A stretch of 64,000 bases of DNA, taken from positions 62,001 through 126,000 of the forward strand of contig JAKAVV010000004.1 in the NCBI GenBank assembly GCA_021817145.1, read 5' to 3'. Under the pieces are notes generated by a model, which did no database searches, was not told the origin of the DNA, and saw only the letters and a list, made by a program, of their open reading frames with translations. The DNA is from a bacterium. Lineage in GTDB: Bacteria > Vulcanimicrobiota > JABDET01. This document shows, one piece after another, positions 1 through 64,000 of this stretch (position 1 is the first letter of the stretch; every line of letters begins with the position of its first letter). A program made the translations under genes and the position numbers.

Positions 1-1080
1 GGGGGGAGCTATCAAACAAATGGTAAGGGAGATTACTGGGGTTGCTCAGGCGATTTTATACCTTATGGAGGCTCGCAATTCACAGGTTCCAGCGGATACC
101 AATATGCGGGAACACAATACAGCGGCCAAAGTTTCAATGGAACAACCTATAATGGAACAAGTTATACAAACACAACCTCACAAACAAACTATGCAGGTTC
201 AGGAACCTATACAAACTCTTATCACCAAGGAGTAAGCCAGGGAGGAAACACTGTCATGACAGGCAATAAAAATACTTATCAACAAAAAAGTTTGTCAGGC
301 AAAAATACAAGTCTTTCTGGGCATCAAACCAGCGGCATAACAGGTGTAAACAATACCACGATTCACCATCAAGTCAATTATCAGCTGCTTGGCTATAATA
401 TGAATGTAATCGATGTGAACAACGTCACCTATACGACAACAACCTATACCAACCATTACATTAATAACTACACTAATAATTATACTAATTATTGGACAAA
501 CTACTATCAAAACACAAACTATTATGTTCAAGATTATACCACATGGACTAGTCCTCTTGTTTTAAATTTAAAAGGGAATGGAGTTTTAGAAGCTTCTGGA
601 GGAAGATGGCTTCCTCATCCTGGATATCTCAGCCATCATCAAAGATTGTTTGACTTTTATGGAAATGGGTTCCCTGTGGTCATGGAATGGGTTGGTCCTG
701 ATGATGGGATTCTGGTGCATTTAAAGCCAGGACAGATCAGACCCAATGGGACAGCTCATCTGACTGGTTTAAACTTCTTTGGGACGGCCGCAGGTTTTGA
801 TAATGGATTCCAAGAGCTTTCCCTATTAGACAAAGACCATGATGGAGTTTTGAAAGGTAAAGAATTAAAAGGACTTTATGTATGGCAAGATAAAAATCAA
901 AATGCTAAAGTGGATCCAGGAGAACTAAAATCTGTTCAGCAGCTAGGAATTACAGAAATTTTTCTGGCACACAAAAATTCTGAAGGATACTTTATACAAA
1001 ATGGGGAAAAGAAAATCATGTGGGACTGGTGGCCAAATGTATCCCAAGTGGTGTTTGTACCCAAGAAATCTTCTAAATGA
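1..1080 (+). CDS. Secreted protein with RTX-like C-terminal region and two EF-hand loops (5' end cut by window)
   Basis: The frame is open from base 1 to the stop at 1078-1080, so the first Met at 256 is internal and the gene begins upstream of the window. The N-terminal part is rich in Gly, Ser, Thr, Asn, Tyr and Gln and looks like a low-complexity extracellular linker. The C-terminal third starts with SPLVLNLKGNG and continues with EWVGPDDGIL, the pattern found in RTX/hemolysin-type calcium proteins. It then has two tandem EF-hand-like loops, DKDHDGVLKGKE and DKNQNAKVDPGE; the second has Ala where Gly is usual. The closest relative in the window is the gene at 3571-4857, which shares this tail. 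A Ca-binding surface or secreted protein is likely; its partner and exact role are unknown. The next gene overlaps it by ATGA. Confidence 0.75.
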   Translation, partial: GGSYQTNGKGDYWGCSGDFIPYGGSQFTGSSGYQYAGTQYSGQSFNGTTYNGTSYTNTTSQTNYAGSGTYTNSYHQGVSQGGNTVMTGNKNTYQQKSLSGKNTSLSGHQTSGITGVNNTTIHHQVNYQLLGYNMNVIDVNNVTYTTTTYTNHYINNYTNNYTNYWTNYYQNTNYYVQDYTTWTSPLVLNLKGNGVLEASGGRWLPHPGYLSHHQRLFDFYGNGFPVVMEWVGPDDGILVHLKPGQIRPNGTAHLTGLNFFGTAAGFDNGFQELSLLDKDHDGVLKGKELKGLYVWQDKNQNAKVDPGELKSVQQLGITEIFLAHKNSEGYFIQNGEKKIMWDWWPNVSQVVFVPKKSSK

Positions 1081-2183
1081 TTAGAAAACGAATTGAATTA
1101 CTCTGTGTAGTGCTTTTTTGCCTCTCCCTGGCTAAAGCCAGAGGAGCGGTTTTTCTTTCTAGGGCAGATTTGGTTTATTATAAAATCAATCCACAGCAGT
1201 TTGTCATGACTCAAGTTTCTGGAAATGGAAAATGGCTTTTTGGTTTAGAGAAAACCGAAAGTTTATCCCTCGAATCTAAAAAAGAGTTTTACCTTCTTCG
1301 AGTATTTAAAATTGGAATCCGATCTTTAACCCTGGTTAAAACGATCCCACTTCCCATTGGTTATATTAGCAATGAGATTTATACTCCCAACGGATCCCAT
1401 GCCCTTGTTGAGGCTGACTGGGGAGCTGAATTTTTATTCGTTAATGTAAAAACAGGAGCAGTCAGAGTTATTTTCAGACATATCCTTGGCAAACCTGGAT
1501 TTCGCGGAGGAAACCTTCTTTTTTATCATCATCATCATTTTTATGGGAATGGATATTTTTACAATAAAGAAAGTCTTGACATTGATAATGCGCTAGCAGA
1601 AATCAATCCTCACAAGAAAGGTCTGGCTGTCTTTAAAAAAGCGCTAAACATTGGAAAATTACAAAAGAATCTTGCCATTTCGTGGGGACACCAACAAGCT
1701 TTTACGTTTTTCCCGCCGAACCATGGCTACTTTATCATGACTCCTCTCAACTTTTCTAAAATTCACCTTATTGAAGCTGATGGCCCAAAAAAATTAAAAA
1801 GTCTTGATAAAGGACTGGCTTTCGGAGGAATGGCTGCTGCGTCAGAAAATGGGAGTATTCTTTACCTTGTTAAGCATTCGGCAGCAGCAAGAGAAGTTGT
1901 GCTTAGGGAAAGGGGTTCATCGAATAAAAAAATTGTTATTTACAAAGGGGCAGCTGCATACACTTATCCATTTATTTCAGCAGACGGAAAAACAATTGTT
2001 GTGGCTCGGCTGGATCTAAAAGTAGGAAGAATGAGTTTTTTTTACGCAAAAGAAAAGAATGGTTTTAAATTAAAACCGATTCCGATATTACAAAATCGCC
2101 ACATGGGAACTTTTCGATTTTCAGGAAATGGAAAAGTTTTTGCATTTTACAATATTACAGGGATTTTTGCGGGAAAAATATAG
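1077..2183 (+). CDS. Secreted hypothetical protein, translationally coupled to the upstream EF-hand protein
   Basis: This 368-residue protein starts with MIRKR, a hydrophobic stretch (residues 7-20) and AKA-R, so a Sec signal peptide is likely. The body has recurrent short segments such as SGNGKWLFG, SENGSILYLV, SADGKTIVVA and SGNGKVFAF. These resemble blades of a TolB/YncE-like beta-propeller, although no family is certain. A run HHHHFYGNG lies near residue 155. Its ATG overlaps the stop of the preceding gene (ATGA), so the two are co-translated and probably act together at the cell surface. The paralogous unit at 3571-4857 has no copy of this gene. Function unknown. Confidence 0.65.
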   Translation: MIRKRIELLCVVLFCLSLAKARGAVFLSRADLVYYKINPQQFVMTQVSGNGKWLFGLEKTESLSLESKKEFYLLRVFKIGIRSLTLVKTIPLPIGYISNEIYTPNGSHALVEADWGAEFLFVNVKTGAVRVIFRHILGKPGFRGGNLLFYHHHHFYGNGYFYNKESLDIDNALAEINPHKKGLAVFKKALNIGKLQKNLAISWGHQQAFTFFPPNHGYFIMTPLNFSKIHLIEADGPKKLKSLDKGLAFGGMAAASENGSILYLVKHSAAAREVVLRERGSSNKKIVIYKGAAAYTYPFISADGKTIVVARLDLKVGRMSFFYAKEKNGFKLKPIPILQNRHMGTFRFSGNGKVFAFYNITGIFAGKI

Positions 2184-2251
2184 TTTAACTTTTATCATAA
2201 GAGTTTAAAATCCGTGGATGACTCCTACTTACTTGAATTTGAGACAAGAGC

Positions 2252-2285
2252 GTTCTGATGACACATTAAACGCGAAAATCACTCT
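2252..2285 (+). repeat. Direct repeat A, copy 1 (34 bp; partner 4840-4873)
   Basis: This 34-bp stretch matches 4840-4873 at 31 of 34 positions and contains the shared core acattaaacgcgaaaatc. In copy 2 it starts within the last codons of the EF-hand protein gene; here it lies 70 bp after the second gene and just before a macro-domain remnant. Together with repeat B it shows that a larger unit was duplicated. Confidence 0.8.
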
Positions 2286-2330
2286 TAATATGTTTTTTTT
2301 GAAAAAGTTGGGATTGAAAATAAAGTTGTA

Positions 2331-2356
2331 GAATTAATCAATAGAATTAATCAATG
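2331..2356 (+). repeat. 13-bp tandem duplication that frameshifts the macro-domain remnant
   Basis: gaattaatcaata is followed directly by gaattaatcaatg. Removing one copy joins the upstream frame ([12 protein letters not shown]) to the frame of the macro domain (GNIAEQD), so this duplication is one of the disabling mutations. Confidence 0.75.
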
Positions 2357-2623
2357 GAAATATTGCAGAACAAGACACAGAAGCTGTTGTCAATGCAGCC
2401 AATACCAGTTTATTAGGGGGAGGAGGAGTTGATGGGGCGATTCATCGAGCAGCAGGTCCAGAGCTCCTGGAATACTGCAAAACTCTTGGAGGCTGCCGAA
2501 CAGGAGAATCTAAAATAGCCCCTGGATTTAACTTAAAATCAAAGTATATTATCCATACCGTAGGACCAAGAGGCTTCAGAAATAGCGGTGCAAACGGTTT
2601 TGAACTTCTTAAAAAGCCATCCC

Positions 2624-2701
2624 TATCCTGAACTGGTTAGATTTGTGCTGTTTGGAGAGGAAGGATTTAATATTTATAAAAAAACTCTCTCTGGGTTCTG
2701 T
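2624..2701 (+). repeat. Direct repeat B, copy 1 (78 bp; partner 5010-5087)
   Basis: This matches 5010-5087 at 75 of 78 positions. It encodes the C-terminal end of the macro domain ([14 protein letters not shown] and on). The three differences are all third-position synonymous changes (two Phe codons, one Glu codon), so both copies diverged while still under selection as coding sequence. Confidence 0.85.
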
Positions 2702-2880
2702 TCTCCTTAAATCTATAAGGAAAATCATACAAAGAAAAAATCATCAAAAAATCTAACTATTACTGAAGCAGGACAACAACAATGAAATCGCTGCAAAAGA
2801 GGGGATCGTCCGGCAATGCCGAATTCTCAGAATTGTTTTATTGACAGCGACCTGCAAATAGGATAAAATAAAAGTAGCTA

Positions 2881-2922
2881 AAAACACCCGTCCTGACTCC
2901 GAGAGGAGACACGGCGGGTTTT
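2881..2922 (+). promoter_or_regulatory. Hairpin immediately upstream of the NYN gene (terminator-like or leader structure)
   Basis: AAAAC-a-CC-CGT pairs with ACG-gc-GG-GTTTT around an inner perfect CTCC-gaga-GGAG hairpin, and a T-rich tract follows. It could end transcription from the upstream remnants or be a structured leader of the NYN gene, since it hides an AGGAG sequence. It is more GC-rich than the surroundings, like the NYN gene, so the two probably arrived together. Confidence 0.5.
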
Positions 2923-2937
2923 CTCGTATTGTGCATT

Positions 2938-3285
2938 ATGCCTGAAATCGCCAGCCGAGTCGCTGTATTCATCGACGGAAGCAATCTCTTCTTCAAGTTG
3001 CGCTCGCTGGAATTTAATTTGCTCAACTTGACCAAATTTGATTACCGGGGGTTATCGAAATGGCTGGCGAACGACAGGCTGATCGTGTATTGCGGATATT
3101 ATGTAGGCGCTGTCCGGGCCAAGGAAAACGATGAAAAAGGTCAGCGGCTGAGACAGCAGCAGCAAAAGCTATTCGCTCACCTGGCTTCTCCCGAGCAAGA
3201 TTTTATGATCAAGCGGGGATACCTGATGGAAAACGAAGGAAAGTATCACGAAAAAGGCGTCGATGTTTGTTCTGCTTCTAAATAA
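2938..3285 (+). pseudogene. NYN-domain (LabA/PIN-like RNase) protein, C-terminally truncated
   Basis: The protein starts MPEIASRVAVFIDGSNLFFK, the typical first strand of NYN-domain nucleases with the acidic residue of the active site (FIDGSN). It continues with FDYRGLSKWL, VYCGYYVGAVRAKEND and RGYLMENEGKYHEKGVDV. In intact family members GVDV leads into the helix and the SSDxD motif that completes the acidic metal site; here the frame instead ends after CSASK. About the last third is therefore missing and activity is doubtful. The ATG at 2938 is preferred to an in-frame TTG at 2929. The DNA is visibly richer in G and C than its neighbours, and an IS3-type transposase scrap follows 13 bp later, so horizontal transfer followed by disruption is likely. 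Confidence 0.75.
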
Positions 3286-3297
3286 ATTGGACTTTTT

Positions 3298-3396
3298 ATG
3301 GGGGTCAGTGTGGCAGAAGTGCGCCGCCGCTGTCAGATTCCCACCACCACTTATTTTACCTGGAAGGAAAAAAGCTCTTCGACAGGACAGTATTGA
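3298..3396 (+). pseudogene. IS3-type transposase OrfA fragment
   Basis: The short frame reads GVSVAEVRRRCQIPTTTYF followed by TWKEK. This is the helix-turn-helix of IS3-family OrfA proteins (usually G-SVAEVCR...TFY-WK-KYG). It stops after 32 residues and no OrfB or terminal repeats were found, so it is a remnant that probably marks the event that truncated the NYN gene. Confidence 0.65.
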
Positions 3397-3505
3397 AATT
3401 TTAAATTTATGCTCCAGCTTTTTAAATTGTAAAGAAAATTTTATATCTTTATTAAGGGAATTTTACAATTGTTAATAATTTGTTAACATATTCCTCTCCA
3501 GTTTG

Positions 3506-3514
3506 TGATATGAT
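3506..3514 (+). promoter_or_regulatory. Possible extended -10 promoter element for the gene at 3571
   Basis: TG-a-TATGAT is an extended -10 element about 55 bp before the start codon. No good -35 at the right distance is visible (a TTAACA lies about 20 bp upstream). An aaaggggg ribosome-binding site lies 9 bases before the ATG. Confidence 0.35.
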
Positions 3515-3570
3515 AAAAACATAACATCTTTCGAATAAATTAATGACAGGTTAAAAAGGGGGCTCGTTTT

Positions 3571-4857
3571 ATGAAGAAAATAAAATGGTTTTACCGGTTT
3601 GCGGCAGTTCTGCTGTTATTAGCTTTTTCAGGAGGAACAACCTGGGCGGGAACAGGGGGATACGGGAGAAAGAATATTAATACTACTACAGTGCAAACAA
3701 TCCATAACGGTCGAACAGATACGACTGACCAAACCGTAAATAACTCTGCTGCAATTTACAATAATCTTGTTGATTTTTACCGCTATGGAGGTACTTATGA
3801 AGGAACAAGGTCTCTGAGTGAGTTTGTTTTTACATCTAATGAGTATTTAGGTGGTTGCAGTGATCCAGACCCAAACATTATTGGCAGTCTCACTTATAAT
3901 GAAAATACCAATACCTTCAGCTTTTCAGACATCTCCGGAACCTATGCTTCTTATGCAACTAACTATAGTGATGGAGTGTGGTTTTACTCCCCCACTGATT
4001 CAAGTGTTGGACAGTGGGATGTGGGGACAAACCCGTACGGAAATGTAGGATTTGTCTCAAACTTTTCCAGCGGACCAGAAGTTCAGTCAACCAGTTCCGC
4101 CACCACTTCTAGCACAAGCACCCAAGTTACAGGAACCCATACGGATACTTCCACTGCCACAAGTTCTTCTTCTAATGGGCCAACTGTCTTATCAGGGCAT
4201 CGCCTGATCACCATTAATGCCAATAACGAGACAGTTACCATAACCCATGTAACAGATGTAACTCAAACCACGACCAATACCACCACTACTACTGTTGATC
4301 AGATTGTAGGAGAAGTCCTGGCATATTCCCCTATTATCTTGGATTTAAGCGGAACAGGAAAACCGGATGTAGCGCATCGTGATTGGCTTCCACATGCTCC
4401 AACCTTTTATCCTAACCGTGTAGCTTATTTCGACATGTTGGGGATTGGACAACCTCAATTATCAGAATGGGTTGGGCCAAAAGATGGATTACTGGTTATT
4501 CCCAATAAAAATGGAAAAGTCACGTCAGCTCTTCAATTGTTCGGCACAGCAGGCGGATGGGATAATGGGTATCAGAAATTAGCGGCTCTATTCGATAAAA
4601 ATCATACCGGCGTGATTAAAGGGGAAGAATTAAAAGGCTTGTATGTATGGATTGACAAAAATGGGAACGGGAAAGTGGATCCAGGGGAACTCTATACAGT
4701 TCAACAATTGGGAATCACCGAAATTTCCGATCAACATAAGAATATGAAATCCTGGTACATCAGAAATGGTAAAAAATACGATACTTGGGACTGGTGGCCC
4801 AGTGTGTTTATGCTCAGGAAAATGCGAAAAATTAAAGGTGTTCCGATGTCACATTAA
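3571..4857 (+). CDS. Secreted RTX-like protein with paired EF-hand loops (paralogue of 1-1080)
   Basis: This 428-residue protein has a clear signal peptide (MKKIKW, hydrophobic core residues 9-20, cleavage near TWAG). The middle (about residues 165-240) is a Thr/Ser-rich, low-complexity linker. The C-terminal 180 residues begin SPIILDLSGTGKPDV and contain EWVGPKDGLL, then two EF-hand loops, DKNHTGVIKGEE and DKNGNGKVDPGE, and end with WDWWPSVF. The same tail occurs in the gene at 1-1080. This arrangement is known from RTX toxins and other calcium-dependent exported proteins, but no nonapeptide repeats are present, so secretion by a type I system is not shown. It is followed by a strong terminator at 4879. 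Likely calcium-binding extracellular protein; ligand unknown. Confidence 0.8.
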   Translation: MKKIKWFYRFAAVLLLLAFSGGTTWAGTGGYGRKNINTTTVQTIHNGRTDTTDQTVNNSAAIYNNLVDFYRYGGTYEGTRSLSEFVFTSNEYLGGCSDPDPNIIGSLTYNENTNTFSFSDISGTYASYATNYSDGVWFYSPTDSSVGQWDVGTNPYGNVGFVSNFSSGPEVQSTSSATTSSTSTQVTGTHTDTSTATSSSSNGPTVLSGHRLITINANNETVTITHVTDVTQTTTNTTTTTVDQIVGEVLAYSPIILDLSGTGKPDVAHRDWLPHAPTFYPNRVAYFDMLGIGQPQLSEWVGPKDGLLVIPNKNGKVTSALQLFGTAGGWDNGYQKLAALFDKNHTGVIKGEELKGLYVWIDKNGNGKVDPGELYTVQQLGITEISDQHKNMKSWYIRNGKKYDTWDWWPSVFMLRKMRKIKGVPMSH

Positions 4858-4873
4858 ACGCGAAAATCGCTCT
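4840..4873 (+). repeat. Direct repeat A, copy 2
   Basis: This is the partner of 2252-2285 (31 of 34 identical). It spans the last six codons and the stop of the EF-hand protein gene and ends just before the terminator. Confidence 0.8.
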
Positions 4874-4878
4874 ACACT

Positions 4879-4907
4879 ACGCTGCGCCTCTAAGCGCAGC
4901 GTTTTTA
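4879..4907 (+). terminator. Rho-independent terminator
   Basis: ACGCTGCGC and GCGCAGCGT form a perfect 9-bp stem with a six-base loop, followed by TTTTA. It ends transcription of the gene at 3571-4857. Confidence 0.9.
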
Positions 4908-5009
4908 TTTTGTACGTTCTTTCGCTGCTTCTTGCTTCCCATATTAGAAAGGCTGCTTGAAGCAGTCAAGCAAAATAGAGATTATTTTAAGATCCATTAC
5001 ATTGACCCA

Positions 5010-5111
5010 TATCCTGAACTGGTTAGATTCGTGCTGTTCGGAGAAGAAGGATTTAATATTTATAAAAAAACTCTCTCTGGGTTCTGTAAAGTCGAAAATT
5101 GGCTGAGCTGA
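5010..5111 (+). pseudogene. Second macro-domain remnant (C-terminal end only; contains repeat B copy 2)
   Basis: The frame encodes [20 protein letters not shown], then TLSGFCKVENWLS and a stop. It is 75/78 identical to 2624-2701 over the repeat but has a different 3' end. The rest of the macro domain is gone here, and the sequence before 5010 no longer resembles the family. It shows that the EF-hand gene plus macro gene unit was present twice. Confidence 0.75.
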
Positions 5112-5149
5112 AGCTTATAGGGATATTTTCTACCACCTGAATTTTGAAT

Positions 5150-5923
5150 ATGCAGGTAAAAAGGGGTCTTGATTTCCTTCAAGAAAAAGAATCTATGACT
5201 TACATTACCCAAACTTTAACTTTTCCTCTTCGATTTTTAGATTTTCTAGGGTTTGAAGAACATGTTCGTGGAATGAGAAAAACCCGAAATTTTTCCGAAG
5301 AAGAAACGGAAAAATTTTTATCCCTTTGGAGGAGTGAAATCGCTTACTACGAGTTGGCGCTTTCAAAAAGACAAGTTTATGAACATGACCAGAAGATCCC
5401 CCTCCCCTCTTTTGTAAAAATGCCAGACTATGAATTCGAACTTGGGTGCCTGTTAAATAAAAACACAGAACTCAATATGAGTGAGTCAGAAGCCGAACTG
5501 TTCTTTAAAAATCACTGTGATTTAACCCTTTTAAACGACCTCTCTGCAAGAGATTTCCAGGAAAAAGACAGAGCCCTTGGGATGGGGGTCTCAAGAAGCA
5601 AAGGGATTTTAGGAAAAGTAATTGGGCCCATTTTTGTCCCGTCTTTATCTCTGGATCTCTCCAAAATGAAGTTGACTTTAAAAGTGAATCATGAGATTCG
5701 AACTCAGACAATTTACAGCGCCTGCACCTGGACATTCCCTAAAATCATTTCTCGTTTGTCTCATCAAAATATCCTTTTAGAAGCAGGAACCCTGCTGGGG
5801 TCTGGAACCATTGGAGGGGGTTCAATTGCAGAACATGGGGGGAAATACCCCTGGTTGAAAAGCGGAGATTTAATTGAAATGGAAGCAGAAGGGATCGGAG
5901 TTTTAAGAAATAGAATAGCTTAA
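5150..5923 (+). CDS. Fumarylacetoacetate hydrolase (FAH) family protein
   Basis: The protein has the metal-binding segment DYEFELGC, the hallmark NDLSARDFQEKD, the GKVIGP segment and the C-terminal GTLLGSGTIGGGSIAEHG then GDLIEMEAEGIGVLRN. These place it in the FAH / 2-hydroxyhepta-2,4-diene-1,7-dioate isomerase superfamily of Mg-dependent C-C hydrolases, decarboxylases and isomerases. The length (about 258 residues) is usual for the family. The substrate cannot be read from the sequence; members act in aromatic ring degradation or as oxaloacetate decarboxylases. The start is uncertain: ATG 5150 is chosen, ATG 5195 is an alternative. The gene lies 8 bp before the ClC gene and is probably first in an operon. 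Confidence 0.8.
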   Translation: MQVKRGLDFLQEKESMTYITQTLTFPLRFLDFLGFEEHVRGMRKTRNFSEEETEKFLSLWRSEIAYYELALSKRQVYEHDQKIPLPSFVKMPDYEFELGCLLNKNTELNMSESEAELFFKNHCDLTLLNDLSARDFQEKDRALGMGVSRSKGILGKVIGPIFVPSLSLDLSKMKLTLKVNHEIRTQTIYSACTWTFPKIISRLSHQNILLEAGTLLGSGTIGGGSIAEHGGKYPWLKSGDLIEMEAEGIGVLRNRIA

Positions 5924-5931
5924 GCTGGATA

Positions 5932-7776
5932 ATGAAAATTCAACCTAACAAAACGCTCGAATCTTCTGAAAACTCAAGAATCGCTTTTTTAAGCGGAGCG
6001 GCGGTTTTTCTTGGGATCACTGCAGCAGTTGTAGCATTCTGTTTTTACCATTTAATCTATTTTTTCACGAATCTATTCTTTTTTGGAAGATTAAGTTTTG
6101 TTCTCGCTGATCCCTCCCGCAGCCATTTAGGATTATGGGTTATTTTCATTCCTGTGATCGGAGCTTTAATCATTGGAGTGATGATTAAATACGGCTCAAC
6201 AAAAATCATAGGTCATGGGATTCCTGAAGCCATGGAAGCTGTTCTTTACGCGAAAAGCAGAATTGAACCCAAAGTCGCGATTTTAAAACCTGTTTCAGCA
6301 GCTTTAGCCATTGGAACAGGAGGACCTTTTGGAGCAGAAGGACCGATTATTCAGACTGGAGGGGCTGTTGGTTCCCTGGCAGGACAATTTTTGACAACAA
6401 CCTCCTCTGAGAGAAAAGTCCTTTTAGCTTGTGGAGCAGGGGCAGGGATGGCAGCCACTTTTAATACTCCGATTGCAGGGGTTCTGATTGCCATTGAACT
6501 GTTATTATTTGAATTTAAACCTCGATCTTTTATTCCTCTTGTCATTTCCTGCGCAGTCGCTACTTTAGTCAGACTCAAACTCATTGGACCTCACCCTTTG
6601 TTTCAATCCCATCCCTTTGTTTTTAATCTGTTTGCTCAATGGCCATTTTTTGTTATCTTAGGCATTTTATCTGGATTAGCAGCGATCGCCTTTACCCGAT
6701 CCCTTTACTGGTTTGAGGATCTTTTTGATAAATTAAAACTGGATCTCATCCTCTCCCCTGCCCTTGGAGCTTTAGGATTAGGGATTATCGCTTACTTTGT
6801 CCCGCGAGTTTTAGGGGTTGGGTACAACACCATTACCGATATTTTAAATAATCATTTTATTCTGAGCTTCCTTTTTGTTATTTTTATTTTTAAAGCCCTT
6901 GCCATGCTGATCTCTCTTGGATCAGGGACTTCAGGCGGATTATTAGCCCCGATGTTTATGAGCACTGCTGCCATGGGAGGAGCCTTTGCCATGATTTTAA
7001 ACCATCTCTTCCCTTCCCTGCACATGGATCCAGGAATCTTTGCTTTAACAGCCATGGGGGCTGTCTTTGGATCTGCTGCCAGATGTCCTTTTGCTTTTAT
7101 CGTTTTCCCAATGGAAGTAACAGGAGATTTTCACACAATTCTTCCTCTCATGATGGTCTGCATTATCGCTTACATGGTCACCACTTACTGCATGAAAGAC
7201 TCCATTATGACGGAAAAGATTGCTAGAAGAGGTTTAAAAGTCCCTCAAGAGTATGAAGTCAATCCTCTTGAATACACAAAAGTTTCAGAAGTGATGGATC
7301 CCGCACCAATAACCGTATCTGCAGATATGAAACTATCTGAAATGATGGATCAATTAAATCATGGGGAACTTGGATATTCCAAACATCAAGCTTTTCCCGT
7401 TTTAAACTCTGAAAAAAAAATAATTGGAATGATCACAAGATGGGATTTAATTAAAGCTTTAAAAGAAAATTCTGAAGGGGAAAGAAAAGTGGAACAGGTC
7501 GCCAGCAAAAATTTAGTTTCTGCTTATCCTGATGAACTGGTTGGGGATGTCTTATCCCGAATGTTAGAAAAAAAAATTGGGCGGGTCCCTATTATCAAAC
7601 GAGAAGATCCACTCATTCTGATAGGGTATTTAGGAAGGAATGAAATTTTAAAAGCAATTAACAAGAAATTAGAAGTGGACAAGGATCGTGAACCAGGTCT
7701 TTTATCTGATACCACACTCAAAATCCGCAAAAAATTTGGGATTAAAGGTTCCCCTCCTTCATCCAGCGGGGCTTGA
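5932..7776 (+). CDS. ClC-family chloride channel/antiporter with C-terminal CBS pair
   Basis: This 614-residue inner-membrane protein has about ten or more hydrophobic segments to residue 430. The ClC selectivity motifs are GHGIP (94-98, for GSGIP), GAEGP (134-138, for GKEGP, with the gating Glu at 136) and GGLLAP (for GxFxP). The C-terminal third contains two CBS domains (about 447-510 and 518-585) that in this family bind adenine nucleotides and control gating. The protein ends in a Ser-rich tail. It moves chloride, perhaps in exchange for protons. It is flanked by an FAH hydrolase 8 bp upstream and a thiolase whose start overlaps its stop, so the three are co-transcribed, although no functional link is obvious. 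Confidence 0.9.
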   Translation: MKIQPNKTLESSENSRIAFLSGAAVFLGITAAVVAFCFYHLIYFFTNLFFFGRLSFVLADPSRSHLGLWVIFIPVIGALIIGVMIKYGSTKIIGHGIPEAMEAVLYAKSRIEPKVAILKPVSAALAIGTGGPFGAEGPIIQTGGAVGSLAGQFLTTTSSERKVLLACGAGAGMAATFNTPIAGVLIAIELLLFEFKPRSFIPLVISCAVATLVRLKLIGPHPLFQSHPFVFNLFAQWPFFVILGILSGLAAIAFTRSLYWFEDLFDKLKLDLILSPALGALGLGIIAYFVPRVLGVGYNTITDILNNHFILSFLFVIFIFKALAMLISLGSGTSGGLLAPMFMSTAAMGGAFAMILNHLFPSLHMDPGIFALTAMGAVFGSAARCPFAFIVFPMEVTGDFHTILPLMMVCIIAYMVTTYCMKDSIMTEKIARRGLKVPQEYEVNPLEYTKVSEVMDPAPITVSADMKLSEMMDQLNHGELGYSKHQAFPVLNSEKKIIGMITRWDLIKALKENSEGERKVEQVASKNLVSAYPDELVGDVLSRMLEKKIGRVPIIKREDPLILIGYLGRNEILKAINKKLEVDKDREPGLLSDTTLKIRKKFGIKGSPPSSSGA

Positions 7777-8966
7777 TGTCCTCACTTCCCCCTCCGACGT
7801 TTATTGCTTCAGCTGTTAGAACCCCTGTGGGAAGGTTAAGTGGAATCCTTTCCCCTTTTTCTGCAGTTCAATTAGGTATTCTAGCGGCTAAAGAGGCGGT
7901 ATCAAGATCAAGAATTCCTGCTCAAGAGATCGATCTTTCTATTTTTGGGAATGCCAGACAGGCAGGGAATGGGCCGAATGTGGCGCGCCAGATTGCGGTT
8001 GGTTCAGGAATCCCAGTTGAAAAACCCGCCTATACAGTAAACATGGCATGCGCTTCAGGACTGCAGGCGATTTTATGCGGCTTTAATGAAATTTCCTGCG
8101 GAAATGCGGATGCCGTGCTGGTTGGAGGAACTGAAAGCATGACCCATGTTCCTTATCTCCTGCCTAAAATGAGACAAGGTTACCGAGCCGGTCATCATGA
8201 CATTTTAGATGCAAATTTCCAGGATGGATTTATGTGCCCTTTATGTAAAGAATTAATGGGAAAAACAGCGGAAAACTTAGCAAAAAAATACAAAATCACA
8301 AGAAAAGAACAGGATCAATATGCGGTAGAATCCCAACACCGCTGTGAAAAAGCGAGGAAAACAGAGAAATTCAAGGATGAAATTGTCCCTATTGAAATCC
8401 TTTCCCAAAATGAGCCTATCCTTGTTTCAGAAGATGAACATCCACGAAATGGAGTCACTCTTGAATCCTTATCAAAACTCCCCCCTGTTTTCGAAAAAAA
8501 TGGAACGGTTCATGCGGGAAACTCTTCTGGAGTTACTGATGGAGCAGCAGCCCTTGTTCTTATTTCCGAGAGAAAAATGAAAAAACTGCATTTAACCCCA
8601 TTGGCAAAAATAACAGCCTCTTCTTCCTGTGGAGTGGATCCAGCTTATATGGGGATCGGACCTGTTCCATCAGTAAAAAAACTGTTAGCAAAAACGAGAA
8701 TAAAACTAGATGAGATCCCTCTCATTGAATTAAATGAAGCGTTTGCAGCCCAAGTTTTAGCCTGCCAAAAAGAGCTCAATTTAGACTTAAATCGCGTAAA
8801 TGTGAATGGAGGGGCAATTGCATTAGGACACCCGATTGGATGCACAGGGGCTAGAATTGTCGTAACCCTGATTTATGAAATGCAAAAACAGAAAGCAGAT
8901 AAAGGGCTTGCCACTTTATGTGTCAGTGGAGGATTAGGAGTATCTGTTCTGCTGGAAAGATTGTAA
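7776..8966 (+). CDS. Acetyl-CoA C-acyltransferase (thiolase)
   Basis: The protein has the nucleophilic Cys in NMACASGLQ (C92), NEAFAAQ, the His motif GGAIALGHPIGCTGAR and the C-terminal CVSGGLGVS that carries the second catalytic Cys. It is full-length for the family (396 residues). It condenses or cleaves acetyl-CoA/acyl-CoA in beta-oxidation or acetoacetyl-CoA synthesis. The ATG at 7776 overlaps the ClC stop by one base (TGATG); a TTG one codon earlier is less likely. Acetoacetyl-CoA thiolase is the most probable activity, but chain length preference is not readable. Confidence 0.9.
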   Translation: MSSLPPPTFIASAVRTPVGRLSGILSPFSAVQLGILAAKEAVSRSRIPAQEIDLSIFGNARQAGNGPNVARQIAVGSGIPVEKPAYTVNMACASGLQAILCGFNEISCGNADAVLVGGTESMTHVPYLLPKMRQGYRAGHHDILDANFQDGFMCPLCKELMGKTAENLAKKYKITRKEQDQYAVESQHRCEKARKTEKFKDEIVPIEILSQNEPILVSEDEHPRNGVTLESLSKLPPVFEKNGTVHAGNSSGVTDGAAALVLISERKMKKLHLTPLAKITASSSCGVDPAYMGIGPVPSVKKLLAKTRIKLDEIPLIELNEAFAAQVLACQKELNLDLNRVNVNGGAIALGHPIGCTGARIVVTLIYEMQKQKADKGLATLCVSGGLGVSVLLERL

Positions 8967-9101
8967 AGATTTCCATCGGATCCATCCTGTCCCCTCATGA
9001 CCAAATCTCTGCAAATCAGGATGAAAAATTTCGAACACATTCATTCCTCCCGCCATTTCCACTAATTCAGGCATCCAGTTCCCAGCAGCCATCAAAGGTA
9101 T
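8966..9101 (-). pseudogene. Fragment of a cobalamin-binding periplasmic protein (BtuF-type)
   Basis: The minus strand from about 9101 downward reads LMAAGNWMPELVEMAGGMN followed by a short divergent stretch with GHEGTGWIRWKSL. The motif AAGNW-PELVE-AGG-N-F is typical of the C-terminal lobe of ABC-type cobalamin-binding proteins. Upstream codons soon meet stops and the downstream part runs into the antisense strand of the thiolase end, so only a scrap of about 45 codons remains. It explains most of the otherwise gene-free 8967-9190 stretch. Confidence 0.6.
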
Positions 9102-9233
9102 CCTATATTTAGAATCTTATCGCTCTTGTTTTAAAGGAAAAATGCGTAAAAACCTTTTACTGAGCTGATTATCCTTCAACCTTTAATCTAGTTGGGAGGT
9201 TTTGGCGCAGCGCAAACGAAAATTAAAGTAGAA

Positions 9234-9710
9234 ATGAAACAAGAAAAAGCGGTTCTTTCAGCAGGATGTTTCTGGGGGGTAGAAGCAAAACTCCAACAAC
9301 TCCAAGGCGTAATTTCAACCCGAGTTGGATATACAGGAGGAAACCTTTCTCATCCGACTTACGAAGATGTTTGCACTGACCAGACAGGGCATGCTGAAGC
9401 TGTTGAAGTTCTTTTCGATCCTGAAAAAATCTCTTACGATAAAATTTTAGAGTATTTCTGGGAGATCCATGATCCAACAACAATGAATCGTCAAGGACCT
9501 GACAAAGGAACCCAGTATCGTTCCGCTATTTTCTACCAAAACTCTGAACAGAAAAAAATCGCGGAACAATTAAAAGAAAGACTGATCCGCTCAGGTAAAT
9601 ATCAAAAACCTATTGTTACAGAAATTGTTCCCGCGCGAGAATTTTATCCTGCTGAAGAGTACCACCAGAAGTATTACGGCAAACACCCCAATTTACACTG
9701 CGGAATATAA
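9234..9710 (+). CDS. msrA: Peptide-methionine (S)-S-oxide reductase MsrA
   Basis: The protein has the catalytic GCFWG (Cys12 from the chosen start), VGYTGG, GHAEAVEV and YHQKYYGKHPNLHCGI near the end. It reduces methionine S-sulfoxide in damaged proteins, recycled by thioredoxin. The ATG at 9234 gives the usual family start (MKQEKAVLSAGCFWG); an in-frame TTG at 9192 would add 14 residues. No strong ribosome-binding site precedes the ATG. The 3' end overlaps the convergent zinc-finger gene by 18 bp. Confidence 0.92.
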   Translation: MKQEKAVLSAGCFWGVEAKLQQLQGVISTRVGYTGGNLSHPTYEDVCTDQTGHAEAVEVLFDPEKISYDKILEYFWEIHDPTTMNRQGPDKGTQYRSAIFYQNSEQKKIAEQLKERLIRSGKYQKPIVTEIVPAREFYPAEEYHQKYYGKHPNLHCGI

Positions 9711-10004
9711 GCCTTTTGCGACAAGTTTGCCGATAAGAGCTGCACACTCAATACAGTATAGAAAGTTTTTTTCAAGATAAAGCTTCATGCCAGATCCAAG
9801 TTTGTGATTTGCGCAAGACAAGGGTAAGCCTTCTCGATGTTTAGCATTAAAAGCTTTGACCCTGCAGGCTGCAGAACAATATTTTGCCTTTCCATGGTAA
9901 GCAGTAAAGTAGCCGCTGCAGAACAAACACTGCTTTCTCCTGGGTTTTGTACAGACTTTAACGCCAAGAGCTGACAATTCACGTGCTGCTTTCTTTGTGT
10001 CCAT
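9693..10004 (-). CDS. Small zinc-finger protein, third gene of the hicBA operon
   Basis: This 103-residue protein has CLFC, then 14 residues, then YCSAACRVKAFN. This C-x2-C...C-x3-C arrangement with the YCS-ACR signature is seen in many small bacterial and phage zinc fingers. A further CIECAAL occurs near the C-terminus. It starts 1 bp after the hicA stop, so it is co-transcribed with HicBA. A role in DNA or RNA binding is plausible but inferred; whether it belongs to the toxin-antitoxin function is unknown. Its end overlaps msrA by 18 bp. Confidence 0.6.
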   Translation of the reverse strand: MDTKKAARELSALGVKVCTKPRRKQCLFCSGYFTAYHGKAKYCSAACRVKAFNAKHREGLPLSCANHKLGSGMKLYLEKNFLYCIECAALIGKLVAKGLYSAV

Positions 10005-10005
10005 A

Positions 10006-10254
10006 TTAAATTTCTTTAAGCGTGGCTACCCAGTCAGCCTCTGAATGGCCCGACTGCTCAATGATGCTGATCAAGGTTCCACGGGGATATTCTTTCTTAC
10101 TGGCAATCGTTGTAACCGCTGCCAATAGTTTCCCATCTTTCCTACGGAACTCCCAGTCCCTGTGACTACCTTCTTGGCCCGTTTGTTTAAATCCCCAATG
10201 TTTCAAAATCTTCTCGATTTTCCTTGTGGTAAGGCCCCTTAGTTGATTATCCAT
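10006..10254 (-). CDS. hicA: HicA-type mRNA interferase toxin
   Basis: This 82-residue protein has LTTRKIEKILKHWGFKQ followed by GQEGSHRDWEF. The GSH with its catalytic His is the HicA signature, in a small dsRBD-like fold that cleaves mRNA. It is slightly longer than minimal HicA proteins, with a C-terminal SEADWVATLKEI tail. It lies downstream of the HicB antitoxin (29-bp gap), an antitoxin-first order, and before a zinc-finger gene. Confidence 0.75.
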   Translation of the reverse strand: MDNQLRGLTTRKIEKILKHWGFKQTGQEGSHRDWEFRRKDGKLLAAVTTIASKKEYPRGTLISIIEQSGHSEADWVATLKEI

Positions 10255-10283
10255 TTTTTAGAGACGTTTTCAGTTTAATCCTT

Positions 10284-10622
10284 TTAACGTAGAGCCAGTT
10301 CGTATTCAAGTGAAGATTCGATTTTTTCGATAGGTATAGCTTTATGCAAAAGCCCTAAAATAGAAGATGTTCTTCTCCCAAAAAATTTATTCCATAACTC
10401 CTTACGAGCCGGCCGCACTAACATATCGTACTGCCCCTCCTTAATTCGCATGCTGATATACAGGCGAACAGCTTCCTGAAGATTCTTAAAGGCATCTTTT
10501 GGCGTGTCCCCCATGGAAGCCACATTATTTTCCAAACAAATGGCAGAATATCCCTTAACCTCTTTATCGTATTCAATAATGGCATGAAACACGAACCTAT
10601 GTCCCCTCGATAGTCTTTTCAT
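10284..10622 (-). CDS. hicB: HicB-type antitoxin
   Basis: The protein has FHAIIEYDKEVKGYSAICLE followed by NNVASMGDTPKDAFKNLQEA, the HicB partial RNase H fold. The C-terminal 40 residues are basic at first and helical. They lack an obvious HTH or ribbon-helix-helix motif, so how it binds DNA is unclear. It is first in the operon with an AGAGG ribosome-binding site and a consensus promoter just upstream. It should neutralise HicA and autoregulate. Confidence 0.75.
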   Translation of the reverse strand: MKRLSRGHRFVFHAIIEYDKEVKGYSAICLENNVASMGDTPKDAFKNLQEAVRLYISMRIKEGQYDMLVRPARKELWNKFFGRRTSSILGLLHKAIPIEKIESSLEYELALR

Positions 10623-10639
10623 TTTTCTCTTTTACCTCT

Positions 10640-10674
10640 ATTATAATTATATTCGATTATCGTTAATATGTCAA
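10640..10674 (-). promoter_or_regulatory. Consensus sigma70 promoter of hicBA
   Basis: On the minus strand TTGACA (10669-10674), 17 bp, TATAAT (10646-10651). This is a perfect match to consensus. A second TATAAT lies at 10640-10645. The AT-rich, partly self-complementary spacer is a plausible site for autoregulation by HicB. Confidence 0.85.
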
Positions 10675-10773
10675 GGAGACGAAAATGCTCAAATTCAACG
10701 CGAAAAAAAAAATTCAATCTATTTTTTGTAACGTTTTCATCAAAACCTGCATTTATACGATTGGTAGGTAAAA

Positions 10774-12129
10774 ATGAAAAAAATTACACTCTTATTTTTG
10801 TTCATCGTTTTGCTCAATTTCAATTCGCTCCAAACAGCAAATGCAGAGACAGCTCTTTCTTTAACTCTTAAAAAAGCGGTTCAACTGGCTCTTGAAAACA
10901 ATCCTGGAATAAAAGGGATTAAAAGCAGCCTGGCGGCAAATCGAGAAAAGATTAAAATCGCTGAAAGTTTCCTTCTGCCGCGGGTATTTGTTCAGGAAAA
11001 CGCGGTTGGAACCAATGATCCTGCTTATGTGTTTTCTCTTAAACTAGAGCAGAGAAAATTCTCTCTTTCCGATCTGCTCGGAGCTCCCGGCACCTTTAAT
11101 AACCCCAATGCAATTTCCGATTTTAAAACATCTTTATTTTTCGAAGAACCGATTTTCTCCCCTGCTGTGAAAACAGGAATTAAAGCTGCTGAACTCAGGT
11201 ACAAAGCTGAAAGGGAAAATTTTTATCATCAGCGGCAGGAACTGGCTTTTCAAGTTGTTCAAACCTGGCTTATGGTTAAAACAGCCCGAGAAGATGTAGG
11301 AGTCGCTGAAAAAGGAGTTCATGACGCAAAACAGCACTTTAAACTGGCTGAAAAACTTTACAAAGCGGGGATTGGGCTTTACTCTGATACGCTAAGAGCT
11401 TTTACAGCAGTTAAACGGTCTGAGCAAAACTCAGTCCAAGCTTCCACTCGTTATCAGGTTGCAAAACTTTTTTTAGGATATCTCTTAGGTTTAAATCATC
11501 CTGTTAACATTCTAGCAGGGAAAACGGAAAAGATAATCCCCGATCATTTGCAAATTTATACGGCCCAATGGGTAAAAAGAGATGATTTAAAATCTCTCTT
11601 TCTCAGCTTGTCTGCCGCAAAAGCAGGAATTCATCTCGCAGAAGAAAGGTTTTCTCCAACGGTTCGCTTCGAAGGATCTTATAATTTGCATAATGACAGT
11701 TATCCTTTTGGAATTCAAGCAGATGACTGGGAAGCTGGAATTGTCGCCAATTTGAATTTGTTTGAAGGAGGAAACCGAAAAGACCAACTGCGGATCGCTC
11801 AAGACAAACAGAAAGAGATGCAGGATCAGCTGATTCAGTTTAAAAATGCGATTCAGCTCCAAGTCCAAAAAGCTTATTTAAGAGTAATAGAGGCTAAAAA
11901 AAATATCGAGTTTGCAAAAGCAGCGGTAAAATCCGCTAAAGAAGGGGTCAAACTCGTGCAGCTGCGTTATCAAAATTCTCTGTCCCCCTTCCTGGATCTT
12001 TTAGATGCTCAACTCAGTCTTAATCATTCAAGAGTTCGCCTTGCAGCAGCGGAAAATCAGTATCTTACCGCTGTGTTCCGCTTTCTTTATCAAAGTGGAG
12101 TCCTTTTAAAAACAATGAAAATCAAATAA
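10774..12129 (+). CDS. TolC-family outer-membrane efflux channel
   Basis: This 451-residue protein has a signal peptide (MKKITLLFLFIVLL, cleavage near ANAE). The mature part has the two-fold repeated helical layout of outer-membrane efflux proteins: KAVQLALENNPGIKGIKSS at the start of repeat one, LNLFEGG and DLLDAQLSLNHSR in repeat two. It forms the trimeric exit duct of a tripartite pump. The membrane fusion protein gene starts 15 bp later and the RND pump follows, so the operon encodes a full efflux system. Confidence 0.9.
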   Translation: MKKITLLFLFIVLLNFNSLQTANAETALSLTLKKAVQLALENNPGIKGIKSSLAANREKIKIAESFLLPRVFVQENAVGTNDPAYVFSLKLEQRKFSLSDLLGAPGTFNNPNAISDFKTSLFFEEPIFSPAVKTGIKAAELRYKAERENFYHQRQELAFQVVQTWLMVKTAREDVGVAEKGVHDAKQHFKLAEKLYKAGIGLYSDTLRAFTAVKRSEQNSVQASTRYQVAKLFLGYLLGLNHPVNILAGKTEKIIPDHLQIYTAQWVKRDDLKSLFLSLSAAKAGIHLAEERFSPTVRFEGSYNLHNDSYPFGIQADDWEAGIVANLNLFEGGNRKDQLRIAQDKQKEMQDQLIQFKNAIQLQVQKAYLRVIEAKKNIEFAKAAVKSAKEGVKLVQLRYQNSLSPFLDLLDAQLSLNHSRVRLAAAENQYLTAVFRFLYQSGVLLKTMKIK

Positions 12130-12144
12130 AGAATGGAGATCAAT

Positions 12145-13311
12145 ATGAAAAACTTAAACAGAAAAAAAATGATCCTAAAGACTGCTTCTATGACTGCTGC
12201 TTCACTCTTATTCTTATCAGGATGTATCACCCATCCATTAGAAAAACCAGTTCCTCAAAGGCCTGTGATTCAAGGGGTTAAAATCCAAATCGTAAAAAAA
12301 CAAATTATTCCTTCTTATAACAAAGTGGTTGGAACCATTATCCCCCAAAAAAGAGCGCGCTTATCCAGCAAAATCATGGGAAGAATCCTTTCTATCACAG
12401 TAAGCCAGGGGGAACATGTCACTCAAGGAACAGCTCTGGTTTTCATCAGCGCAAGAGCCATCCAAAATAAAGAAAAAGAGGCTTTAAATCATTACAAGCA
12501 GTCGCTTTTTGCTTTAGAAGAAGCTGAACAAGAGAAAAAACTGGCTCTTGTAACCTGGAAAAGATATCGAAACTTATTTGCTCAAAAAGCGATCTCTCCC
12601 CAAGAAATGGATGAAATCTCCACCAAGAAAAAACTGGCGGATCTTGAGCTTTCTCAAGCGGAATCTGCTGTAAAAATGGGAAAATCCAGCTTGAATCAAA
12701 CAAAAATCATGTTAAGTTACTCTGAAATTGATGCTCCTTTTTCTGGAATTGTCATTAAAAAAATCGCTCATTCAGGAGATATGGCTATCCCTGGATCTCC
12801 TTTACTCATCTTAGAAGACAATTCCGAATATTTTTTAAAAGCCCATCCCGAGGAGAATCTCCTTCCTGTTTTAAAAAAAGGAATGAAAATTCAAGTTAAA
12901 ATTCCTTCTTTCTCTAAAACAATAGAAGGGGAAATCGTTAGAATCAATCCTGTGGTAAATCCTGAAACTCGAACCTTCCCTATTAAAATCTCTTTAAAAG
13001 GAAAAGGCCTAAAAAGCGGAGTTTATGCCACAGCAGAAATTCCTGATGGAAAGAAAAGAGTGATTCTTGTTCCTGAAAAGGCGATTGTGAGAAAAGGGGA
13101 TCTAACCGGTGTTTATACCATTAATTCCCAAGGGATTGTCAGTTATCGTTTAGTTCAAACAGGAAATAGAATAAAAGGATCCACGGAGATAGCGTCAGGA
13201 CTTCGCCCTGGGGATAGAATCCTTGTTCAAGGATTAAGTCATGTCATAGATGGGGGGATTATCAAGCCCTCTAACTCAATCTCTTCCTCTAACTCAGGAA
13301 CAACTCCATGA
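12145..13311 (+). CDS. RND efflux periplasmic adaptor (membrane fusion protein), lipoprotein
   Basis: A lipoprotein signal ends in the lipobox LSGC (Cys about 28 from this start). The domains are lipoyl half (RLSSKIMGRILSITVSQGEH), alpha-helical hairpin (about residues 110-175), second lipoyl half (YSEIDAPFSGIVIKK), beta-barrel and membrane-proximal domain. It links the TolC channel with the inner-membrane pump. ATG 12145 is preferred over ATG 12133 because a GGAG lies 6 bases upstream of it. The stop overlaps the pump start by ATGA. It lacks His/Met-rich metal-binding extensions, so a metal pump is not indicated. Confidence 0.9.
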   Translation: MKNLNRKKMILKTASMTAASLLFLSGCITHPLEKPVPQRPVIQGVKIQIVKKQIIPSYNKVVGTIIPQKRARLSSKIMGRILSITVSQGEHVTQGTALVFISARAIQNKEKEALNHYKQSLFALEEAEQEKKLALVTWKRYRNLFAQKAISPQEMDEISTKKKLADLELSQAESAVKMGKSSLNQTKIMLSYSEIDAPFSGIVIKKIAHSGDMAIPGSPLLILEDNSEYFLKAHPEENLLPVLKKGMKIQVKIPSFSKTIEGEIVRINPVVNPETRTFPIKISLKGKGLKSGVYATAEIPDGKKRVILVPEKAIVRKGDLTGVYTINSQGIVSYRLVQTGNRIKGSTEIASGLRPGDRILVQGLSHVIDGGIIKPSNSISSSNSGTTP

Positions 13312-16300
13312 AAACCCTTGGAATCGCAGGAAATATCGCAAAAGCTTTTATTCAATCCCGATTAACTCTTCTCATTATTCTGGCCTCTCTTTTATTGGGA
13401 ATATTCGCTATTCTGGTAACTCCAAGTGAAAAAGATCCTCAAATTAAAGTGCCCATGTTCGATATTACAGTTTTTTATCCAGGGGCAAGTTCCAAAGAGG
13501 TAGAGGATTGGGTTACACACCCTCTTGAAAACGAAATTTGGGGAATTAAAGGAATTGATCATGTTTATTCCATTATCAAACCAGGATATGATTTAACCAT
13601 TGCCCGCTTTACCGTAGGGCAGTCTGATAAAAAAAGTTTAATTAAGCTGTATAACAAGTTGTTTTCTCACAAACACTTATTCCCACATGGAGCATCAAGA
13701 CCGATCATTAAACAAAGAACAATTTACAGTATTCCTGTTCTATCCATCACTTTTTGGAGCAGTCATTCTCAATATTCGGACGATGAACTTCGGAAAATCG
13801 CTGTCAGTGTGGCTGATAAAATTAAAACAATGAAGGAAGTTTCTGGTATTTCCATTATAGGAGGGGAAAAACAAGCTCTTTTCATCAGACTTCATCCTGA
13901 TCTCCTGGCAGCTTTTCACTTATCTCCTTTTCAAATTTACAAAACGGTTCAAAGCGCAAATTTTCTTTTCCCATCAGGAAGAGTGACGCATTGGAACAAA
14001 AAATACTCGGTTTACTCAGGGAACAATTTAAAAGACCCTGAAGAGGTTAAAGATCTCGTCATTGAAAGCATTCATGGAGAGCCTGTTTATTTGAAAAATA
14101 TCGCTCAAGTTTATGCCGATTTTCCCAAACCAACCCACTATGTTTTCATGGGTTTTGGCCCCTCTGCTTCTATTGAAAACCTGCATCCTGAAAATCCTTA
14201 TGGGCTTTATCCGGCTGTAACGCTTGCTATTGCCAAAAAGAAGAAAGACAATGCCACTATTGTTGTTGGAAAGATTTTAAAAAAAATAAAAAAATTAAAT
14301 GGGACTCTAATCCCCTCTCAAGTTTTTACGACCATTACCCGAAATTACGGAAAATCCGCAAAAGCGAAATCGAACTCCCTTTTAGGGGATATTTTAATAG
14401 CGGCTGTTTCTGTTATCGCATTAATTGCCATTGCTCTTGGATGGAGGGAAGGGATTGTGGTTGGAGTCGCAATCCCTGTTACCATTGGTTTTACTTTATT
14501 TATGATCTATCTTTACGGCTATACCCTGAATCGAGTCACTCTATTTGCCCTTGTTCTTGCCATCGGAATCCTGGTAGATGATGCCATTGTTGTAGTAGAA
14601 AATATCCACCGCCATTTCCAGCTTCATCAAGCAGACCCTTTAACAGCCGTATTTGCGGTTGATGAAGTCGGGAATCCAACCATACTTGCCACACTGACTG
14701 TTATTGCAGCCCTTATGCCAATGGCTTTTGTATCAGGATTAATGGGTCCTTACATGAGACCAAGCCCTGTCGGAGCCTCAACAGCCATGTTTTTCTCTTT
14801 ATTTGTGGCTTTTATTGTAACTCCCTGGATCAGTTATAAAATCTTGAAAAATGTTAAACCAAAAGAAGAAGCCCATTTATCACAAGGGGGATTTTATCAT
14901 ACTTATAAAAAGATCATGTCCCCTCTTTTAAACAGCTCTTTTTTGCGGAGACTGACCATTATCCTTGTTTTCTTGATTTTCCTTTCTTCTTTTCTCTTAA
15001 TCCCTTTTAAAAAAGTGATCTTTAAAATGCTCCCATTCAACAATGACAATTCAATTCAAGTTTTAGTGGACATGCCTGCAGGGAGTTCCCTTAATAAAAC
15101 CGCTTCTGTAACAAGAACTATTGGAGAATATTTAAGCGGCAATCCTGAGATCGTGGATTACCAGATTTATGATGGGACCAATGCTCCCATTGATTTTAAT
15201 GGATTGGTCCGCCACTATAATTTAAGGCAGCTGAGCAGTCAAGCCGATATCCAGATCAATCTTTTACCCAAACAAGACCGAAACCTCCAAAGTCATCAAT
15301 TAGCGGAAAAACTGAGAACAGCAATTGATAAAATCGCTCATCCCTATCATGCAAAAATCAAAATTGTTGAGACCCCGCCAGGACCTCCGGTTTTAAGTCC
15401 TCTTGTCGCTGAAATTTATGGTCCTCACTTAAAAGGGAGGACAGCTGTCGCGAGGAAGGTCAAAAGGATTTTTGAGCAGACACCAGGAGTTGTGGATGTG
15501 GATTGGTATGTGGATCACCCAAGAAAAAAACTTATTTTTCAGGTTAATGAAACAAAAGCCGCATTAAACCAGATCCATGCTAAAGAGATCTCTTTAACCT
15601 TAGGCATGGCTCTTCATGGGATTCAAGTTGGTTTTTTACACCCTCAACACACCCCTCTTGATCCTGTGCCAATCATCCTTAAAATGCCACACCAAAAAAG
15701 GACCTCTCTCGCATTTTTAAAAGAAACTCAAATGATCTCCCCATCAGGAAAAGAGGTTCCACTTTCACAGCTTATTCAAGTTCAAAAAAAATCAGCCTCA
15801 CAAACACTTTATCGTCAAGATTTAAAACCTGTCACCTACGTCATCGGAAATGTGGCGGGTAAACAGGATTCTCCTCTTTATTCCATTTTAAGAATGTGGA
15901 ATCAAATCGGCAAAATTAAAGTTCCTGAAGGTTACTCTTTAAAACAATACCTCACCCAAGAACCTTCAGGAAGAAAGTATGCCGTTAAATGGGGGGGAGA
16001 ATGGACTGTCACTTATAAAACTTTCCTTTCCATGGGAATTGCTTTTGGGGTAGTTCTGGTTCTTATTTATATCCTCATTGTCGCCTGGTTTAAAGATTAT
16101 GTTGTTCCTCTTGTCATCATGACTCCTATTCCTTTAACCCTTGTTGGAATTCTGCCTGGACACTGGATCTTTCATGCTTTTTTTACAGCGACTTCAATGA
16201 TGGGATTTATCGCTCTTGCCGGAATTATTGTCAGGAATTCGATTTTGCTCATTGATTTTGTTCATCAAGAATGGTTAAAGTGCGGGCAGTTAAAAGACTC

Positions 16301-16535
16301 TTTGATTGAAGCAGGAGCCGTAAGATTTCGTCCTATTGCTTTGACAGCACTTGCTCTTGTGGTCACTTCTTTCCCTATGATTACAGACCCGATCTTCCAA
16401 GGGCTGGCTATTTCACTTTTATTTGGAGCTATTGCTGCAACAGCTCTGACTCTTCTGGTGGTTCCCTTAATCTATTATGAACTCTTTAAATACCGAGACT
16501 GTCCGTTAAAATCGTCTGAATTAAATTTAATGTAA
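13308..16535 (+). CDS. RND-family efflux permease
   Basis: This 1075-residue inner-membrane pump has an N-terminal TM1 and EKDPQIKVPMFDITVFYPGA, the porter domain, and TM4 with GILVDDAIVVVENIHRH, whose Asp pair is essential for proton relay. The second half repeats the architecture, with a large periplasmic loop and six terminal TM segments. The TPSEKDPQI start resembles the branch often annotated as AcrB/HAE1-like with organic substrates. It overlaps the adaptor gene by 4 bp and is followed 16 bp later by a DUF2892 gene. Substrate unknown. Confidence 0.9.
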   Translation: MKTLGIAGNIAKAFIQSRLTLLIILASLLLGIFAILVTPSEKDPQIKVPMFDITVFYPGASSKEVEDWVTHPLENEIWGIKGIDHVYSIIKPGYDLTIARFTVGQSDKKSLIKLYNKLFSHKHLFPHGASRPIIKQRTIYSIPVLSITFWSSHSQYSDDELRKIAVSVADKIKTMKEVSGISIIGGEKQALFIRLHPDLLAAFHLSPFQIYKTVQSANFLFPSGRVTHWNKKYSVYSGNNLKDPEEVKDLVIESIHGEPVYLKNIAQVYADFPKPTHYVFMGFGPSASIENLHPENPYGLYPAVTLAIAKKKKDNATIVVGKILKKIKKLNGTLIPSQVFTTITRNYGKSAKAKSNSLLGDILIAAVSVIALIAIALGWREGIVVGVAIPVTIGFTLFMIYLYGYTLNRVTLFALVLAIGILVDDAIVVVENIHRHFQLHQADPLTAVFAVDEVGNPTILATLTVIAALMPMAFVSGLMGPYMRPSPVGASTAMFFSLFVAFIVTPWISYKILKNVKPKEEAHLSQGGFYHTYKKIMSPLLNSSFLRRLTIILVFLIFLSSFLLIPFKKVIFKMLPFNNDNSIQVLVDMPAGSSLNKTASVTRTIGEYLSGNPEIVDYQIYDGTNAPIDFNGLVRHYNLRQLSSQADIQINLLPKQDRNLQSHQLAEKLRTAIDKIAHPYHAKIKIVETPPGPPVLSPLVAEIYGPHLKGRTAVARKVKRIFEQTPGVVDVDWYVDHPRKKLIFQVNETKAALNQIHAKEISLTLGMALHGIQVGFLHPQHTPLDPVPIILKMPHQKRTSLAFLKETQMISPSGKEVPLSQLIQVQKKSASQTLYRQDLKPVTYVIGNVAGKQDSPLYSILRMWNQIGKIKVPEGYSLKQYLTQEPSGRKYAVKWGGEWTVTYKTFLSMGIAFGVVLVLIYILIVAWFKDYVVPLVIMTPIPLTLVGILPGHWIFHAFFTATSMMGFIALAGIIVRNSILLIDFVHQEWLKCGQLKDSLIEAGAVRFRPIALTALALVVTSFPMITDPIFQGLAISLLFGAIAATALTLLVVPLIYYELFKYRDCPLKSSELNLM

Positions 16536-16551
16536 GAAAGGAGGGATAAAA

Positions 16552-16770
16552 ATGTACTGCTTAAAAAAAGACACCTGGTATCTGGAAAGGGCTTTATACC
16601 TGACAGCGGGAATAATCGTGCTTGTAAGTTTAACCCTTGCCCTGACTGTAAGCTTATACTGGTTAATCCTGACAGGACTTGTGGGGCTGAATCAGGTTAT
16701 TTTTGCATTAACCGGTTTTTGTCCTACCGCCATTCTCCTGCACAAACTTGGGCTTAAATCCGGATTGTGA
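16552..16770 (+). CDS. DUF2892 (YgaP-like) small inner-membrane protein
   Basis: This 72-residue protein has two hydrophobic segments (about 15-35 and 37-57) and the conserved LTGLVGLNQVIFALTGFCP segment with its Cys. The family is often fused to, or next to, rhodanese domains. A strong gaaaggaggg ribosome-binding site precedes it, and it ends the efflux operon. The last 17 bp overlap the 3' end of the convergent sigma factor gene. Confidence 0.8.
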   Translation: MYCLKKDTWYLERALYLTAGIIVLVSLTLALTVSLYWLILTGLVGLNQVIFALTGFCPTAILLHKLGLKSGL

Positions 16771-17323
16771 AACCATTGGGGGACTGCCTTTCAAGCTCAT
16801 TTTTAACTAATTCTCTTGCTCGATGAAGCCTGATTCTGACAGTCCCCTCTTTTAATTTTAAAATTTCGGAAACCTCTTTTGTGGAGAGCCCTTCCAGATC
16901 TCTTAAAATAAGAACCAGGCGATAAGGAAGAGGAAGTTTTAAAACAGCCCTCTGCACTTGTTTCTCCTCTTCTCTGTTCAGAATCTTATCCAGCACAAAA
17001 TCATCTTGATTTAACCCTGAATCTTCAAATTCAGAGATTTCCTCTAAAGGGAGGGGATGCATCACTTTCTTCTGTTTTCTGCGATGCATCATACATGCGT
17101 TTTTTGCGACTTTATAAAGCCAAACATTAAATGCTTTAGGATCTTTAAATTCCAAATTTGGAAGATGTTTATACGCTTTGACAAGAGTTTCTTGAGCCAT
17201 ATCTTCAGCATCTTGGGGATGACCGCACACTTTAAAACTAAAAGAAAAAACGCGAGATTTAATCTCTTTTAAGATCTCTTCAATTGGGCGATTAAGACTC
17301 TTCCTATCTCGCTCATTTTTCAT
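16754..17323 (-). CDS. ECF-type sigma-70 family RNA polymerase sigma factor
   Basis: This 189-residue protein has only regions 2 and 4, as in ECF sigma factors. Region 2 includes DAEDMAQETLVKAYKHL and FNVWLYKVAKNACMMHRRK; region 4 includes LPLPYRLVLILRDLEGLS then TKEVSEILKLKEGTVRIRLH, the -35-binding HTH. Its start overlaps the osmC stop (TAATG), so it is co-translated with an OsmC-family peroxide-resistance gene. No anti-sigma factor gene is adjacent, so how it is kept inactive is unknown. Confidence 0.9.
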   Translation of the reverse strand: MKNERDRKSLNRPIEEILKEIKSRVFSFSFKVCGHPQDAEDMAQETLVKAYKHLPNLEFKDPKAFNVWLYKVAKNACMMHRRKQKKVMHPLPLEEISEFEDSGLNQDDFVLDKILNREEEKQVQRAVLKLPLPYRLVLILRDLEGLSTKEVSEILKLKEGTVRIRLHRARELVKNELERQSPNGFTIRI

Positions 17324-17874
17324 TATACTGTGGATGGGCGTTCAGATTTTAAAATCTCTAGTTGAGGGGAAAATTTTATAATATGGGTCATGGTATAAAC
17401 AGCAGGGCACCGCTCTGAAGCCAATCTCTCGGCTTCTTTAATCTTTTCTTCAGGAGCGCTGCTTTCAACAAATAATTTTACTCTTACCTCTTCCACAACT
17501 GGTTCATCGCTTAATCCAAACACTTTTGAAAAATTCAGATCCCCTTCCACTTTGGATTTTACCTTTTTCAATTCAATCCCCATCATGGAACAAATCGTAA
17601 CAAAAACCCCAGTATAGCATGACAAAAGCCCATAAAAGCAGTAATGGAGAGGTCCTGGAAATGTCCCCTCCCCTCCCATAAAAGTCGGGCTGTCGCATTT
17701 TAAAACAGTTTCCCCTTTCTCGTATTTCAGCGCGGCTTGAAATTGGCAGTTTCCATTTTCTAAAATCCATTCCCCTTCAATAATTTGAGTCTTTTTTACT
17801 TTTGCATGCTCTTTTTTCGCTTGTTCTTGAAAAGCCTGGATACTGTCAAGATTCACATGATTTAAACTCTTCAT
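17323..17874 (-). CDS. OsmC/Ohr-family protein
   Basis: From ATG 17874 (ribosome-binding site GGGGAG, 7-base spacing) the protein is 183 residues; upstream in-frame codons to 17946 are less likely. The Ohr/OsmC core is visible: GPLHYCFYGLLSCYTGVFVT with its reactive Cys, and RCPAVYTM with the second Cys. Family members reduce organic hydroperoxides using dithiols, although many OsmC-like relatives are uncharacterised. It precedes and overlaps the ECF sigma gene, a link that hints at a thiol or oxidative stress response. Confidence 0.85.
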   Translation of the reverse strand: MKSLNHVNLDSIQAFQEQAKKEHAKVKKTQIIEGEWILENGNCQFQAALKYEKGETVLKCDSPTFMGGEGTFPGPLHYCFYGLLSCYTGVFVTICSMMGIELKKVKSKVEGDLNFSKVFGLSDEPVVEEVRVKLFVESSAPEEKIKEAERLASERCPAVYTMTHIIKFSPQLEILKSERPSTV

Positions 17875-17937
17875 GATTATTCTCCCCTTTCTTACTTCTC
17901 TTTCATCATCTTTTATTTTATTTACTCTTTTTCCTTC

Positions 17938-17966
17938 TTTACACACTGCCTAAATTCAATTATGTT
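17938..17966 (+). promoter_or_regulatory. Likely sigma70 promoter for the aldolase gene
   Basis: TTTACA (17938-17943), 17 bp, TATGTT (17961-17966). The leader of about 70 bases has two mutually exclusive pairings, GTTCTA with TAGAAC and AAGGGTTC with GAACCTT. Confidence 0.45.
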
Positions 17967-18042
17967 CTAGCAAAAGGGTTCCTCATTCCCAGATAGAACC
18001 TTAAATTTAGAAATAATAATCAATAATAAATGGAGGGGTTCT

Positions 18043-18966
18043 ATGTTAAAGGAAGAGGTTTTACTGCAAAAAGCCATTCGACCAAGAGTTGATGATCTGG
18101 ATTTAAGCATTGGGAAAAAAACGCGGCTTCATCGAATTTTCGAGCAGTTTTCTCCAGGGAAAGGAAGAGTGATGATCCTGCCCATTGATCAAGGGCTTGA
18201 ACATGGTCCTGTGGATTTTTTCGAAAACCCTCATGCGGCAAATCCTGAATATCAGTTAAGTTTAGCGGTTGAAGGGAATTTCTCCGCTATTGCTTTCCAT
18301 ATTGGACTGGCTGAAAAATATTTAAAACCTTTTGCTGGCAAGGTGCCTGTCATTCTTAAAATCAATGGAAAAACAGCTATTCCCTCTGATGCTCATGCTT
18401 TTTCTCCTTTAACAGGCACAGTTGAAGATGCTGTCAGACTTGGAGCAGATGCTGTTGGTTACACTTTATATGTTGGGTCTCCAGCTCAAGATCGAGATAT
18501 CCACCAATTTATGGAAGTGAGGAAAGAGGCTGAAAAATATGGAATGCCTGTTGTGATGTGGGCTTATCCTAGAGGAGAAGCCATTCAAACAAAAGGGGGA
18601 AAAGAAAGTTTATATGCGGTTGAATATGCTGCTCGAGTTGCCTGCGAACTTGGAGCCGATGTTGTGAAAGTCAACTTTCCTAAAATTGACAATGAAAAAC
18701 AGAAAGATTCCCCTGCCCCTTATAATACTTTAAAAGTCACTTTTGCCGAAGCAGTTCAAAGAGTAACCCAGGCAGCGGGAAGAACCTTTGTCATCATGAG
18801 CGGAGGAGAAAAAGTTGACAGCGAAGAGAAATTGTTGGAAAGAGTAAAAATCGCGCTGGAATCAGGAGCAACAGGAATCATTTTTGGCAGAAACCTCTGG
18901 CAGAGACCTTATACCCAGGGACTGCAGTTAGCCCAAAAAATCTCAAAACTCATGGCTGAAACATAG
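18043..18966 (+). CDS. fbaB: Class I fructose-bisphosphate aldolase, DhnA/FbaB type
   Basis: This 307-residue TIM barrel has the opening motif MILPIDQGLEHGP, DAVGYTLYVGS, and the likely Schiff-base Lys in VVKVNFPK (K209). The phosphate site is IIFGRNLWQRP near the end. It interconverts fructose 1,6-bisphosphate with triose phosphates in glycolysis or gluconeogenesis. A ggaggggt ribosome-binding site precedes ATG 18043. Some DhnA-family members make other aldol products, but the full length and motifs fit the FBA group. Confidence 0.88.
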   Translation: MLKEEVLLQKAIRPRVDDLDLSIGKKTRLHRIFEQFSPGKGRVMILPIDQGLEHGPVDFFENPHAANPEYQLSLAVEGNFSAIAFHIGLAEKYLKPFAGKVPVILKINGKTAIPSDAHAFSPLTGTVEDAVRLGADAVGYTLYVGSPAQDRDIHQFMEVRKEAEKYGMPVVMWAYPRGEAIQTKGGKESLYAVEYAARVACELGADVVKVNFPKIDNEKQKDSPAPYNTLKVTFAEAVQRVTQAAGRTFVIMSGGEKVDSEEKLLERVKIALESGATGIIFGRNLWQRPYTQGLQLAQKISKLMAET

Positions 18967-19001
18967 CGATTTTTGATTGAAAAGATGAAAGGTCTTGTTC
19001 A

Positions 19002-19763
19002 TTGATTGAAATCACTATTTTAGGGTCTGGCACAGGAGTTCCTTACCTTCCGCGAAACTCATCCGGGTACTGTATAAACATTAATGGCGAACCTCTTTTA
19101 TTTGACATGGGAGCTGGAATTGTTCGCCGCCTCCTGGAAGCGAAAATTGATTATAAAACAGTGAATCATCTTTTTATCAGCCATCGGCATCCAGATCACA
19201 CTTCAGATCTAATTCCGCTTTTCTTTGCGATGAATTATACTCCTGGATTGAAACGGAAAGACCCATTTCATCTCTATGGACCTGCTGGGTTTCCAGATAT
19301 CGTTAGAAAATTGATGGATATTTACCCCTGGATGGTCCCCAAACATTTCAATCTTGAAATGAAAGAAATGGATGAAACCGAGATCTCAGGAAAAGATTGG
19401 AAGATCCATTCTAAACCAGTTGTTCATGGGGATGTTCTTGCTGTTTCCTATCGCCTTGAAGCTGAAGGGAAAACCATTGTTTATTCCGGAGATTCCGCTT
19501 ACTGCGACTCTTTAATTGAAAATGCCAAAAATGCCGATATTTTAATCATCGAATGTTCCTTTCCTTCGCGATTGGAGTTAAAAGGGGTTCATATGAATAC
19601 ACGTGAAGTTGCGGAAGTCGCCAGGAAAGCTGAAGCAAAAAAGCTAATATTAACTCATCTGTACCCTTTTTGCGATGATGAACCCATTCTCGAAGAAATA
19701 CGAGAGAACTTTAAAGGGGAAACGCAAAAAGGGAAAGATTTAATGAAAATCGTTTTGCCATAA
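19002..19763 (+). CDS. Metallo-beta-lactamase fold hydrolase, RNase Z-like
   Basis: This 253-residue protein begins with MIEITILGSGTGVP, typical of RNase Z-like enzymes, and has the zinc motif HRHPDH (61-66). A second metal site lies in YSGDSAYCD, and the last His is in LTHLYP. The TTG start is used because no ATG is in frame; AAAGG lies 10 bases upstream. The exosite of true tRNase Z is not recognisable, so it may be a general phosphodiesterase or other MBL hydrolase rather than the tRNA 3' processor. It lies between aldolase and the YkgJ-TPR gene. Confidence 0.8.
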   Translation: MIEITILGSGTGVPYLPRNSSGYCININGEPLLFDMGAGIVRRLLEAKIDYKTVNHLFISHRHPDHTSDLIPLFFAMNYTPGLKRKDPFHLYGPAGFPDIVRKLMDIYPWMVPKHFNLEMKEMDETEISGKDWKIHSKPVVHGDVLAVSYRLEAEGKTIVYSGDSAYCDSLIENAKNADILIIECSFPSRLELKGVHMNTREVAEVARKAEAKKLILTHLYPFCDDEPILEEIRENFKGETQKGKDLMKIVLP

Positions 19764-19784
19764 TAACAAAAAAGGATAGTGACA

Positions 19785-21197
19785 ATGACACCTAACCTGT
19801 TTAAAAAAATCTCTAAATTTTATCAAGAATTAGAACCTCATCTGATTCAAGTGGAAGGGAATGTTTGCAAAGAGTGCGACTGCTGGGAATGCTGCACTTT
19901 TGCGGCAAGGGGTGGGGATCATGCTGTCGCTGAAATGGAATTTGACTACATTGAACAGTATTATCAAGACAAAGGCTATCCCCAGGGGGACGTGCAGCAA
20001 TTTAAAGATTATCTTTCAAGAAAAAAGAATGACCAGGGAAAACTCATTTATTCTATCTGCCCGTTTTTTGATCAAAAACAGCATGGGTGTTCAATCTATT
20101 CAGCAAGACCACTTTCCTGCAGGCTTTACGGCTCTTTTTTTGTAGAAGGATTTCCAGTTCCTGATCGCTGCTATTTCAAAACAATCGGGAAAAAAGTGAA
20201 AAAAAATAAATCTCTAGAAGAAATACCGCTGGCATTTCAATTTTCGGAATTAAAGTCAGAGCATCTTGGAACAAAAACGATAAAAAAAGACCGCTCAGCT
20301 CTTTTTAACCCTGATTTAAGTTATTTGCAGACATTTGATTTCTTCGAGCTTTATCAAAAAGGTGGACGTCTGCTTGCTGATGGGAAACTCGAAGCAGCAA
20401 TTCAATGTTATGATGAAATCTGCTCCCAGTATTCAAACTGGTCCTTTGTGGCTTTCTGCGCTGGCACTGAGCTGATCAAAACAGGCCATTACAAGCAAGC
20501 TGTTCCTTACTTGACTCAAGCAGTAAAATTAGCCCAGGACAATGGTTTTTACCATTTTGCTCTTGCCATTGCTTACCACTTCAGCGGCGAAATAGAAAAA
20601 GGAATCGCGGCTTATCTGGAAGCTGTTCGTTTAAACCCTCAAAATGCTGTGGCTTATGAAGCCCTTGGCAATTTGCACAACCGCTTAGGCAAACTAGAAG
20701 AAGCTCTTCATTATTATGACAAGGCTCTTGAAATCGCTCCTGACCAGCATGAATCTCTCTTTTACAGCGGCGCTATTTTAATGCAGCTGAATCGCCTTTC
20801 AGAAGCAGTGGAACGTTATGAAAAAGCAGTCGCTTTATCACCTGATTATGCTCCTTATCATTATGCTCTTGGGGTCATTTATGAAAGACTCAAAAAAGCC
20901 GAAGAAGCGGTAAAACAGTACGAAGACGCAGTCAAACTCGATCCTAAACATGCCCCTTCTTATATGTCATTAGGAACTTTATATCTGCGCGAAGGACTCA
21001 ATGAAAAAAGCGAAGAATGCTGCAGAAAAGCTGTAGAACTGGATCCTGAAAATGCTCTTCACCACTTTTATTACGGAGTCTCTCTATTAAAATTAAATCA
21101 GCTGCAGAAAACAGAGATTGAATTGAAAAAATCTCTTGAAATTAATCCTTCACTATCTCTTGCAGCTCTGCTGCTCGATCAAATTAAATCGAGATGA
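19785..21197 (+). CDS. YkgJ-family cysteine-cluster protein fused to TPR repeats
   Basis: The N-terminal part (residues about 25-120) has CKECDCWECC and CPFFDQKQHGCSIY then ARPLSCRLYG. This Cys cluster of the YkgJ family is thought to bind a zinc or iron-sulfur centre. From about residue 185 to the end there are seven or eight tetratricopeptide repeats of 34 residues, which usually hold protein partners. ATG 19785 has AAAGGA at 8 bases. The fusion suggests a scaffold bringing a metal cluster protein to a partner; the function is unknown. The stop overlaps the next start by ATGA. Confidence 0.8.
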   Translation: MTPNLFKKISKFYQELEPHLIQVEGNVCKECDCWECCTFAARGGDHAVAEMEFDYIEQYYQDKGYPQGDVQQFKDYLSRKKNDQGKLIYSICPFFDQKQHGCSIYSARPLSCRLYGSFFVEGFPVPDRCYFKTIGKKVKKNKSLEEIPLAFQFSELKSEHLGTKTIKKDRSALFNPDLSYLQTFDFFELYQKGGRLLADGKLEAAIQCYDEICSQYSNWSFVAFCAGTELIKTGHYKQAVPYLTQAVKLAQDNGFYHFALAIAYHFSGEIEKGIAAYLEAVRLNPQNAVAYEALGNLHNRLGKLEEALHYYDKALEIAPDQHESLFYSGAILMQLNRLSEAVERYEKAVALSPDYAPYHYALGVIYERLKKAEEAVKQYEDAVKLDPKHAPSYMSLGTLYLREGLNEKSEECCRKAVELDPENALHHFYYGVSLLKLNQLQKTEIELKKSLEINPSLSLAALLLDQIKSR

Positions 21198-22393
21198 ATC
21201 GTTCTATACTGGTTGCCGACACATTCCCTGAAAAAAATCTCCAAAATCTTCAAGCAGCAGCTCCTACGCGTTATGAACCCAATATAAAAGCCGAAGAGCT
21301 GCCCCATTTCATTCAAACAGCAAATATTCTTGTGGTCCGCAGCAAAAAGGTAACCGCGGAAACAATTGAAAGCGGAAAATCTCTTTCTTTAATTGTCAGA
21401 GCAGGAGCTGGAGTAAACACAATTGATGTTGATTCTGCTTCAAGAAAAGGGATTTTTGTCTCAAACTGCCCTGGCAAAAACTCAATTGCTGTGGCTGAAT
21501 TAGTGTTTGGACTTCTTCTAGCGATCGACCGCAGAATACCTGAAAATGTTTTAGAATTAAGGGATGGAAAATGGAATAAAACCGAATTCAGCAGAGCAGC
21601 CGGACTTTTCGGCAGAACTCTTGGGATTGTTGGGATGGGAGCGATTGGAAAAGAAGTGGCTTTCAGAGCTAAAAGTTTCGGAATGAAAATCCTGGGGTGG
21701 TCGAGATCTTTAACAGAAGAAAACGCAGAAACCATGGGGATCGAATTCTGCCCAGATCTCTTAACCCTTGCTTCCAGAAGCGACATTGTTTCGATTCATC
21801 TGGCTTTAGCTCCTGAAACCAACCATTTAATCGGAAAAAACTTTTTTAAAGCCATGAGCTCAGGCGCTGTTTTTATCAATACTTCTAGAAGTGAAGTCGT
21901 GGATACAGATAGTTTATTCACAGCCATTCAAGAAAAAAAGATCCGAGCGGGACTGGATGTTTTCCCTGATGAACCCGGAGCGGGAAAAGGAGAATACCAT
22001 CATCCCCTATTAAAACTTCCTGGTGTTTATGGAACTCACCACATAGGAGCATCCACAGAACAGGCGCAGCAAGCCACTGCTGATGAAACAGTTCGCATTA
22101 TCAGTAAATTTTTAATGACTGGGGAAGTAGATAACTGTGTCAACCTGTCCCAAAATACCCCTGCAACCCATCAGTTAGTGATCCGCCACAAAGATAAAGT
22201 AGGAGTCCTGGCAGGGGTGCTGGATCTGTTAAAAAAATCAGGAATCAATGTGGAAGAAATGGAAAATCGAATCTTTCAAAAAAAAGAAGCGGCCTGCTGC
22301 AGAATCCGCCTCTCCTCAAAGCCCTCTGATGAACTCCTTTCAAAAATGGAAAGTGAGGAAGAAATCATACAAGTAGAACTCCTGCCTCTTTAG
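21194..22393 (+). CDS. D-3-phosphoglycerate dehydrogenase-like 2-hydroxyacid dehydrogenase with ACT domain
   Basis: The Rossmann motif is GMGAIGKEVAFRAKSFGMK; the residue after the second strand is Trp-Ser-Arg rather than Asp, which may favour NADP. Catalytic residues are the Arg in NTSRSEVVD, a Glu in DVFPDEPG and the His in THHIGAST. Residues 325-399 form an ACT domain (HKDKVGVLAGVLDLL) that in SerA binds serine for feedback control. The first step of serine synthesis is likely, but the short C-terminal part is unlike the long SerA form. It overlaps the YkgJ-TPR stop. Confidence 0.85.
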   Translation: MNRSILVADTFPEKNLQNLQAAAPTRYEPNIKAEELPHFIQTANILVVRSKKVTAETIESGKSLSLIVRAGAGVNTIDVDSASRKGIFVSNCPGKNSIAVAELVFGLLLAIDRRIPENVLELRDGKWNKTEFSRAAGLFGRTLGIVGMGAIGKEVAFRAKSFGMKILGWSRSLTEENAETMGIEFCPDLLTLASRSDIVSIHLALAPETNHLIGKNFFKAMSSGAVFINTSRSEVVDTDSLFTAIQEKKIRAGLDVFPDEPGAGKGEYHHPLLKLPGVYGTHHIGASTEQAQQATADETVRIISKFLMTGEVDNCVNLSQNTPATHQLVIRHKDKVGVLAGVLDLLKKSGINVEEMENRIFQKKEAACCRIRLSSKPSDELLSKMESEEEIIQVELLPL

Positions 22394-22423
22394 AAATTTA
22401 CAGTTTGTTCATATATAACCGCT

Positions 22424-22451
22424 TTGCCTCTGCGCTCCCTCTTGATACAAT
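22424..22451 (+). promoter_or_regulatory. Promoter of the SprA-like gene, possibly giving a leaderless mRNA
   Basis: TTGCCT (22424-22429), 16 bp, TACAAT (22446-22451). The ATG at 22458 is only 6 bases after the -10, so transcription would start at or next to the start codon. The AGAGGT between them is too close to serve as a normal ribosome-binding site. Confidence 0.45.
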
Positions 22452-22457
22452 AGAGGT

Positions 22458-22919
22458 ATGAGTTACATAGCCCCTATTTCAGTGATTCCTGGGCCTTTAG
22501 AATCAGGGCATCCCTGTCCTTTCTGCCAGTCTGCTGAAAAAAAAGAGGCTGCTGGAAAAGATAAAGTCTTGAGTCAGTTAAAAAAACGAGATCAAGAAGT
22601 TCGAAAACATGAGCTGGCTCATTTGCAAAAAGCAGGGGTCTTTGCTTCAGGCGGACCTGTTTATGAATATGAGGAAGGACCTGATGGATGCTCGTATGCG
22701 GTTGGCGGCCATGTTCCAGTCAGTTTAGCCGAAATATCGGGAAATCCAAAAGCAACTCTTGAGATGGCAAAAGCAGTAAAAGCAGCGGCTTTAGCCCCTG
22801 ATGACCCATCAGAACAAGACCTTAGAGTAGCAGCGCAGGCTGAAAGATTAATCCAAAAAGCAAGAACAGAATTAGCGAAAACTTCCACTCTTTACTCCAG
22901 CTTCAGCGTTGTGGCTTGA
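22458..22919 (+). CDS. SprA-related putative metallopeptidase
   Basis: This 153-residue protein has the family signature RDQEVRKHELAHLQKAG, containing the zinc motif HExxH (H51-H55). Conserved GGPVYEYEEGPDGCSYAVGG and the helix EMAKAVKAAALAPDDPSEQD follow. Members of this family are predicted zinc metalloproteases of unknown substrate. A CPFC pair (20-23) lies in the N-terminal part and could bind metal or form a disulfide. There is no signal peptide. Confidence 0.8.
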   Translation: MSYIAPISVIPGPLESGHPCPFCQSAEKKEAAGKDKVLSQLKKRDQEVRKHELAHLQKAGVFASGGPVYEYEEGPDGCSYAVGGHVPVSLAEISGNPKATLEMAKAVKAAALAPDDPSEQDLRVAAQAERLIQKARTELAKTSTLYSSFSVVA

Positions 22920-22930
22920 ATTTTGTTCTC

Positions 22931-24142
22931 TTAAATCCCTGCCTGATCCAGAACCAGTTTCGAAAAAGCGAAAGAGCTTGTGAAAGCAGGGGAAACCGCA
23001 TTTAACACATGGGTAGAGTTCTCCCCTTTTTCAATCAGAAAATCGTTCACCAGTTCCATTGTTTTTAGATTGACAAGCTGGGCCCTTATTCCGACTTTGC
23101 TGTTTTTAACCAGATGCTCCATTCTTAAAGAAGGAACAAGTGATTTAGCCCCTTCATAAAACCTCTTTTTTATAAACCTGAACCCTTCATTCCAAACAAA
23201 AGCTCTAAAATTCTGATGATTGGCAAGATAAAGGTTAAACAGGGAATAAAAAATACGAAAAGTATCAAAAGGGTGAATTCCTCTGAATCCCCAATAGTTT
23301 TCCCTTCCCAATGCAGGAACAACGGTTGGGCCTGCAGCTATTTCTCCATTCAATCGTTTGGTAAAATGGATCCCTAAAAAAGGAAACTTTAAATTGGGAA
23401 GAGCATAAATCAAACCATTGACTCGCAGTCCTGAATCAGGCAGAACAGAATAATAAAGCCCTTTAAATGGTAGAATAGAATACTGCTCCCCTACCCCGAA
23501 AAAATGAGCCACTTTATCCGCATAAACACCCGCTGCATTAAACAGATAACCATAAGAGATCCTTTCTTGTTTCGATTTCACCATTTTTTTCTTTAAATCC
23601 ACTGAAAGAAAAGGCTCATTATAATAAATTTCAACCCCTTTTTGAACCAGCTCTCCTGCCAGATGAGAAACCACTTCCACCCCTTCAACAATGCAAACCT
23701 CTGGTAAATGGAGGGCTTTCCCTGTTTTAGATTCAGCATCAGGTTCAATTCCTTTTAACTCTTTTTGATCGATCAAATTCACAGGAATCCCATTTTTCTT
23801 CCCTCTTTCATAAATCATTTGCAAAATAGAATCCGTGTTTTCTTGTGTGGGAACAATCACTTTCCCGATTTTTTGAATCGAAAGGTGATTGTTAAAACAG
23901 TACTCTTTTAACTCTTTCCCCCCTTGAGAGCAAACTTTTGCTTTTAAAGAATCTTCAGCATAAAAGATCCCTGAATGTAAAACCCCGCTGTTTCTGCCGC
24001 TGGCATGGCGACCAGGGACATCCTCTTTTTCTAAAATAACGATTTTACTCTCTGGATGCCTTGTCCTTAATTCGCGAGCAGTGGCTAATCCCACAATTCC
24101 CGCCCCTATGATTAAAAAATCCGTCTGTGTTCCCATTGTCAT
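22931..24142 (-). CDS. lhgO: L-2-hydroxyglutarate oxidase
   Basis: This 403-residue flavoprotein has the FAD-binding DFLIIGAGIVGLATAREL, GRHASGRNSGVLHSGIFY (conserved in LhgO/L2HGDH) and LGIHFTKRLNGEIAAGP. It oxidises L-2-hydroxyglutarate to 2-oxoglutarate and passes electrons to oxygen or the quinone pool. The start of the divergent UPF0158 gene lies 68 bp away. It appears to be a single-gene transcript. Confidence 0.9.
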   Translation of the reverse strand: MTMGTQTDFLIIGAGIVGLATARELRTRHPESKIVILEKEDVPGRHASGRNSGVLHSGIFYAEDSLKAKVCSQGGKELKEYCFNNHLSIQKIGKVIVPTQENTDSILQMIYERGKKNGIPVNLIDQKELKGIEPDAESKTGKALHLPEVCIVEGVEVVSHLAGELVQKGVEIYYNEPFLSVDLKKKMVKSKQERISYGYLFNAAGVYADKVAHFFGVGEQYSILPFKGLYYSVLPDSGLRVNGLIYALPNLKFPFLGIHFTKRLNGEIAAGPTVVPALGRENYWGFRGIHPFDTFRIFYSLFNLYLANHQNFRAFVWNEGFRFIKKRFYEGAKSLVPSLRMEHLVKNSKVGIRAQLVNLKTMELVNDFLIEKGENSTHVLNAVSPAFTSSFAFSKLVLDQAGI

Positions 24143-24209
24143 ATTATTCCGATCCTTTAAAAGGGTTCTTCTTTTTTTGGAGAATTACTTTTTTATAAGG
24201 AGGGCATTT

Positions 24210-24635
24210 TTGAGTCTATCATCAAAACTGGATAAGCTGGCAATTGTAAAAAGCATGGAAGATGGTTCTCCTGATAACCGCTATCTTCTAGATCGAAACA
24301 CAGGAGAAGTGATTTTTCTTTCCTCTAAAACCATGAGCGCTTCAGAGCTGATGACTTTTAAAGAAAAAATGGGAAAAGAACCAACTCGATATATCCCAAT
24401 TCCTAAAACCCCATCAGAAGAAAAAATGAGGGATATGGAACTTTTTGTTCAGCAGGTAAAAGATAAAAAACTGCAGGAAAAACTGGCGCAGATTTTGCGG
24501 GGAGGAAATGCGTATCGTCCTTTTATTGACGCGGTTGACACCCACCCACAAGAAAAAGAGAACTGGAAAAAATTCAAACTGGCTCGTGTTTCCCGAAGAC
24601 TTGAAATCTTCTTTAAAGAAAACAGACTGCTGTGA
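24210..24635 (+). CDS. UPF0158 family protein
   Basis: From TTG 24210 (preceded by aaggaggg at 5-6 bases) the protein is 141 residues; an upstream ATG at 24081 lies antisense within lhgO and has no ribosome-binding site. The family pattern is present: YLLDRNTGEVIFLS, RYIPIP, a helix MRDMELFVQQV and the block ILRGGNAYRPFIDAV (usually GKGAFRRFK). Function unknown. Its stop overlaps the GTG start of ychF by 4 bp. Confidence 0.7.
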   Translation: MSLSSKLDKLAIVKSMEDGSPDNRYLLDRNTGEVIFLSSKTMSASELMTFKEKMGKEPTRYIPIPKTPSEEKMRDMELFVQQVKDKKLQEKLAQILRGGNAYRPFIDAVDTHPQEKENWKKFKLARVSRRLEIFFKENRLL

Positions 24636-25678
24636 AATCAGGAATTATTGGACTCCCGCAGTCAGGGAAAACCTCTCTTTTTAAAATTTTAACAAAAGGA
24701 CATGGAGCTGTTGGCAAAAGCCCGAGAGAAGCGGGAATCGGAATTGCCAGTGTGCCGGATGAAAGGTTAGACAAACTGGCAGCCCTTTACCATCCTAAAA
24801 AGTTGACTTATGCGACAATTGAATATGTGGACTCAGGACCTATTACCCCTGAATCATTAAAAGACCCAACTTTTATTTCTGCCTTACGAAATGTGGACTG
24901 CTTAGTTCATGTTGTAAAAGCCTTTGATGAAGAGATTAAGCCCCTTGACGAGATCAAACACTTAGAATTTGAACTTCTGGTCTCGGATTTGGAACAGATC
25001 GAAAAAAGATTAAATAAACTCGAAAAAGACGCAAAAAAAATGAAAGGGCTTGAAAAAGAGTTTGAATTATTAAAAAAATCTAAAACCCATCTTGAGCAGG
25101 AAAAGCCTTTAAGAAGCATGGATTTAAGTTTAGAAGAAAAAAAAGCGCTTCGAGGATTCGCTTTTCTAAGCGAAAAGCCGGTCTTAATCGTTCTGAATGT
25201 CAGCGAAAAAGAGGTTTCAAATCTGGAAAGCGCGATTCCAAAATACGGGCTTGAAAAATTAAATGAAATGACCAATCAAGAAATTACCGCTGTCTGCGGG
25301 AAAATAGAAGCAGAACTGGCTGAAATGAAAGAAGAAGAAGCAGCTGAATTTTTAACGGGCTTTGGATTAAAAGAAAGCGGACTAATTCGTTTGATACGAA
25401 AAACATACCAATTAATGGGTTTAATTTCATTTTTTACAGCGGGTGAAGATGAATGTAAAGCCTGGACTATTCCTCAAGACTCAAAAGCTGTTGAAGCAGC
25501 TCGAGCAATCCACTCGGATCTGGCAGCCCATTTTATCAGAGCAGAAACCATTCGATGGAATGAACTTCTAGAAGCAGGGTCTGAGTCAGCTGCAAAAGCT
25601 CGAGGAATCTTAAGACTTGAAGGAAAAGAGTATATTGTGCAAGATGGGGATGTCCTTCATATTCGGCATTCCGGGTAA
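24632..25678 (+). CDS. ychF: YchF/OLA1-type P-loop ATPase
   Basis: This 348-residue protein has the P-loop GLPQSGKT (7-14). The usual YchF version is NVGKST, so QSGKTS is a less common variant. It continues with YVDSGPI at the switch II position, a coiled-coil insertion (about 115-150), NVSEKE (for NxxE, the altered G4 that gives ATP preference) and the C-terminal TGS domain SFFTAGEDECKAWTI. It binds ribosomes and ATP. GTG start overlapping the preceding stop. Confidence 0.85.
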   Translation: MKSGIIGLPQSGKTSLFKILTKGHGAVGKSPREAGIGIASVPDERLDKLAALYHPKKLTYATIEYVDSGPITPESLKDPTFISALRNVDCLVHVVKAFDEEIKPLDEIKHLEFELLVSDLEQIEKRLNKLEKDAKKMKGLEKEFELLKKSKTHLEQEKPLRSMDLSLEEKKALRGFAFLSEKPVLIVLNVSEKEVSNLESAIPKYGLEKLNEMTNQEITAVCGKIEAELAEMKEEEAAEFLTGFGLKESGLIRLIRKTYQLMGLISFFTAGEDECKAWTIPQDSKAVEAARAIHSDLAAHFIRAETIRWNELLEAGSESAAKARGILRLEGKEYIVQDGDVLHIRHSG

Positions 25679-25824
25679 TAGGTGAGTTATGATTGGAAAT
25701 TGAGGTTATATGTTCGAGAGACTCCTCTGTCAAAAAAGGTGGATCATCGATGCCTGTAGAAAAAGTAGATTTGGCTGAGATTAGATTTTTGGTGTAACAC
25801 TACAAAAGAAAGGAGAATATACAT

Positions 25825-26094
25825 ATGAATATGATGAAAGATATGATGGAAAAAATGATGTCAGGAATGGTAAAACCCGAAGATATGCCCCAGATGATGA
25901 ATGCTGTAATGGAAAAAGTATTTTCAAAAATGTCAGCAGAAGACCGCATTCAATTTGTGACAACCATGATGCCGAAATGTCTTAATATGATATTTTCGGA
26001 AATGGATGCGAGCGCCAAACAAAATTTAGCAAAGGAAATGATAAGCAAAATGATGTCAATTTTTGAAGAGCAATTAAAAACTGTTAGTAAATAA
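25825..26094 (+). CDS. Methionine-rich small protein
   Basis: About 20 of 89 residues are Met, arranged in pairs (MMKDMMEKMM, TTMMPKC, SKMMS) in what should be amphipathic helices. There is one Cys (MMPKCL) and no signal peptide or TM segment. The start has a good gaaaggag ribosome-binding site. Met-rich proteins often bind copper or scavenge oxidants, but this is inference and no family is recognised. It lies alone between ychF and vapBC. Confidence 0.6.
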   Translation: MNMMKDMMEKMMSGMVKPEDMPQMMNAVMEKVFSKMSAEDRIQFVTTMMPKCLNMIFSEMDASAKQNLAKEMISKMMSIFEEQLKTVSK

Positions 26095-26124
26095 ACAACT
26101 TGCAGAAGCTCCTATTCGATATCT

Positions 26125-26589
26125 TCATGTCTTAGAGATTATTCCATTAAGATCATGAATGACTTTAAATTCTTGTATTTTCAAAAAATCATTATCAAAT
26201 GAGACAATTTCTTTAATGCCTTTATATAAAATGGCAGCGGCAATCAAAGAGTCTCCAAAATCTAATTTTTGGGTTAAATACAAATCAAACGCTTTCTCAA
26301 TAATTTTTTTATTCTCGATAAAAACTTTCGGAGTATTGATAATGGCATAAATGTAATTTATAATTTCGTGTTTCTGAAGCCTGGACATACCTGGATTAAA
26401 CTTATGTATCCCTTCTAGAACATAGATGGTCTCAACAATGGCTTGATTTGGCACAAAAATCCTATCGTAATGCTCTACAATAAAAGACAGAATTTCTAAA
26501 GCCATCGCTGTATTATCTCTTTGAATAATGATGGAAAGTATAAAACTTGTATCTAAAGAAGCAGAGAAAGAGTTAAATGTTTTTTTCAC
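26125..26589 (-). CDS. vapC: VapC-type PIN-domain toxin
   Basis: This 154-residue protein has the PIN acidic residues in SASLDTSFILS (first Asp), AIVETIYVL (Glu), LDFGDSLIAAAI (Asp) and SFDNDFLKI (Asp). PIN toxins cleave RNA, often tRNA or rRNA loops. The start overlaps the vapB stop region by 17 bp, as in typical toxin-antitoxin pairs. Confidence 0.85.
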   Translation of the reverse strand: MKKTFNSFSASLDTSFILSIIIQRDNTAMALEILSFIVEHYDRIFVPNQAIVETIYVLEGIHKFNPGMSRLQKHEIINYIYAIINTPKVFIENKKIIEKAFDLYLTQKLDFGDSLIAAAILYKGIKEIVSFDNDFLKIQEFKVIHDLNGIISKT

Positions 26590-26809
26590 TTAAAGTCTGT
26601 CTTGCCATTTTTATAAGCTCTTTGTTGGAAACCTTTGATTTCAATCTTATTTTGCCTGCAACGTCGAAAAGGGTAATCCCTTTTCTGAAAAAGACGCCAC
26701 TTTGGGTATCTTCTAAAAAAATCATATCTCCTACTTTTATATTTAATTTTTTGCGAATATTAACAGGAATTGTTATTTGACCTTTTGGCAATACTTTCAC
26801 ATTTTCCAT
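26573..26809 (-). CDS. vapB: AbrB/MazE-fold VapB-type antitoxin
   Basis: This 78-residue protein has KVLPKGQITIPVNIRKKLNI followed by KVGDMIF, the swapped-hairpin SpoVT/AbrB DNA-binding fold. The C-terminal tail binds the toxin. It is first in the operon, with a near-consensus promoter whose -10 lies inside an inverted repeat, so autorepression is likely. Confidence 0.85.
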   Translation of the reverse strand: MENVKVLPKGQITIPVNIRKKLNIKVGDMIFLEDTQSGVFFRKGITLFDVAGKIRLKSKVSNKELIKMARQTLSEKNI

Positions 26810-26833
26810 CCTAATTATAAATCTCCTACTTAT

Positions 26834-26863
26834 TAGTATAAATTACTATTTATGGAATGTCAA
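26834..26863 (-). promoter_or_regulatory. vapBC promoter and operator
   Basis: On the minus strand TTGACA (26858-26863), 17 bp, TATACT (26835-26840). The inverted repeat TAGTA-n5-TACTA (26834-26848) covers the -10 and is the likely VapB binding site. Confidence 0.8.
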
Positions 26864-27019
26864 TAGGATCTATGTAAAAATTTGAAAACATTTAACAAAA
26901 TCGCTATTTGATTTTAACAAAACCCTCCTGTTTTTGACAGATTTTTGACAAGGGTATGTTAGAGTAAGTAAAACTTTGATTTCACTCTTAAATCTAGCGC
27001 AGCAAGGAGGTAAAATAGA

Positions 27020-27856
27020 ATGAGAATCGAGTCAATCAAGCAAGCTAGAGGAGGAGAAACTTCTAGCAGCATAAGGGCAGCGCAGGCTCAAGAAGAGCTT
27101 ATCCAGGCAGCCATTTATTTAAAAGAATCGGAAGAAAAGTTGAGCCCTGCAGAACAAAGGGGGATCTGCAGATTAAAAACCGAAATAGAAACTTTTCTCT
27201 CTCAAAGAGATGGCAAACCTAATGAAAGCATTGAATGCAAACTGCTTCTGCCTGAGCTGTATTCACAGCGCATTCTCCAATCTGCCCGAACAGGAACCTA
27301 TCAAAATCCAGTGATGAGCAGCGCCGCGCAAAATTATTTGCAAAAAGAAGATCTGCTGAGAAACGCTTATCTGAGAGATGCCTGGGAAGAGATCCGACAA
27401 ACATGGAAAAATTCCCCCACAGAATGGCAGACTTACTATCGTTCTCAATGGGATTATTTTTCTAAAAACGCTTCTGATCCATGGAAAGCTTTTGCAGAAG
27501 ATATTTCAGCCAATGCGGCGCAGCAAGAAAAGGAAATGAAAAAAGCCGCTGAAAAATACCTTCAATACGAGAAACTCAGCCACACCCAATTTAATCCTTT
27601 TACTTATCCGCAGCTGCTTTCTGCTGCAGACCCATTTCCTCAACAGCAGTTCTCTTTATCCGGCATCCCTACTCAAAATCCAAACAACCCCCTAAACTTG
27701 CAAGATTATTATTTAACCCCGCTTCTAACGGATCATATAACTGTTTCAATGTATGGAAATATCAAATCAGGGATGGATTTCATGCAAAAGATCATTCAAG
27801 GGATTGGAGGATGGCAGTCATCCTGTTTTTACCCAGGAATGCAAGGGTTTTATTAG
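27020..27856 (+). CDS. Hypothetical cytoplasmic protein
   Basis: This 278-residue protein has no signal peptide or TM segment. The N-terminal half is predicted helical and charged (AQAQEELIQAAIYLKESEEK). The middle is rich in aromatic residues (TEWQTYYRSQWDYFSKN), and the C-terminal third is rich in Pro, Gln and Asn. A strong aaggaggt ribosome-binding site precedes ATG 27020. Two TTGACA copies lie about 75 bp upstream, although a clear -10 is missing. It ends 36 bp before the molybdenum hydroxylase genes and could be in their operon. No family recognised. Confidence 0.55.
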   Translation: MRIESIKQARGGETSSSIRAAQAQEELIQAAIYLKESEEKLSPAEQRGICRLKTEIETFLSQRDGKPNESIECKLLLPELYSQRILQSARTGTYQNPVMSSAAQNYLQKEDLLRNAYLRDAWEEIRQTWKNSPTEWQTYYRSQWDYFSKNASDPWKAFAEDISANAAQQEKEMKKAAEKYLQYEKLSHTQFNPFTYPQLLSAADPFPQQQFSLSGIPTQNPNNPLNLQDYYLTPLLTDHITVSMYGNIKSGMDFMQKIIQGIGGWQSSCFYPGMQGFY

Positions 27857-27892
27857 TTCCATCTAGAAAAACGAAAAAAAGGTCATAAAACA

Positions 27893-28471
27893 GTGAAAAA
27901 ATCGGCAGCCCTGAAAAGTTCCGCAAAACAAATCATCACATTAAACGTGAATGGCAGAGTTTATGAGCAAGCCCTTTTTATTCATCATACTCTTCTTGAA
28001 GTCTTAAGAGAAGATCTTGGTTTAACTGGAACAAAACACGGATGTGAGTTAGGAGAGTGTGGAGCCTGCGCAGTCCTTGTAAATGGAGAACCTGTTCTTT
28101 CCTGCCTTCTGCTGGCTGTCGATTGCATTGGAAAAGAGATCACAACAATAGAAGGAATTGCAGACGAAAATCGGCTTCATCCACTCCAAAAGGCTTTTGC
28201 AGAATTAGGAGCGGCCCAGTGCGGGTACTGCACTCCAGGGATTTTATGCGCGGCAAAATCTCTTCTTGACAAATATTTGCGGGATGATTCTAGAGCTGTA
28301 AAACCATTAAATCGAGAGAGGATCAAAGAAGCAGTCTCTGGAAATATCTGCCGCTGCACTGGCTATCTAAAAATTCTTGAAGCCATTGAACTGGCTGCAG
28401 AACGATTAAATCTGTTACAAAATGATCCTTCTCAAAAAATTTTGTCAACGGTTTATGATAAAGAGAAATAA
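27893..28471 (+). CDS. hcrC: Molybdenum hydroxylase iron-sulfur subunit (HcrC-like)
   Basis: This 192-residue protein has a plant-type [2Fe-2S] motif CELGECGACAVLVNGEPVLS-C (C-x4-C-x2-C-x11-C) and the second cluster motif CGYCTPG...CRC. This is the small subunit of the xanthine dehydrogenase family. Assignment to the 4-hydroxybenzoyl-CoA reductase type rests on the neighbouring subunits. It starts at GTG 27893 with AAAAGG about 10 bases upstream. It carries electrons from the FAD subunit to the Mo site (or the reverse). Confidence 0.8.
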   Translation: MKKSAALKSSAKQIITLNVNGRVYEQALFIHHTLLEVLREDLGLTGTKHGCELGECGACAVLVNGEPVLSCLLLAVDCIGKEITTIEGIADENRLHPLQKAFAELGAAQCGYCTPGILCAAKSLLDKYLRDDSRAVKPLNRERIKEAVSGNICRCTGYLKILEAIELAAERLNLLQNDPSQKILSTVYDKEK

Positions 28472-28476
28472 TCTCA

Positions 28477-30912
28477 ATGTTTAATCCTGCTGAATTGAAT
28501 GTAATTGGGAAACCCATCCCTAAAGTAGATGCCCTTCCTCGATGCACTGGGAAGCTTCAATATGCCGATGATCTAACTTTTCCTGAAATGTTATTTTGCA
28601 AAATTTATCGTTCCCCTTATGCCCATGCTTTCATTAAAAAGATCGATCTGTCAAAAGCGAAAAAGATTCCAGGTGTTGTAAAAATCTTGACAGGAGAAGA
28701 TTTTTCTATCCCTTTTGGAATTTTGCCCGTGAGTCAAGATGAATATCCTCTTTCAAATAAAGAGGTTCGATATGTCGGAGAGCCAATTGCAGCTTTTGCA
28801 GCTCTTGATGAAGAGAGCGCATATCAAGCAGCTAAAGCGATATCTATTGAATTCGAAATTGTAAAACCATCTATGTCAATTGAAGAATCATTAAAACAAG
28901 GGATGATTCATAAATCCGCTGGTCTGGAATTCGGGGATATTGAAAAAGGATTCCTTGAATCCGATGATATTTTTGAGAATGTTTATTTTTACGAAGGGAA
29001 CACCCATCTTGCTCTTGAGGAACATGCTGCTGCAGCTGTTCCTGATCCAGATGGGAAATTAACTCTTTATTCCAGCACACAAGTCCCCCATTATCTGCAT
29101 CGGACACTGGCTAAAACGCTCAACCTCCCTCCCTCAAGAATTCGGGTGATCGCTTCCCCCAATGGGGGTGGATTTGGTGGAAAATCAGATGTTTTCTCAC
29201 ATGAAATCGTGGTTTCAAAATTAGCTCTTTTAACAGGAAAACCGGTTAAGATTTCTCTAACCAGAGAAGAGATCTTTTATCTGCACAGAGGAAGACATCC
29301 AACTTTAATGTGGTTAAAAACAGGGGTCAAAAAAGATGGAACCATCTCATCCATGCACTTTAAATCACTTCTGGATGGGGGGGCTTATGGAAGTTATGGA
29401 GTCGCTTCTCTTTATTACACAGGAGCTCTGCAGACCACAACCTATAAAATAGAGAATTACAAATTTGAAGGGGCCAGGCTGTTTACCCATAAAGCCCCTT
29501 GTGGACCAAAAAGAGGGCATGGGACACCACAGCCTCGATTTGCGATTGAGATCATGCTGGATGAAGTCGCTGAAAAACTTCAAATCGATCCTGCTGAATT
29601 AAGAAAAAAACATTTAGTTCAATCTAACTCAATCACTCCTAATTATCTTAAAGTTGGAAGCATGGGACTTGGAAAATGTATTGACAAAGTAGTAGAAGGC
29701 TCAGGCTGGAAAGATAAATTTAGGAAACTTCCTTATGGGAAAGGGGTTGGACTTGCCTGCGGCTCTTATATCTGCGGCGCAGGTCTTCCCATTTACTGGA
29801 ACCCACTCCCTCATTCCAGTGTAATGATTAAATTAGATCGGGGAGGAGGAGTTTCAGTTTACTGCGGACAGATTGATATTGGGCAAGGTTCAAACTCGAT
29901 GCTGGCTCAAGTTGTCGCTGAAATCCTGGGAGTTGGACCCTCTGAAATTAAGCTGTGCTGCGCAGATACTGATTTAACACCGGTGGATTTAGGAAGCTAT
30001 TCTTCACGAGTAACCTTAATGGTTGGAAATGCGGCGATTCAGGCAGCTCAAAAAGCGGTTGATCTCTTGAAAAAAGCGGTATCTGAAAAATGGGGAATTT
30101 CTGAGGATAAAATTAACTTCAAAAACGGGAAAGCTTTTAATCGAGAAAATCCCGATCTTTCTCTTGATTTCTCTGAAGCAGTTCAATTAGCTGAAGCTAA
30201 ATTTGGAGCTGTCTGCACAGTTGGATCTTATACTCCTCCTAAATCCCCGGGAGAATACAAAGGATCAGGGGTTGGCCCTTCCCCTGCTTACAGTTATTCA
30301 GCCAGTGTGGTTCAAGTAGAGGTAGATCCTGAAACAGGAATCATTCAAATAGAAAAAGTTTGGATTGCCCATGATATTGGAAAAGCTATCAATCCTTTAT
30401 CTGTGATTGGACAAGTAGAAGGGTCTGTTTATATGGGGCTTGGAGAAGCTCTTATGGAAGAACAAACATTTAGAGCTCGATACAATGGAGTGCACAAAGC
30501 CCCTGGAATGCTGGATTATAAAAGTTTAACCTCTAAAGATATGCCTGAAGTCGAGACTTATCTGATAGAAGATCCTGATCCCAATGGTCCTTATGGAGCA
30601 AAAGAAGTGGGACAAGGACCTCTTCTCCCCATCCCCCCTGCTGTCGCGAATGCAGTGTATGATGCGATTGGAGTCAGAATTCGAGAGATCCCTCTTCACC
30701 CCGAGAAAGTCCTTTTTGCATTAAAAAACAAAGCTCCTAAACGATCTTTCCCATCTTTCCATGCTCCGAAAGTGATTCGAGTTCCGCTGCCATCAGAATC
30801 TCCCACCACAAGTTTACTCTCTTCTGATCTGCTGCGATCAGAATCTTTACGTGTCGATTCCTCGCCATCATCTGGATTACCGCCATCATCCTCTGGAGCT
30901 GTTTCATCATGA
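28477..30912 (+). CDS. hcrA: Molybdenum hydroxylase large subunit, 4-hydroxybenzoyl-CoA reductase alpha-like
   Basis: This 811-residue protein has the Mo-pterin motifs NGGGFGGKSDVFSHE, PCGPKRGHGTPQPRFAIE (the RGHGT form fits HcrA rather than the FRG form of CO dehydrogenase) and GAKEVGQGPLLPIPPAVANA with the catalytic Glu. In the HcrA family the enzyme removes the phenolic hydroxyl of 4-hydroxybenzoyl-CoA to give benzoyl-CoA in anaerobic aromatic degradation. The last 35 residues are a Ser/Pro-rich tail unlike family members. The gene lies 5 bp after hcrC and overlaps hcrB (ATGA). A different aromatic or purine substrate is possible. Confidence 0.75.
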   Translation: MFNPAELNVIGKPIPKVDALPRCTGKLQYADDLTFPEMLFCKIYRSPYAHAFIKKIDLSKAKKIPGVVKILTGEDFSIPFGILPVSQDEYPLSNKEVRYVGEPIAAFAALDEESAYQAAKAISIEFEIVKPSMSIEESLKQGMIHKSAGLEFGDIEKGFLESDDIFENVYFYEGNTHLALEEHAAAAVPDPDGKLTLYSSTQVPHYLHRTLAKTLNLPPSRIRVIASPNGGGFGGKSDVFSHEIVVSKLALLTGKPVKISLTREEIFYLHRGRHPTLMWLKTGVKKDGTISSMHFKSLLDGGAYGSYGVASLYYTGALQTTTYKIENYKFEGARLFTHKAPCGPKRGHGTPQPRFAIEIMLDEVAEKLQIDPAELRKKHLVQSNSITPNYLKVGSMGLGKCIDKVVEGSGWKDKFRKLPYGKGVGLACGSYICGAGLPIYWNPLPHSSVMIKLDRGGGVSVYCGQIDIGQGSNSMLAQVVAEILGVGPSEIKLCCADTDLTPVDLGSYSSRVTLMVGNAAIQAAQKAVDLLKKAVSEKWGISEDKINFKNGKAFNRENPDLSLDFSEAVQLAEAKFGAVCTVGSYTPPKSPGEYKGSGVGPSPAYSYSASVVQVEVDPETGIIQIEKVWIAHDIGKAINPLSVIGQVEGSVYMGLGEALMEEQTFRARYNGVHKAPGMLDYKSLTSKDMPEVETYLIEDPDPNGPYGAKEVGQGPLLPIPPAVANAVYDAIGVRIREIPLHPEKVLFALKNKAPKRSFPSFHAPKVIRVPLPSESPTTSLLSSDLLRSESLRVDSSPSSGLPPSSSGAVSS

Positions 30913-31928
30913 TTCGGCTCCCTGAATTTCGTTATTATCGTCCAAAAACTCTAAAAGAGGCAGTAAAAATTTTAAACTCAGAAGGGGAAAAAGCAGTAAT
31001 CGTGGCTGGGGGCACGGATCTTTTCCCCAATATGAAGCGAAGGATCCAGACCCCCTCTGTTTTAGTCAGCTTGCAGCAGGTGAAAGAACTTCATCGCAAA
31101 ATTTCATATACCAAGATCAATGGAGATCAAGAAAAAAGGCTTGTCATTCCTTCTGGATTAACTCTTTCAGAGGTTTGCGAGAATCGTTTAATTCGAGAAA
31201 ATTACCCCTTTATTTCAAAAACGACCTCTTCCATCGCTACCCCTTTAATCCGCAGTATGGGGACCATTGGAGGAAATCTCTGCCTGGATACCAGATGCAC
31301 TTATTATAATCAAAGTTTAGAGTGGAGAGAAAGCGTGGATTTCTGCATGAAAGCCCCTGAAGGAAAATTGGATATTCCCTGCAGAGTTGCCCCTGGGTCC
31401 CCCCGCTGTGTTGCAGCCAATTCCAGTGATACAGCTCCGCTTTTCTGCGCTTTGGAAGCAGAATTTCATATCGTTTCACAAGAGGGTGAAAGAACCATTA
31501 AACCAGCTGAATTTTATCGGGAGGATGGAGAATTTTACTTAAATAAAAAAGCTGAAGAAATCTTATCTGAAATTACTCTTCCTTCTTCTGAAAACCTTCA
31601 TGCTGTTTATCTCAAACTCAGAAGAAGAGGATCTTTTGATTTCCCTGTTTTAGGCGCTGCTGCTGTCCTTAAAATGACAGGGCAGAAAGTGAAAGAAGCA
31701 AAGATCTTTTTGAATGCCGTTTCATCTGCCCCAATTGAAGTTCTCGAATCTGAAAAAGCGCTGATTGGAACAGAACTGGAAGAAGAAAAGATTTTAGAAG
31801 CGGCTGAATCAGCCCGCCAGTCAGCAAAACCCTTTGACAACACTGATTTCTATCCCCACTGGAGAAAAGAGATGGTTGGTGTTCTCTTAAAGCGCGCTCT
31901 TCTCGAATTAAAAAGTAGAAAGACCTAG
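30909..31928 (+). CDS. hcrB: Molybdenum hydroxylase FAD subunit with extra [4Fe-4S] site, HcrB-like
   Basis: This 339-residue protein has the FAD-binding VIVAGGTDLFPNMKRR and TIGGNLCLDTRC. An insertion follows with Cys at 130, 146, 158 and 167 (spacings 16, 12, 9) inside CTYYNQSLEWR...CRVAPGSPRC. Such an insertion with an extra [4Fe-4S] cluster is the mark of the beta subunit of 4-hydroxybenzoyl-CoA reductase, which lets it take electrons from low-potential ferredoxin. Ordinary FAD subunits of xanthine or CO dehydrogenase lack it. It ends 1 bp before the stop of the convergent diheme gene. Confidence 0.8.
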   Translation: MIRLPEFRYYRPKTLKEAVKILNSEGEKAVIVAGGTDLFPNMKRRIQTPSVLVSLQQVKELHRKISYTKINGDQEKRLVIPSGLTLSEVCENRLIRENYPFISKTTSSIATPLIRSMGTIGGNLCLDTRCTYYNQSLEWRESVDFCMKAPEGKLDIPCRVAPGSPRCVAANSSDTAPLFCALEAEFHIVSQEGERTIKPAEFYREDGEFYLNKKAEEILSEITLPSSENLHAVYLKLRRRGSFDFPVLGAAAVLKMTGQKVKEAKIFLNAVSSAPIEVLESEKALIGTELEEEKILEAAESARQSAKPFDNTDFYPHWRKEMVGVLLKRALLELKSRKT

Positions 31929-31929
31929 T

Positions 31930-33828
31930 CTATCTTTTGATCGCTTTTTCAAGGGCTCCAAGACCAGCTGCCATGGCTGAAGAAGTTTTGATACTGTTCC
32001 ACCACATAATCGGCTTCCCTTCTCTCATGGTATGACATCTCTGGCAGTAAGGGATATTTGGGTTATCTTTATAAGCCCACATCTGTCCTTTTACTCTTCC
32101 TAACAAGAAGTCTTTTAATGTTGCCTGATTAGGCCACCAGATATGATTTGGATTCCGGTCTCTAACCGAATAAATGGAATTACACGGGGATGGTATCCGA
32201 TCACAAATATGAGGGGGCATATTCAAGTTTTTGATCAAGATATCTCCTGTCATGGCATGGTACGCGCTCCAGGATAATCCAGGAACTCTTCCAGGTGGAG
32301 GAACAATAGCAGAAGGGGGAACTGCTTTAAGAATATACACAACATTAGCGATCAGGTTAAACTCACTGGCAAGGATTCTTGTGTCCTCATGAATTTTCTG
32401 AAAGTCTCCTGCAGCGCTCTGTAAAATAGAAGAGAGTTGAGCTTTACTGGCAGGAGCAGGATGAAGCTCCTGGATTTTACTTTGAAGATTCTGATCTGTT
32501 GTTTTAATCACTCTAAGTTTTTGATCCCACAGATTGAATTTCTGGGTGAAAAGTGAATATATATGGAGAGTTCTGAGCTGTCTTTTAAGGGTGAACATGG
32601 TTGAGCCAAGGGTATCTAATCTTTGAGGCAGCATCCCCCCTAATTTATACACTTTATACGTCATAACTTTCAACATATTGGGTCCATAATTGGAGAGATT
32701 ATTGGCTGTTTGTTTGGCGGATACAGACAAAACTTGGGTGAAAGAAAGCAGGTTTTCGTGCAGTGAAGCAGCTGCTGAAGCTGTGTCAAAAGTAGTGTGA
32801 AGGGTCCTTTTGATAGAAGCGATTTCTGAGGGTGGGAGAAAAGCCAGTTGAATTTTCTTGGGTTTAGCTGGCGCTGGCTTTCTCTTAACTACAGGTTTTC
32901 GTTTAACTGCAACTTTTACGGGTTTTCGAACAAGGGGTTTGTGTCTAATAACCACTGGTTTTTTCTTGACAGCCACTTTGACAGGGATTTTAACGGGTTT
33001 TGGTTTCAGAGCAGCTTCTTTCTGCTTTTTAAGCATCTCTTGGGCGAATTTCGCGGTTTTATTCGTTCTGTCAAACCAGTAATAACTGATCCCTTTTCTG
33101 ATAGAATGGCATCTTAAGCAGTACGGAACCTTCATAGAGTTTTTATAAGGATACTGCTCTCCTTTTACTTTTCCTAAAAGAAGTTCTAGAAGGGTGGCTT
33201 GATTGGGCCAAATTGTATGGGTTGGGTTTTTATCCTTTCGAGCATAAAGAGGATGAGCGGGAGGAGTAAACCCAAGAGGAACAGGATGATTAACCGAGTT
33301 TTTCAAAATATCCAGAACATTGGTGATAACCATAAAATTGATAACCATATTATTTGTTATTTTATGCAAATGCCATGCAGCAGCAGGAGATAAGGCTGCT
33401 TTCGTATTTTTTAGCTCTTTTTTAAAGGATGCGGCATGTTCTCTCCATAGAATAAGCCTCCCTTTGAAGATCGAATAAATCCCTAACTGGGAAGCCTTTT
33501 TTTGGAATTCAGCCATACTTGAGTTAACAGAATGAAGCAGCAAGGGCAGATGATTAAAAAGTTGGTCTGCTTTTTTGGATTTAGGGGATCTGCGGAGAAT
33601 GCGAGTTAACTTTATCGTTGCATGGAAGAGTTTTAGTTGGTTCAGCCTGATCCTTTCTGCTGATTTCAATAAGGATTTTTCCATTTTTCTCTTTTTTAAT
33701 CTTGCTGTGGAGTAAGAAGAAGCATGAGAAGCCAGAACAAGAATGCCTGAAAAAGATAAAAGAAGAAGAGAAAAAAGAATCAGCAATTTCCCTTTTAATT
33801 TCAACTTTGATCTCAACATTTGAATCAC
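31930..33828 (-). CDS. Membrane-anchored diheme protein made of two copies of one helical heme module
   Basis: This 632-residue protein has an N-terminal TM anchor (residues 13-36) followed by an extracytoplasmic part. Each half is a helical region ending in a conserved block: DKNPTHTIWPNQATL...VKG...VPYCLRCHSIRKG in the first (heme Cys 237-His 241) and DRNPNHIWWPNQATL...VKG...IPYCQRCHTMREG in the second (595-599). A basic Lys/Pro/Val-rich linker (276-325) joins them. The helical modules resemble periplasmic sensor domains (PilJ/MCP-like or c-heme sensor types), but there is no cytoplasmic signalling domain. It is last in the decaheme/barrel operon and overlaps the DUF1848 gene by 4 bp. It probably passes or senses electrons in the periplasm; no described family is recognised. 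Confidence 0.7.
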   Translation of the reverse strand: MIQMLRSKLKLKGKLLILFSLLLLSFSGILVLASHASSYSTARLKKRKMEKSLLKSAERIRLNQLKLFHATIKLTRILRRSPKSKKADQLFNHLPLLLHSVNSSMAEFQKKASQLGIYSIFKGRLILWREHAASFKKELKNTKAALSPAAAWHLHKITNNMVINFMVITNVLDILKNSVNHPVPLGFTPPAHPLYARKDKNPTHTIWPNQATLLELLLGKVKGEQYPYKNSMKVPYCLRCHSIRKGISYYWFDRTNKTAKFAQEMLKKQKEAALKPKPVKIPVKVAVKKKPVVIRHKPLVRKPVKVAVKRKPVVKRKPAPAKPKKIQLAFLPPSEIASIKRTLHTTFDTASAAASLHENLLSFTQVLSVSAKQTANNLSNYGPNMLKVMTYKVYKLGGMLPQRLDTLGSTMFTLKRQLRTLHIYSLFTQKFNLWDQKLRVIKTTDQNLQSKIQELHPAPASKAQLSSILQSAAGDFQKIHEDTRILASEFNLIANVVYILKAVPPSAIVPPPGRVPGLSWSAYHAMTGDILIKNLNMPPHICDRIPSPCNSIYSVRDRNPNHIWWPNQATLKDFLLGRVKGQMWAYKDNPNIPYCQRCHTMREGKPIMWWNSIKTSSAMAAGLGALEKAIKR

Positions 33829-34811
33829 ACCCTTTCCATTAACGTTTCATTTAATCTTTGATTAGCTGCATTTTGCATTTCGCCTGCCAGCTCCCTTTCA
33901 TTCTTTTTATTTTGAAGATAAGCTGGATCATGTTTTGGAGTCCAGTCTTTTAAAAATCGGGCTGGTTCAGGAAGAGAAAGAGAAAACTTTAAATGAGATT
34001 TTTTCCGCCCTAAAGCGATCTCTCTGCTTTCTGTGGCAAAACAGTAAACACACCCATGAAGACAGGTATCATAACTTCCAATATCTATGGTTTGTGAACA
34101 GGCGCAGGAAGGGAGAGAAAGATGTTTTTCCCCTCCCTCTAAACAGGATGCAGATTCAATCAAATTGGGGATTTCGTACTCCATTCTGGAGGAGATTAAC
34201 TGGATATTTGCCTGATCCGCGATCTGTTTCAAGCTGCATAAAAAAAGATCCACTTCTTCTTTCTGTAGTTTTAAGGGGGGAGAAGGGAGTTTAGACACAC
34301 TGGTTTCAGATTCATAAACCGCTAAATCAAAAAAACAGTTTTGGGTATATCCGCTTAAAGAATTGGCGATCTTTGAAAAACGGTCTAGAATAAAAGAAGG
34401 GGGTGTTTTTTCTGTGAAAAGAACAGGATCAAATCTCCAGTGAACTTGACTGGCAGAAGTTCGAAGAGCCAGTTCTTTGAATGTTTTCAAACTGGTTTCC
34501 AGAGATTGAACACAGGGTTCGAATTCTGTGGGGAGCCCTGTTATTGTATAATGAAAATCAGCCTGAAAATCATTCTTCCGCAGAAATTCAGCGCATTTGA
34601 AAAAAGGCTGATAATTTCTAGACCAGAAAACAAATCTTTCCAGATCGGTTTTTAGAAGAGACACAAGAGTCGAGGTCCCTGTATAAGGATCCCAGACCAT
34701 GACTTTCCCATCCAATAGTCTTTCATAAAACCAGGGGGAATAAAAAGCGGGAAGATCTGTTCTCATACTGGCTGATATGATTTTATACTTCTTCATGAGC
34801 CCTTCTTTCAT
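33825..34811 (-). CDS. DUF1848 family iron-sulfur (radical SAM-like) protein
   Basis: This 328-residue cytoplasmic protein has ISASMRTDLPAFY near its start and the Cys cluster CACSQTIDIGSYDTCLHGCV followed by YCFA. These are the DUF1848 signature, with a CxxxCxxC-like iron-sulfur site as in radical SAM proteins. Its biochemical role is not established. An in-frame ATG at 34796 with GAAGGG close by is an alternative start. It is placed between the outer-membrane barrel and the diheme protein, so a maturation role for this electron-transfer system is a reasonable guess only. Confidence 0.7.
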   Translation of the reverse strand: MKEGLMKKYKIISASMRTDLPAFYSPWFYERLLDGKVMVWDPYTGTSTLVSLLKTDLERFVFWSRNYQPFFKCAEFLRKNDFQADFHYTITGLPTEFEPCVQSLETSLKTFKELALRTSASQVHWRFDPVLFTEKTPPSFILDRFSKIANSLSGYTQNCFFDLAVYESETSVSKLPSPPLKLQKEEVDLFLCSLKQIADQANIQLISSRMEYEIPNLIESASCLEGGEKHLSLPSCACSQTIDIGSYDTCLHGCVYCFATESREIALGRKKSHLKFSLSLPEPARFLKDWTPKHDPAYLQNKKNERELAGEMQNAANQRLNETLMERV

Positions 34812-34823
34812 TCACTATCTCCT

Positions 34824-37628
34824 TTAAAAAGAATGAGAGTAAGATATAGATTCTGACCAGACATGACCATTCATCAAATTAGGCGCAAAAACATAAGAGT
34901 TAAACCCGCCTGGAGCTAAAACAGCCCCTGATGGACAAGCTGGAAGAGGCATTGGAGCAGAGGCTCCGCAAACTGTTCCAACGTCAGGAACCTGATTCGA
35001 AAACTCATTATACTGGACAGACAGCCCAAGACTCGCGTCTTTCTGCAGCATTCTTTTGACATTTAAGGCATACTCGTTTTCTCTTCCATCAATTCTGGTC
35101 ATCACCTGAAGATTAGGGAGATCATTGTAGAAATTAGCAGGGGCATTGATATAACCAATTCCAGGGATCAGAACAGGATTGGAAAGAGAAGGATTCTGGA
35201 AAGTCTGAGGTCTTGAATGCGTGTAATTAAACCCAAGATTCCAGTTTTTTCCGGGGTTCCAGTTGATACCTGCGTAAATCTCCTGATCCTGAATATTGGT
35301 TTGATCCATTAAAGTATCAGGGATCCCTCCACTAACAGAAGTTAAATTCCACTGAGCCCAGGGTTCAAAAAGCCCAACCCAGAAAGGGGAGCCAACAGCA
35401 GGAAGCGCGGTGGTAGGACCGCAGGGTCCAGCGCATACTGGAAAAGGAGTGAAGTAATTTAAAGCTTCTGTATTAAAAACAGGGGAAACCGATTCTTCTT
35501 TATTGATCGTATTCGTGTACCCCGCAAAAAGGGAAAAATGGCTGGAAGGGATGTAATTGGCATTAAAACTTAAGGTATTGGTATTGTCAGAATACGGGTA
35601 AATCCAGCTGGAGTTTGTTTTATCGCTTTCATTGGTATAAGATAAATTCATGAACAACTGGGAGTTCGGGCTGTAATTTAAATCCCCATAATATTTCCAG
35701 TTATCCATTGGATCTGTTCTTAACCAGGCATTATTAGACCATCTTCTTAAAACACTTAAGCGATAAGTCAGACCACTGACAACAGGTCCTCCGATTTTTG
35801 CGTCCCATCTGTATTGATCAAAAGAAAGAGACTCCATGCCAACAGGCATTCCAACAGGATAAACTCCTCCAAAAGGATTAAATCCACCCGCAGGACCGGC
35901 TTCTCCAATAGGATAATACCCTGGAACTGTTGACGGCACATTCACAAACCCATAAACAGGATAAGTGATCGTATTGGTTCCGCATCCGATCAATGCTGCT
36001 AAACCAGGAGGAAACCCAGGAGAATTGCAGGGGGAAATAATAATCGGGGTGACAGCAGTTGGAGCAAGGGCTCCATTTGGTGTAAAGGTAACAACATATC
36101 CATTGGATGTCGCTGTTCCAAGCTGATCCCCTTGTAAAGCGGTATTGACCAGGGGATTAAAAGCAGAGAAGATTCTCAGATCATAATAATCTAAAAGCTG
36201 TGAATCTGTCTCTTTTTCCCAGCCTCCTGATAAACTGAGGTACTGACTCCCAAAGGAAAGATTATATCCAGCAATTAAGTTCGTGTCTTTTCTGTGCATT
36301 GCATCCAGGATACTGCTCTCAGGGATTTCATCCCAGTAATCATAATCCAAATATCCATGACCTGCTTGATGAAAATTAAAATTAAACGTTCCTCTGTATT
36401 CTTCATTGGTATATTGGGGAGAAAGATTGGTCGGGGTCTGCTCAGCAGAAAGCATTGGCGGAACATAAGGAAATGAGATCGCATCCTGGGTTCCATAACT
36501 GAAAACCCCGGCAGAACGCTTATTCCACTCTTTCCAGTAGCCTGAAATCGAATAACTGCTGCTGAATGGAACCCTTAATCCCGCTTGATTTTCACTCCAA
36601 AAAGTATCAGCAGAAGTTGTCGGTGGTATTTCAGGGTTTAGGGTAAACCCATTGGCAGGAGAAGGAACGATCCCAGCAGGTCCAGAAGCAGCCAGAAGGT
36701 CAGTATTCGTATATCCAATTTGCTTGTTATCCCAGTTTGTGTCAGTTGTGGCAAAATATCCTTCAACATTATTATCTGTATAAGTCGCCCCAACCGATGT
36801 TCGGGAAAGATTATTGTCTCTTCCTAATCGCCCATTCCAGTCTCCAACTGATGATCCCAAATAATATCCCTGCAGTCCGGTCTGGCTTCTTAACACATTG
36901 GAAAGATAAAATCCAAGCCCTGATTTTTCAGTGTATCGAAGAGAGTTTACAATATAATTATCCAGTCTTGGATAATAAGGAAAATTTTGAACATATCCAG
37001 GAAGATACCAGGCTCCTAGAGGAACCACAAAAGAACCACTAGGATACCCAAACAAAGGCGAGAAGTCGGCCAATTCAGGGTTTGGGTCAAATCCGTAAAA
37101 AACATCTCGATTTAATATTTCCGCATATTTCAGATTATAGGTGAGATTGGGATCCTGATATCTGACCCGTAAAGCTTTATGAAAATCATCTTGACTCATG
37201 GCATATCCATTAAATACCCCTCCAGATTTGAGCCTGGCGCTGAATCTCAAACTATTAATGTAAAATCCATTTTGCAGAGGAGCATAAGGATCTTCTACTG
37301 CTGGGTTCCCGCTGATTGTGTTCACATTAAAGGATTCATCAATACTAACCCCAGGGATTCCTGTAACAAGGGCTGCAAGAAGAGCGTTAAAACTGGAAGT
37401 TCCTATCCCCCAATTTGGATCTCTCGCTAATCCTGGGATCCCAAACCCATAATTCGGATTAATGGGCTGGATAGGAGGAAGAACTTGAGGTTGATAAACA
37501 GGGCCCTTTGGGGGAACTGGAACCCCTCCAAAACTTAAAAGAGGCGTGAAAAAGATTGACAAAGCGAAAACGCACAGGGTAAAGATTCGGGCTAGGTTTT
37601 TTACTATTTTTCTCTTTATTTTTTTCAT
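34824..37628 (-). CDS. Large outer-membrane beta-barrel protein, MtrB/PioB-type partner of the decaheme cytochrome
   Basis: This 934-residue protein has a signal peptide (MKKIKRKIV, hydrophobic to LSFGG). A Pro-rich segment (residues 36-60) follows, then many alternating amphipathic strands rich in Tyr, Asn, Ser and Gly (for example YALNVKRML, LGLSVQYNEFSN). It ends in a terminal aromatic strand SESISYSHSF, the usual signal for outer-membrane insertion. Its position directly after an MtrA/DmsE-like decaheme gene (12 bp) matches porin-cytochrome conduits, in which the barrel sheathes the multiheme wire. Sequence is poorly conserved in this family, so the assignment rests on length, topology and context. 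Confidence 0.75.
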   Translation of the reverse strand: MKKIKRKIVKNLARIFTLCVFALSIFFTPLLSFGGVPVPPKGPVYQPQVLPPIQPINPNYGFGIPGLARDPNWGIGTSSFNALLAALVTGIPGVSIDESFNVNTISGNPAVEDPYAPLQNGFYINSLRFSARLKSGGVFNGYAMSQDDFHKALRVRYQDPNLTYNLKYAEILNRDVFYGFDPNPELADFSPLFGYPSGSFVVPLGAWYLPGYVQNFPYYPRLDNYIVNSLRYTEKSGLGFYLSNVLRSQTGLQGYYLGSSVGDWNGRLGRDNNLSRTSVGATYTDNNVEGYFATTDTNWDNKQIGYTNTDLLAASGPAGIVPSPANGFTLNPEIPPTTSADTFWSENQAGLRVPFSSSYSISGYWKEWNKRSAGVFSYGTQDAISFPYVPPMLSAEQTPTNLSPQYTNEEYRGTFNFNFHQAGHGYLDYDYWDEIPESSILDAMHRKDTNLIAGYNLSFGSQYLSLSGGWEKETDSQLLDYYDLRIFSAFNPLVNTALQGDQLGTATSNGYVVTFTPNGALAPTAVTPIIISPCNSPGFPPGLAALIGCGTNTITYPVYGFVNVPSTVPGYYPIGEAGPAGGFNPFGGVYPVGMPVGMESLSFDQYRWDAKIGGPVVSGLTYRLSVLRRWSNNAWLRTDPMDNWKYYGDLNYSPNSQLFMNLSYTNESDKTNSSWIYPYSDNTNTLSFNANYIPSSHFSLFAGYTNTINKEESVSPVFNTEALNYFTPFPVCAGPCGPTTALPAVGSPFWVGLFEPWAQWNLTSVSGGIPDTLMDQTNIQDQEIYAGINWNPGKNWNLGFNYTHSRPQTFQNPSLSNPVLIPGIGYINAPANFYNDLPNLQVMTRIDGRENEYALNVKRMLQKDASLGLSVQYNEFSNQVPDVGTVCGASAPMPLPACPSGAVLAPGGFNSYVFAPNLMNGHVWSESISYSHSF

Positions 37629-37640
37629 GTTTCCCCCCTT

Positions 37641-38588
37641 TTATGGTGTAAAGAAATTGCGGCTGGAATTGCTGCCGTGAATGGCCGGATGGCAGGCAGT
37701 GCAGTCTTGAGCCATTAATGAATACTGCAGCGATGATCCAGTATGACATCTGAGACAAAGAGCAGGCTGAGGCAGTCTCCAGAGGAATTCCTGTGGAGAT
37801 CCATGCGGGCTGTGACATGCCAGACATCCTGCTGTTGTGGAGTGAGAGAAAACAAAAGGACCTGCTTCAGCCGGGTGGCAGGTTCCACACGCTTCTACAG
37901 AGCGTCTGGCTCCAAAAACCTGAGGAGCATTTTTCAACATGGTCAGTTTTGAACTGAAATGAGGTTTATGGCAGTCTGTGCAGGACATTAACCCTTCATT
38001 TACTGGATGATGGGAAAACATATTAAATTCAGCTTTAATTCTGAGATGGCACTGATAACAGACATCTCGTTCCACAGCGTATTTTAAAAGATATTTATTC
38101 CCCATTGGGTCGGCATGAAAGCTGTGGCAGTTCAGGCAGTCCAGATGTGCTCCCGCATGAATAACAGACTGCCCTTTAAAATGGCAGGTTTCACACAATG
38201 CATTGATTTTAGCAGGGGGCCATGCCGCAATATTATTGATCTTAACAGGGGCATTGTCAGCCACATGAAGACTGGCATTTCCATGGCAGTATTCGCAGTG
38301 AGAAGTCCCTGGAATTTCTGAATGGATATTCAGTTTCCATCCTTTTGGGGTTAAACCCAATTTATCCGGATCCACTGGCTGTGGATGACAGTTCCAGCAA
38401 GCAGAATTTCCAACCGCTTTTGCTCCAGGGATTAAAACCAGAGATTTTGCGATCTTACCGTTGTGATTAGGGGCAAACCCGGGATATGTTGGGGTAATAT
38501 ACCCCGCAGTCCCCTTTTTCCCTAAAAAGAAAATGCAGCAGAGAACCACTGCTGCAGAAAGAAATAATTTTTTAACTCTCCTCTCCAT
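37641..38588 (-). CDS. Decaheme c-type cytochrome, MtrA/DmsE-like
   Basis: This 315-residue protein has a signal peptide (VKKLFLSAAVVLCCIFFL) and ten CxxCH heme sites, with first Cys at 64, 98, 132, 151, 177, 203, 234, 255, 278 and 296. The ending CTACHPAIHGSNSS and the CHSPHGS site are typical of DmsE/MtrA-type decaheme wires. In porin-cytochrome complexes such a protein sits inside an outer-membrane barrel and carries electrons between periplasm and exterior, in either direction. It is the first gene of the four-gene minus-strand operon. No outer-surface MtrC-type multiheme gene is seen here, which fits the two-part MtoAB/PioAB layout. Confidence 0.92.
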   Translation of the reverse strand: MERRVKKLFLSAAVVLCCIFFLGKKGTAGYITPTYPGFAPNHNGKIAKSLVLIPGAKAVGNSACWNCHPQPVDPDKLGLTPKGWKLNIHSEIPGTSHCEYCHGNASLHVADNAPVKINNIAAWPPAKINALCETCHFKGQSVIHAGAHLDCLNCHSFHADPMGNKYLLKYAVERDVCYQCHLRIKAEFNMFSHHPVNEGLMSCTDCHKPHFSSKLTMLKNAPQVFGARRSVEACGTCHPAEAGPFVFSHSTTAGCLACHSPHGSPQEFLWRLPQPALCLRCHTGSSLQYSLMAQDCTACHPAIHGSNSSRNFFTP

Positions 38589-38833
38589 TAACCACCTCCA
38601 AGGGTTAAATTTACACCGTTCTAATTGTTATCGGCATTACCTTATTAAGGCACACCTAAAAATTTACAAAAGAGCTGCGGTTATTGAAACTGCATCAAAG
38701 CTGCTGCGATGAAATAAGCACGTTTAATTTTATCTTTACTTTTCTTTTCTGTTGTTAAATCCTTCTTTCAATAACTCCCTTCCATAAAAAATTAAATCAG
38801 GGACTATGATAACATTAAAGAAAAAATTTTGCA

Positions 38834-38847
38834 ATGATCTGGATCAT
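38834..38847. promoter_or_regulatory. FNR/Crp-type palindrome upstream of the decaheme operon
   Basis: ATGATC-TG-GATCAT is a perfect palindrome close to the FNR-class box TTGAT-n4-ATCAA. It lies in the 360-bp gap between the decaheme start (38588) and the Xre gene (38949). The Crp/Fnr protein at 42383-43096 is a candidate binder. The rest of the gap shows only the Xre promoter. Confidence 0.4.
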
Positions 38848-38901
38848 AAATTTAGATTATCTCGGATAGCGCGGAAAGATTGCAGAAATTGACTCCATGT
38901 A

Positions 38902-38929
38902 TTGACAATCATCAATATCATGATATAAT
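38902..38929 (+). promoter_or_regulatory. Xre-RES promoter with operator palindrome
   Basis: TTGACA (38902-38907), 16 bp, TATAAT (38924-38929). The palindrome ATATCATGATAT (38915-38926) overlaps the -10 and is probably the antitoxin operator. Confidence 0.7.
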
Positions 38930-38948
38930 GTTTGTTAGAGGGGGAAAA

Positions 38949-39341
38949 ATGTCATTCATGCTGAAAGAACTTAATTCTGGAAGCGCAGCCAAAACCTCAT
39001 CTAAAATCGTCAGCGATTTTATTCATAAAGTCATAAAAGCAACAGGCGCCCAAGAGCGTTTAATTGCTCAAGGAATCGCCATGGCAGAATCCCAATTTAA
39101 TCGCCTGGCTTCAAAAAAAAGCGGAGGGGTAAAAATTCAGACAATTTATCCTTTAAAAAGACTTGAGAAACTTTTTCAAGAAGCAGAGAAAACTTTTTCT
39201 AAAGCAGGAATGAAAAAGTGGCTCACCTCTCCAAACCCATATCTGGATGATGTTCCTCCGATTCTTTGTTTGAGAACAGATAAAGAACTGGACAGAGTCT
39301 TATCACTGCTTGCTTCCATTCGGTACGGATTTCCAGCTTGA
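38949..39341 (+). CDS. Xre/MbcA/ParS-type antitoxin
   Basis: From ATG 38949 (gagggggaaaa upstream) the protein has 130 residues. The C-terminal half (MKKWLTSPNPYLDDVPPI then LASIRYGF) is the toxin-binding domain of the RES-Xre antitoxins (DUF2384), where the Pro-rich motif is usually W--PN--L-G--P. The N-terminal half is helical and should dimerise and bind DNA. It overlaps the RES toxin gene by 4 bp (TTGA). Confidence 0.8.
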   Translation: MSFMLKELNSGSAAKTSSKIVSDFIHKVIKATGAQERLIAQGIAMAESQFNRLASKKSGGVKIQTIYPLKRLEKLFQEAEKTFSKAGMKKWLTSPNPYLDDVPPILCLRTDKELDRVLSLLASIRYGFPA

Positions 39342-39856
39342 ATCTTTCTGCTCTGAAGGAACTCCTTCCTGGAGGTCTGCCTCCTGAAAAAATTTACTAC
39401 AGAGTTGTAAATTCACACTATGCTCAAGAGATTGACGAAATCACACATACCATGCATTATTCCTGGAGATACAATCCTTCTGGCGAATTTGGAGTCCTGT
39501 ACCTTTCTTCCAGCGCCAACTGCGCTTTTCAAGAAAAATTGAGACAGGTTAACGGTAGAAAAGAGGATTTACCTTTACAGGCTGCCGGCAGATTTCGAGT
39601 CAAATTGAACTGTCTTGACCTTACAGATAGGAAAACACTTAAAATACTTGAGGTCAATCCTTTACAATTGATTGACAGACGAGATTTTACAACCACGCAA
39701 AACATATCCCGAGAAGCGAGGAAACTGGGCTTTGAAGGGATCGCTGCTCCATCAGCCATTGGGGAAGAATGCCACACACTGGTTGTTTTTAAAGACAAAC
39801 TCAACCCTCCTTCTTACTGTCGTCTGTTAGATGTGAACACCTTTCAGCCTGTTTAA
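39338..39856 (+). CDS. RES-domain toxin (NAD+-degrading type)
   Basis: This 172-residue protein has YYRVVNSHYAQ near residue 20, then SWRYNPSGEFGVLYLSSS, AFQEKLRQV and the block GIAAPSAIGEECHTLVVF. These correspond to the conserved Arg, Tyr, Glu and Ser regions of the RES fold, whose members degrade NAD+. TTG start coupled to the antitoxin stop. Its last 30 bp overlap the convergent radical SAM gene. Confidence 0.8.
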   Translation: MNLSALKELLPGGLPPEKIYYRVVNSHYAQEIDEITHTMHYSWRYNPSGEFGVLYLSSSANCAFQEKLRQVNGRKEDLPLQAAGRFRVKLNCLDLTDRKTLKILEVNPLQLIDRRDFTTTQNISREARKLGFEGIAAPSAIGEECHTLVVFKDKLNPPSYCRLLDVNTFQPV

Positions 39857-40954
39857 CTCCGGGACATAAGGACAGGCGGGATCTTCTCCAAGAGGATCTC
39901 CTGAAAAAGAGTAAGCCCTTGCTCTTGATCCCCCGCATAAAATTTTATACTCGCAGATTCCGCATTTTCCCGTAAAATCTCCATTTCGAATCGCTTTTAA
40001 AAGAGGGGATTCAGAATAAATTTTCTGCAGCGAAGTTTCTGTTACATTCCCAACAGGTAAAGGGAGAAATCCAGCGGGGTAAACATCCCCATTATAACCC
40101 ACAAAAATAATCCCATTCCCATCCCTTGTCCCCTGGGTCTGCGCTAAACAGGTTCCCCCTTTTTCTCCTAAAAGACGACTCAGTTTTGTTGAAAGATTTT
40201 GATACAGGGTTCCTGGAACAGGATGACATTCTGAAAGAGTTCTTGTTTTTCTCCAATCCACTACCCTTCTAAAAAAAGGGGCTTCCACTGTTCTCACAAT
40301 GATCCCATAATAAGAAACATCCACTAAAAAATGGCAGACCTCTTCATGTTCTTCAGGAGAGATTGGATTAACCGCTTTTCCTCTTCCTGTTTGGATCAGG
40401 AAAAAAACTTCCCAGATTGAAACTTTCAATTTTTTCAATAAATAAGCCATATCAGCCAGTTCTTCCACATTTTCTCTCATGACTGTTGTATTAATTTGAA
40501 GGGAAAACCCTTGAGAAACTAAAAATCGGATCATTTCCAAAGTTTGAGCGAAATGACCTGGAACCCCTCGTATGGCGTCATGGGTGGTTTCTTCTGATCC
40601 ATCTAAACTGATCGAAAGGGCTTTTACCCCCATATTTTTAAATTTAATAAAAAGATTGGGATCAAATTTGGTGCTGACAGCAGGGGATAAAGCAGCAGGG
40701 ATTTCAAGTTCTCGAGCAAGTGAAACTAAGCCCAAGAGATCCTCCCTCATTAAAGGATCCCCTCCTGTTATCACCAGAATTGGATAAGGTTTTTTAAACT
40801 GGGTCAGGCTTTTAATAAAAGCCTCTGCTTGTGAATTGGAAAGGGTTCCAGGGAGAGGGTCTTTCATGGCTTCTGCTCTGCAGTGTTTGCAGGCTAAAAG
40901 ACAGGCTCTGGTTGATTCCCAAAAAACTAAAATCGGTCTTTCAGAGAAATTCAT
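39827..40954 (-). CDS. Radical SAM/SPASM protein (NirJ/AhbD-like group)
   Basis: This 375-residue protein has the [4Fe-4S]-SAM motif CLLACKHC (Cys 18, 22, 25) after FWESTRA. It has VITGGDPLMREDLL (GGE-like motif) and a C-terminal SPASM cluster CGICEYKILCGGSRARAYSF...ACPY. The WESTRAC opening and layout match the group of SPASM proteins near heme d1/heme b synthases (NirJ, AhbD), but peptide-modifying enzymes share it. ATG 40954 is chosen because GGAGG lies 5 bases upstream. It overlaps the nitronate-monooxygenase-like gene by 14 bp and is last in a five-gene operon. Confidence 0.8.
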   Translation of the reverse strand: MNFSERPILVFWESTRACLLACKHCRAEAMKDPLPGTLSNSQAEAFIKSLTQFKKPYPILVITGGDPLMREDLLGLVSLARELEIPAALSPAVSTKFDPNLFIKFKNMGVKALSISLDGSEETTHDAIRGVPGHFAQTLEMIRFLVSQGFSLQINTTVMRENVEELADMAYLLKKLKVSIWEVFFLIQTGRGKAVNPISPEEHEEVCHFLVDVSYYGIIVRTVEAPFFRRVVDWRKTRTLSECHPVPGTLYQNLSTKLSRLLGEKGGTCLAQTQGTRDGNGIIFVGYNGDVYPAGFLPLPVGNVTETSLQKIYSESPLLKAIRNGDFTGKCGICEYKILCGGSRARAYSFSGDPLGEDPACPYVPELNRLKGVHI

Positions 40955-42386
40955 CACAACCTCCATTCAACAGTTTTTTTATCACATCTGAAGCTGTATA
41001 AGTAAGACTCCCTGATGGGAAAAACCGCTTCACTCCACTCAAATCATCACCTGCTGTAACAATTCCCGCTTCTATATGTTTGCTGTTCCGTATCTGAGGA
41101 TGACCGGCTGTTGCTATCAAGGCATTGCAAATACACTTTTTTCCACGGGTATCCTCAATCTTTCCCCCTTTTGACACATAAACTGAAACAGGCTCTGCAG
41201 CGCAGCGAAACCCAATGGTTCCTTCAGGGGTTTTATAAGCTTCTCTTAAAAATCCCAGATCGCAGATCCGAGGTCTGGAATTGTAAGTCTCTTCTTCTGA
41301 AACTGTACCCTCCAATTTAACCACTTTGAAGGGGAACCCGGTGGGAGAAGCTTGAGAATCAGTCAATACCTCAGCATCATCTCCTTCTGCCGCTTTTTTC
41401 AGCAGAGCCTTTTTGTAATCCTGACGAAGCCCTGATTCCTCGCAGAGCGCAAAAGCGGTTCCTACTTGTATCCCTGCTGCTCCAGAGCGCAGTGCTTCCT
41501 TCAGCTTTTCAGGGGATCCATACCCACCCGCCAACCAGAAGGGAAGACCTAAACTTTTCATTTTCACCAGATCAACTCTATCCCTTTCCCCATAAACAGG
41601 CTCTCCATTTTCATTCACTTTAAGGGCTCCACGAGGAGGAGCATTATGTCCACCTGCTGTCGGTCCTTCAATAACAAACCCATCAATTTTACCACTGGAT
41701 CGTTTCATCATAATTTCAGCAAGAGTATTTGAAGAAATAATGGCGAGAAATCGAGGACGAACAAGAGGAGGAAGATCGCGCTCCTTAAATTCACCAGGAT
41801 CAAATCGAATCAGGGTATCATCCCCTGGTTGAGCTCCAGTCACTTGTAAAGGATAAGATACAGGATGATGAGCAGAAAGAAGATCCAAAATTCCTGGGAT
41901 TTTTAAAGGAATACCTGCCCCCATTAAAACATACCCGACCCCTGCCAGCATGGCGCCATAAAGAGAAGGCAGATGGGGAATCTGAATTTTTTCCAGATAA
42001 TTGATCCCAACAGGATTGTCATGCCCTTCGCGGGCAAGAAAAACCTCGACAAAATTCCCAAGAATACACAATTCTTTCAGCTCCCGAGGGCTTTCCTGTC
42101 CATGCATTTCCAAGGTCATATAAGAAGTTCTTTTACTCTTTCCGCCAGGAATGTAATAGATCTGCCAAAGACGTTCAGCCATCTTTCGAAAGGGGAAATG
42201 ATCAAAAGCGCGGCGGATATGTCCACCAGGATCTCCATCTTGCAGACGTCTGACAAGAACTTGATCTAAAGCTGTGCCTGAAACAACTCCTAACTGTCCC
42301 TGACGTGATACAGCCTGCGCAAGTCTCCAGCACGAAATCGCGACTCCCATTCCCCCTTGAATAATCTTGGGATAATGAACAGTCAT
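40941..42386 (-). CDS. Nitronate monooxygenase / 2-nitropropane dioxygenase-like flavoprotein
   Basis: The protein is about 481 residues from ATG 42386, which overlaps the upstream Crp-family stop (ATGA). FMN-binding TIM-barrel features are IIQGGMGVAIS, VIEGPTAGGHNAPP and FWLAGGYGSPEKLKEA then GAAGIQVGTAFALCEES. The His of TAGGHN is the usual catalytic residue of nitronate monooxygenases. The length is that of the longer subgroup, beyond the FabK form. Substrate unknown; nitroalkane detoxification or enoyl reduction are options. Confidence 0.8.
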   Translation of the reverse strand: MTVHYPKIIQGGMGVAISCWRLAQAVSRQGQLGVVSGTALDQVLVRRLQDGDPGGHIRRAFDHFPFRKMAERLWQIYYIPGGKSKRTSYMTLEMHGQESPRELKELCILGNFVEVFLAREGHDNPVGINYLEKIQIPHLPSLYGAMLAGVGYVLMGAGIPLKIPGILDLLSAHHPVSYPLQVTGAQPGDDTLIRFDPGEFKERDLPPLVRPRFLAIISSNTLAEIMMKRSSGKIDGFVIEGPTAGGHNAPPRGALKVNENGEPVYGERDRVDLVKMKSLGLPFWLAGGYGSPEKLKEALRSGAAGIQVGTAFALCEESGLRQDYKKALLKKAAEGDDAEVLTDSQASPTGFPFKVVKLEGTVSEEETYNSRPRICDLGFLREAYKTPEGTIGFRCAAEPVSVYVSKGGKIEDTRGKKCICNALIATAGHPQIRNSKHIEAGIVTAGDDLSGVKRFFPSGSLTYTASDVIKKLLNGGCDEFL

Positions 42387-43096
42387 TCCTTGACTTCGAC
42401 GTATGGGTTTGGACAAACCGCGCAAAAAGCTTCAGGTTCAGTCTTCCCAAATTTATCTTCCCATTTTCCAGGCACAATCCGACAGGTATGATCTCGATAC
42501 TGAATCACCCCTATTTTCCGAAAATGACTTAACGTTCGCAAAATAGTCTCTGGTTCACAGCCAATCAAATCGGCAAGGGTTCTGCTTTTAGGGAGAGTAA
42601 AATACTTTTTATATCCAAGAGTAAAAAGGAAATAAGCCAGCCTTTCTTCAACGCTTTTTTTCATTAAATTATCATGGGCTTTCAAAAGACTGTTAAATTT
42701 TGAATGAACACAAGAATAACAGCTCTGATACAAAACCCGATTCTTTCGAGCCAACTCCACAAACGTTTTGGCGCTCAGAGCAATAAGATGGGTTTCTTCC
42801 AGAGCTTGAACGGAAAACGGATAACTCTCCATAATAAGAGATTCAGTTGCCCCAACAATCCCTCCTGTGAAAACAAGCTGATAAATGCACTCTTCTCCAT
42901 CAGGGCTCTGTTTAAACAGTTTCAGCGTCCCGCTTTTTACAAAATAAATAAACTCTAAAGGCTGGCGTTCAACAACCACCATTCCCCTTTTTTTCACTGC
43001 CACCTTTCTGGAGGACCGCAGCAGTTCATCCAAAGCTTCCTCGCTTAAAGGCTTAAAAAAACAAACCTGTCTCATCAATTTTTTAATCTCTGACAT
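42383..43096 (-). CDS. Crp/Fnr-family transcription regulator
   Basis: The cyclic-nucleotide-binding-like domain is residues about 15-140 (FIYFVKSGTLKLFKQSPDGE). The winged helix has SRTLADLIGCEPETILRTLS as recognition region. An N-terminal FNR four-Cys cluster is absent, but Cys residues occur at QVCFF, SCYSC and the C-terminal FCAVC, which might bind metal or heme. ATG 43096 has a GGGGGA ribosome-binding site. It overlaps both neighbours, so it is co-translated inside the operon it may control. The closest FNR-like site seen is at 38834. Confidence 0.85.
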   Translation of the reverse strand: MSEIKKLMRQVCFFKPLSEEALDELLRSSRKVAVKKRGMVVVERQPLEFIYFVKSGTLKLFKQSPDGEECIYQLVFTGGIVGATESLIMESYPFSVQALEETHLIALSAKTFVELARKNRVLYQSCYSCVHSKFNSLLKAHDNLMKKSVEERLAYFLFTLGYKKYFTLPKSRTLADLIGCEPETILRTLSHFRKIGVIQYRDHTCRIVPGKWEDKFGKTEPEAFCAVCPNPYVEVKE

Positions 43097-43550
43097 GAAG
43101 GTTCCCCCTTTCATAAGTCTGAATCGTTCTTCGGAAAGATTCGGGAATACTCATTGGTCTCCAGGTTGTGTCATCAACAGCAACATGGATCGATTCCCCT
43201 TTTGCCGCAAGAAGAGAATTCTGCTGGTTCACCATGAGAAATTCGAATCGAAAACTGGACCATCCCATATCTGAAACCCTGGTGTATATTGAAATCAGAT
43301 CATCGAATCGAACAGGGGATTCAAATTCGCAGGAGGCTTTTTTAACCAGATTGTGAAACCCTTTAATCGGCCTTCCGGGTTCTGACAGATTAAGACTTCG
43401 CAAATACTCCATTCTTCCTACTTCCATATAAATAAAAAAAGTCCCGTGAAAAACAATCCCCATGACATCGGTTTCAGGCATGCGAACCCGAACTTCAGTG
43501 GAAAACCGAAACAGTTTGAGCTTATCCTTCAAATCTTCAATCTTTTCCAT
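43083..43550 (-). CDS. Hotdog-fold acyl-CoA thioesterase (4HBT type)
   Basis: This 155-residue protein has the 4HBT signature TDVMGIVFHGTFFIYMEVGR with catalytic Asp, followed by MEYLRSL. Such enzymes hydrolyse acyl- or aryl-CoA thioesters. It could relate to the hydroxybenzoyl-CoA-type enzyme at 27.9-31.9 kb, but the substrate is not readable. It lies between the CopD-like gene (1-bp gap) and the Crp-family gene (14-bp overlap). Confidence 0.85.
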   Translation of the reverse strand: MEKIEDLKDKLKLFRFSTEVRVRMPETDVMGIVFHGTFFIYMEVGRMEYLRSLNLSEPGRPIKGFHNLVKKASCEFESPVRFDDLISIYTRVSDMGWSSFRFEFLMVNQQNSLLAAKGESIHVAVDDTTWRPMSIPESFRRTIQTYERGNLHVRD

Positions 43551-43551
43551 T

Positions 43552-44040
43552 TTAAATTCCTCTGACTAAAATAACCGCTAAAAGCACGACAAAAACCCCA
43601 AAGATCAAATTTAACCTCCCCATCCACTTTGCCAGTGACCTAAATTTTCCAGCTTCTTTGGAATTCGGATCTGTTTTCGCCATCTCAACAGCTTTCCCCC
43701 CAATCCACAAATCATGCAAAAGGGTCAAAATAAGAATAGCTGCCACAAGGGTTAACTTTAACTGCAGCACCTTTCCTAAACTGGTCTGCATAAAAGAGAG
43801 AGAGTATCCCCTGAAATAAATCTGAATAATCCCTGTGATGATTAAAATCCCTAAAGAAACCCAACCCAGAATTCGAAAGCGTTTTCCTGTTTTCTGCAGC
43901 AAAACAGGGTAAATTTTTTCAAGCTCAGGGGTTTTAATCAAAGGAATTAAGACAAAAGCTAAAAACAAACTCCCTCCAATCCAGGCGCAGGCGGCCAAAA
44001 TATGGATCCAGACACAGATTATATAAATCCAATGACTCAT
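43552..44040 (-). CDS. CopD-like four-helix membrane protein
   Basis: This 162-residue protein has four TM segments (about 5-30, 55-75, 87-108, 140-160). It has WIHILAACAWIGGSLFLAF at the N-terminus, typical of the CopD/DUF families with conserved His for heme or copper. It is the first gene of the five-gene operon. An extended -10 (TGATATAAT) lies so close that the mRNA may begin at the ATG. Confidence 0.75.
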   Translation of the reverse strand: MSHWIYIICVWIHILAACAWIGGSLFLAFVLIPLIKTPELEKIYPVLLQKTGKRFRILGWVSLGILIITGIIQIYFRGYSLSFMQTSLGKVLQLKLTLVAAILILTLLHDLWIGGKAVEMAKTDPNSKEAGKFRSLAKWMGRLNLIFGVFVVLLAVILVRGI

Positions 44041-44047
44041 ATCATGG

Positions 44048-44056
44048 ATTATATCA
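44048..44056 (-). promoter_or_regulatory. Extended -10 of the CopD-operon promoter
   Basis: On the minus strand TG-a-TATAAT. The start codon (44040) is 7 bases after the -10, so little or no leader is expected. The -35 region falls at the edge of the palindrome at 44074-44095, which suggests control by its binder. Confidence 0.5.
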
Positions 44057-44073
44057 GATTATTTTTGGGAAAG

Positions 44074-44095
44074 ATATCAGGTCTAGATCCGATAT
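44074..44095. promoter_or_regulatory. Palindrome 1 of a shared operator-like motif
   Basis: TATCAGGTC-TA-GATCCGATA, flanked by one more A/T pair. It matches 46453-46472 at 17 of 20 positions (right arm identical). It lies between the divergent CopD operon and the two-component system, at the -35 of the former. Candidate binders are the NarL-like regulator (45308) or the Crp-family protein. Confidence 0.65.
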
Positions 44096-44207
44096 TTAAA
44101 AATACGATCTGGAATGGATAGCCATAAACCTTTCTATCTGTTACTCTTTAATTAACAAGGAGCTGGCTTTTCGCAATAGAAACGTTTCCTGAGAGAAAAA
44201 GTGGGGT

Positions 44208-45293
44208 ATGATGAAAAGGTATCAGACAGTAAAGCGTTATTTGCTGCGTTTTCCGATTTTTTATAAAATTTTAATCGCTAATTCATCTCTTATTGTTCTA
44301 TGGGCTCTTGGCTGCATTCTTTTTTTCTCCCATATAGGAAACCCAATTCAATGGGGGATCGCTGCATTTATCCTGATCTCAGGGGTTGGGATCTGTGTCT
44401 TTATTAATATGACCTTGATTCGCCTCGCTCTTTCCCCTCTTGACAGCTTATGTGAAAGCATGAATCAAATTTCAAAAGGAAACTTCGAAGTCTGCGCTCT
44501 CCCCCACCCTCTTGCAGAAGCAAGAATGGCATCCTGTTTTAAAGCTTTAAACCAGATGATGGATGTTCTGAGAGGAGAAAGAGAACGATCTGAACTTTTA
44601 GCTAAACAGATCATTTCCGCTCAGGAAGGGGAAAGAAAAAGAATTGCCGGGGAGCTCCATGATGAAACAAGCCAGATTTTAGCCACCCTCAGCATTGGAC
44701 TGGAAAAACTCAAACTGGATATGCCTGAATCAGCCCCTAACTGCACCAAATGTCGATCTGATGTTTATCGTTTAAAAGGACTGACTGACAAGGCGCTCAT
44801 TGAGCTGCATCGTTTAACCTTTAATCTTCGCCCTTCTTTACTGGATGATATGGGGCTGAAACCCGCGGTATCTTCACTCTTAAGAGAACAGCTGGAAAAA
44901 GCCGGGATTCAAGTTGAATTCGATTGGAAAGGAGAAGAAACCCGAATCCCTGAGGAAAGCGAAATCTCGATTTTTAGAATTATCCAGGAAGCTGTCACAA
45001 ATATTATTAAATACGCCCATGCTTCAGAAGTCACTCTTACCATAACCCAAACCCCGGACCAAATTGATCTAAATTTGCGAGATAATGGCATAGGATTTAA
45101 TCCCTCCAATGTTAAACTAGATCCAATGACTCGATTTGGAATTTATGGGATGAAAGAACGAATTTTGCTTTTAAACGGAAAATTTAATCTGCAGTCAGAA
45201 CCAGGAAAAGGAACACTGATTACAGCCAGTATCCCGATTCAAAAAATAGGGCAGCCCCTCCTTCAAAAAGCAGAAGAGCCTGCTTATGATTAA
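44208..45293 (+). CDS. NarX-type sensor histidine kinase
   Basis: This 361-residue protein has two TM segments (about 20-41 and 48-70) with almost no periplasmic domain between them. A HAMP-like linker follows, then HisKA_3 with the phospho-accepting His in ERKRIAGELHDETSQ (H151), a Cys-pair NCTKC near 178, and HATPase with DNGIGF and GIYGMKERILLL. The lack of a sensor domain suggests it senses within the membrane or through a partner. It is followed 14 bp later by its LuxR-type response regulator. Confidence 0.88.
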   Translation: MMKRYQTVKRYLLRFPIFYKILIANSSLIVLWALGCILFFSHIGNPIQWGIAAFILISGVGICVFINMTLIRLALSPLDSLCESMNQISKGNFEVCALPHPLAEARMASCFKALNQMMDVLRGERERSELLAKQIISAQEGERKRIAGELHDETSQILATLSIGLEKLKLDMPESAPNCTKCRSDVYRLKGLTDKALIELHRLTFNLRPSLLDDMGLKPAVSSLLREQLEKAGIQVEFDWKGEETRIPEESEISIFRIIQEAVTNIIKYAHASEVTLTITQTPDQIDLNLRDNGIGFNPSNVKLDPMTRFGIYGMKERILLLNGKFNLQSEPGKGTLITASIPIQKIGQPLLQKAEEPAYD

Positions 45294-45307
45294 AGCGCCT
45301 ATCTTAT

Positions 45308-45964
45308 ATGATTAAAATCTTGATAGCGGATGACCACAGTATTCTCCGCGAAGGGTTAAAAAGCCTGATTTCCATGGATCCTGAATTTGAAGTTGTTGGG
45401 GAAGCCATTGATGGACAGGAGGCTGTTTCAATGGCAGGCTCTCTAAAACCAGATGTTATTCTCATGGATATCGCCATGCCTGTGATGAATGGAATGGAAG
45501 CCACGAAAAAAATTAAAGAGCGTTATCCACTTATCAAAATTTTAATTTTAAGTCAGTATGACTCGCAAGAGTATCTCTTCAATGTTTTACAAGCAGGGGC
45601 ATCAGGATATGTGTTAAAACGGAACGCTTCCAGCGAGCTTTTCTGGGCAATCAAATCCGTTCATGAAGGGCTAGCCTATCTCACTCCAGCCATGGCTGCT
45701 CTTTTAATAAAAAACCGTTTTAAAGAAAAAGAACAGACGATAAAAGACCAAATACCAGATGAAAAAGAACTCTTTACTCCACGTGAACAAGAAGTTTTAA
45801 AATTAGTCGCAGAAGGATCCACAAATCAGGAAATTGCGGAAAAGCTGGTCATTTCATTGAAAACAGTTCAGACTCATAGAGCCCATATTATGGAAAAATT
45901 GAAGCTGCATGACAGAACAGAGCTGGTTAAATACGCTCTTGCCAAAGGGATTATTTCAATTTAA
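45308..45964 (+). CDS. NarL/FixJ-type response regulator
   Basis: This 218-residue protein has a receiver domain with ADDHSILREGL (acidic pocket), the phospho-acceptor Asp in DVILMDIAMPVMNG and the Lys in VLKRNAS. The C-terminal LuxR HTH is LTPREQEVLKLVAEGSTNQE followed by IAEKLVISLKTVQTHRAHIM (first residues F-T-P-R-E-Q). It is the likely partner of the kinase just upstream and a candidate binder of the two palindromes. Its stop overlaps that of the convergent hemerythrin gene. Confidence 0.92.
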   Translation: MIKILIADDHSILREGLKSLISMDPEFEVVGEAIDGQEAVSMAGSLKPDVILMDIAMPVMNGMEATKKIKERYPLIKILILSQYDSQEYLFNVLQAGASGYVLKRNASSELFWAIKSVHEGLAYLTPAMAALLIKNRFKEKEQTIKDQIPDEKELFTPREQEVLKLVAEGSTNQEIAEKLVISLKTVQTHRAHIMEKLKLHDRTELVKYALAKGIISI

Positions 45965-46419
45965 TATCGGTATCTCTCTTCAGAAAAAGCTTCCATCTTT
46001 TTAAAAACCTCTTTTTTCTCTTCTAGAGAAGCAGAGGATTCAATCATAGGATAAAGCGCATTCTCCTCTTTTAAATTGTGGCGAGACAAAATTTCAAAGA
46101 GCTCTTTTTCTTCCCCATCTGTGGAAAAATCATTCAGATCGACTTTCTCCGCAATTTTTCGCAGAACGCGAAGAATGGAGAGATGCTCCTGCCTCATTAC
46201 TTCTGTGGGACCAGAGGAAATACCAGACTTTTTCTCAAAAAGCGGGAACAAAAGCTCTTCCTCCCAGAGAATATGCTTTTGAAGTCCATATTTAAATTCT
46301 TTAAAGAACTGTTCCCCTTCCGTAAAATTATCGTGCTTAAGCTCCTGGAATCTCTCAAACAAAGCATCCAGCCGGCGATGATCTTTTTCAAAAAAAGATA
46401 GAATCGTCTGTTCTACCAT
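45961..46419 (-). CDS. Hemerythrin-like (HHE) protein
   Basis: This 152-residue four-helix protein has the di-iron ligands: the His of EKDHRRLDALF, HILWEEELLFP, RQEHLSILR, and RHNLKEENALYP. Bacterial hemerythrins bind oxygen or NO, or repair iron-sulfur centres. The promoter region faces the cupredoxin gene with palindrome 2 between them. Confidence 0.85.
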   Translation of the reverse strand: MVEQTILSFFEKDHRRLDALFERFQELKHDNFTEGEQFFKEFKYGLQKHILWEEELLFPLFEKKSGISSGPTEVMRQEHLSILRVLRKIAEKVDLNDFSTDGEEKELFEILSRHNLKEENALYPMIESSASLEEKKEVFKKMEAFSEERYRY

Positions 46420-46452
46420 AAAATCAGCATATCAAAACAAGGAAAAAATTTC

Positions 46453-46472
46453 TATCGGATCAAGATCCGATA
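46453..46472. promoter_or_regulatory. Palindrome 2 of the shared operator-like motif (perfect)
   Basis: TATCGGATC-AA-GATCCGATA is a perfect 9-bp inverted repeat with a 2-base spacer. It lies between the hemerythrin gene (minus) and the cupredoxin gene (plus), about 90-100 bp upstream of the latter's predicted transcription start. It matches the element at 44074-44095. Confidence 0.75.
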
Positions 46473-46524
46473 TTTTTTAGGATAAGGGTGAGATTCTTCT
46501 CGAAAAAATCCTGTTTAAACCTGA

Positions 46525-46553
46525 TTGCTTACTGTCCTCAGTTCTGTTATGAT
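46525..46553 (+). promoter_or_regulatory. Promoter of the cupredoxin gene
   Basis: TTGCTT (46525-46530), 17 bp, TATGAT (46548-46553), then an aaaggagg ribosome-binding site before ATG 46592. Confidence 0.65.
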
Positions 46554-46591
46554 AAACTTGAAAAGTAAAAAAAATCAAAGGAGGATTTACA

Positions 46592-47053
46592 ATGAAGCAT
46601 TTATCTTTCAAATCTTTTACCCGTTTTATTTCCCTGGTTTTTGCCGCAGCAGTCCTGCTGCCAGCCATCAGTTTTTCCAGCCCAAAAGGGAACAATCTGG
46701 TTTTCCAGAGCAATCCCAATCAAACCCAGGTTAATATCACCATAGCTGCCACTGTTCCTCAATTTAAAAATGGAAAGCTGACAGGAGGCTGGGATCCCAG
46801 AAGAATCATTGTTTATCAAGGTCAAAAAGTTAATTTATCGATCAAAGCCATGGATGTGCAGCATATTTTCGATCTGCCTGCTTATGGAATTAAAGTTCCT
46901 TTGACCCCAGGACAAACAGAACATGTTTCATTTACAGCAAATAAAACAGGGATCTTTTTCTTTCACTGCGCCAATCAAGAATGCGCTCCAGAAGCTCTCC
47001 ATCGTTTAATGGTAGGACAAGTCATTGTCAAAGACGAATCAGACTCGAAGTAA
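46592..47053 (+). CDS. Periplasmic cupredoxin with CuA-like ligand set
   Basis: This 153-residue protein has a signal peptide (residues 1-29, FSS). The single cupredoxin domain has a His at 91 (MDVQHIFDLP) and the ligand loop HCANQECAPEALHRLM, giving Cys126, Cys131, His137 and Met140. Oxidase subunit II and N2O reductase CuA sites have C-x3-C-x3-H-x2-M; here the spacing is C-x4-C-x5-H-x2-M. The residues fit a binuclear copper site, but the looser loop is unusual. It precedes the heme-barrel gene by 25 bp, like an electron carrier next to its outer-membrane donor. A mononuclear type 1 site is possible. Confidence 0.8.
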   Translation: MKHLSFKSFTRFISLVFAAAVLLPAISFSSPKGNNLVFQSNPNQTQVNITIAATVPQFKNGKLTGGWDPRRIIVYQGQKVNLSIKAMDVQHIFDLPAYGIKVPLTPGQTEHVSFTANKTGIFFFHCANQECAPEALHRLMVGQVIVKDESDSK

Positions 47054-47078
47054 AGGAAAAACTGGAGGAAGGTGAACA

Positions 47079-48464
47079 ATGATAAAAAAAATAATGAGAA
47101 AGAGTTCTGCTAAAAATTTAGAGCCTTTCCTGTTTGGAGGAGCCATTCTGGCTCTTCTTCTTTTTGTTGTGGTCTTCCAACCCCGAAACTCTTATGCCCT
47201 CCCTGCTTTTGCGCGGCAGCTGGATGTCAACTGCAATGAATGTCATACAGTCTGGCCCCGTTTAAACTCTTTTGGGCGCCATTTTATGGCAATGGGATAT
47301 ATCCAAAAAGGGGCTCATCCAGGATTTCCTATTGCCGCTAAATTCGCCACTTTTGATCAATGGAATACCACCTCTTCACCTCCTCCATCCTCTACGACCA
47401 ACAAATTCCTTTTCCCCAATGAAGTCACTTTCGCAATAGGTGAAGCTGTGCTGCCAAAAGTAGGTGTATTTGGAGAAGTCAATCTAGATCAAATTAAAAA
47501 TCCAGCAGGCGGAACTGAAATGTACGCTAATTTTGCCATGGAAAGAGTTGCTATCAGTTTGAGTGAAAAACACCCCTCTTCCATTGTCTTTTTCAAAGGA
47601 AGTCCATTTGAAGAAGTGGATCCCAATATCTCTCTAGGGAATTTAATTCTACAAAATTATCTTACACCTGGCACTCTTGGAATGGGATACCTCTATGATT
47701 TAGATGACTTATCTGATTATGGAGTGGCTTTAAGCAGCTATTTTACAAAAGACAATCGCTGGTACGGAGCAGTTGGTTTATCAACTGGAGGATTAGTTTC
47801 TAATAATGATGCCGCTATTCCAGGAAACCCTTTTACAACTGGAGCTTATGGAACCAATGATTCTGCTGATGGCGCTCTCAGCTATTTCGGAAGGATCGCT
47901 TATGAAGGGGATGTCGGACAGTGGGGAGGAACCTTCAATATAGGAGCAGCAGGGTATTATGGAGAACAGAGCTCTACTCTTCAACTTCCTGGAACTTTCT
48001 ACAATTATAATGGATCAATCCAAAGAACGTACCTTGATGCAGGACTCCAAATCCCAACCGACATGTACGATTCTCGCTGGTTTGAGTTGGTGGCAGACTA
48101 TGGTTATGGTCAAGACCAGAACGTCCATGAATTAAATGCCACAGGAACAGGTGTCCTTCCCCCTTTTAATGGAGAAATTAAAGGATTTTACGCAGAAACT
48201 GATTGGGTTGGATTCAATATGGTTACTCCTTTTATTGCTTATGACCATACAACCCTCACTGCTGCTCCAAGCGCTGGACTAGAAGCTGCTTTAGGAGCAG
48301 TCAATACCCCCAGTGTATGGACAACCAATACCTGGGAGTATGGAATCCAATATTACCCCCCTGCATCCAGCAAAATGAGGGTTCAACTCTGGTATCAACC
48401 ATACTCTGACAATCTTGGGAATGCTGGAAATCAGGTAAAAATCATGATAACAAAGTGGTTCTAA
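47079..48464 (+). CDS. Fused monoheme cytochrome and outer-membrane porin, Cyc2-like
   Basis: This 461-residue protein has a signal sequence with a hydrophobic core (17-33) and cleavage near SYA-L. Directly after it is a single heme motif in PAFARQLDVNCNECHTVWPR followed by LNSFGRHFMAMGY (Cys52-His56). The remaining 380 residues are amphipathic strands with Tyr/Trp/Gly turns, ending in KIMITKWF, an outer-membrane insertion signal. The order PxFAR-CxxCH-P-L-FGR-F-GY plus a 16-strand-sized barrel matches Cyc2-type iron oxidases, but related heme-porins of unknown role share this start. It has a ggaggaaggtg ribosome-binding site and follows the cupredoxin. Confidence 0.75.
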   Translation: MIKKIMRKSSAKNLEPFLFGGAILALLLFVVVFQPRNSYALPAFARQLDVNCNECHTVWPRLNSFGRHFMAMGYIQKGAHPGFPIAAKFATFDQWNTTSSPPPSSTTNKFLFPNEVTFAIGEAVLPKVGVFGEVNLDQIKNPAGGTEMYANFAMERVAISLSEKHPSSIVFFKGSPFEEVDPNISLGNLILQNYLTPGTLGMGYLYDLDDLSDYGVALSSYFTKDNRWYGAVGLSTGGLVSNNDAAIPGNPFTTGAYGTNDSADGALSYFGRIAYEGDVGQWGGTFNIGAAGYYGEQSSTLQLPGTFYNYNGSIQRTYLDAGLQIPTDMYDSRWFELVADYGYGQDQNVHELNATGTGVLPPFNGEIKGFYAETDWVGFNMVTPFIAYDHTTLTAAPSAGLEAALGAVNTPSVWTTNTWEYGIQYYPPASSKMRVQLWYQPYSDNLGNAGNQVKIMITKWF

Positions 48465-48488
48465 ATCTAAAATAAGGAAGATTTCATT

Positions 48489-49529
48489 TCATAGAGGAGG
48501 GGGGCTCCCCCTCCTCTTTTTTAGATCTCGAAGATCTTTCACCATTTCAGGAAGTTCTCTTAAAGAAGCTTGAATTTTCAAATGTTCTTTATGATCTCTG
48601 GCAGGAGCGCCGCTGACAAAAGAATTAGGTTTTAAATCCCCCCATACTTCTGCTCCTCCTGCAATCACACAGTTCTCCCCAATGTTTAAATGATCCCGAA
48701 ATCCCGCCTGCCCGCCAATCACAGTCCCTTTTCCAATTTTCACGCTTCCAGAAATCCCAACCATGGCTGCAATCAAGCAGTTTTCCCCGATCTGGCAGTT
48801 GTGGGCAATCTGAACCAAATTGTCAATTTTCGTTCTTTTCCCGATTCTGGTTTCTCCAAGGGCCGCTCTATCAATCGTGGTATTTGAGCCGATTTCAACC
48901 TCATCTTCTAAAACAACGGTCCCAATTTGGGGAATATGAAAAGGATCCCCTTTTTCATCAGGAACATATCCAAATCCTTCCCCACCAATCACTGCTCCGG
49001 GATGAATGATGCAGTTTCTTCCAATTTTAACCCTTTTTAAAAGAGAAACATGGGGATGAATAAAACTGTTTTCTCCAATCTGGACCTCCTCTCCAACATA
49101 CGTAAAAGGAGATAAAACAACGTGGTCCTCAATCACTGCGTTTTTTCCGATAAAAACATGAGCTCCAATGTAACTTTTTTCTGAAACAACTGCCCCTGAA
49201 TCAATCACAGCGGTTGGATGGATTTCTGGATCAGGAGAAAGGGAAGGATAAAAAAATTGAAGAAGCTTCGCAAAAGCCAGCTTTGGGTTTTTAACAGAGA
49301 TAAACGGTTTTGCGCATTCCCCTTCAAAGATTGGAACCAAGAGAGCAGAACCTAAAGAATCTTCAGCTTCTTTCATTTTTTTTACTTGATCAACATAAAC
49401 AAGATCCCCCGGTTTTGCGCGGCGCGGTTCTGAAATTCCAGAAATCCGCAGATCTGGATCCCTTGAAACAAAACCGCCGATTCTTTCAGAAATCTCTTTT
49501 AAAGTGCAGCAGACCATCCCTTGATTCAT
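48489..49529 (-). CDS. lpxD: UDP-3-O-acylglucosamine N-acyltransferase LpxD
   Basis: This 346-residue protein has an N-terminal uridine-binding domain (about 1-100) followed by left-handed beta-helix hexapeptide repeats ([20 protein letters not shown] and onward). It has the catalytic His in [12 protein letters not shown] and a C-terminal helix ([19 protein letters not shown]). It adds the second acyl chain in lipid A synthesis, so the cell has an LPS-type outer membrane. Unusually it is the last gene of the oxidase operon, overlapping the diheme cytochrome gene by ATGA; in most genomes it sits with lpxA/fabZ. Confidence 0.93.
48493..48522 (+). terminator. Terminator of the heme-barrel gene, inside the lpxD 3' end
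   Basis: An 11-bp perfect stem (AGAGGAGGGGG with CCCCCTCCTCT) with a 3-base loop is followed by TTTTT on the plus strand. The same bases encode the last residues of LpxD (RRGSPPPL) on the minus strand. Confidence 0.85.
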
Positions 49530-50893
49530 ATCCCCTTCTTCTTTCCCTTAAACGCAGAACTGTGTTTACGCAAAACAGGCAAGGGATTTGAATGGGTTTT
49601 ATTTAAATTACTGACATAAAAAGCCAGAGCCCATCTCTGCTGATCATTTAATATCGTATCATAAGTCGGCATGGATGTTCCAGGGATTCCAGTTGAAATC
49701 GTCGTATAAATCTCTCTTGGTGAATCCCCTCTTTTTAAAACTCCATCCGCTAAATTCGCAGGTCTGTCCGGATACCCCCAATCATCCAGGGAAGCAGGAG
49801 CTGATGGACCATCCCCTTTTGGAAGCCCGCTTCTGCTGTTCACTCCAGGTCCATGGCAGCTGCTGCATCCTGCAGCTCCAAAAAACAATTTTTCCCCTTC
49901 TTTCATTTCAGATAAAAAAACTTCTTTTGAAATATCGGGTTGATGAATTTTTAAAACCTTTTTAGGGGGAGGAGTTGAAAACAATTTTTCTCCTGTTTGA
50001 GGAGAGATCGAAAAACCTTCAATATACTTAACAACATCCCATCTCTCAAGCTGAGTCAAAAATCGAAAAGATGGCATAGCTGTTCCCAATAATCCATTAG
50101 AAACCGTGCGATATAAATCAGATGTCAGAGGTCTTTCTATTTCAAAAGTGGTTTTAAATTTAAATTCTCCCGAACGAAAATCTCTAGGTTTTGGGAAAAG
50201 GAAAACAGATAAAGGACCCCCTCCATTCCCATAAATTCCATGACAGGCAGAGCAGTACTGGGTGTAAATCTCTTTCCCTTTTTCAATGTTCACTTGATTC
50301 GGCTGAATCTCTGGAATCGAGACAGAAAGCCATCCCCTGGCATTTGCATTAACCTGTTTCCAATTCTGGTCAACCATGTTTTCCAGCCGCTTTTTTGGAA
50401 TGATTAAAGTTAAAGATAATCCTGGTTTTTTTACTTGAATAAATTTAAGAGTAAACCAGGCAGCAGGAACTCCATTCGCTTTTTTCCCATCCCAGACCAC
50501 TTTATCTGTAAATGCTTCCAAACTGCTGGAAACAAAAAGGTAAATGAGATGTTTAGGATTGTAGGTGAACAATTTCTTTAAAAGGGGGGTCTTTTTTAAT
50601 CTATAAACAGGTGTCCCTGAAGGGGTTACAATCTTTTTTTTTGAAACCATAACCTTTATTTTTAAAAAATCAGAACGACTGCTTTTTTCAGAAACCCCAG
50701 GAATTAGAGCTCCTGGATCCCAATAAAAAGCGTACCACCAATCTTTAGAAACTGTCTGTGGAAAAAAATTAAACCCAGCAGTAGATTTTGCGGGATAAGA
50801 AGCTCTTTCAATTCGGAGCCCCTTTTCAAACATGATCCAGAGGACTGAGGCAAATACAGCCAAACCAAAGAAAAACCAGAAGATCTTTCTCAT
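49526..50893 (-). CDS. Diheme c-type cytochrome of the oxidase operon
   Basis: This 455-residue protein has an N-terminal membrane anchor or signal ([18 protein letters not shown]). A 200-residue region without heme ([15 protein letters not shown]...) follows and resembles heme-b or ethylbenzene-dehydrogenase-gamma-like beta domains. Then come two cytochrome c domains with [15 protein letters not shown] and CSSCHGPG, with Met ligands probably in GTAMPSF and GTSMPTY. It may deliver electrons to the CuA site of the oxidase. Located 13 bp after ctaA. Confidence 0.85.
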
Positions 50894-50906
50894 GACTGGC
50901 TAACCT

Positions 50907-51866
50907 TCATGAAGACACAGCAGCTTCATTTTTTGCCGCTGCTGACGGCGCAGAATTAAATTCAACCCTGACTTTAATGGCTAAAAGAAAATTAAGGGCT
51001 AAAAGCAGAGCCCCAAAAGCCACATGAAAAGTTGTAAAAAGAGTTTCTTTTCCTGTTAAAACAATCCCAATTCCAAGCAAAATCTGCAGAAAAACCAGGA
51101 TAAAATTAACCTGGGAGATGGTCTTCAAATTGGGAAAGCTTAATCCCAGCCAGGAGGTTTCTAGAACAAAAATCAAAACAAAAAATCCCCCAATCCTGGT
51201 ATGGAGAAAATTCATCAAAACTCGAAAACTCAAATCCGAACCAGGAGGAAAAAAATGGCCAAAAGCAAGAGGGAAAGTAGAAATAGCTAATCCAGCATCC
51301 AGATGTCTGACAAAAGCCCCCATTAAAATCTGAACATAAATCAGGAGAGGAGTGATCAAAGTTAACCTTTTCAGCCACACAATTCTCTTTTCTAAAACCT
51401 TATTCACTGAAACCCCTTGTTTTACAGTAAAAGGGGAGGTAAAATAAGCTATACTGACCATGATACAGAAAAAAATCTGCGCTAGAGCGGCATGGGCTGT
51501 GGAAGCATCAAAAGGAAGTCCATACAGGACTGTTATTCCGCCTAAAAGGGCTTGAGAGATAATCGCTGCCACTGCTGTCAATCCAAGCCATTTAACAGGC
51601 TTCTCAAAATTAAATTTAAAAATTAAAAACGCCAGCAGAATCGTTAAGATCGAATCTGTTCCCGCCAGGATTCGATGCCCGTACTCGAACCACAGCACTC
51701 CTTTAAAGGGAGGGAAAAGATTAGATGGCAGAGGCCAGGTAGGGATTGTTAACCCGGCTCCTGTGCTCATCACAAGAGAACCTGCTGCAATCAGCAGCAA
51801 AGTGAAAAAAGCAGTGAAAAGAGAAAAATAATAAAGAGATTTCGGTTTAACAAAGTGAGATTTCAT
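50907..51866 (-). CDS. ctaA: Heme A synthase (CtaA/COX15 type)
   Basis: This 319-residue protein has eight TM segments and the conserved His residues in WFEYGHRILAG, STAHAALAQ, FLHTRIGGF and FHVAFGALLL that bind heme b and heme o. It converts heme O to heme A for the aa3 oxidase. Together with CtaB in the same operon this gives the complete heme A pathway. Confidence 0.9.
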   Translation of the reverse strand: MKSHFVKPKSLYYFSLFTAFFTLLLIAAGSLVMSTGAGLTIPTWPLPSNLFPPFKGVLWFEYGHRILAGTDSILTILLAFLIFKFNFEKPVKWLGLTAVAAIISQALLGGITVLYGLPFDASTAHAALAQIFFCIMVSIAYFTSPFTVKQGVSVNKVLEKRIVWLKRLTLITPLLIYVQILMGAFVRHLDAGLAISTFPLAFGHFFPPGSDLSFRVLMNFLHTRIGGFFVLIFVLETSWLGLSFPNLKTISQVNFILVFLQILLGIGIVLTGKETLFTTFHVAFGALLLALNFLLAIKVRVEFNSAPSAAAKNEAAVSS

Positions 51867-51886
51867 GCTTCATAAGACTCCATGCT

Positions 51887-52759
51887 TTAATTCGGGAGCT
51901 TCTTTAATAAAAGGGTAATATCTTTGGTTAAAACAGGAAGAGTTCTGAGCTTAGCTCCATTAAAATATCCGCGTATTCTTCCTTCTGGATCCACCAGGAT
52001 AAAATCCATGGAATGAATAGTTCCTGGATCTTGATGAGGGGCAAGGGATTCATGAGGAACTTCTATAAGCATCAAATGAAGTTTTTTCAGAACAAGAGTT
52101 ATGATTTGTTTAAGGGTTCCTGTCAGGAAAAACCAATCTTCTGCTTTAAAATGATTCTTAGAAATATAGTTCTTTAAAACAGCGGGAGTATCAAATTTAG
52201 GATCAACACTGATTGAGACAAAATCAACTTTAGGATTTTGAGCAAAGTTCTGCTCTAATAAAGCTAGATGATGTTCATCAATTGGACATTCTGAAGTGCA
52301 GCGAGTCAAGAAAAAATCCATGATCCAAACTTTCCCTATTAAACCTTTGGATGAGAAAGATTTACCGTATTGATCGATTAAAGTAAAAGCAGGAATTTTC
52401 CCATAAATAGGGAGCTTTTTAGGTGGGACAATCGGTTCAGCCCCTAACCATACCCCAATTCCACTAGTGACTGCGACAAAAACGATCAAAAAGGCGGTAA
52501 TCCCCCAAACCATGGAAACAGAAGATTTATGGTCGCGAAAATAAGGATTGCTGGAAAAAACTTCCTGCCATTCTTTTTTAAATCCACTGAAAGAATGCCA
52601 GCGTGTATAAAAAAGGAGAAATAAAAGGAAAGCGATTAAGAGAAAAGGAACAGCTAACAAAAATAGAATTCCCGAATTGAAAGCTTTCATCAAAGCTCTT
52701 CCCCCAATAGAGTTTAAAAGAGCTAGTTTGCAGAAAGCGCAGGTTTGAAAGGTGCCCAT
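51887..52759 (-). CDS. Sco1/SenC copper chaperone with extra N-terminal CxxC and TM region
   Basis: The C-terminal 170 residues are a Sco thioredoxin fold with the copper motif CTSECP (C-x3-C) and the distal His in TIHSMDFILVDP. They deliver copper to the CuA site. The first 60 residues have CAFC (7-10), GGRALMKAFNSGILFLLAVP and a TM segment; a second TM follows near 85-107. ATG 52690 would remove the CAFC part, but that part resembles a short N-terminal module seen on oxidase-operon membrane proteins. It lies 13 bp after the subunit IV gene. Confidence 0.85.
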   Translation of the reverse strand: MGTFQTCAFCKLALLNSIGGRALMKAFNSGILFLLAVPFLLIAFLLFLLFYTRWHSFSGFKKEWQEVFSSNPYFRDHKSSVSMVWGITAFLIVFVAVTSGIGVWLGAEPIVPPKKLPIYGKIPAFTLIDQYGKSFSSKGLIGKVWIMDFFLTRCTSECPIDEHHLALLEQNFAQNPKVDFVSISVDPKFDTPAVLKNYISKNHFKAEDWFFLTGTLKQIITLVLKKLHLMLIEVPHESLAPHQDPGTIHSMDFILVDPEGRIRGYFNGAKLRTLPVLTKDITLLLKKLPN

Positions 52760-52772
52760 GATTTACATTTCT

Positions 52773-53084
52773 TCAGCGGCTTAATTGGATGATATGAGTT
52801 CCATCCCAAATAATCAAAGCGCACAACAATCCAATAGTTAAAAGAACGCCTAAAACAACCGACAAAATCAAGGGGAGTTTTTCAAATCTTAAATGCATAA
52901 AATAAAAAGAAACGAGATAAGCCTGTCCAAGCATTAAAATTAAGATCAGATAATCTTTTCCAGCAATTCCTTTATAACCAGCGGTAATTTCAAACACGGT
53001 TAAAACCATCAAAATAACCCAGACTAAAAAAAAGGTTTTAGGGCTGACAATCGGTTCTTCTGATTTTATCGGCAAATTTTCCAT
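52773..53084 (-). CDS. Cytochrome c oxidase subunit IV
   Basis: This 103-residue protein has three TM segments and the typical LIILMLGQAYLVSFYFMHLR-like segment (YLVSFYFMHLRFE) of prokaryotic subunit IV. It stabilises the oxidase. It has an aggagg ribosome-binding site and lies between subunit III and Sco. Confidence 0.88.
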   Translation of the reverse strand: MENLPIKSEEPIVSPKTFFLVWVILMVLTVFEITAGYKGIAGKDYLILILMLGQAYLVSFYFMHLRFEKLPLILSVVLGVLLTIGLLCALIIWDGTHIIQLSR

Positions 53085-53099
53085 CTTAAAACCTCCTGT

Positions 53100-53747
53100 T
53101 TACAAAAGATAGATGACAGCTAGAATAAAAACCCAAACCAGATCCACAAAACTCCAGTACATTCCAGCTAATTCTATGGTATCATCAGATACTTTCCCCA
53201 CTGCCTTTAAAATTCCTATAAAAGAAAGGATCAAAACCCCTGTCAATACATGAAATCCATGGAAACCTGTGATCATGAAAAATAATCCACTGAAAAGAGG
53301 AACCCCCCATGGATTCGTATTCAATCGCGCTCCTAATCCAATAAAATGAGCCCATTCATGAGCCTGCATCCCTAGAAACCCAATCCCGCATAAAATCGTG
53401 ATCGTATAAAAAAAACCAAATCGTTTCATTTTCCCCTGTTTCAAACCTTCAACAGCAGTTGCCATAAAAGTGCTGCTGGAAAGAAGGACAACTGTCATCA
53501 CAGCCAGATAACCTGGATCAAAAATTTTCCACCTATCTGGCCAGGTAGGGCTAATAAATCTTTCAAACGTATAAACAGCTAAAAAAGTCCCAAATAACAG
53601 AGCATCAGAAATAATAAAGACCCACATCATCGTCTTTTTTCGATTCGTAGAAAAAGCGGATGGAGCAAAATGGTCTTTCTCCTCCCTGTTCTGCGCGGGA
53701 AGCCCTTGAATTCCCGCAGTTGGCTCCATCTTTTTAATTCCTTCCAT
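53100..53747 (-). CDS. Cytochrome c oxidase subunit III (first in-operon copy by coordinate)
   Basis: This 215-residue protein has five TM segments and EWAHFIGLGARLNTNPWG, FFMITGFHGFHVLTGVLILS and YWSFVDLVWVFILAVIYLL. These contain the conserved Glu/His of helix III and the final Trp-Asp helix. It is the better-conserved of two adjacent subunit III-like genes. Confidence 0.88.
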   Translation of the reverse strand: MEGIKKMEPTAGIQGLPAQNREEKDHFAPSAFSTNRKKTMMWVFIISDALLFGTFLAVYTFERFISPTWPDRWKIFDPGYLAVMTVVLLSSSTFMATAVEGLKQGKMKRFGFFYTITILCGIGFLGMQAHEWAHFIGLGARLNTNPWGVPLFSGLFFMITGFHGFHVLTGVLILSFIGILKAVGKVSDDTIELAGMYWSFVDLVWVFILAVIYLL

Positions 53748-53782
53748 AACTGCCCCCTTTCAAAAAAAGATCCATCCTTGAT

Positions 53783-54409
53783 CTAAATCCATTTCAATAA
53801 AAAATATAAATAAACCCATAAAAAGGTCAAAAAATGCCAGTAAGTTGAAGCCAGACGAACAGAAGTAAGAGTGGAACCAACATCCCTTATTTGTCTGGTT
53901 CCCAAAAAAAGGAAAACGAGCCAGATAATCCCCCCTAAAAGATGAACCCCATGAATACAGGTTAATAAATAAAAGAATGAAGCATGAGGATTGGTTGGAA
54001 GAAAATATCCATGATGAGCCATTAAATTCCAAGCGTAAATCTGACCGATAAGAAACATAAAACCCAAAAATACAGTCATCCCAAGCCAGAAGCGATATCC
54101 ATTCTTTTGAAAAGTTTTCAATTTTTTCTTGCAAATTTCAAAAGTAATGCTTGAAAGGATCAGGATAACTGTATTGATAAGAAGAAAAGAGGGAAAATAG
54201 ATCGACTTCCAATCCCCTGATTCTCTTCGAATAATAACAGCGCTGGTGAAAGCGGCAAATAGCATAATAACAGCAGATAAAAAAAGCCAGAGCCCAATCC
54301 ACTTAACATGATCTTTATAATACGGGTCATCCCCTCTTGAAGGACCTCCCCCCCCTTTTCCACCATTGTTTTGTACAGGGGGTTTTGTCGGATAAAGGAC
54401 TGCCGTCAT
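53783..54409 (-). CDS. Second cytochrome c oxidase subunit III-like protein
   Basis: This protein is about 208 residues from ATG 54409. The GTG at 54421 would overlap ctaB, and GGTGGG lies 8 bases before the ATG. An N-terminal Gly/Pro-rich stretch (NGGKGGGGPSRGDDP) precedes five TM segments with FYLLTCIHGVHLLGGIIWLV and STYWHFLTFLWVYLYFLL. It is divergent from its neighbour, so the operon makes two subunit III forms, a layout seen in several two-CoxC clusters. Confidence 0.85.
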   Translation of the reverse strand: MTAVLYPTKPPVQNNGGKGGGGPSRGDDPYYKDHVKWIGLWLFLSAVIMLFAAFTSAVIIRRESGDWKSIYFPSFLLINTVILILSSITFEICKKKLKTFQKNGYRFWLGMTVFLGFMFLIGQIYAWNLMAHHGYFLPTNPHASFFYLLTCIHGVHLLGGIIWLVFLFLGTRQIRDVGSTLTSVRLASTYWHFLTFLWVYLYFLLKWI

Positions 54410-54410
54410 T

Positions 54411-55280
54411 TCAATGCCCACCCTTGTCTAAAATCATTAAAGCAAACAAAAATGGCAAATAAACCAGAGCAGCTCTCATCAATTCCCCTGCAATAGATCT
54501 TGACAGCTTAACCCAAAACCTTAAAGCATAAACAAAAAGCAGCCCGCTGAGAATTAAAGATCCTAAAAAATAAGAAGAACCAGTGGCCCGAGTAAAAGTT
54601 AGAAGAGGGGTTAAAGCCACGAGAATACAGGAGCAGAGCAGAATCTCATAAGCAACCAGCCGTTCATTTTGAGGAACAGGAAAGATCTTAAATCCCGCTT
54701 TTTCATAATCCTCTTTTGCCAGCCAAGCAATCGCAAAGAAATGAGGAAACTGCCAGAAAAAAACAATCCCAAAAAGCAGCCATCCTAATGGAGTAATGCT
54801 GTTCTGCGCAGCAGCTGGTCCCATCATTGCTGGCAGAGCTCCAGGAATCGCTCCTACAGCAATGCACCAGGGTCCCATTTTCTTGGCTGGGGTATAAACA
54901 AAAACATACAAAACAAAAGCTGAAAAAGCCAAAAAACAGGTCAATCCATTCACCGCAAAACCCAGAATCATTAATCCAGAAAAAACAAACAAAGAGGCGG
55001 CTGCAAATCCTTCCCAAAACTTCATTCTTCCTGATGGCAGAGGTCTTCTCGAAGTTCTACTCATGAGAGCATCTTGATTCACTTCAAAAATTTCATTAAA
55101 AGCATTGGCTCCTCCAATGACCAAAAGAGAACCAACAGAAAAAGGGAGAAACAAAAATAGGCGAAAATCGCTGCCAGGCGCTAAAAAAAATCCAACCAAA
55201 CTTGACAGCCACACAAGGATGGACAATTTCAATTTTATTAATTCAGAATAATCTCGAAATTTAGCTAACCCTTTACTCAC
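54411..55280 (-). CDS. ctaB: Protoheme IX farnesyltransferase (heme O synthase)
   Basis: The UbiA-type prenyltransferase signature is NAFNEIFEVNQDALMSRTSR followed by RPLPSG, and the second Asp-rich loop is in LAKEDYEKAGFKIFPV. Nine hydrophobic segments. It adds the farnesyl chain to heme b. The start is uncertain: GTG 55280 (chosen) overlaps the stop of a 14-codon frame beginning at 55321, while TTG 55295 is another option. Either way the protein is about 290 residues. Confidence 0.88.
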   Translation of the reverse strand: MSKGLAKFRDYSELIKLKLSILVWLSSLVGFFLAPGSDFRLFLFLPFSVGSLLVIGGANAFNEIFEVNQDALMSRTSRRPLPSGRMKFWEGFAAASLFVFSGLMILGFAVNGLTCFLAFSAFVLYVFVYTPAKKMGPWCIAVGAIPGALPAMMGPAAAQNSITPLGWLLFGIVFFWQFPHFFAIAWLAKEDYEKAGFKIFPVPQNERLVAYEILLCSCILVALTPLLTFTRATGSSYFLGSLILSGLLFVYALRFWVKLSRSIAGELMRAALVYLPFLFALMILDKGGH

Positions 55281-55321
55281 AGCGCGAACTCGCAAATAGT
55301 CAATATTTTTAATAATTTCAT
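55277..55321 (-). other. Possible 14-codon leader ORF coupled to ctaB
   Basis: ATG at 55321 opens MKLLKILTICEFAL and its TGA overlaps the GTG of ctaB (GTGA). AGAGGG directly precedes it, but at a spacing too short to be convincing. It may only be chance. Confidence 0.2.
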
Positions 55322-55326
55322 CCCTC

Positions 55327-57105
55327 TTAAAAATTCCCTGCTGCTATCGCTTTGTCCGGCACAATCTGGGGCAGATAATCTTTTGGAGCTTCAGGATAAC
55401 TGTAATCATAGGGCCAGCGGTAAACTTCAGGAGGTTCTCCTTCCCAATTTTCATAAGGAGGAGGAGAGGGAAGAGTCCATTCAAGTCCATTGGCATTCCA
55501 TGGATTGCTGGAAGCTTTCTTCCCTTTAAACATGCTCCAGAAGAAATTAAACGCAAAAATCAATTGAGCTGCCCCTAGAATAAAAGCATTAATGCTGATA
55601 AACACATTGATTGGCTGCAGAGGTTTAAACATGGTATAATACTGGATTGGATCGTATAATCTCCTCATTTCACCATGCAGCCCTAAAAACATCATAGGGA
55701 AAAAAACGCAGTAATAGGTAATAAAAGTGATCCAAAAATGGAGTTTTCCAAGCGTTTCATTCATCATTTTTCCAAACATCTTAGGAAACCAGAAATTTGT
55801 CGCCCCAAGAATTCCAAAAAGAGAAGCCCCAGCCATAATGAAATGGAAATGAGAAATCACAAAATAAGTGTCATGCAGCTGAATATCAGCAGGAGCAGCT
55901 GCCAGGAAAATTCCACTCAATCCTCCTGTCACAAACAAAGAAATAAAAGCCAGAGCAAATAACATGGGTGTTGTAAGCTGGATTTTACCCCCCCAGAGAG
56001 TAGCCATCCAGTTAAAGGTCTTAATTGCGGATGGAACCGCAATAATCAAGGTGGTAATATCAAAAAACATCCCCAAATAAGGGTTCATTCCACTGACAAA
56101 CATGTGATGCCCCCAAACAATAAAACTCAAAGAACCAATGGCTAAAATAGAACCAACCATTGCGGCATATCCAAAAATCGGTTTTCTGCAAAAAGTAGAG
56201 AGAATATCAGAGGTGAACCCCATAGCTGGAAGCATAACAATATACACTTCAGGATGTCCCAAAAACCAGAAAAGGTGCTGCCATAACAAAGGGGATCCCC
56301 CTTTATTATTCAGCAGTTTGCCTGCAACATAAAGACCACTGGGAAGAAAAAAACTGGTTCCAAAATGTCTGTCTAAAAACAACATAATCACAGCAGCTGT
56401 CAGAGCGGGAAAAGCAAAAATTCCAACAGCAGCAGTAACAAAAAGAGCCCAGGTGGTAAGGGGGAGCCGCATCATATTCAATCCTTTTGCTCTCATGCTT
56501 AAAACCGTTGTCACAAAATTCAAACCGCCCATTGTGAAAGAAGCAATAAAAAAAGCCATCCCAACAATCCAAAAACTCTGTCCCCAATTGGATCCAGCCA
56601 CAGCGCTTTTAATGGCGCTTAAAGGAGGATAAGAGGTCCATCCCGCTGATGCAGGTCCTCCAGGAGAAAAGAAAAACGAAGAGATCATGACAAGAAATCC
56701 CAGTAAATAAACCCAGTACGAAAGCATATTTAAAAAAGGAAAAGCCATATCATCCGCCCCAATTTGGAGCGGAATCAAAAAGTTCCCAAACCCTCCAACA
56801 AGAGCTGCTGAAAGGAAAAAGAAAACCATTAACGTCCCATGCATGGTAAATAAAGCAGCATACACCTCAGGTCTCATCACTCCTCCTGGAAAAGCTCCAG
56901 GGAAAATCCTTCCTAACAGGGGCCATGAATGTTCTGGCCAGGCAATTTCAAGACGAATCAACATAGCCATCCCAGCAGCTGTAAGAGCCACAAAAAAAGA
57001 GGTGATTAAATATTGAATCCCAATGATTTTGTGGTTGGTGCTGAAAATATAATGCCGCCAGAAGCCTGGAATTTTATGATGAGCTTCTAAGGTCTTAGTC
57101 TCCAT
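55327..57105 (-). CDS. ctaD: Cytochrome c oxidase subunit I
   Basis: This 592-residue protein has twelve TM segments. The heme and CuB ligands are in AALFTMHGTLMVFFF, WFLGHPEVYIVMLPAMG (with the Glu and the His-Tyr cross-link) and FIVWGHHMFVSGM, and in YFVISHFHFIMAGA. The HPEVY form and the D-channel segment GNFLIPLQIGADDMAFP indicate an A-type oxidase. It reduces oxygen and pumps protons. It lies 2 bp after ctaC. Confidence 0.96.
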   Translation of the reverse strand: METKTLEAHHKIPGFWRHYIFSTNHKIIGIQYLITSFFVALTAAGMAMLIRLEIAWPEHSWPLLGRIFPGAFPGGVMRPEVYAALFTMHGTLMVFFFLSAALVGGFGNFLIPLQIGADDMAFPFLNMLSYWVYLLGFLVMISSFFFSPGGPASAGWTSYPPLSAIKSAVAGSNWGQSFWIVGMAFFIASFTMGGLNFVTTVLSMRAKGLNMMRLPLTTWALFVTAAVGIFAFPALTAAVIMLFLDRHFGTSFFLPSGLYVAGKLLNNKGGSPLLWQHLFWFLGHPEVYIVMLPAMGFTSDILSTFCRKPIFGYAAMVGSILAIGSLSFIVWGHHMFVSGMNPYLGMFFDITTLIIAVPSAIKTFNWMATLWGGKIQLTTPMLFALAFISLFVTGGLSGIFLAAAPADIQLHDTYFVISHFHFIMAGASLFGILGATNFWFPKMFGKMMNETLGKLHFWITFITYYCVFFPMMFLGLHGEMRRLYDPIQYYTMFKPLQPINVFISINAFILGAAQLIFAFNFFWSMFKGKKASSNPWNANGLEWTLPSPPPYENWEGEPPEVYRWPYDYSYPEAPKDYLPQIVPDKAIAAGNF

Positions 57106-57107
57106 CC

Positions 57108-57923
57108 TTACTCTCCTTCATCTTCTTTCCTAAGATGTTTTAATTCTTTACGAAACCTTTTCTGGCTCACAACATAACAAGTTCCTCTCATGGTATAATG
57201 TCCTCTTCCGCAAAATTGAGAACAGGCAATCTCGTACTTTCCTTTTTTTTCAGGGATGAACCAGGTCGAGATTGCCATTCCTGGGACAGCATCCTGTTTC
57301 ACGCGAAAATCAGGAACAAAAAAAGAATGAACAACATCCAGAGACCGAATTTTTAAAACAACCGGCTTGCCAACAGGCAAATAGAGGTTGTCCTTAGTCC
57401 AAATATCTCCTCTGCTTGCGGGATCTTTTGGATCCAATCCAAGAGGATTTAAAAAAGAGATATATTGAGGGTTAAGTTTTCCAAAAACACCATCCTGATT
57501 CGGATAAAGGAAATTCCAGGAAAACTGCTGAGCCACCACCTCTACTTGAAGGGCATGAGAAGGAGGGGGTTGAATCACCGTCTTTCTCCAGACTCTCACA
57601 CTCCACACTCCAAAAACGGCTAAAATGACTGCTGTCCCCAATGTCCAGGTAATCTCAAGAGCATGACTTCCTGACACATAAGCAGCCTTCTCCACATTTT
57701 GGTTCGAGTATTTCCATATAAAATATCCTGTCAACCCCTGGACCCCAACGAAAAAAACTCCTGTCACAATAAAAAGAGCAGTCATCATCTGATCAATAGA
57801 AATGCGATTAGAAGCTAAAGGTGGCATCCATTTCTTAAAAAAAGAGGCGCTTCCCAAAACAACAATTAAAATGAAAACCAAAAACAAAAAATAAGCCTCT
57901 AAAGGTCTTTTGCTGGTTTTCAT
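57108..57923 (-). CDS. ctaC: Cytochrome c oxidase subunit II
   Basis: This 271-residue protein has two N-terminal TM segments (about 10-28 and 43-70). The CuA domain has HSFFVPDFRVKQDAVPGM and CSQFCGRGHYTM, the full C-x3-C-x3-H-x2-M set. It accepts electrons from cytochrome c or a copper protein. There is no fused cytochrome c domain; the diheme cytochrome gene downstream may fill that role. First gene of the oxidase operon. Confidence 0.95.
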   Translation of the reverse strand: MKTSKRPLEAYFLFLVFILIVVLGSASFFKKWMPPLASNRISIDQMMTALFIVTGVFFVGVQGLTGYFIWKYSNQNVEKAAYVSGSHALEITWTLGTAVILAVFGVWSVRVWRKTVIQPPPSHALQVEVVAQQFSWNFLYPNQDGVFGKLNPQYISFLNPLGLDPKDPASRGDIWTKDNLYLPVGKPVVLKIRSLDVVHSFFVPDFRVKQDAVPGMAISTWFIPEKKGKYEIACSQFCGRGHYTMRGTCYVVSQKRFRKELKHLRKEDEGE

Positions 57924-58076
57924 AGTTTAAACACTCATTCCTTCAATTACGAATGGGCGATTATTTTTTCTATTTTCCAAAAACATGTCCTGTATCATCG
58001 CAAAGCTGTGATTAGTGTCTTCGGAAATAAATGATTTAAATCCTTCTTTCGCTTTTAAAAAGCTGACAAGAAAGAT

Positions 58077-58259
58077 TCAGATTTGAGCTTGAGCCGCTAT
58101 TTCTTCGCCGTTTATCCGCCCGGACAGAAACTTTTCATGAGAGTTTCTCAGAAACTTGACAAACTCCTTAAACTCGCTGCTTCCTCTGTGAAGGAGCAGT
58201 GGGTTTTTCCTTTTTTTAACAACTTTCAGCCTGGAAACAGGCAGTTTTACCTGTGACAT
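58077..58259 (-). CDS. Small basic hypothetical protein
   Basis: From ATG 58259 (AGGGGTGAG upstream) the protein has 60 residues, beginning MSQVKLPVSRLKVVKKRKNP. It is very basic in the first half and helical in the second (SSEFKEFVKFLRNSHEKFL). No family recognised; nucleic-acid binding would fit the charge but is unproven. It stands alone, upstream of the oxidase operon on the same strand. The 150-bp gap before ctaC shows no clear promoter. Confidence 0.5.
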   Translation of the reverse strand: MSQVKLPVSRLKVVKKRKNPLLLHRGSSEFKEFVKFLRNSHEKFLSGRINGEEIAAQAQI

Positions 58260-58343
58260 TATCTCACCCCTATTCTCCATTCCTCCTCATTACCCTTTGC
58301 TTTTTTATCTTTTTCTTTTCTTGTGTCCAGTATAACTTATTTT

Positions 58344-58371
58344 TTGACTTAATAAAAGAGGGAAATATGAG
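58344..58371 (+). promoter_or_regulatory. Possible promoter of rplY-pth
   Basis: TTGACT (58344-58349), 16 bp, TATGAG (58366-58371), about 65 bases before the start codon of rplY. Confidence 0.4.
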
Positions 58372-58437
58372 CGTTTTGTAAAACTTTCATCAGATTACCA
58401 TCCTAAATTGGTATATTTTAAGAATTGAGGTGTTATC

Positions 58438-59127
58438 ATGGAACAAATTGCTTTAGAAGCGGAAAAAAGAGAAGAAAAAGGGAAAGTTCCCGCGAAAATA
58501 CTCCGACAAAAAGGGTTCATTCCTGTTGTTCTCTATGGCAAAAAAACAAAATCGCTGCCTCTCAAAATACAAACTATTTCTTTAAAAAAAGCGATTGAAA
58601 AAGGGGGCGGGCATAAAATTTTCAAACTTAAAATTTCAGGAACCCCTGCCAGCGAAGAAAAAACGTGCGTGATTCAAGAGATTCAAAAAGATCCTTTTGG
58701 GATAACCCTTTTGCATATTGATTTTCACGAAATTTCCATGCAGGAAAAAATTAAATCAAAATCCCCTTTGGAATTGATTGGAACGGCTCCAGGAGTTAAA
58801 GAGGGGGGAATTGTCGATCATGTTTTATGGGAAATAGAAGTGGAGTCCCTTCCTCTCAATATTCCCGAAAAACTTACTCTAGACATTTCAACTCTTATGA
58901 TCAATCAATCCCTTCATGTTAAAGATATTAAACCATTAGAAGGGGTCCAAATTTTAAATCCTCCAGAAGAAGTTGTTGTTGTAATTCATCCTCCACGGGT
59001 AGAAGAAACGCCGGCAGCAGCAGAGACTCAAACTGCCGCTCCTGCTGCTGCTGCTCAGCCTGAAGTCATAAGCAAAGGAAAGAAAGAAGAAGAAGAAGAA
59101 GCTGCTGAAGAAAAGCCTAAAAAGTGA
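58438..59127 (+). CDS. rplY: 50S ribosomal protein bL25 (CTC form)
   Basis: This 229-residue protein has the N-terminal 5S rRNA-binding domain (REEKGKVPAKILRQKGFIPV then VLYGKKTKSLPL) and the C-terminal TL5 domain (DFHEISMQEKIKSKSPLELIG, PGVKEGGIVDHVLWEIEVE). It ends in an Ala/Glu/Lys-rich tail. It binds 5S rRNA in the large subunit. Six bp before pth, the common order. Confidence 0.92.
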   Translation: MEQIALEAEKREEKGKVPAKILRQKGFIPVVLYGKKTKSLPLKIQTISLKKAIEKGGGHKIFKLKISGTPASEEKTCVIQEIQKDPFGITLLHIDFHEISMQEKIKSKSPLELIGTAPGVKEGGIVDHVLWEIEVESLPLNIPEKLTLDISTLMINQSLHVKDIKPLEGVQILNPPEEVVVVIHPPRVEETPAAAETQTAAPAAAAQPEVISKGKKEEEEEAAEEKPKK

Positions 59128-59133
59128 TAAAAT

Positions 59134-59706
59134 ATGCCCCTGAAAATCATTATGGGGCTGGGGAATCCTGGAAAGCAGTATTTTAGAACCAAACACAATT
59201 TAGGGTTTTGGGCAGTTGATTTGCTGTCTGAAAAATTAGATGCGAAATGGCAGAATTCTCGATTAAAATCTGCTGTCGCTTATGCTAAATTTGAAGGACT
59301 AGATCTGCTTCTGGCAAAACCAACGACGTTTATGAACCTTTCTGGGGAAGCGGCGAAATTGATCGCGAAGCATTATGGCGTATCGCCGCAAGACCTGCTG
59401 GTTATCTGTGATGATATCAATTTACCTGTTGGAAAGATTCGAATTCGAAAAAAAGGGGGGGCTGGAGGACACCATGGACTTGAATCGCTTATTACCTGTC
59501 TTGAAACTCAAGAATTCCCAAGAATCCGCATTGGAATCAAACCTCTAGATTCAGTCCTGCCGCCAGATCTCGCGGAATTTGTTCTTTCTCCTTTTCAAAA
59601 AGGGGAAGAAGCCATTGTTTCTGAAAGCGTCAAAAAAACGGGGGACGCGGTCTTATGCCTTTTTGAACAAGGGATTGAAACCGCGATGAATCAATATAAC
59701 AGCTGA
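59134..59706 (+). CDS. pth: Peptidyl-tRNA hydrolase
   Basis: This 190-residue protein has GLGNPGKQYFRTKHNLGF with the catalytic His21 and Asn11, KPTTFMNLSGEA, and VICDDINLPVGKIRIRKKGG then AGGHHGL. It frees tRNA from dropped-off peptidyl-tRNA. Co-transcribed with rplY. Confidence 0.95.
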   Translation: MPLKIIMGLGNPGKQYFRTKHNLGFWAVDLLSEKLDAKWQNSRLKSAVAYAKFEGLDLLLAKPTTFMNLSGEAAKLIAKHYGVSPQDLLVICDDINLPVGKIRIRKKGGAGGHHGLESLITCLETQEFPRIRIGIKPLDSVLPPDLAEFVLSPFQKGEEAIVSESVKKTGDAVLCLFEQGIETAMNQYNS

Positions 59707-59710
59707 GAGA

Positions 59711-60805
59711 TCAGTAAGGAGCTCTTCCTAACAAGCGATTAAAATCATCGGGATTGCTGCATTTTGACAAAGCTTCTTCATAAGTAATCAATCCTTGCTG
59801 ATACAAATTCTTCAAGGACTGATCAAGAGAAATCATTCCATACTGAGCCCCTGCTTGAATTAAGTTTGGGATCTGATGAGTTTTTCCTTCACGAATCACA
59901 TTTCTGACAGCAGGAGTAACGGTTAAAATCTCCATAGCCATGGATCTCCCCGCCCCTTTTGCTTTTTGAAGAAGAGCCTGAGACATAACCCCTTCCAAAC
60001 TGGCTGCAAGCTGCATGCGAATTTGCTGCTGCTGATGGGGGGGAAAGACATCCACAACTCTATCAATGGTCTGGGCAGCTCCGCTGGTATGCAAAGTCGC
60101 TAACACGACGTGTCCTGTCTCCGCTGCTGTTAAAGCCACACTGATCGTTTCCAGATCACGCATTTCACCGATTAAAATGACATTGGGATCCTGTCTTAAC
60201 ACTCGAGTTAAAGAAGCTGAAAACGAATGGGTATCTGGTCCAACTTCTCTCTGGCTGATCACAGATAACTTGTCCTTATGTAAAAATTCGATAGGATCCT
60301 CAATTGTAACAATATGACAGCGGCGATTTTCATTCACATGATTCAGCATTGCTGCCAGAGTCGTGGATTTTCCAGAACCTGTTGGGCCTGTTACCAGAAT
60401 CAACCCCCTGGGTTTAACTGCCATCTCTTTCAAAATAGGAGGAAGCCTTAATTCCTCAATGGTAAAAGGGCGAGCAGGAATAACGCGAAGAGCGGCTCCC
60501 CATGTTCCTCTTTGAAGATAGACATTCACGCGAAACCTGGAGAGTCCTGGCACACTGTAAGCCAGATCCAGCTCTTTCTCAGCAATAAATTCGGCTTTCT
60601 GCTGTTCTGTTAAAATACTCTCAATCATTCTTCTCAAATGATCAGGAGTCAGCATCTCATATCCCGCAGGGATCAACTCCCCATCAATTCTCAACATGGG
60701 AGGGCTTCCTGCTTTTAAATGTAAATCAGAAGCCCCCTTTTCCACCATCAATCTCAGTAAATCTTCAATTTGAACTTCAGCCTGCATTAAATCTTCCAAA
60801 GCCAT
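59711..60805 (-). CDS. pilT: Type IV pilus retraction ATPase PilT
   Basis: From ATG 60805 (AAGGAAGGTGATT upstream) the protein has 364 residues starting MALEDLMQAEVQIEDLLRLM; a frame extending to 60916 crosses the promoter and is not used. It has the Walker A GPTGSGKSTT, the Asp box ITIEDPIEFLH, Walker B ILIGEMRDLETI, the His box and the AIRNLIREGK-like segment (AVRNVIREGKTHQIPNLIQ). It powers pilus retraction and twitching. The other pilus genes are not in this window. Confidence 0.93.
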   Translation of the reverse strand: MALEDLMQAEVQIEDLLRLMVEKGASDLHLKAGSPPMLRIDGELIPAGYEMLTPDHLRRMIESILTEQQKAEFIAEKELDLAYSVPGLSRFRVNVYLQRGTWGAALRVIPARPFTIEELRLPPILKEMAVKPRGLILVTGPTGSGKSTTLAAMLNHVNENRRCHIVTIEDPIEFLHKDKLSVISQREVGPDTHSFSASLTRVLRQDPNVILIGEMRDLETISVALTAAETGHVVLATLHTSGAAQTIDRVVDVFPPHQQQQIRMQLAASLEGVMSQALLQKAKGAGRSMAMEILTVTPAVRNVIREGKTHQIPNLIQAGAQYGMISLDQSLKNLYQQGLITYEEALSKCSNPDDFNRLLGRAPY

Positions 60806-60830
60806 CCAATCACCTTCCTTGTTCCAAAAT

Positions 60831-60860
60831 ATTATAGCATAGATCAAGGGAAAAGAGCAA
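60831..60860 (-). promoter_or_regulatory. pilT promoter
   Basis: On the minus strand TTGCTC (60855-60860), 18 bp, TATAAT (60831-60836), with TG just before the -10 (extended form TGcTATAAT). Confidence 0.6.
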
Positions 60861-60888
60861 GTCTTTAGAATGAAAAGAAGAAAGAAAA

Positions 60889-61602
60889 ATGGACAGCGCG
60901 CGAAAAACAAAACCAAAACTCTATCTTTTTGACGTTGATTTAACCCTTATCCTCACTGCAGGATGTGGACGAAGAGCGTTCGCAAAAGCTTTTCAAGAAA
61001 TATCAGGAGTCTCTCAGATAGTAGAGAAAATTTCGATGACAGGGAAAACAGACACAGCCATTTTAAAAGAAGCCCTTCAACTCGGAGGTTTAACTGAGAT
61101 CAGCAGCGAAATAGAAAACCTTTTCTGGAAGCGTTATTTAGGGTATTTAAAAAGAGAATTGAACAGATCTAAAGAAGCTCAAATCAACCCCGGAATCCCG
61201 GCTATTTTAAATTCTCTCTCAGAAGACAGCTCCTGCTGTCTTGGGCTTTTAACAGGAAACATTCGAGCAGGGGCAAAAATTAAACTCGAACATTTTGGGT
61301 TATGGTCCTGTTTCCCGACTGGAGGATTTGGAGATGATGCTGAAGATCGGAGCATGGTAGCTCAAATCGCTGCTGCCAGGTGTTCGCAAGAATATAATTT
61401 CCGCTTTGAACCAGAAAATATTTACGTGATTGGAGATTCGCTTTTAGATATATCCTGCGCCAAAGCGATCCATGCGCAAGCTGTAGCTGTAGCGACAGGG
61501 GTTCATGATTATGAGACTCTTCAAGCTCAGAAACCGTATGCCGTATTCAAAAACTTTTCAAATCCAGAATCAATTTTGAAACTTTTAAAAAATGGAGCTT
61601 AG
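60889..61602 (+). CDS. HAD-superfamily phosphatase (phosphoglycolate phosphatase-like)
   Basis: This 237-residue protein has HAD motif I FDVDLTLI (nucleophile Asp15, Asp17), motif II GLLTGN, and motif III/IV with a Lys and YVIGDSLLDISCA. The cap domain lies between motifs I and II (about 25-90). It is probably a small-molecule phosphatase such as one acting on 2-phosphoglycolate; the substrate is not certain. It starts divergently from pilT and is followed 6 bp later by an unknown gene. Confidence 0.85.
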   Translation: MDSARKTKPKLYLFDVDLTLILTAGCGRRAFAKAFQEISGVSQIVEKISMTGKTDTAILKEALQLGGLTEISSEIENLFWKRYLGYLKRELNRSKEAQINPGIPAILNSLSEDSSCCLGLLTGNIRAGAKIKLEHFGLWSCFPTGGFGDDAEDRSMVAQIAAARCSQEYNFRFEPENIYVIGDSLLDISCAKAIHAQAVAVATGVHDYETLQAQKPYAVFKNFSNPESILKLLKNGA

Positions 61603-61608
61603 CAAAAA

Positions 61609-62097
61609 ATGATTGTAAAATTCTTTCTTGAAGATCCCGCCGATTTTCTCAACCCTTACTGGTATGAAAAATTAGGTGGAATCAACTGGTCTGAAAAAGG
61701 AGAAACTCTCACTATGCAGCATAAGGGAAGACCGATATGGAACCCCAATTTCAAACCTTCCCTTTTTCTAAATCATGGAATAAAAAAGATCCACATCCTT
61801 TTAAATCCATCAGAGCAAAATGAAAATATTCAAAAATCGTTGGAAGATCTTCTTCGTTTATTCTCCGAAGAGGAAGCAGTAGAAACAGAAAATGAATCTC
61901 TTTTTAAAATCTCTTCTTTTTCAACCCTTCAGCAGAGGCTGGAGAAGAGAACCTGGATACCCCTGCTTGAAGGAAAGGGAATTTCCATTTTTTTTAAAAA
62001 GGAAGTTTCAAAGACAGCGACGCAAAAAATTGTCGATCTGGCAAAAGAAAAAAAATGGATTTTAACATCTGTTGAAAAACTGTATGATTTGCCATGA
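61609..62097 (+). CDS. Hypothetical protein between HAD phosphatase and carboxylase
   Basis: This 162-residue soluble protein has no TM or signal. The N-terminal part has several aromatic residues ([16 protein letters not shown]) and the rest is mixed alpha/beta ([14 protein letters not shown]). No family recognised. Its stop overlaps the start of the carboxylase gene (ATGA), so it is co-translated and may belong to acyl-CoA metabolism. Confidence 0.6.
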
Positions 62098-63638
62098 AGA
62101 ACAAAATTGAGCTTTTAGAAAAAAATCGGAAGATTTCTCTTTTGGGTGGAGGGGAAAAAAAGCTGCAGGATCAGCATAAAAAGGGGAAACTTTCTGCCCG
62201 AGAAAGAGTCAATCTTCTTCTGGATCCTGAAACATTTCAGGAGTGGGATCGATTCGCAACTCATGAGGCGCACAATTTTGAAATGCAGGATAAAAAAATC
62301 TGGGGGGATGGAGTGATTACTGGTTTTGGCAAAATCCATGGAAGACCAGTTTACACTTTTTCTCATGATTTTACTGTTCTAGGAGGTTCTTTAGGAGAAA
62401 GGTTTGCGCAGAAAATCTGCAAAATCATGGATGCCGCTCTAAAAAATGGTTCCCCTGTCATTGGATTAAATGACTCTGGAGGGGCCAGGATTCAAGAAGG
62501 AGTTGTGAGCCTTGGAGGATATGCCGAAATTTTTTGGAGAAACACTTATTTATCTGGGGTTGTTCCTCAAATCTCCATTATTCTCGGACCCTGCGCAGGA
62601 GGGGCAGTCTATTCTCCAGCTATCACGGACTTTATTATTATGGTAGATAAAATCAGTCACATGTTTATCACTGGACCTGAAGTCATAAAAGCCGTAACCA
62701 ATGAAAAAGTAACTTTTGAAGATCTGGGTGGCTCCCACGCTCACAGCGAAAAAAGCGGAGTTGCCCATTTTACAGCTAAAACAGAGGAAGAAGCCTTTCA
62801 ATTGTGCAGGAGATTATTAAGTTATCTCCCCCCCAATAATCTGGAAAACCCTCCTTCTTTAAAACCAACAGATAACCCTGAAAGACAGGAAACCATTCTG
62901 AATGAAATTATCCCTGATAATCCTAATAAGCCTTATGATGTGCGCGAAATAATTAAATGGACAGTTGATCAAGGGGAGTTTTTGGAAGTACAGCCTGCTT
63001 ACGCTAAAAACATTGTCATCGGATTTGCCCGGCTGAATGGAAAACCAGCGGGAATTATCGCTAACAATCCCTCTGTCCTGGCAGGCGCTCTGGATATCGC
63101 AGCATCGCTTAAAGCCGCTCGTTTTGTCCGATTCTGCGACTGTTTCAACATCCCCCTCATAACGTTTGTGGATGTTCCTGGATTTCTGCCTGGAACAGAA
63201 CAAGAATATGGCGGAATCATTAAACATGGAGCCAAACTTCTCTATGCTTTTGCTGAAGCCACTGTCCCAAAAATAACAGTCATTTTAAGAAAAGCTTATG
63301 GGGGGGCTTATGATGTCATGTGCTCAAAACATATCAGAGCAGATGCCAATTTTGCCTGGCCCTCTGCTGAAATCGCGGTTATGGGACCACAGGCAGCCAT
63401 CCAGATCATTTTTAAAAAGGAGCTTGAAAAAGCTGAAAATCCTGAGAAAAAGAAACAGGAGCTTGTTGAAAATTATATTGAAAAATTTGCCAGCCCTTAT
63501 GCAGCTGCTGCCAGAGGATATGTAGATGATATTATCATCCCTTCTGAAACTCGTCCTACTTTAATCAAAGTCCTTTCCAGCCTTGAAGGGAAAAGAGAAG
63601 CAAAACCACCTCGAAAACACGGAAATATTCCGTTATAA
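62094..63638 (+). CDS. Acyl-CoA carboxylase beta subunit (carboxyltransferase, PccB type)
   Basis: This 514-residue protein has [14 protein letters not shown] and the acyl-CoA site [13 protein letters not shown]-like ([19 protein letters not shown]). It has [17 protein letters not shown], then the carboxybiotin half with [20 protein letters not shown] and [14 protein letters not shown] then [14 protein letters not shown]. It transfers CO2 from biotin to propionyl-, acetyl- or a related acyl-CoA. The biotin carboxylase and carrier genes are not in this window. The 3' end overlaps the convergent cyclase gene by 6 bp. Confidence 0.93.
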
Positions 63639-64000
63639 TGATTTACACTGACTGGCAGCAGTTAAGCAGTAGGTTTGAACTTGTTCCGCTTTCCCTTTAA
63701 TGGTTAGCGAACCAAGCGGCTTTATCAGATATTTTTCATGATAAAAATCTTTTACTGCCTGATAAGTGTCATGACTGATATAAACACTCCCCCCTTCTGC
63801 CAGCCCACATAATCTTGCGGCCAAATTAACTGTATCCCCAATGATTGTAAACTGCTTCTGCTCCTCTGAAATTTTTGTTGCATCAGCTCCGATATGCCCC
63901 ACTTTTACTGGACCAGTATGGATCCCAATCCCAACCTGAAAAGGGATTTCTCCATTATTTCTCATTTTTTCAATGATTTCCAACATTTCAATCGCGCAGG
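63633..64000 (-). CDS. Class III adenylate/guanylate cyclase, catalytic domain (5' end beyond window)
   Basis: The frame is open to the window edge, so the Met at 63986 is internal and the gene continues outside. Visible are [16 protein letters not shown] (with the metal-binding region conserved as IGIHTG) and [20 protein letters not shown], the class III cyclase core with the transition-state Asn/Arg. The end reads [15 protein letters not shown], the usual C-terminus. It makes cAMP or cGMP; the sensor domain is not seen. Confidence 0.88.

Follow-up and report, generated by a model that had tools for sequence, protein, structure and literature searches.

A probable porin–cytochrome conduit encoded together with a DUF1848 protein and an exported tandem haem protein

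Organization of the locus

The window analysed here is a 64-kb stretch of contig C37 from a 2.66-Mb bacterial assembly that is 97% complete. Its minus strand carries, at positions 31930–38588, four open reading frames (ORFs) joined by two 12-bp spacers and a 4-bp overlap (Table 1). This layout had been given in a preliminary description of the DNA, and its ORFs, strand and spacing were re-derived exactly. Just 1 bp separates the end of the unit from a convergent gene. The products of genes 1 to 4 contain 10, 0, 0 and 2 CxxCH motifs, respectively. Just four of the ORFs of at least 90 aa in the window carry any such motif, and thus the ten in gene 1 are not a product of chance.

Table 1. Genes and features of the four-gene unit, in window coordinates
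Feature	Position	Strand	Evidence
Gene 1: decaheme c-type cytochrome, MtrA/DmsE/OmcK type, N-terminal signal sequence, 315 aa	37641..38588	-	10 CxxCH, NF041028, TIGR03508, 6r2q_A, dN/dS
Gene 2: large predicted outer-membrane beta-barrel, decaheme partner, 934 aa	34824..37628	-	Signal sequence, C-terminal Phe strand, composition, weak NF041027, paralogue behind decaheme
Gene 3: DUF1848 protein, 328 aa, lacking a signal peptide, cytoplasmic, Fe-S/radical-SAM-like Cys cluster	33825..34811	-	PF08902, family alignment, dN/dS
DUF1848 Cys cluster C-x-C ... DIG ... C-x3-C-x2-C-F-A	34041..34106	-	Invariant in the phylum's DUF1848 alignment
Gene 4: exported, probably membrane-anchored tandem of four-helix bundle plus one-haem module, 632 aa, pI 10.4	31930..33828	-	2 CxxCH, internal repeat, AlphaFold2 helices, dN/dS
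Gene 4, first four-helix bundle, about aa 40-178	33295..33711	-	pLDDT mostly 70-92
Gene 4, first one-haem module NPTH...PYCLRCH..RKG, about aa 190-255	33064..33261	-	Alignment, profile match E 9e-33
Gene 4, Lys/Pro/Val-rich linker, about aa 275-330, predicted disordered	32839..33006	-	Composition, pLDDT <50
Gene 4, second four-helix bundle, about aa 333-502	32323..32832	-	AlphaFold2 model
Gene 4, second one-haem module NPNH...PYCQRCH..REG, about aa 550-611	31996..32181	-	Alignment, profile match E 1e-35

The decaheme and barrel proteins

The gene 1 product combines a length of ~300 aa, an export signal and ten CxxCH motifs with a full-length match to the DmsE family model TIGR03508 (E 7e-48, model positions 1–257 of 258), which bears out its earlier description as a ten-motif, MtrA/DmsE-like protein. 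The score of 163.4 bits is below the curated cut-off of 192 bits, and we therefore treat the protein as a divergent relative rather than call it a member of that family. The match to NF041028 (GSU2203/OmcK; E 2e-50, 171.7 bits) is likewise below its curated cut-off of 325. Residues 63–285 also match the solved MtrA 6r2q_A (E 3e-22) with the haem motifs aligned, and the 23 His residues suffice for ten proximal and ten distal haem ligands.

The 934-aa product of gene 2 looks like a large outer-membrane barrel. It carries a signal sequence, is rich in aromatic residues (FWY 14%) and poor in basic ones (KR 5%; pI 4.9), has a composition similar to that of the genome's own canonical MtrB, and finishes in a strand ending in Phe (...SYSHSF). 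Neither Pfam, including PF11854, nor TIGR03509 at E 0.1 gave a match, hhalign found no detectable homology to the same genome's MtrB (probability 6.6), and a profile search of the PDB, made with the barrel alignment, returned nothing relevant. The only named family matched is NF041027 (GSU2204), weakly and across residues 638–712 (E 7e-5); the 21.9 bits obtained against the 350 needed, together with the lack of CxxCH, place the protein outside that family. Members of the GSU2204 family are listed as MtrB/PioB-family outer-membrane barrel selenoproteins in a 2026 review (PMC13188914). AlphaFold2 modelling from four sequences yielded a pLDDT of 25, and in a simple amphipathic-strand count a soluble control gave a score similar to those of the barrels.

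Decaheme–barrel pairs recur in the genome and phylum

Two further decaheme–barrel pairs are encoded in the same genome, on contigs C28 and C35. The C28 pair is a paralogue in the same gene order, with a decaheme protein 47% and a barrel 39% identical to those of the window. The C35 pair (L023 1714-11680) is of the canonical MtoAB/MtrAB-like kind and shares the order of decaheme then barrel with the window. In contrast to the window's barrel, that of C35 matches PF11854 (E 4e-54), and the C35 genes adjoin a cupredoxin and a complex composed of a five-CxxCH cytochrome, a molybdopterin oxidoreductase, an FeS protein and NrfD, neither of which adjoins the four-gene unit. Two clusters of the C35 type are present in a sister species (L055 and L056).

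The same arrangement is found in three genomes from other families of the phylum (G003, G004 and G046): wherever the 3′ side of a full-length TIGR03508-type decaheme was readable, the next gene is a large, aromatic-rich one, and PF11854 misses most of these genes. These pairs, along with those of the window's own genome, indicate that a barrel gene normally follows a decaheme gene and that the barrel sequences vary widely. Surveys based on PF11854 undercount conduits, since the standard MtrB/PioB models overlook the barrels of some decaheme–barrel pairs. Genes 1 and 2 show the defining arrangement of a porin–cytochrome conduit, an exported multihaem cytochrome adjoining a large outer-membrane barrel gene, with the barrel predicted from sequence features only.

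The DUF1848 protein

Gene 3 had been assigned to DUF1848, and the match to PF08902 (196 bits, cut-off 30.5; E 1.3e-57) does span the entire domain. The family's Cys cluster, C-x-C...DIG...C-x3-C-x2-C-F/Y-A, is retained in the family alignment. Against the radical SAM model PF04055 the protein reaches 13.3 bits (cut-off 29.5) and shares with it the CxxxCxxC motif only. Since this is a cytoplasmic Cys-cluster protein with no signal peptide, it is not a component of the wire, contrary to its initial inclusion as a part of the conduit. Both the window's genome and that of the sister species hold a second, more typical DUF1848 copy elsewhere. In the surroundings that were read, those of both second copies and of DUF1848 genes from five further genomes of the phylum, no CxxCH gene is adjacent, and the link between DUF1848 and the conduit is therefore positional only. 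Our searches found no publication on DUF1848 and no solved relative.

A tandem bundle–haem protein

Gene 4 begins with a signal sequence or anchor and encodes two homologous halves (28% identity, E 3e-26). The duplication in the 'duplicated diheme protein' described previously is thus real; the halves are one-haem units in their own right and not a classical diheme cytochrome. Each half comprises a four-helix bundle that AlphaFold2 predicts confidently, together with a haem module that fits NPxH..W...AT..D.L.G(K/R)VKG...PYC.RCH..R.G. The linker region between the halves (aa 263–332, 70 residues) contains 20 K, 11 P and 12 V. A PDB fold search with the model gave nothing at E<=0.001, and its weaker matches were four-helix bundles only.

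The haem module also occurs in two other proteins of the same genome: a 356-aa single-unit protein and a 535-aa protein adjoining ResB/CcsB-type cytochrome c biogenesis genes. Among 136 genomes of the phylum, its only occurrence beyond the genus is a single one in G004. Within the genus, the alignment marks the His of NPxH as a candidate for the second haem ligand; the G004 copy of the module lacks this His.

Conservation of the four-gene block

The sister species (G001, JAJYZB/FK4.bin95), the only congener compared, has the four genes in identical order. When all ORFs of the window were compared with 20 kb around the sister copy, the matches were the four genes and two distant paralogues; no further neighbour is common in order to the two loci over this distance. 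The dN/dS values between the two species are 0.07 for the decaheme, 0.10 for the barrel, 0.145 for DUF1848 and 0.14 for gene 4, and all four genes are under purifying selection. An order kept despite differing flanks, together with this selection, demonstrates that the four-gene unit is real and rules out a chance pile-up of four genes.

A conserved neighbourhood in relatives had been proposed as a check on the unit, and the block is indeed intact in the sister species, with different flanks, in this one genus. The barrel family is absent from the other genomes of the phylum that were searched (about 150 species in the sample). A scan of public genome contigs recovered it from the sister metagenome-assembled genome FK4.bin95 only, which is weak evidence of absence elsewhere because that scan used two short peptide patterns.

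Comparison with known conduits

The MtoAB and PioAB conduits operate without MtrC. A scan of the 97% complete genome for CxxCH pairs, which would overlook motifs spaced by more than 120 bases, likewise revealed no MtrC-like protein, in the unit or elsewhere in the assembly. The absence of MtrC reported at the outset thus holds, whereas its use as a sign of novelty does not, given that Mto and Pio also lack this protein. The window's unit further resembles these systems in its pair of decaheme and large barrel and in its extra genes for periplasmic electron partners. It differs in that PF11854 fails to see the barrel, and in that MtoD/CymA or PioC are replaced by the tandem bundle–haem protein and DUF1848.

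Among other systems, Shewanella MtrCAB is similar through the MtrA of 6r2q, but the window's unit has no MtrC-type surface cytochrome, and no sequence homology to MtrB is detectable in its barrel. The OmcK/GSU2204 pair of Geobacter (GSU2203-GSU2204) supplies the best NCBIfam match of the decaheme and the only named family that touches the barrel, yet both scores are far under the cut-offs (171.7/325 and 21.9/350 bits), and the GSU2204 model describes a CxxCH-containing (seleno)protein whereas the window's barrel lacks CxxCH. In G. sulfurreducens, levels of GSU2203-GSU2204 increase with hematite and with magnetite (PMC4070692).

A proposed role for the unit

These comparisons suggest that genes 1 and 2 probably encode a known kind of porin–cytochrome conduit in divergent form, rather than a categorically new one. 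The genus-specific pair of DUF1848 and the bundle–haem protein may constitute an undescribed conduit variant. The original proposal of a new variant of extracellular electron transfer therefore survives for these two companions, in one genus, and not for the conduit itself, which is ordinary.

We hold with moderate confidence a model in which genes 1 and 2 form the conduit, gene 4 supplies a periplasmic relay and DUF1848 is a cytoplasmic maker or regulator of the unit. The decaheme would sit inside the large barrel, whose fold is itself predicted, and would carry electrons across the outer membrane. The gene 4 protein, exported, strongly basic and probably anchored in the inner membrane, would bear two one-haem heads joined by a flexible Lys/Pro linker. 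It would most likely relay electrons between the decaheme and a periplasmic or inner-membrane redox chain, and would take the place of the MtoD/PmcA/CymA or PioC of other systems. DUF1848, as an Fe-S, radical-SAM-like protein of the cytoplasm, would help to make or regulate the unit. A one-haem periplasmic relay has a precedent in PmcA (one haem), which connects inner-membrane ImoA to MtoA in S. lithotrophicus (Sideroxydans; PMC13390432). Weighing against this model are the barrel's missing match to MtrB in Pfam and profile comparisons, its pLDDT of 25, the strand count in which a soluble control scored like the barrels, the low confidence of the gene 4 haem modules in the AlphaFold2 model, the restriction of the block to one genus among the genomes compared, and the C28/C32 paralogue, which consists of a decaheme and a barrel alone.

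The same paralogue favours an alternative in which the conduit comprises genes 1 and 2 only, and genes 3 and 4 share its transcript but form a separate pair with another function. The DUF1848 copies without CxxCH neighbours and the close relatives of gene 4 at unrelated loci point the same way. However, the sister species keeps all four genes side by side despite different flanks, their spacing in the window is tight, and gene 4 itself encodes an exported haem protein. We consider such independence somewhat unlikely.

A second alternative concerns gene 4 only, which might act as a haem-based periplasmic sensor or a structural tether instead of an electron carrier. Its four-helix bundles share a fold class with sensor domains, the Tsr ligand domain being among the weak PDB fold matches, and its basic Lys/Pro linker recalls periplasm-spanning spacers such as that of TonB. 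Against this stand the lack of a cytoplasmic output domain and the presence of two haem sites within a conduit operon, and we regard a sensor or purely structural function as doubtful. Taken more broadly, gene 4 probably encodes a relay or tether in the periplasm.

For many systems there is still debate over how electrons pass through the periplasm between the inner membrane and an outer-membrane conduit. A more specific form of the favoured model, which we offer as speculative and unlikely in its entirety, is that the anchored, Lys/Pro-linked, two-headed one-haem protein spans the periplasm and passes electrons directly between the inner membrane and the decaheme, with DUF1848 as a dedicated maturing or controlling enzyme. 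If this is true, a conduit operon would carry its own tethered two-haem relay, and the periplasmic step would become testable with one protein pair.

The remaining alternatives concern the conduit pair. It could work with a terminal reductase at the cell surface or in the periplasm (DmsEF-like) instead of with minerals or electrodes, as the below-cut-off match of the decaheme to TIGR03508 might suggest, but no reductase gene lies within or adjoining the unit, and this function is quite improbable. Still less probable is a reading in which the 934-aa protein has another envelope function, such as that of a solute porin, and the decaheme stores electrons as a soluble protein of the periplasm; the lack of an MtrB/PioB match or any profile homology and the pLDDT of 25 would allow it, but the duplication of decaheme and barrel as a pair, the recurrence of this pairing across the phylum and the weak GSU2204 match argue against it.

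Other redox genes in the window, genome and phylum

A radical SAM/SPASM protein (39827-40966, minus strand), scoring above the TIGR04053 cut-off and related to the haem b synthase AhbD, is encoded about 1.2 kb from the operon. On the plus strand, a COX2-like cupredoxin (46592-47053) adjoins a 461-aa Cyc2-like fused cytochrome–porin (47079-48464; ALPAFARQL...CNECH...PRL, C-terminal Phe). The latter fits the published motif AXPXFAR[Q/K][T/Y]...CXXCH...PXL save for Leu in place of T/Y. These two proteins and the window's cytochrome oxidase cluster would suit electron uptake from Fe(II); Cyc2-like N-terminal domains are very common in the phylum, matched in 116 of 149 genomes.

In G004, contig C349 (L054 13409-19737) encodes two OmcA/MtrC-like decahemes of about 1000–1100 aa, and a DmsE-type decaheme lies about 0.1 kb past them; an apparent MtrB match on this contig proved to be an SLH-domain porin and not a conduit barrel. 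Contig C328 of that genome (L106 2840-4465) encodes a 541-aa protein with 22 CxxCH motifs, and downstream of it lies a further decaheme–barrel pair. In the window's own genome, a 560-aa protein with eight CxxCH motifs is encoded between TolC-, EmrA- and EmrB-like efflux genes (contig C33, L025 6575-8257), and contig C21 (L024 942-7224) has the gene order of alternative complex III: a multihaem ActA-like protein, MoCo/FeS, NrfD and a monohaem subunit.
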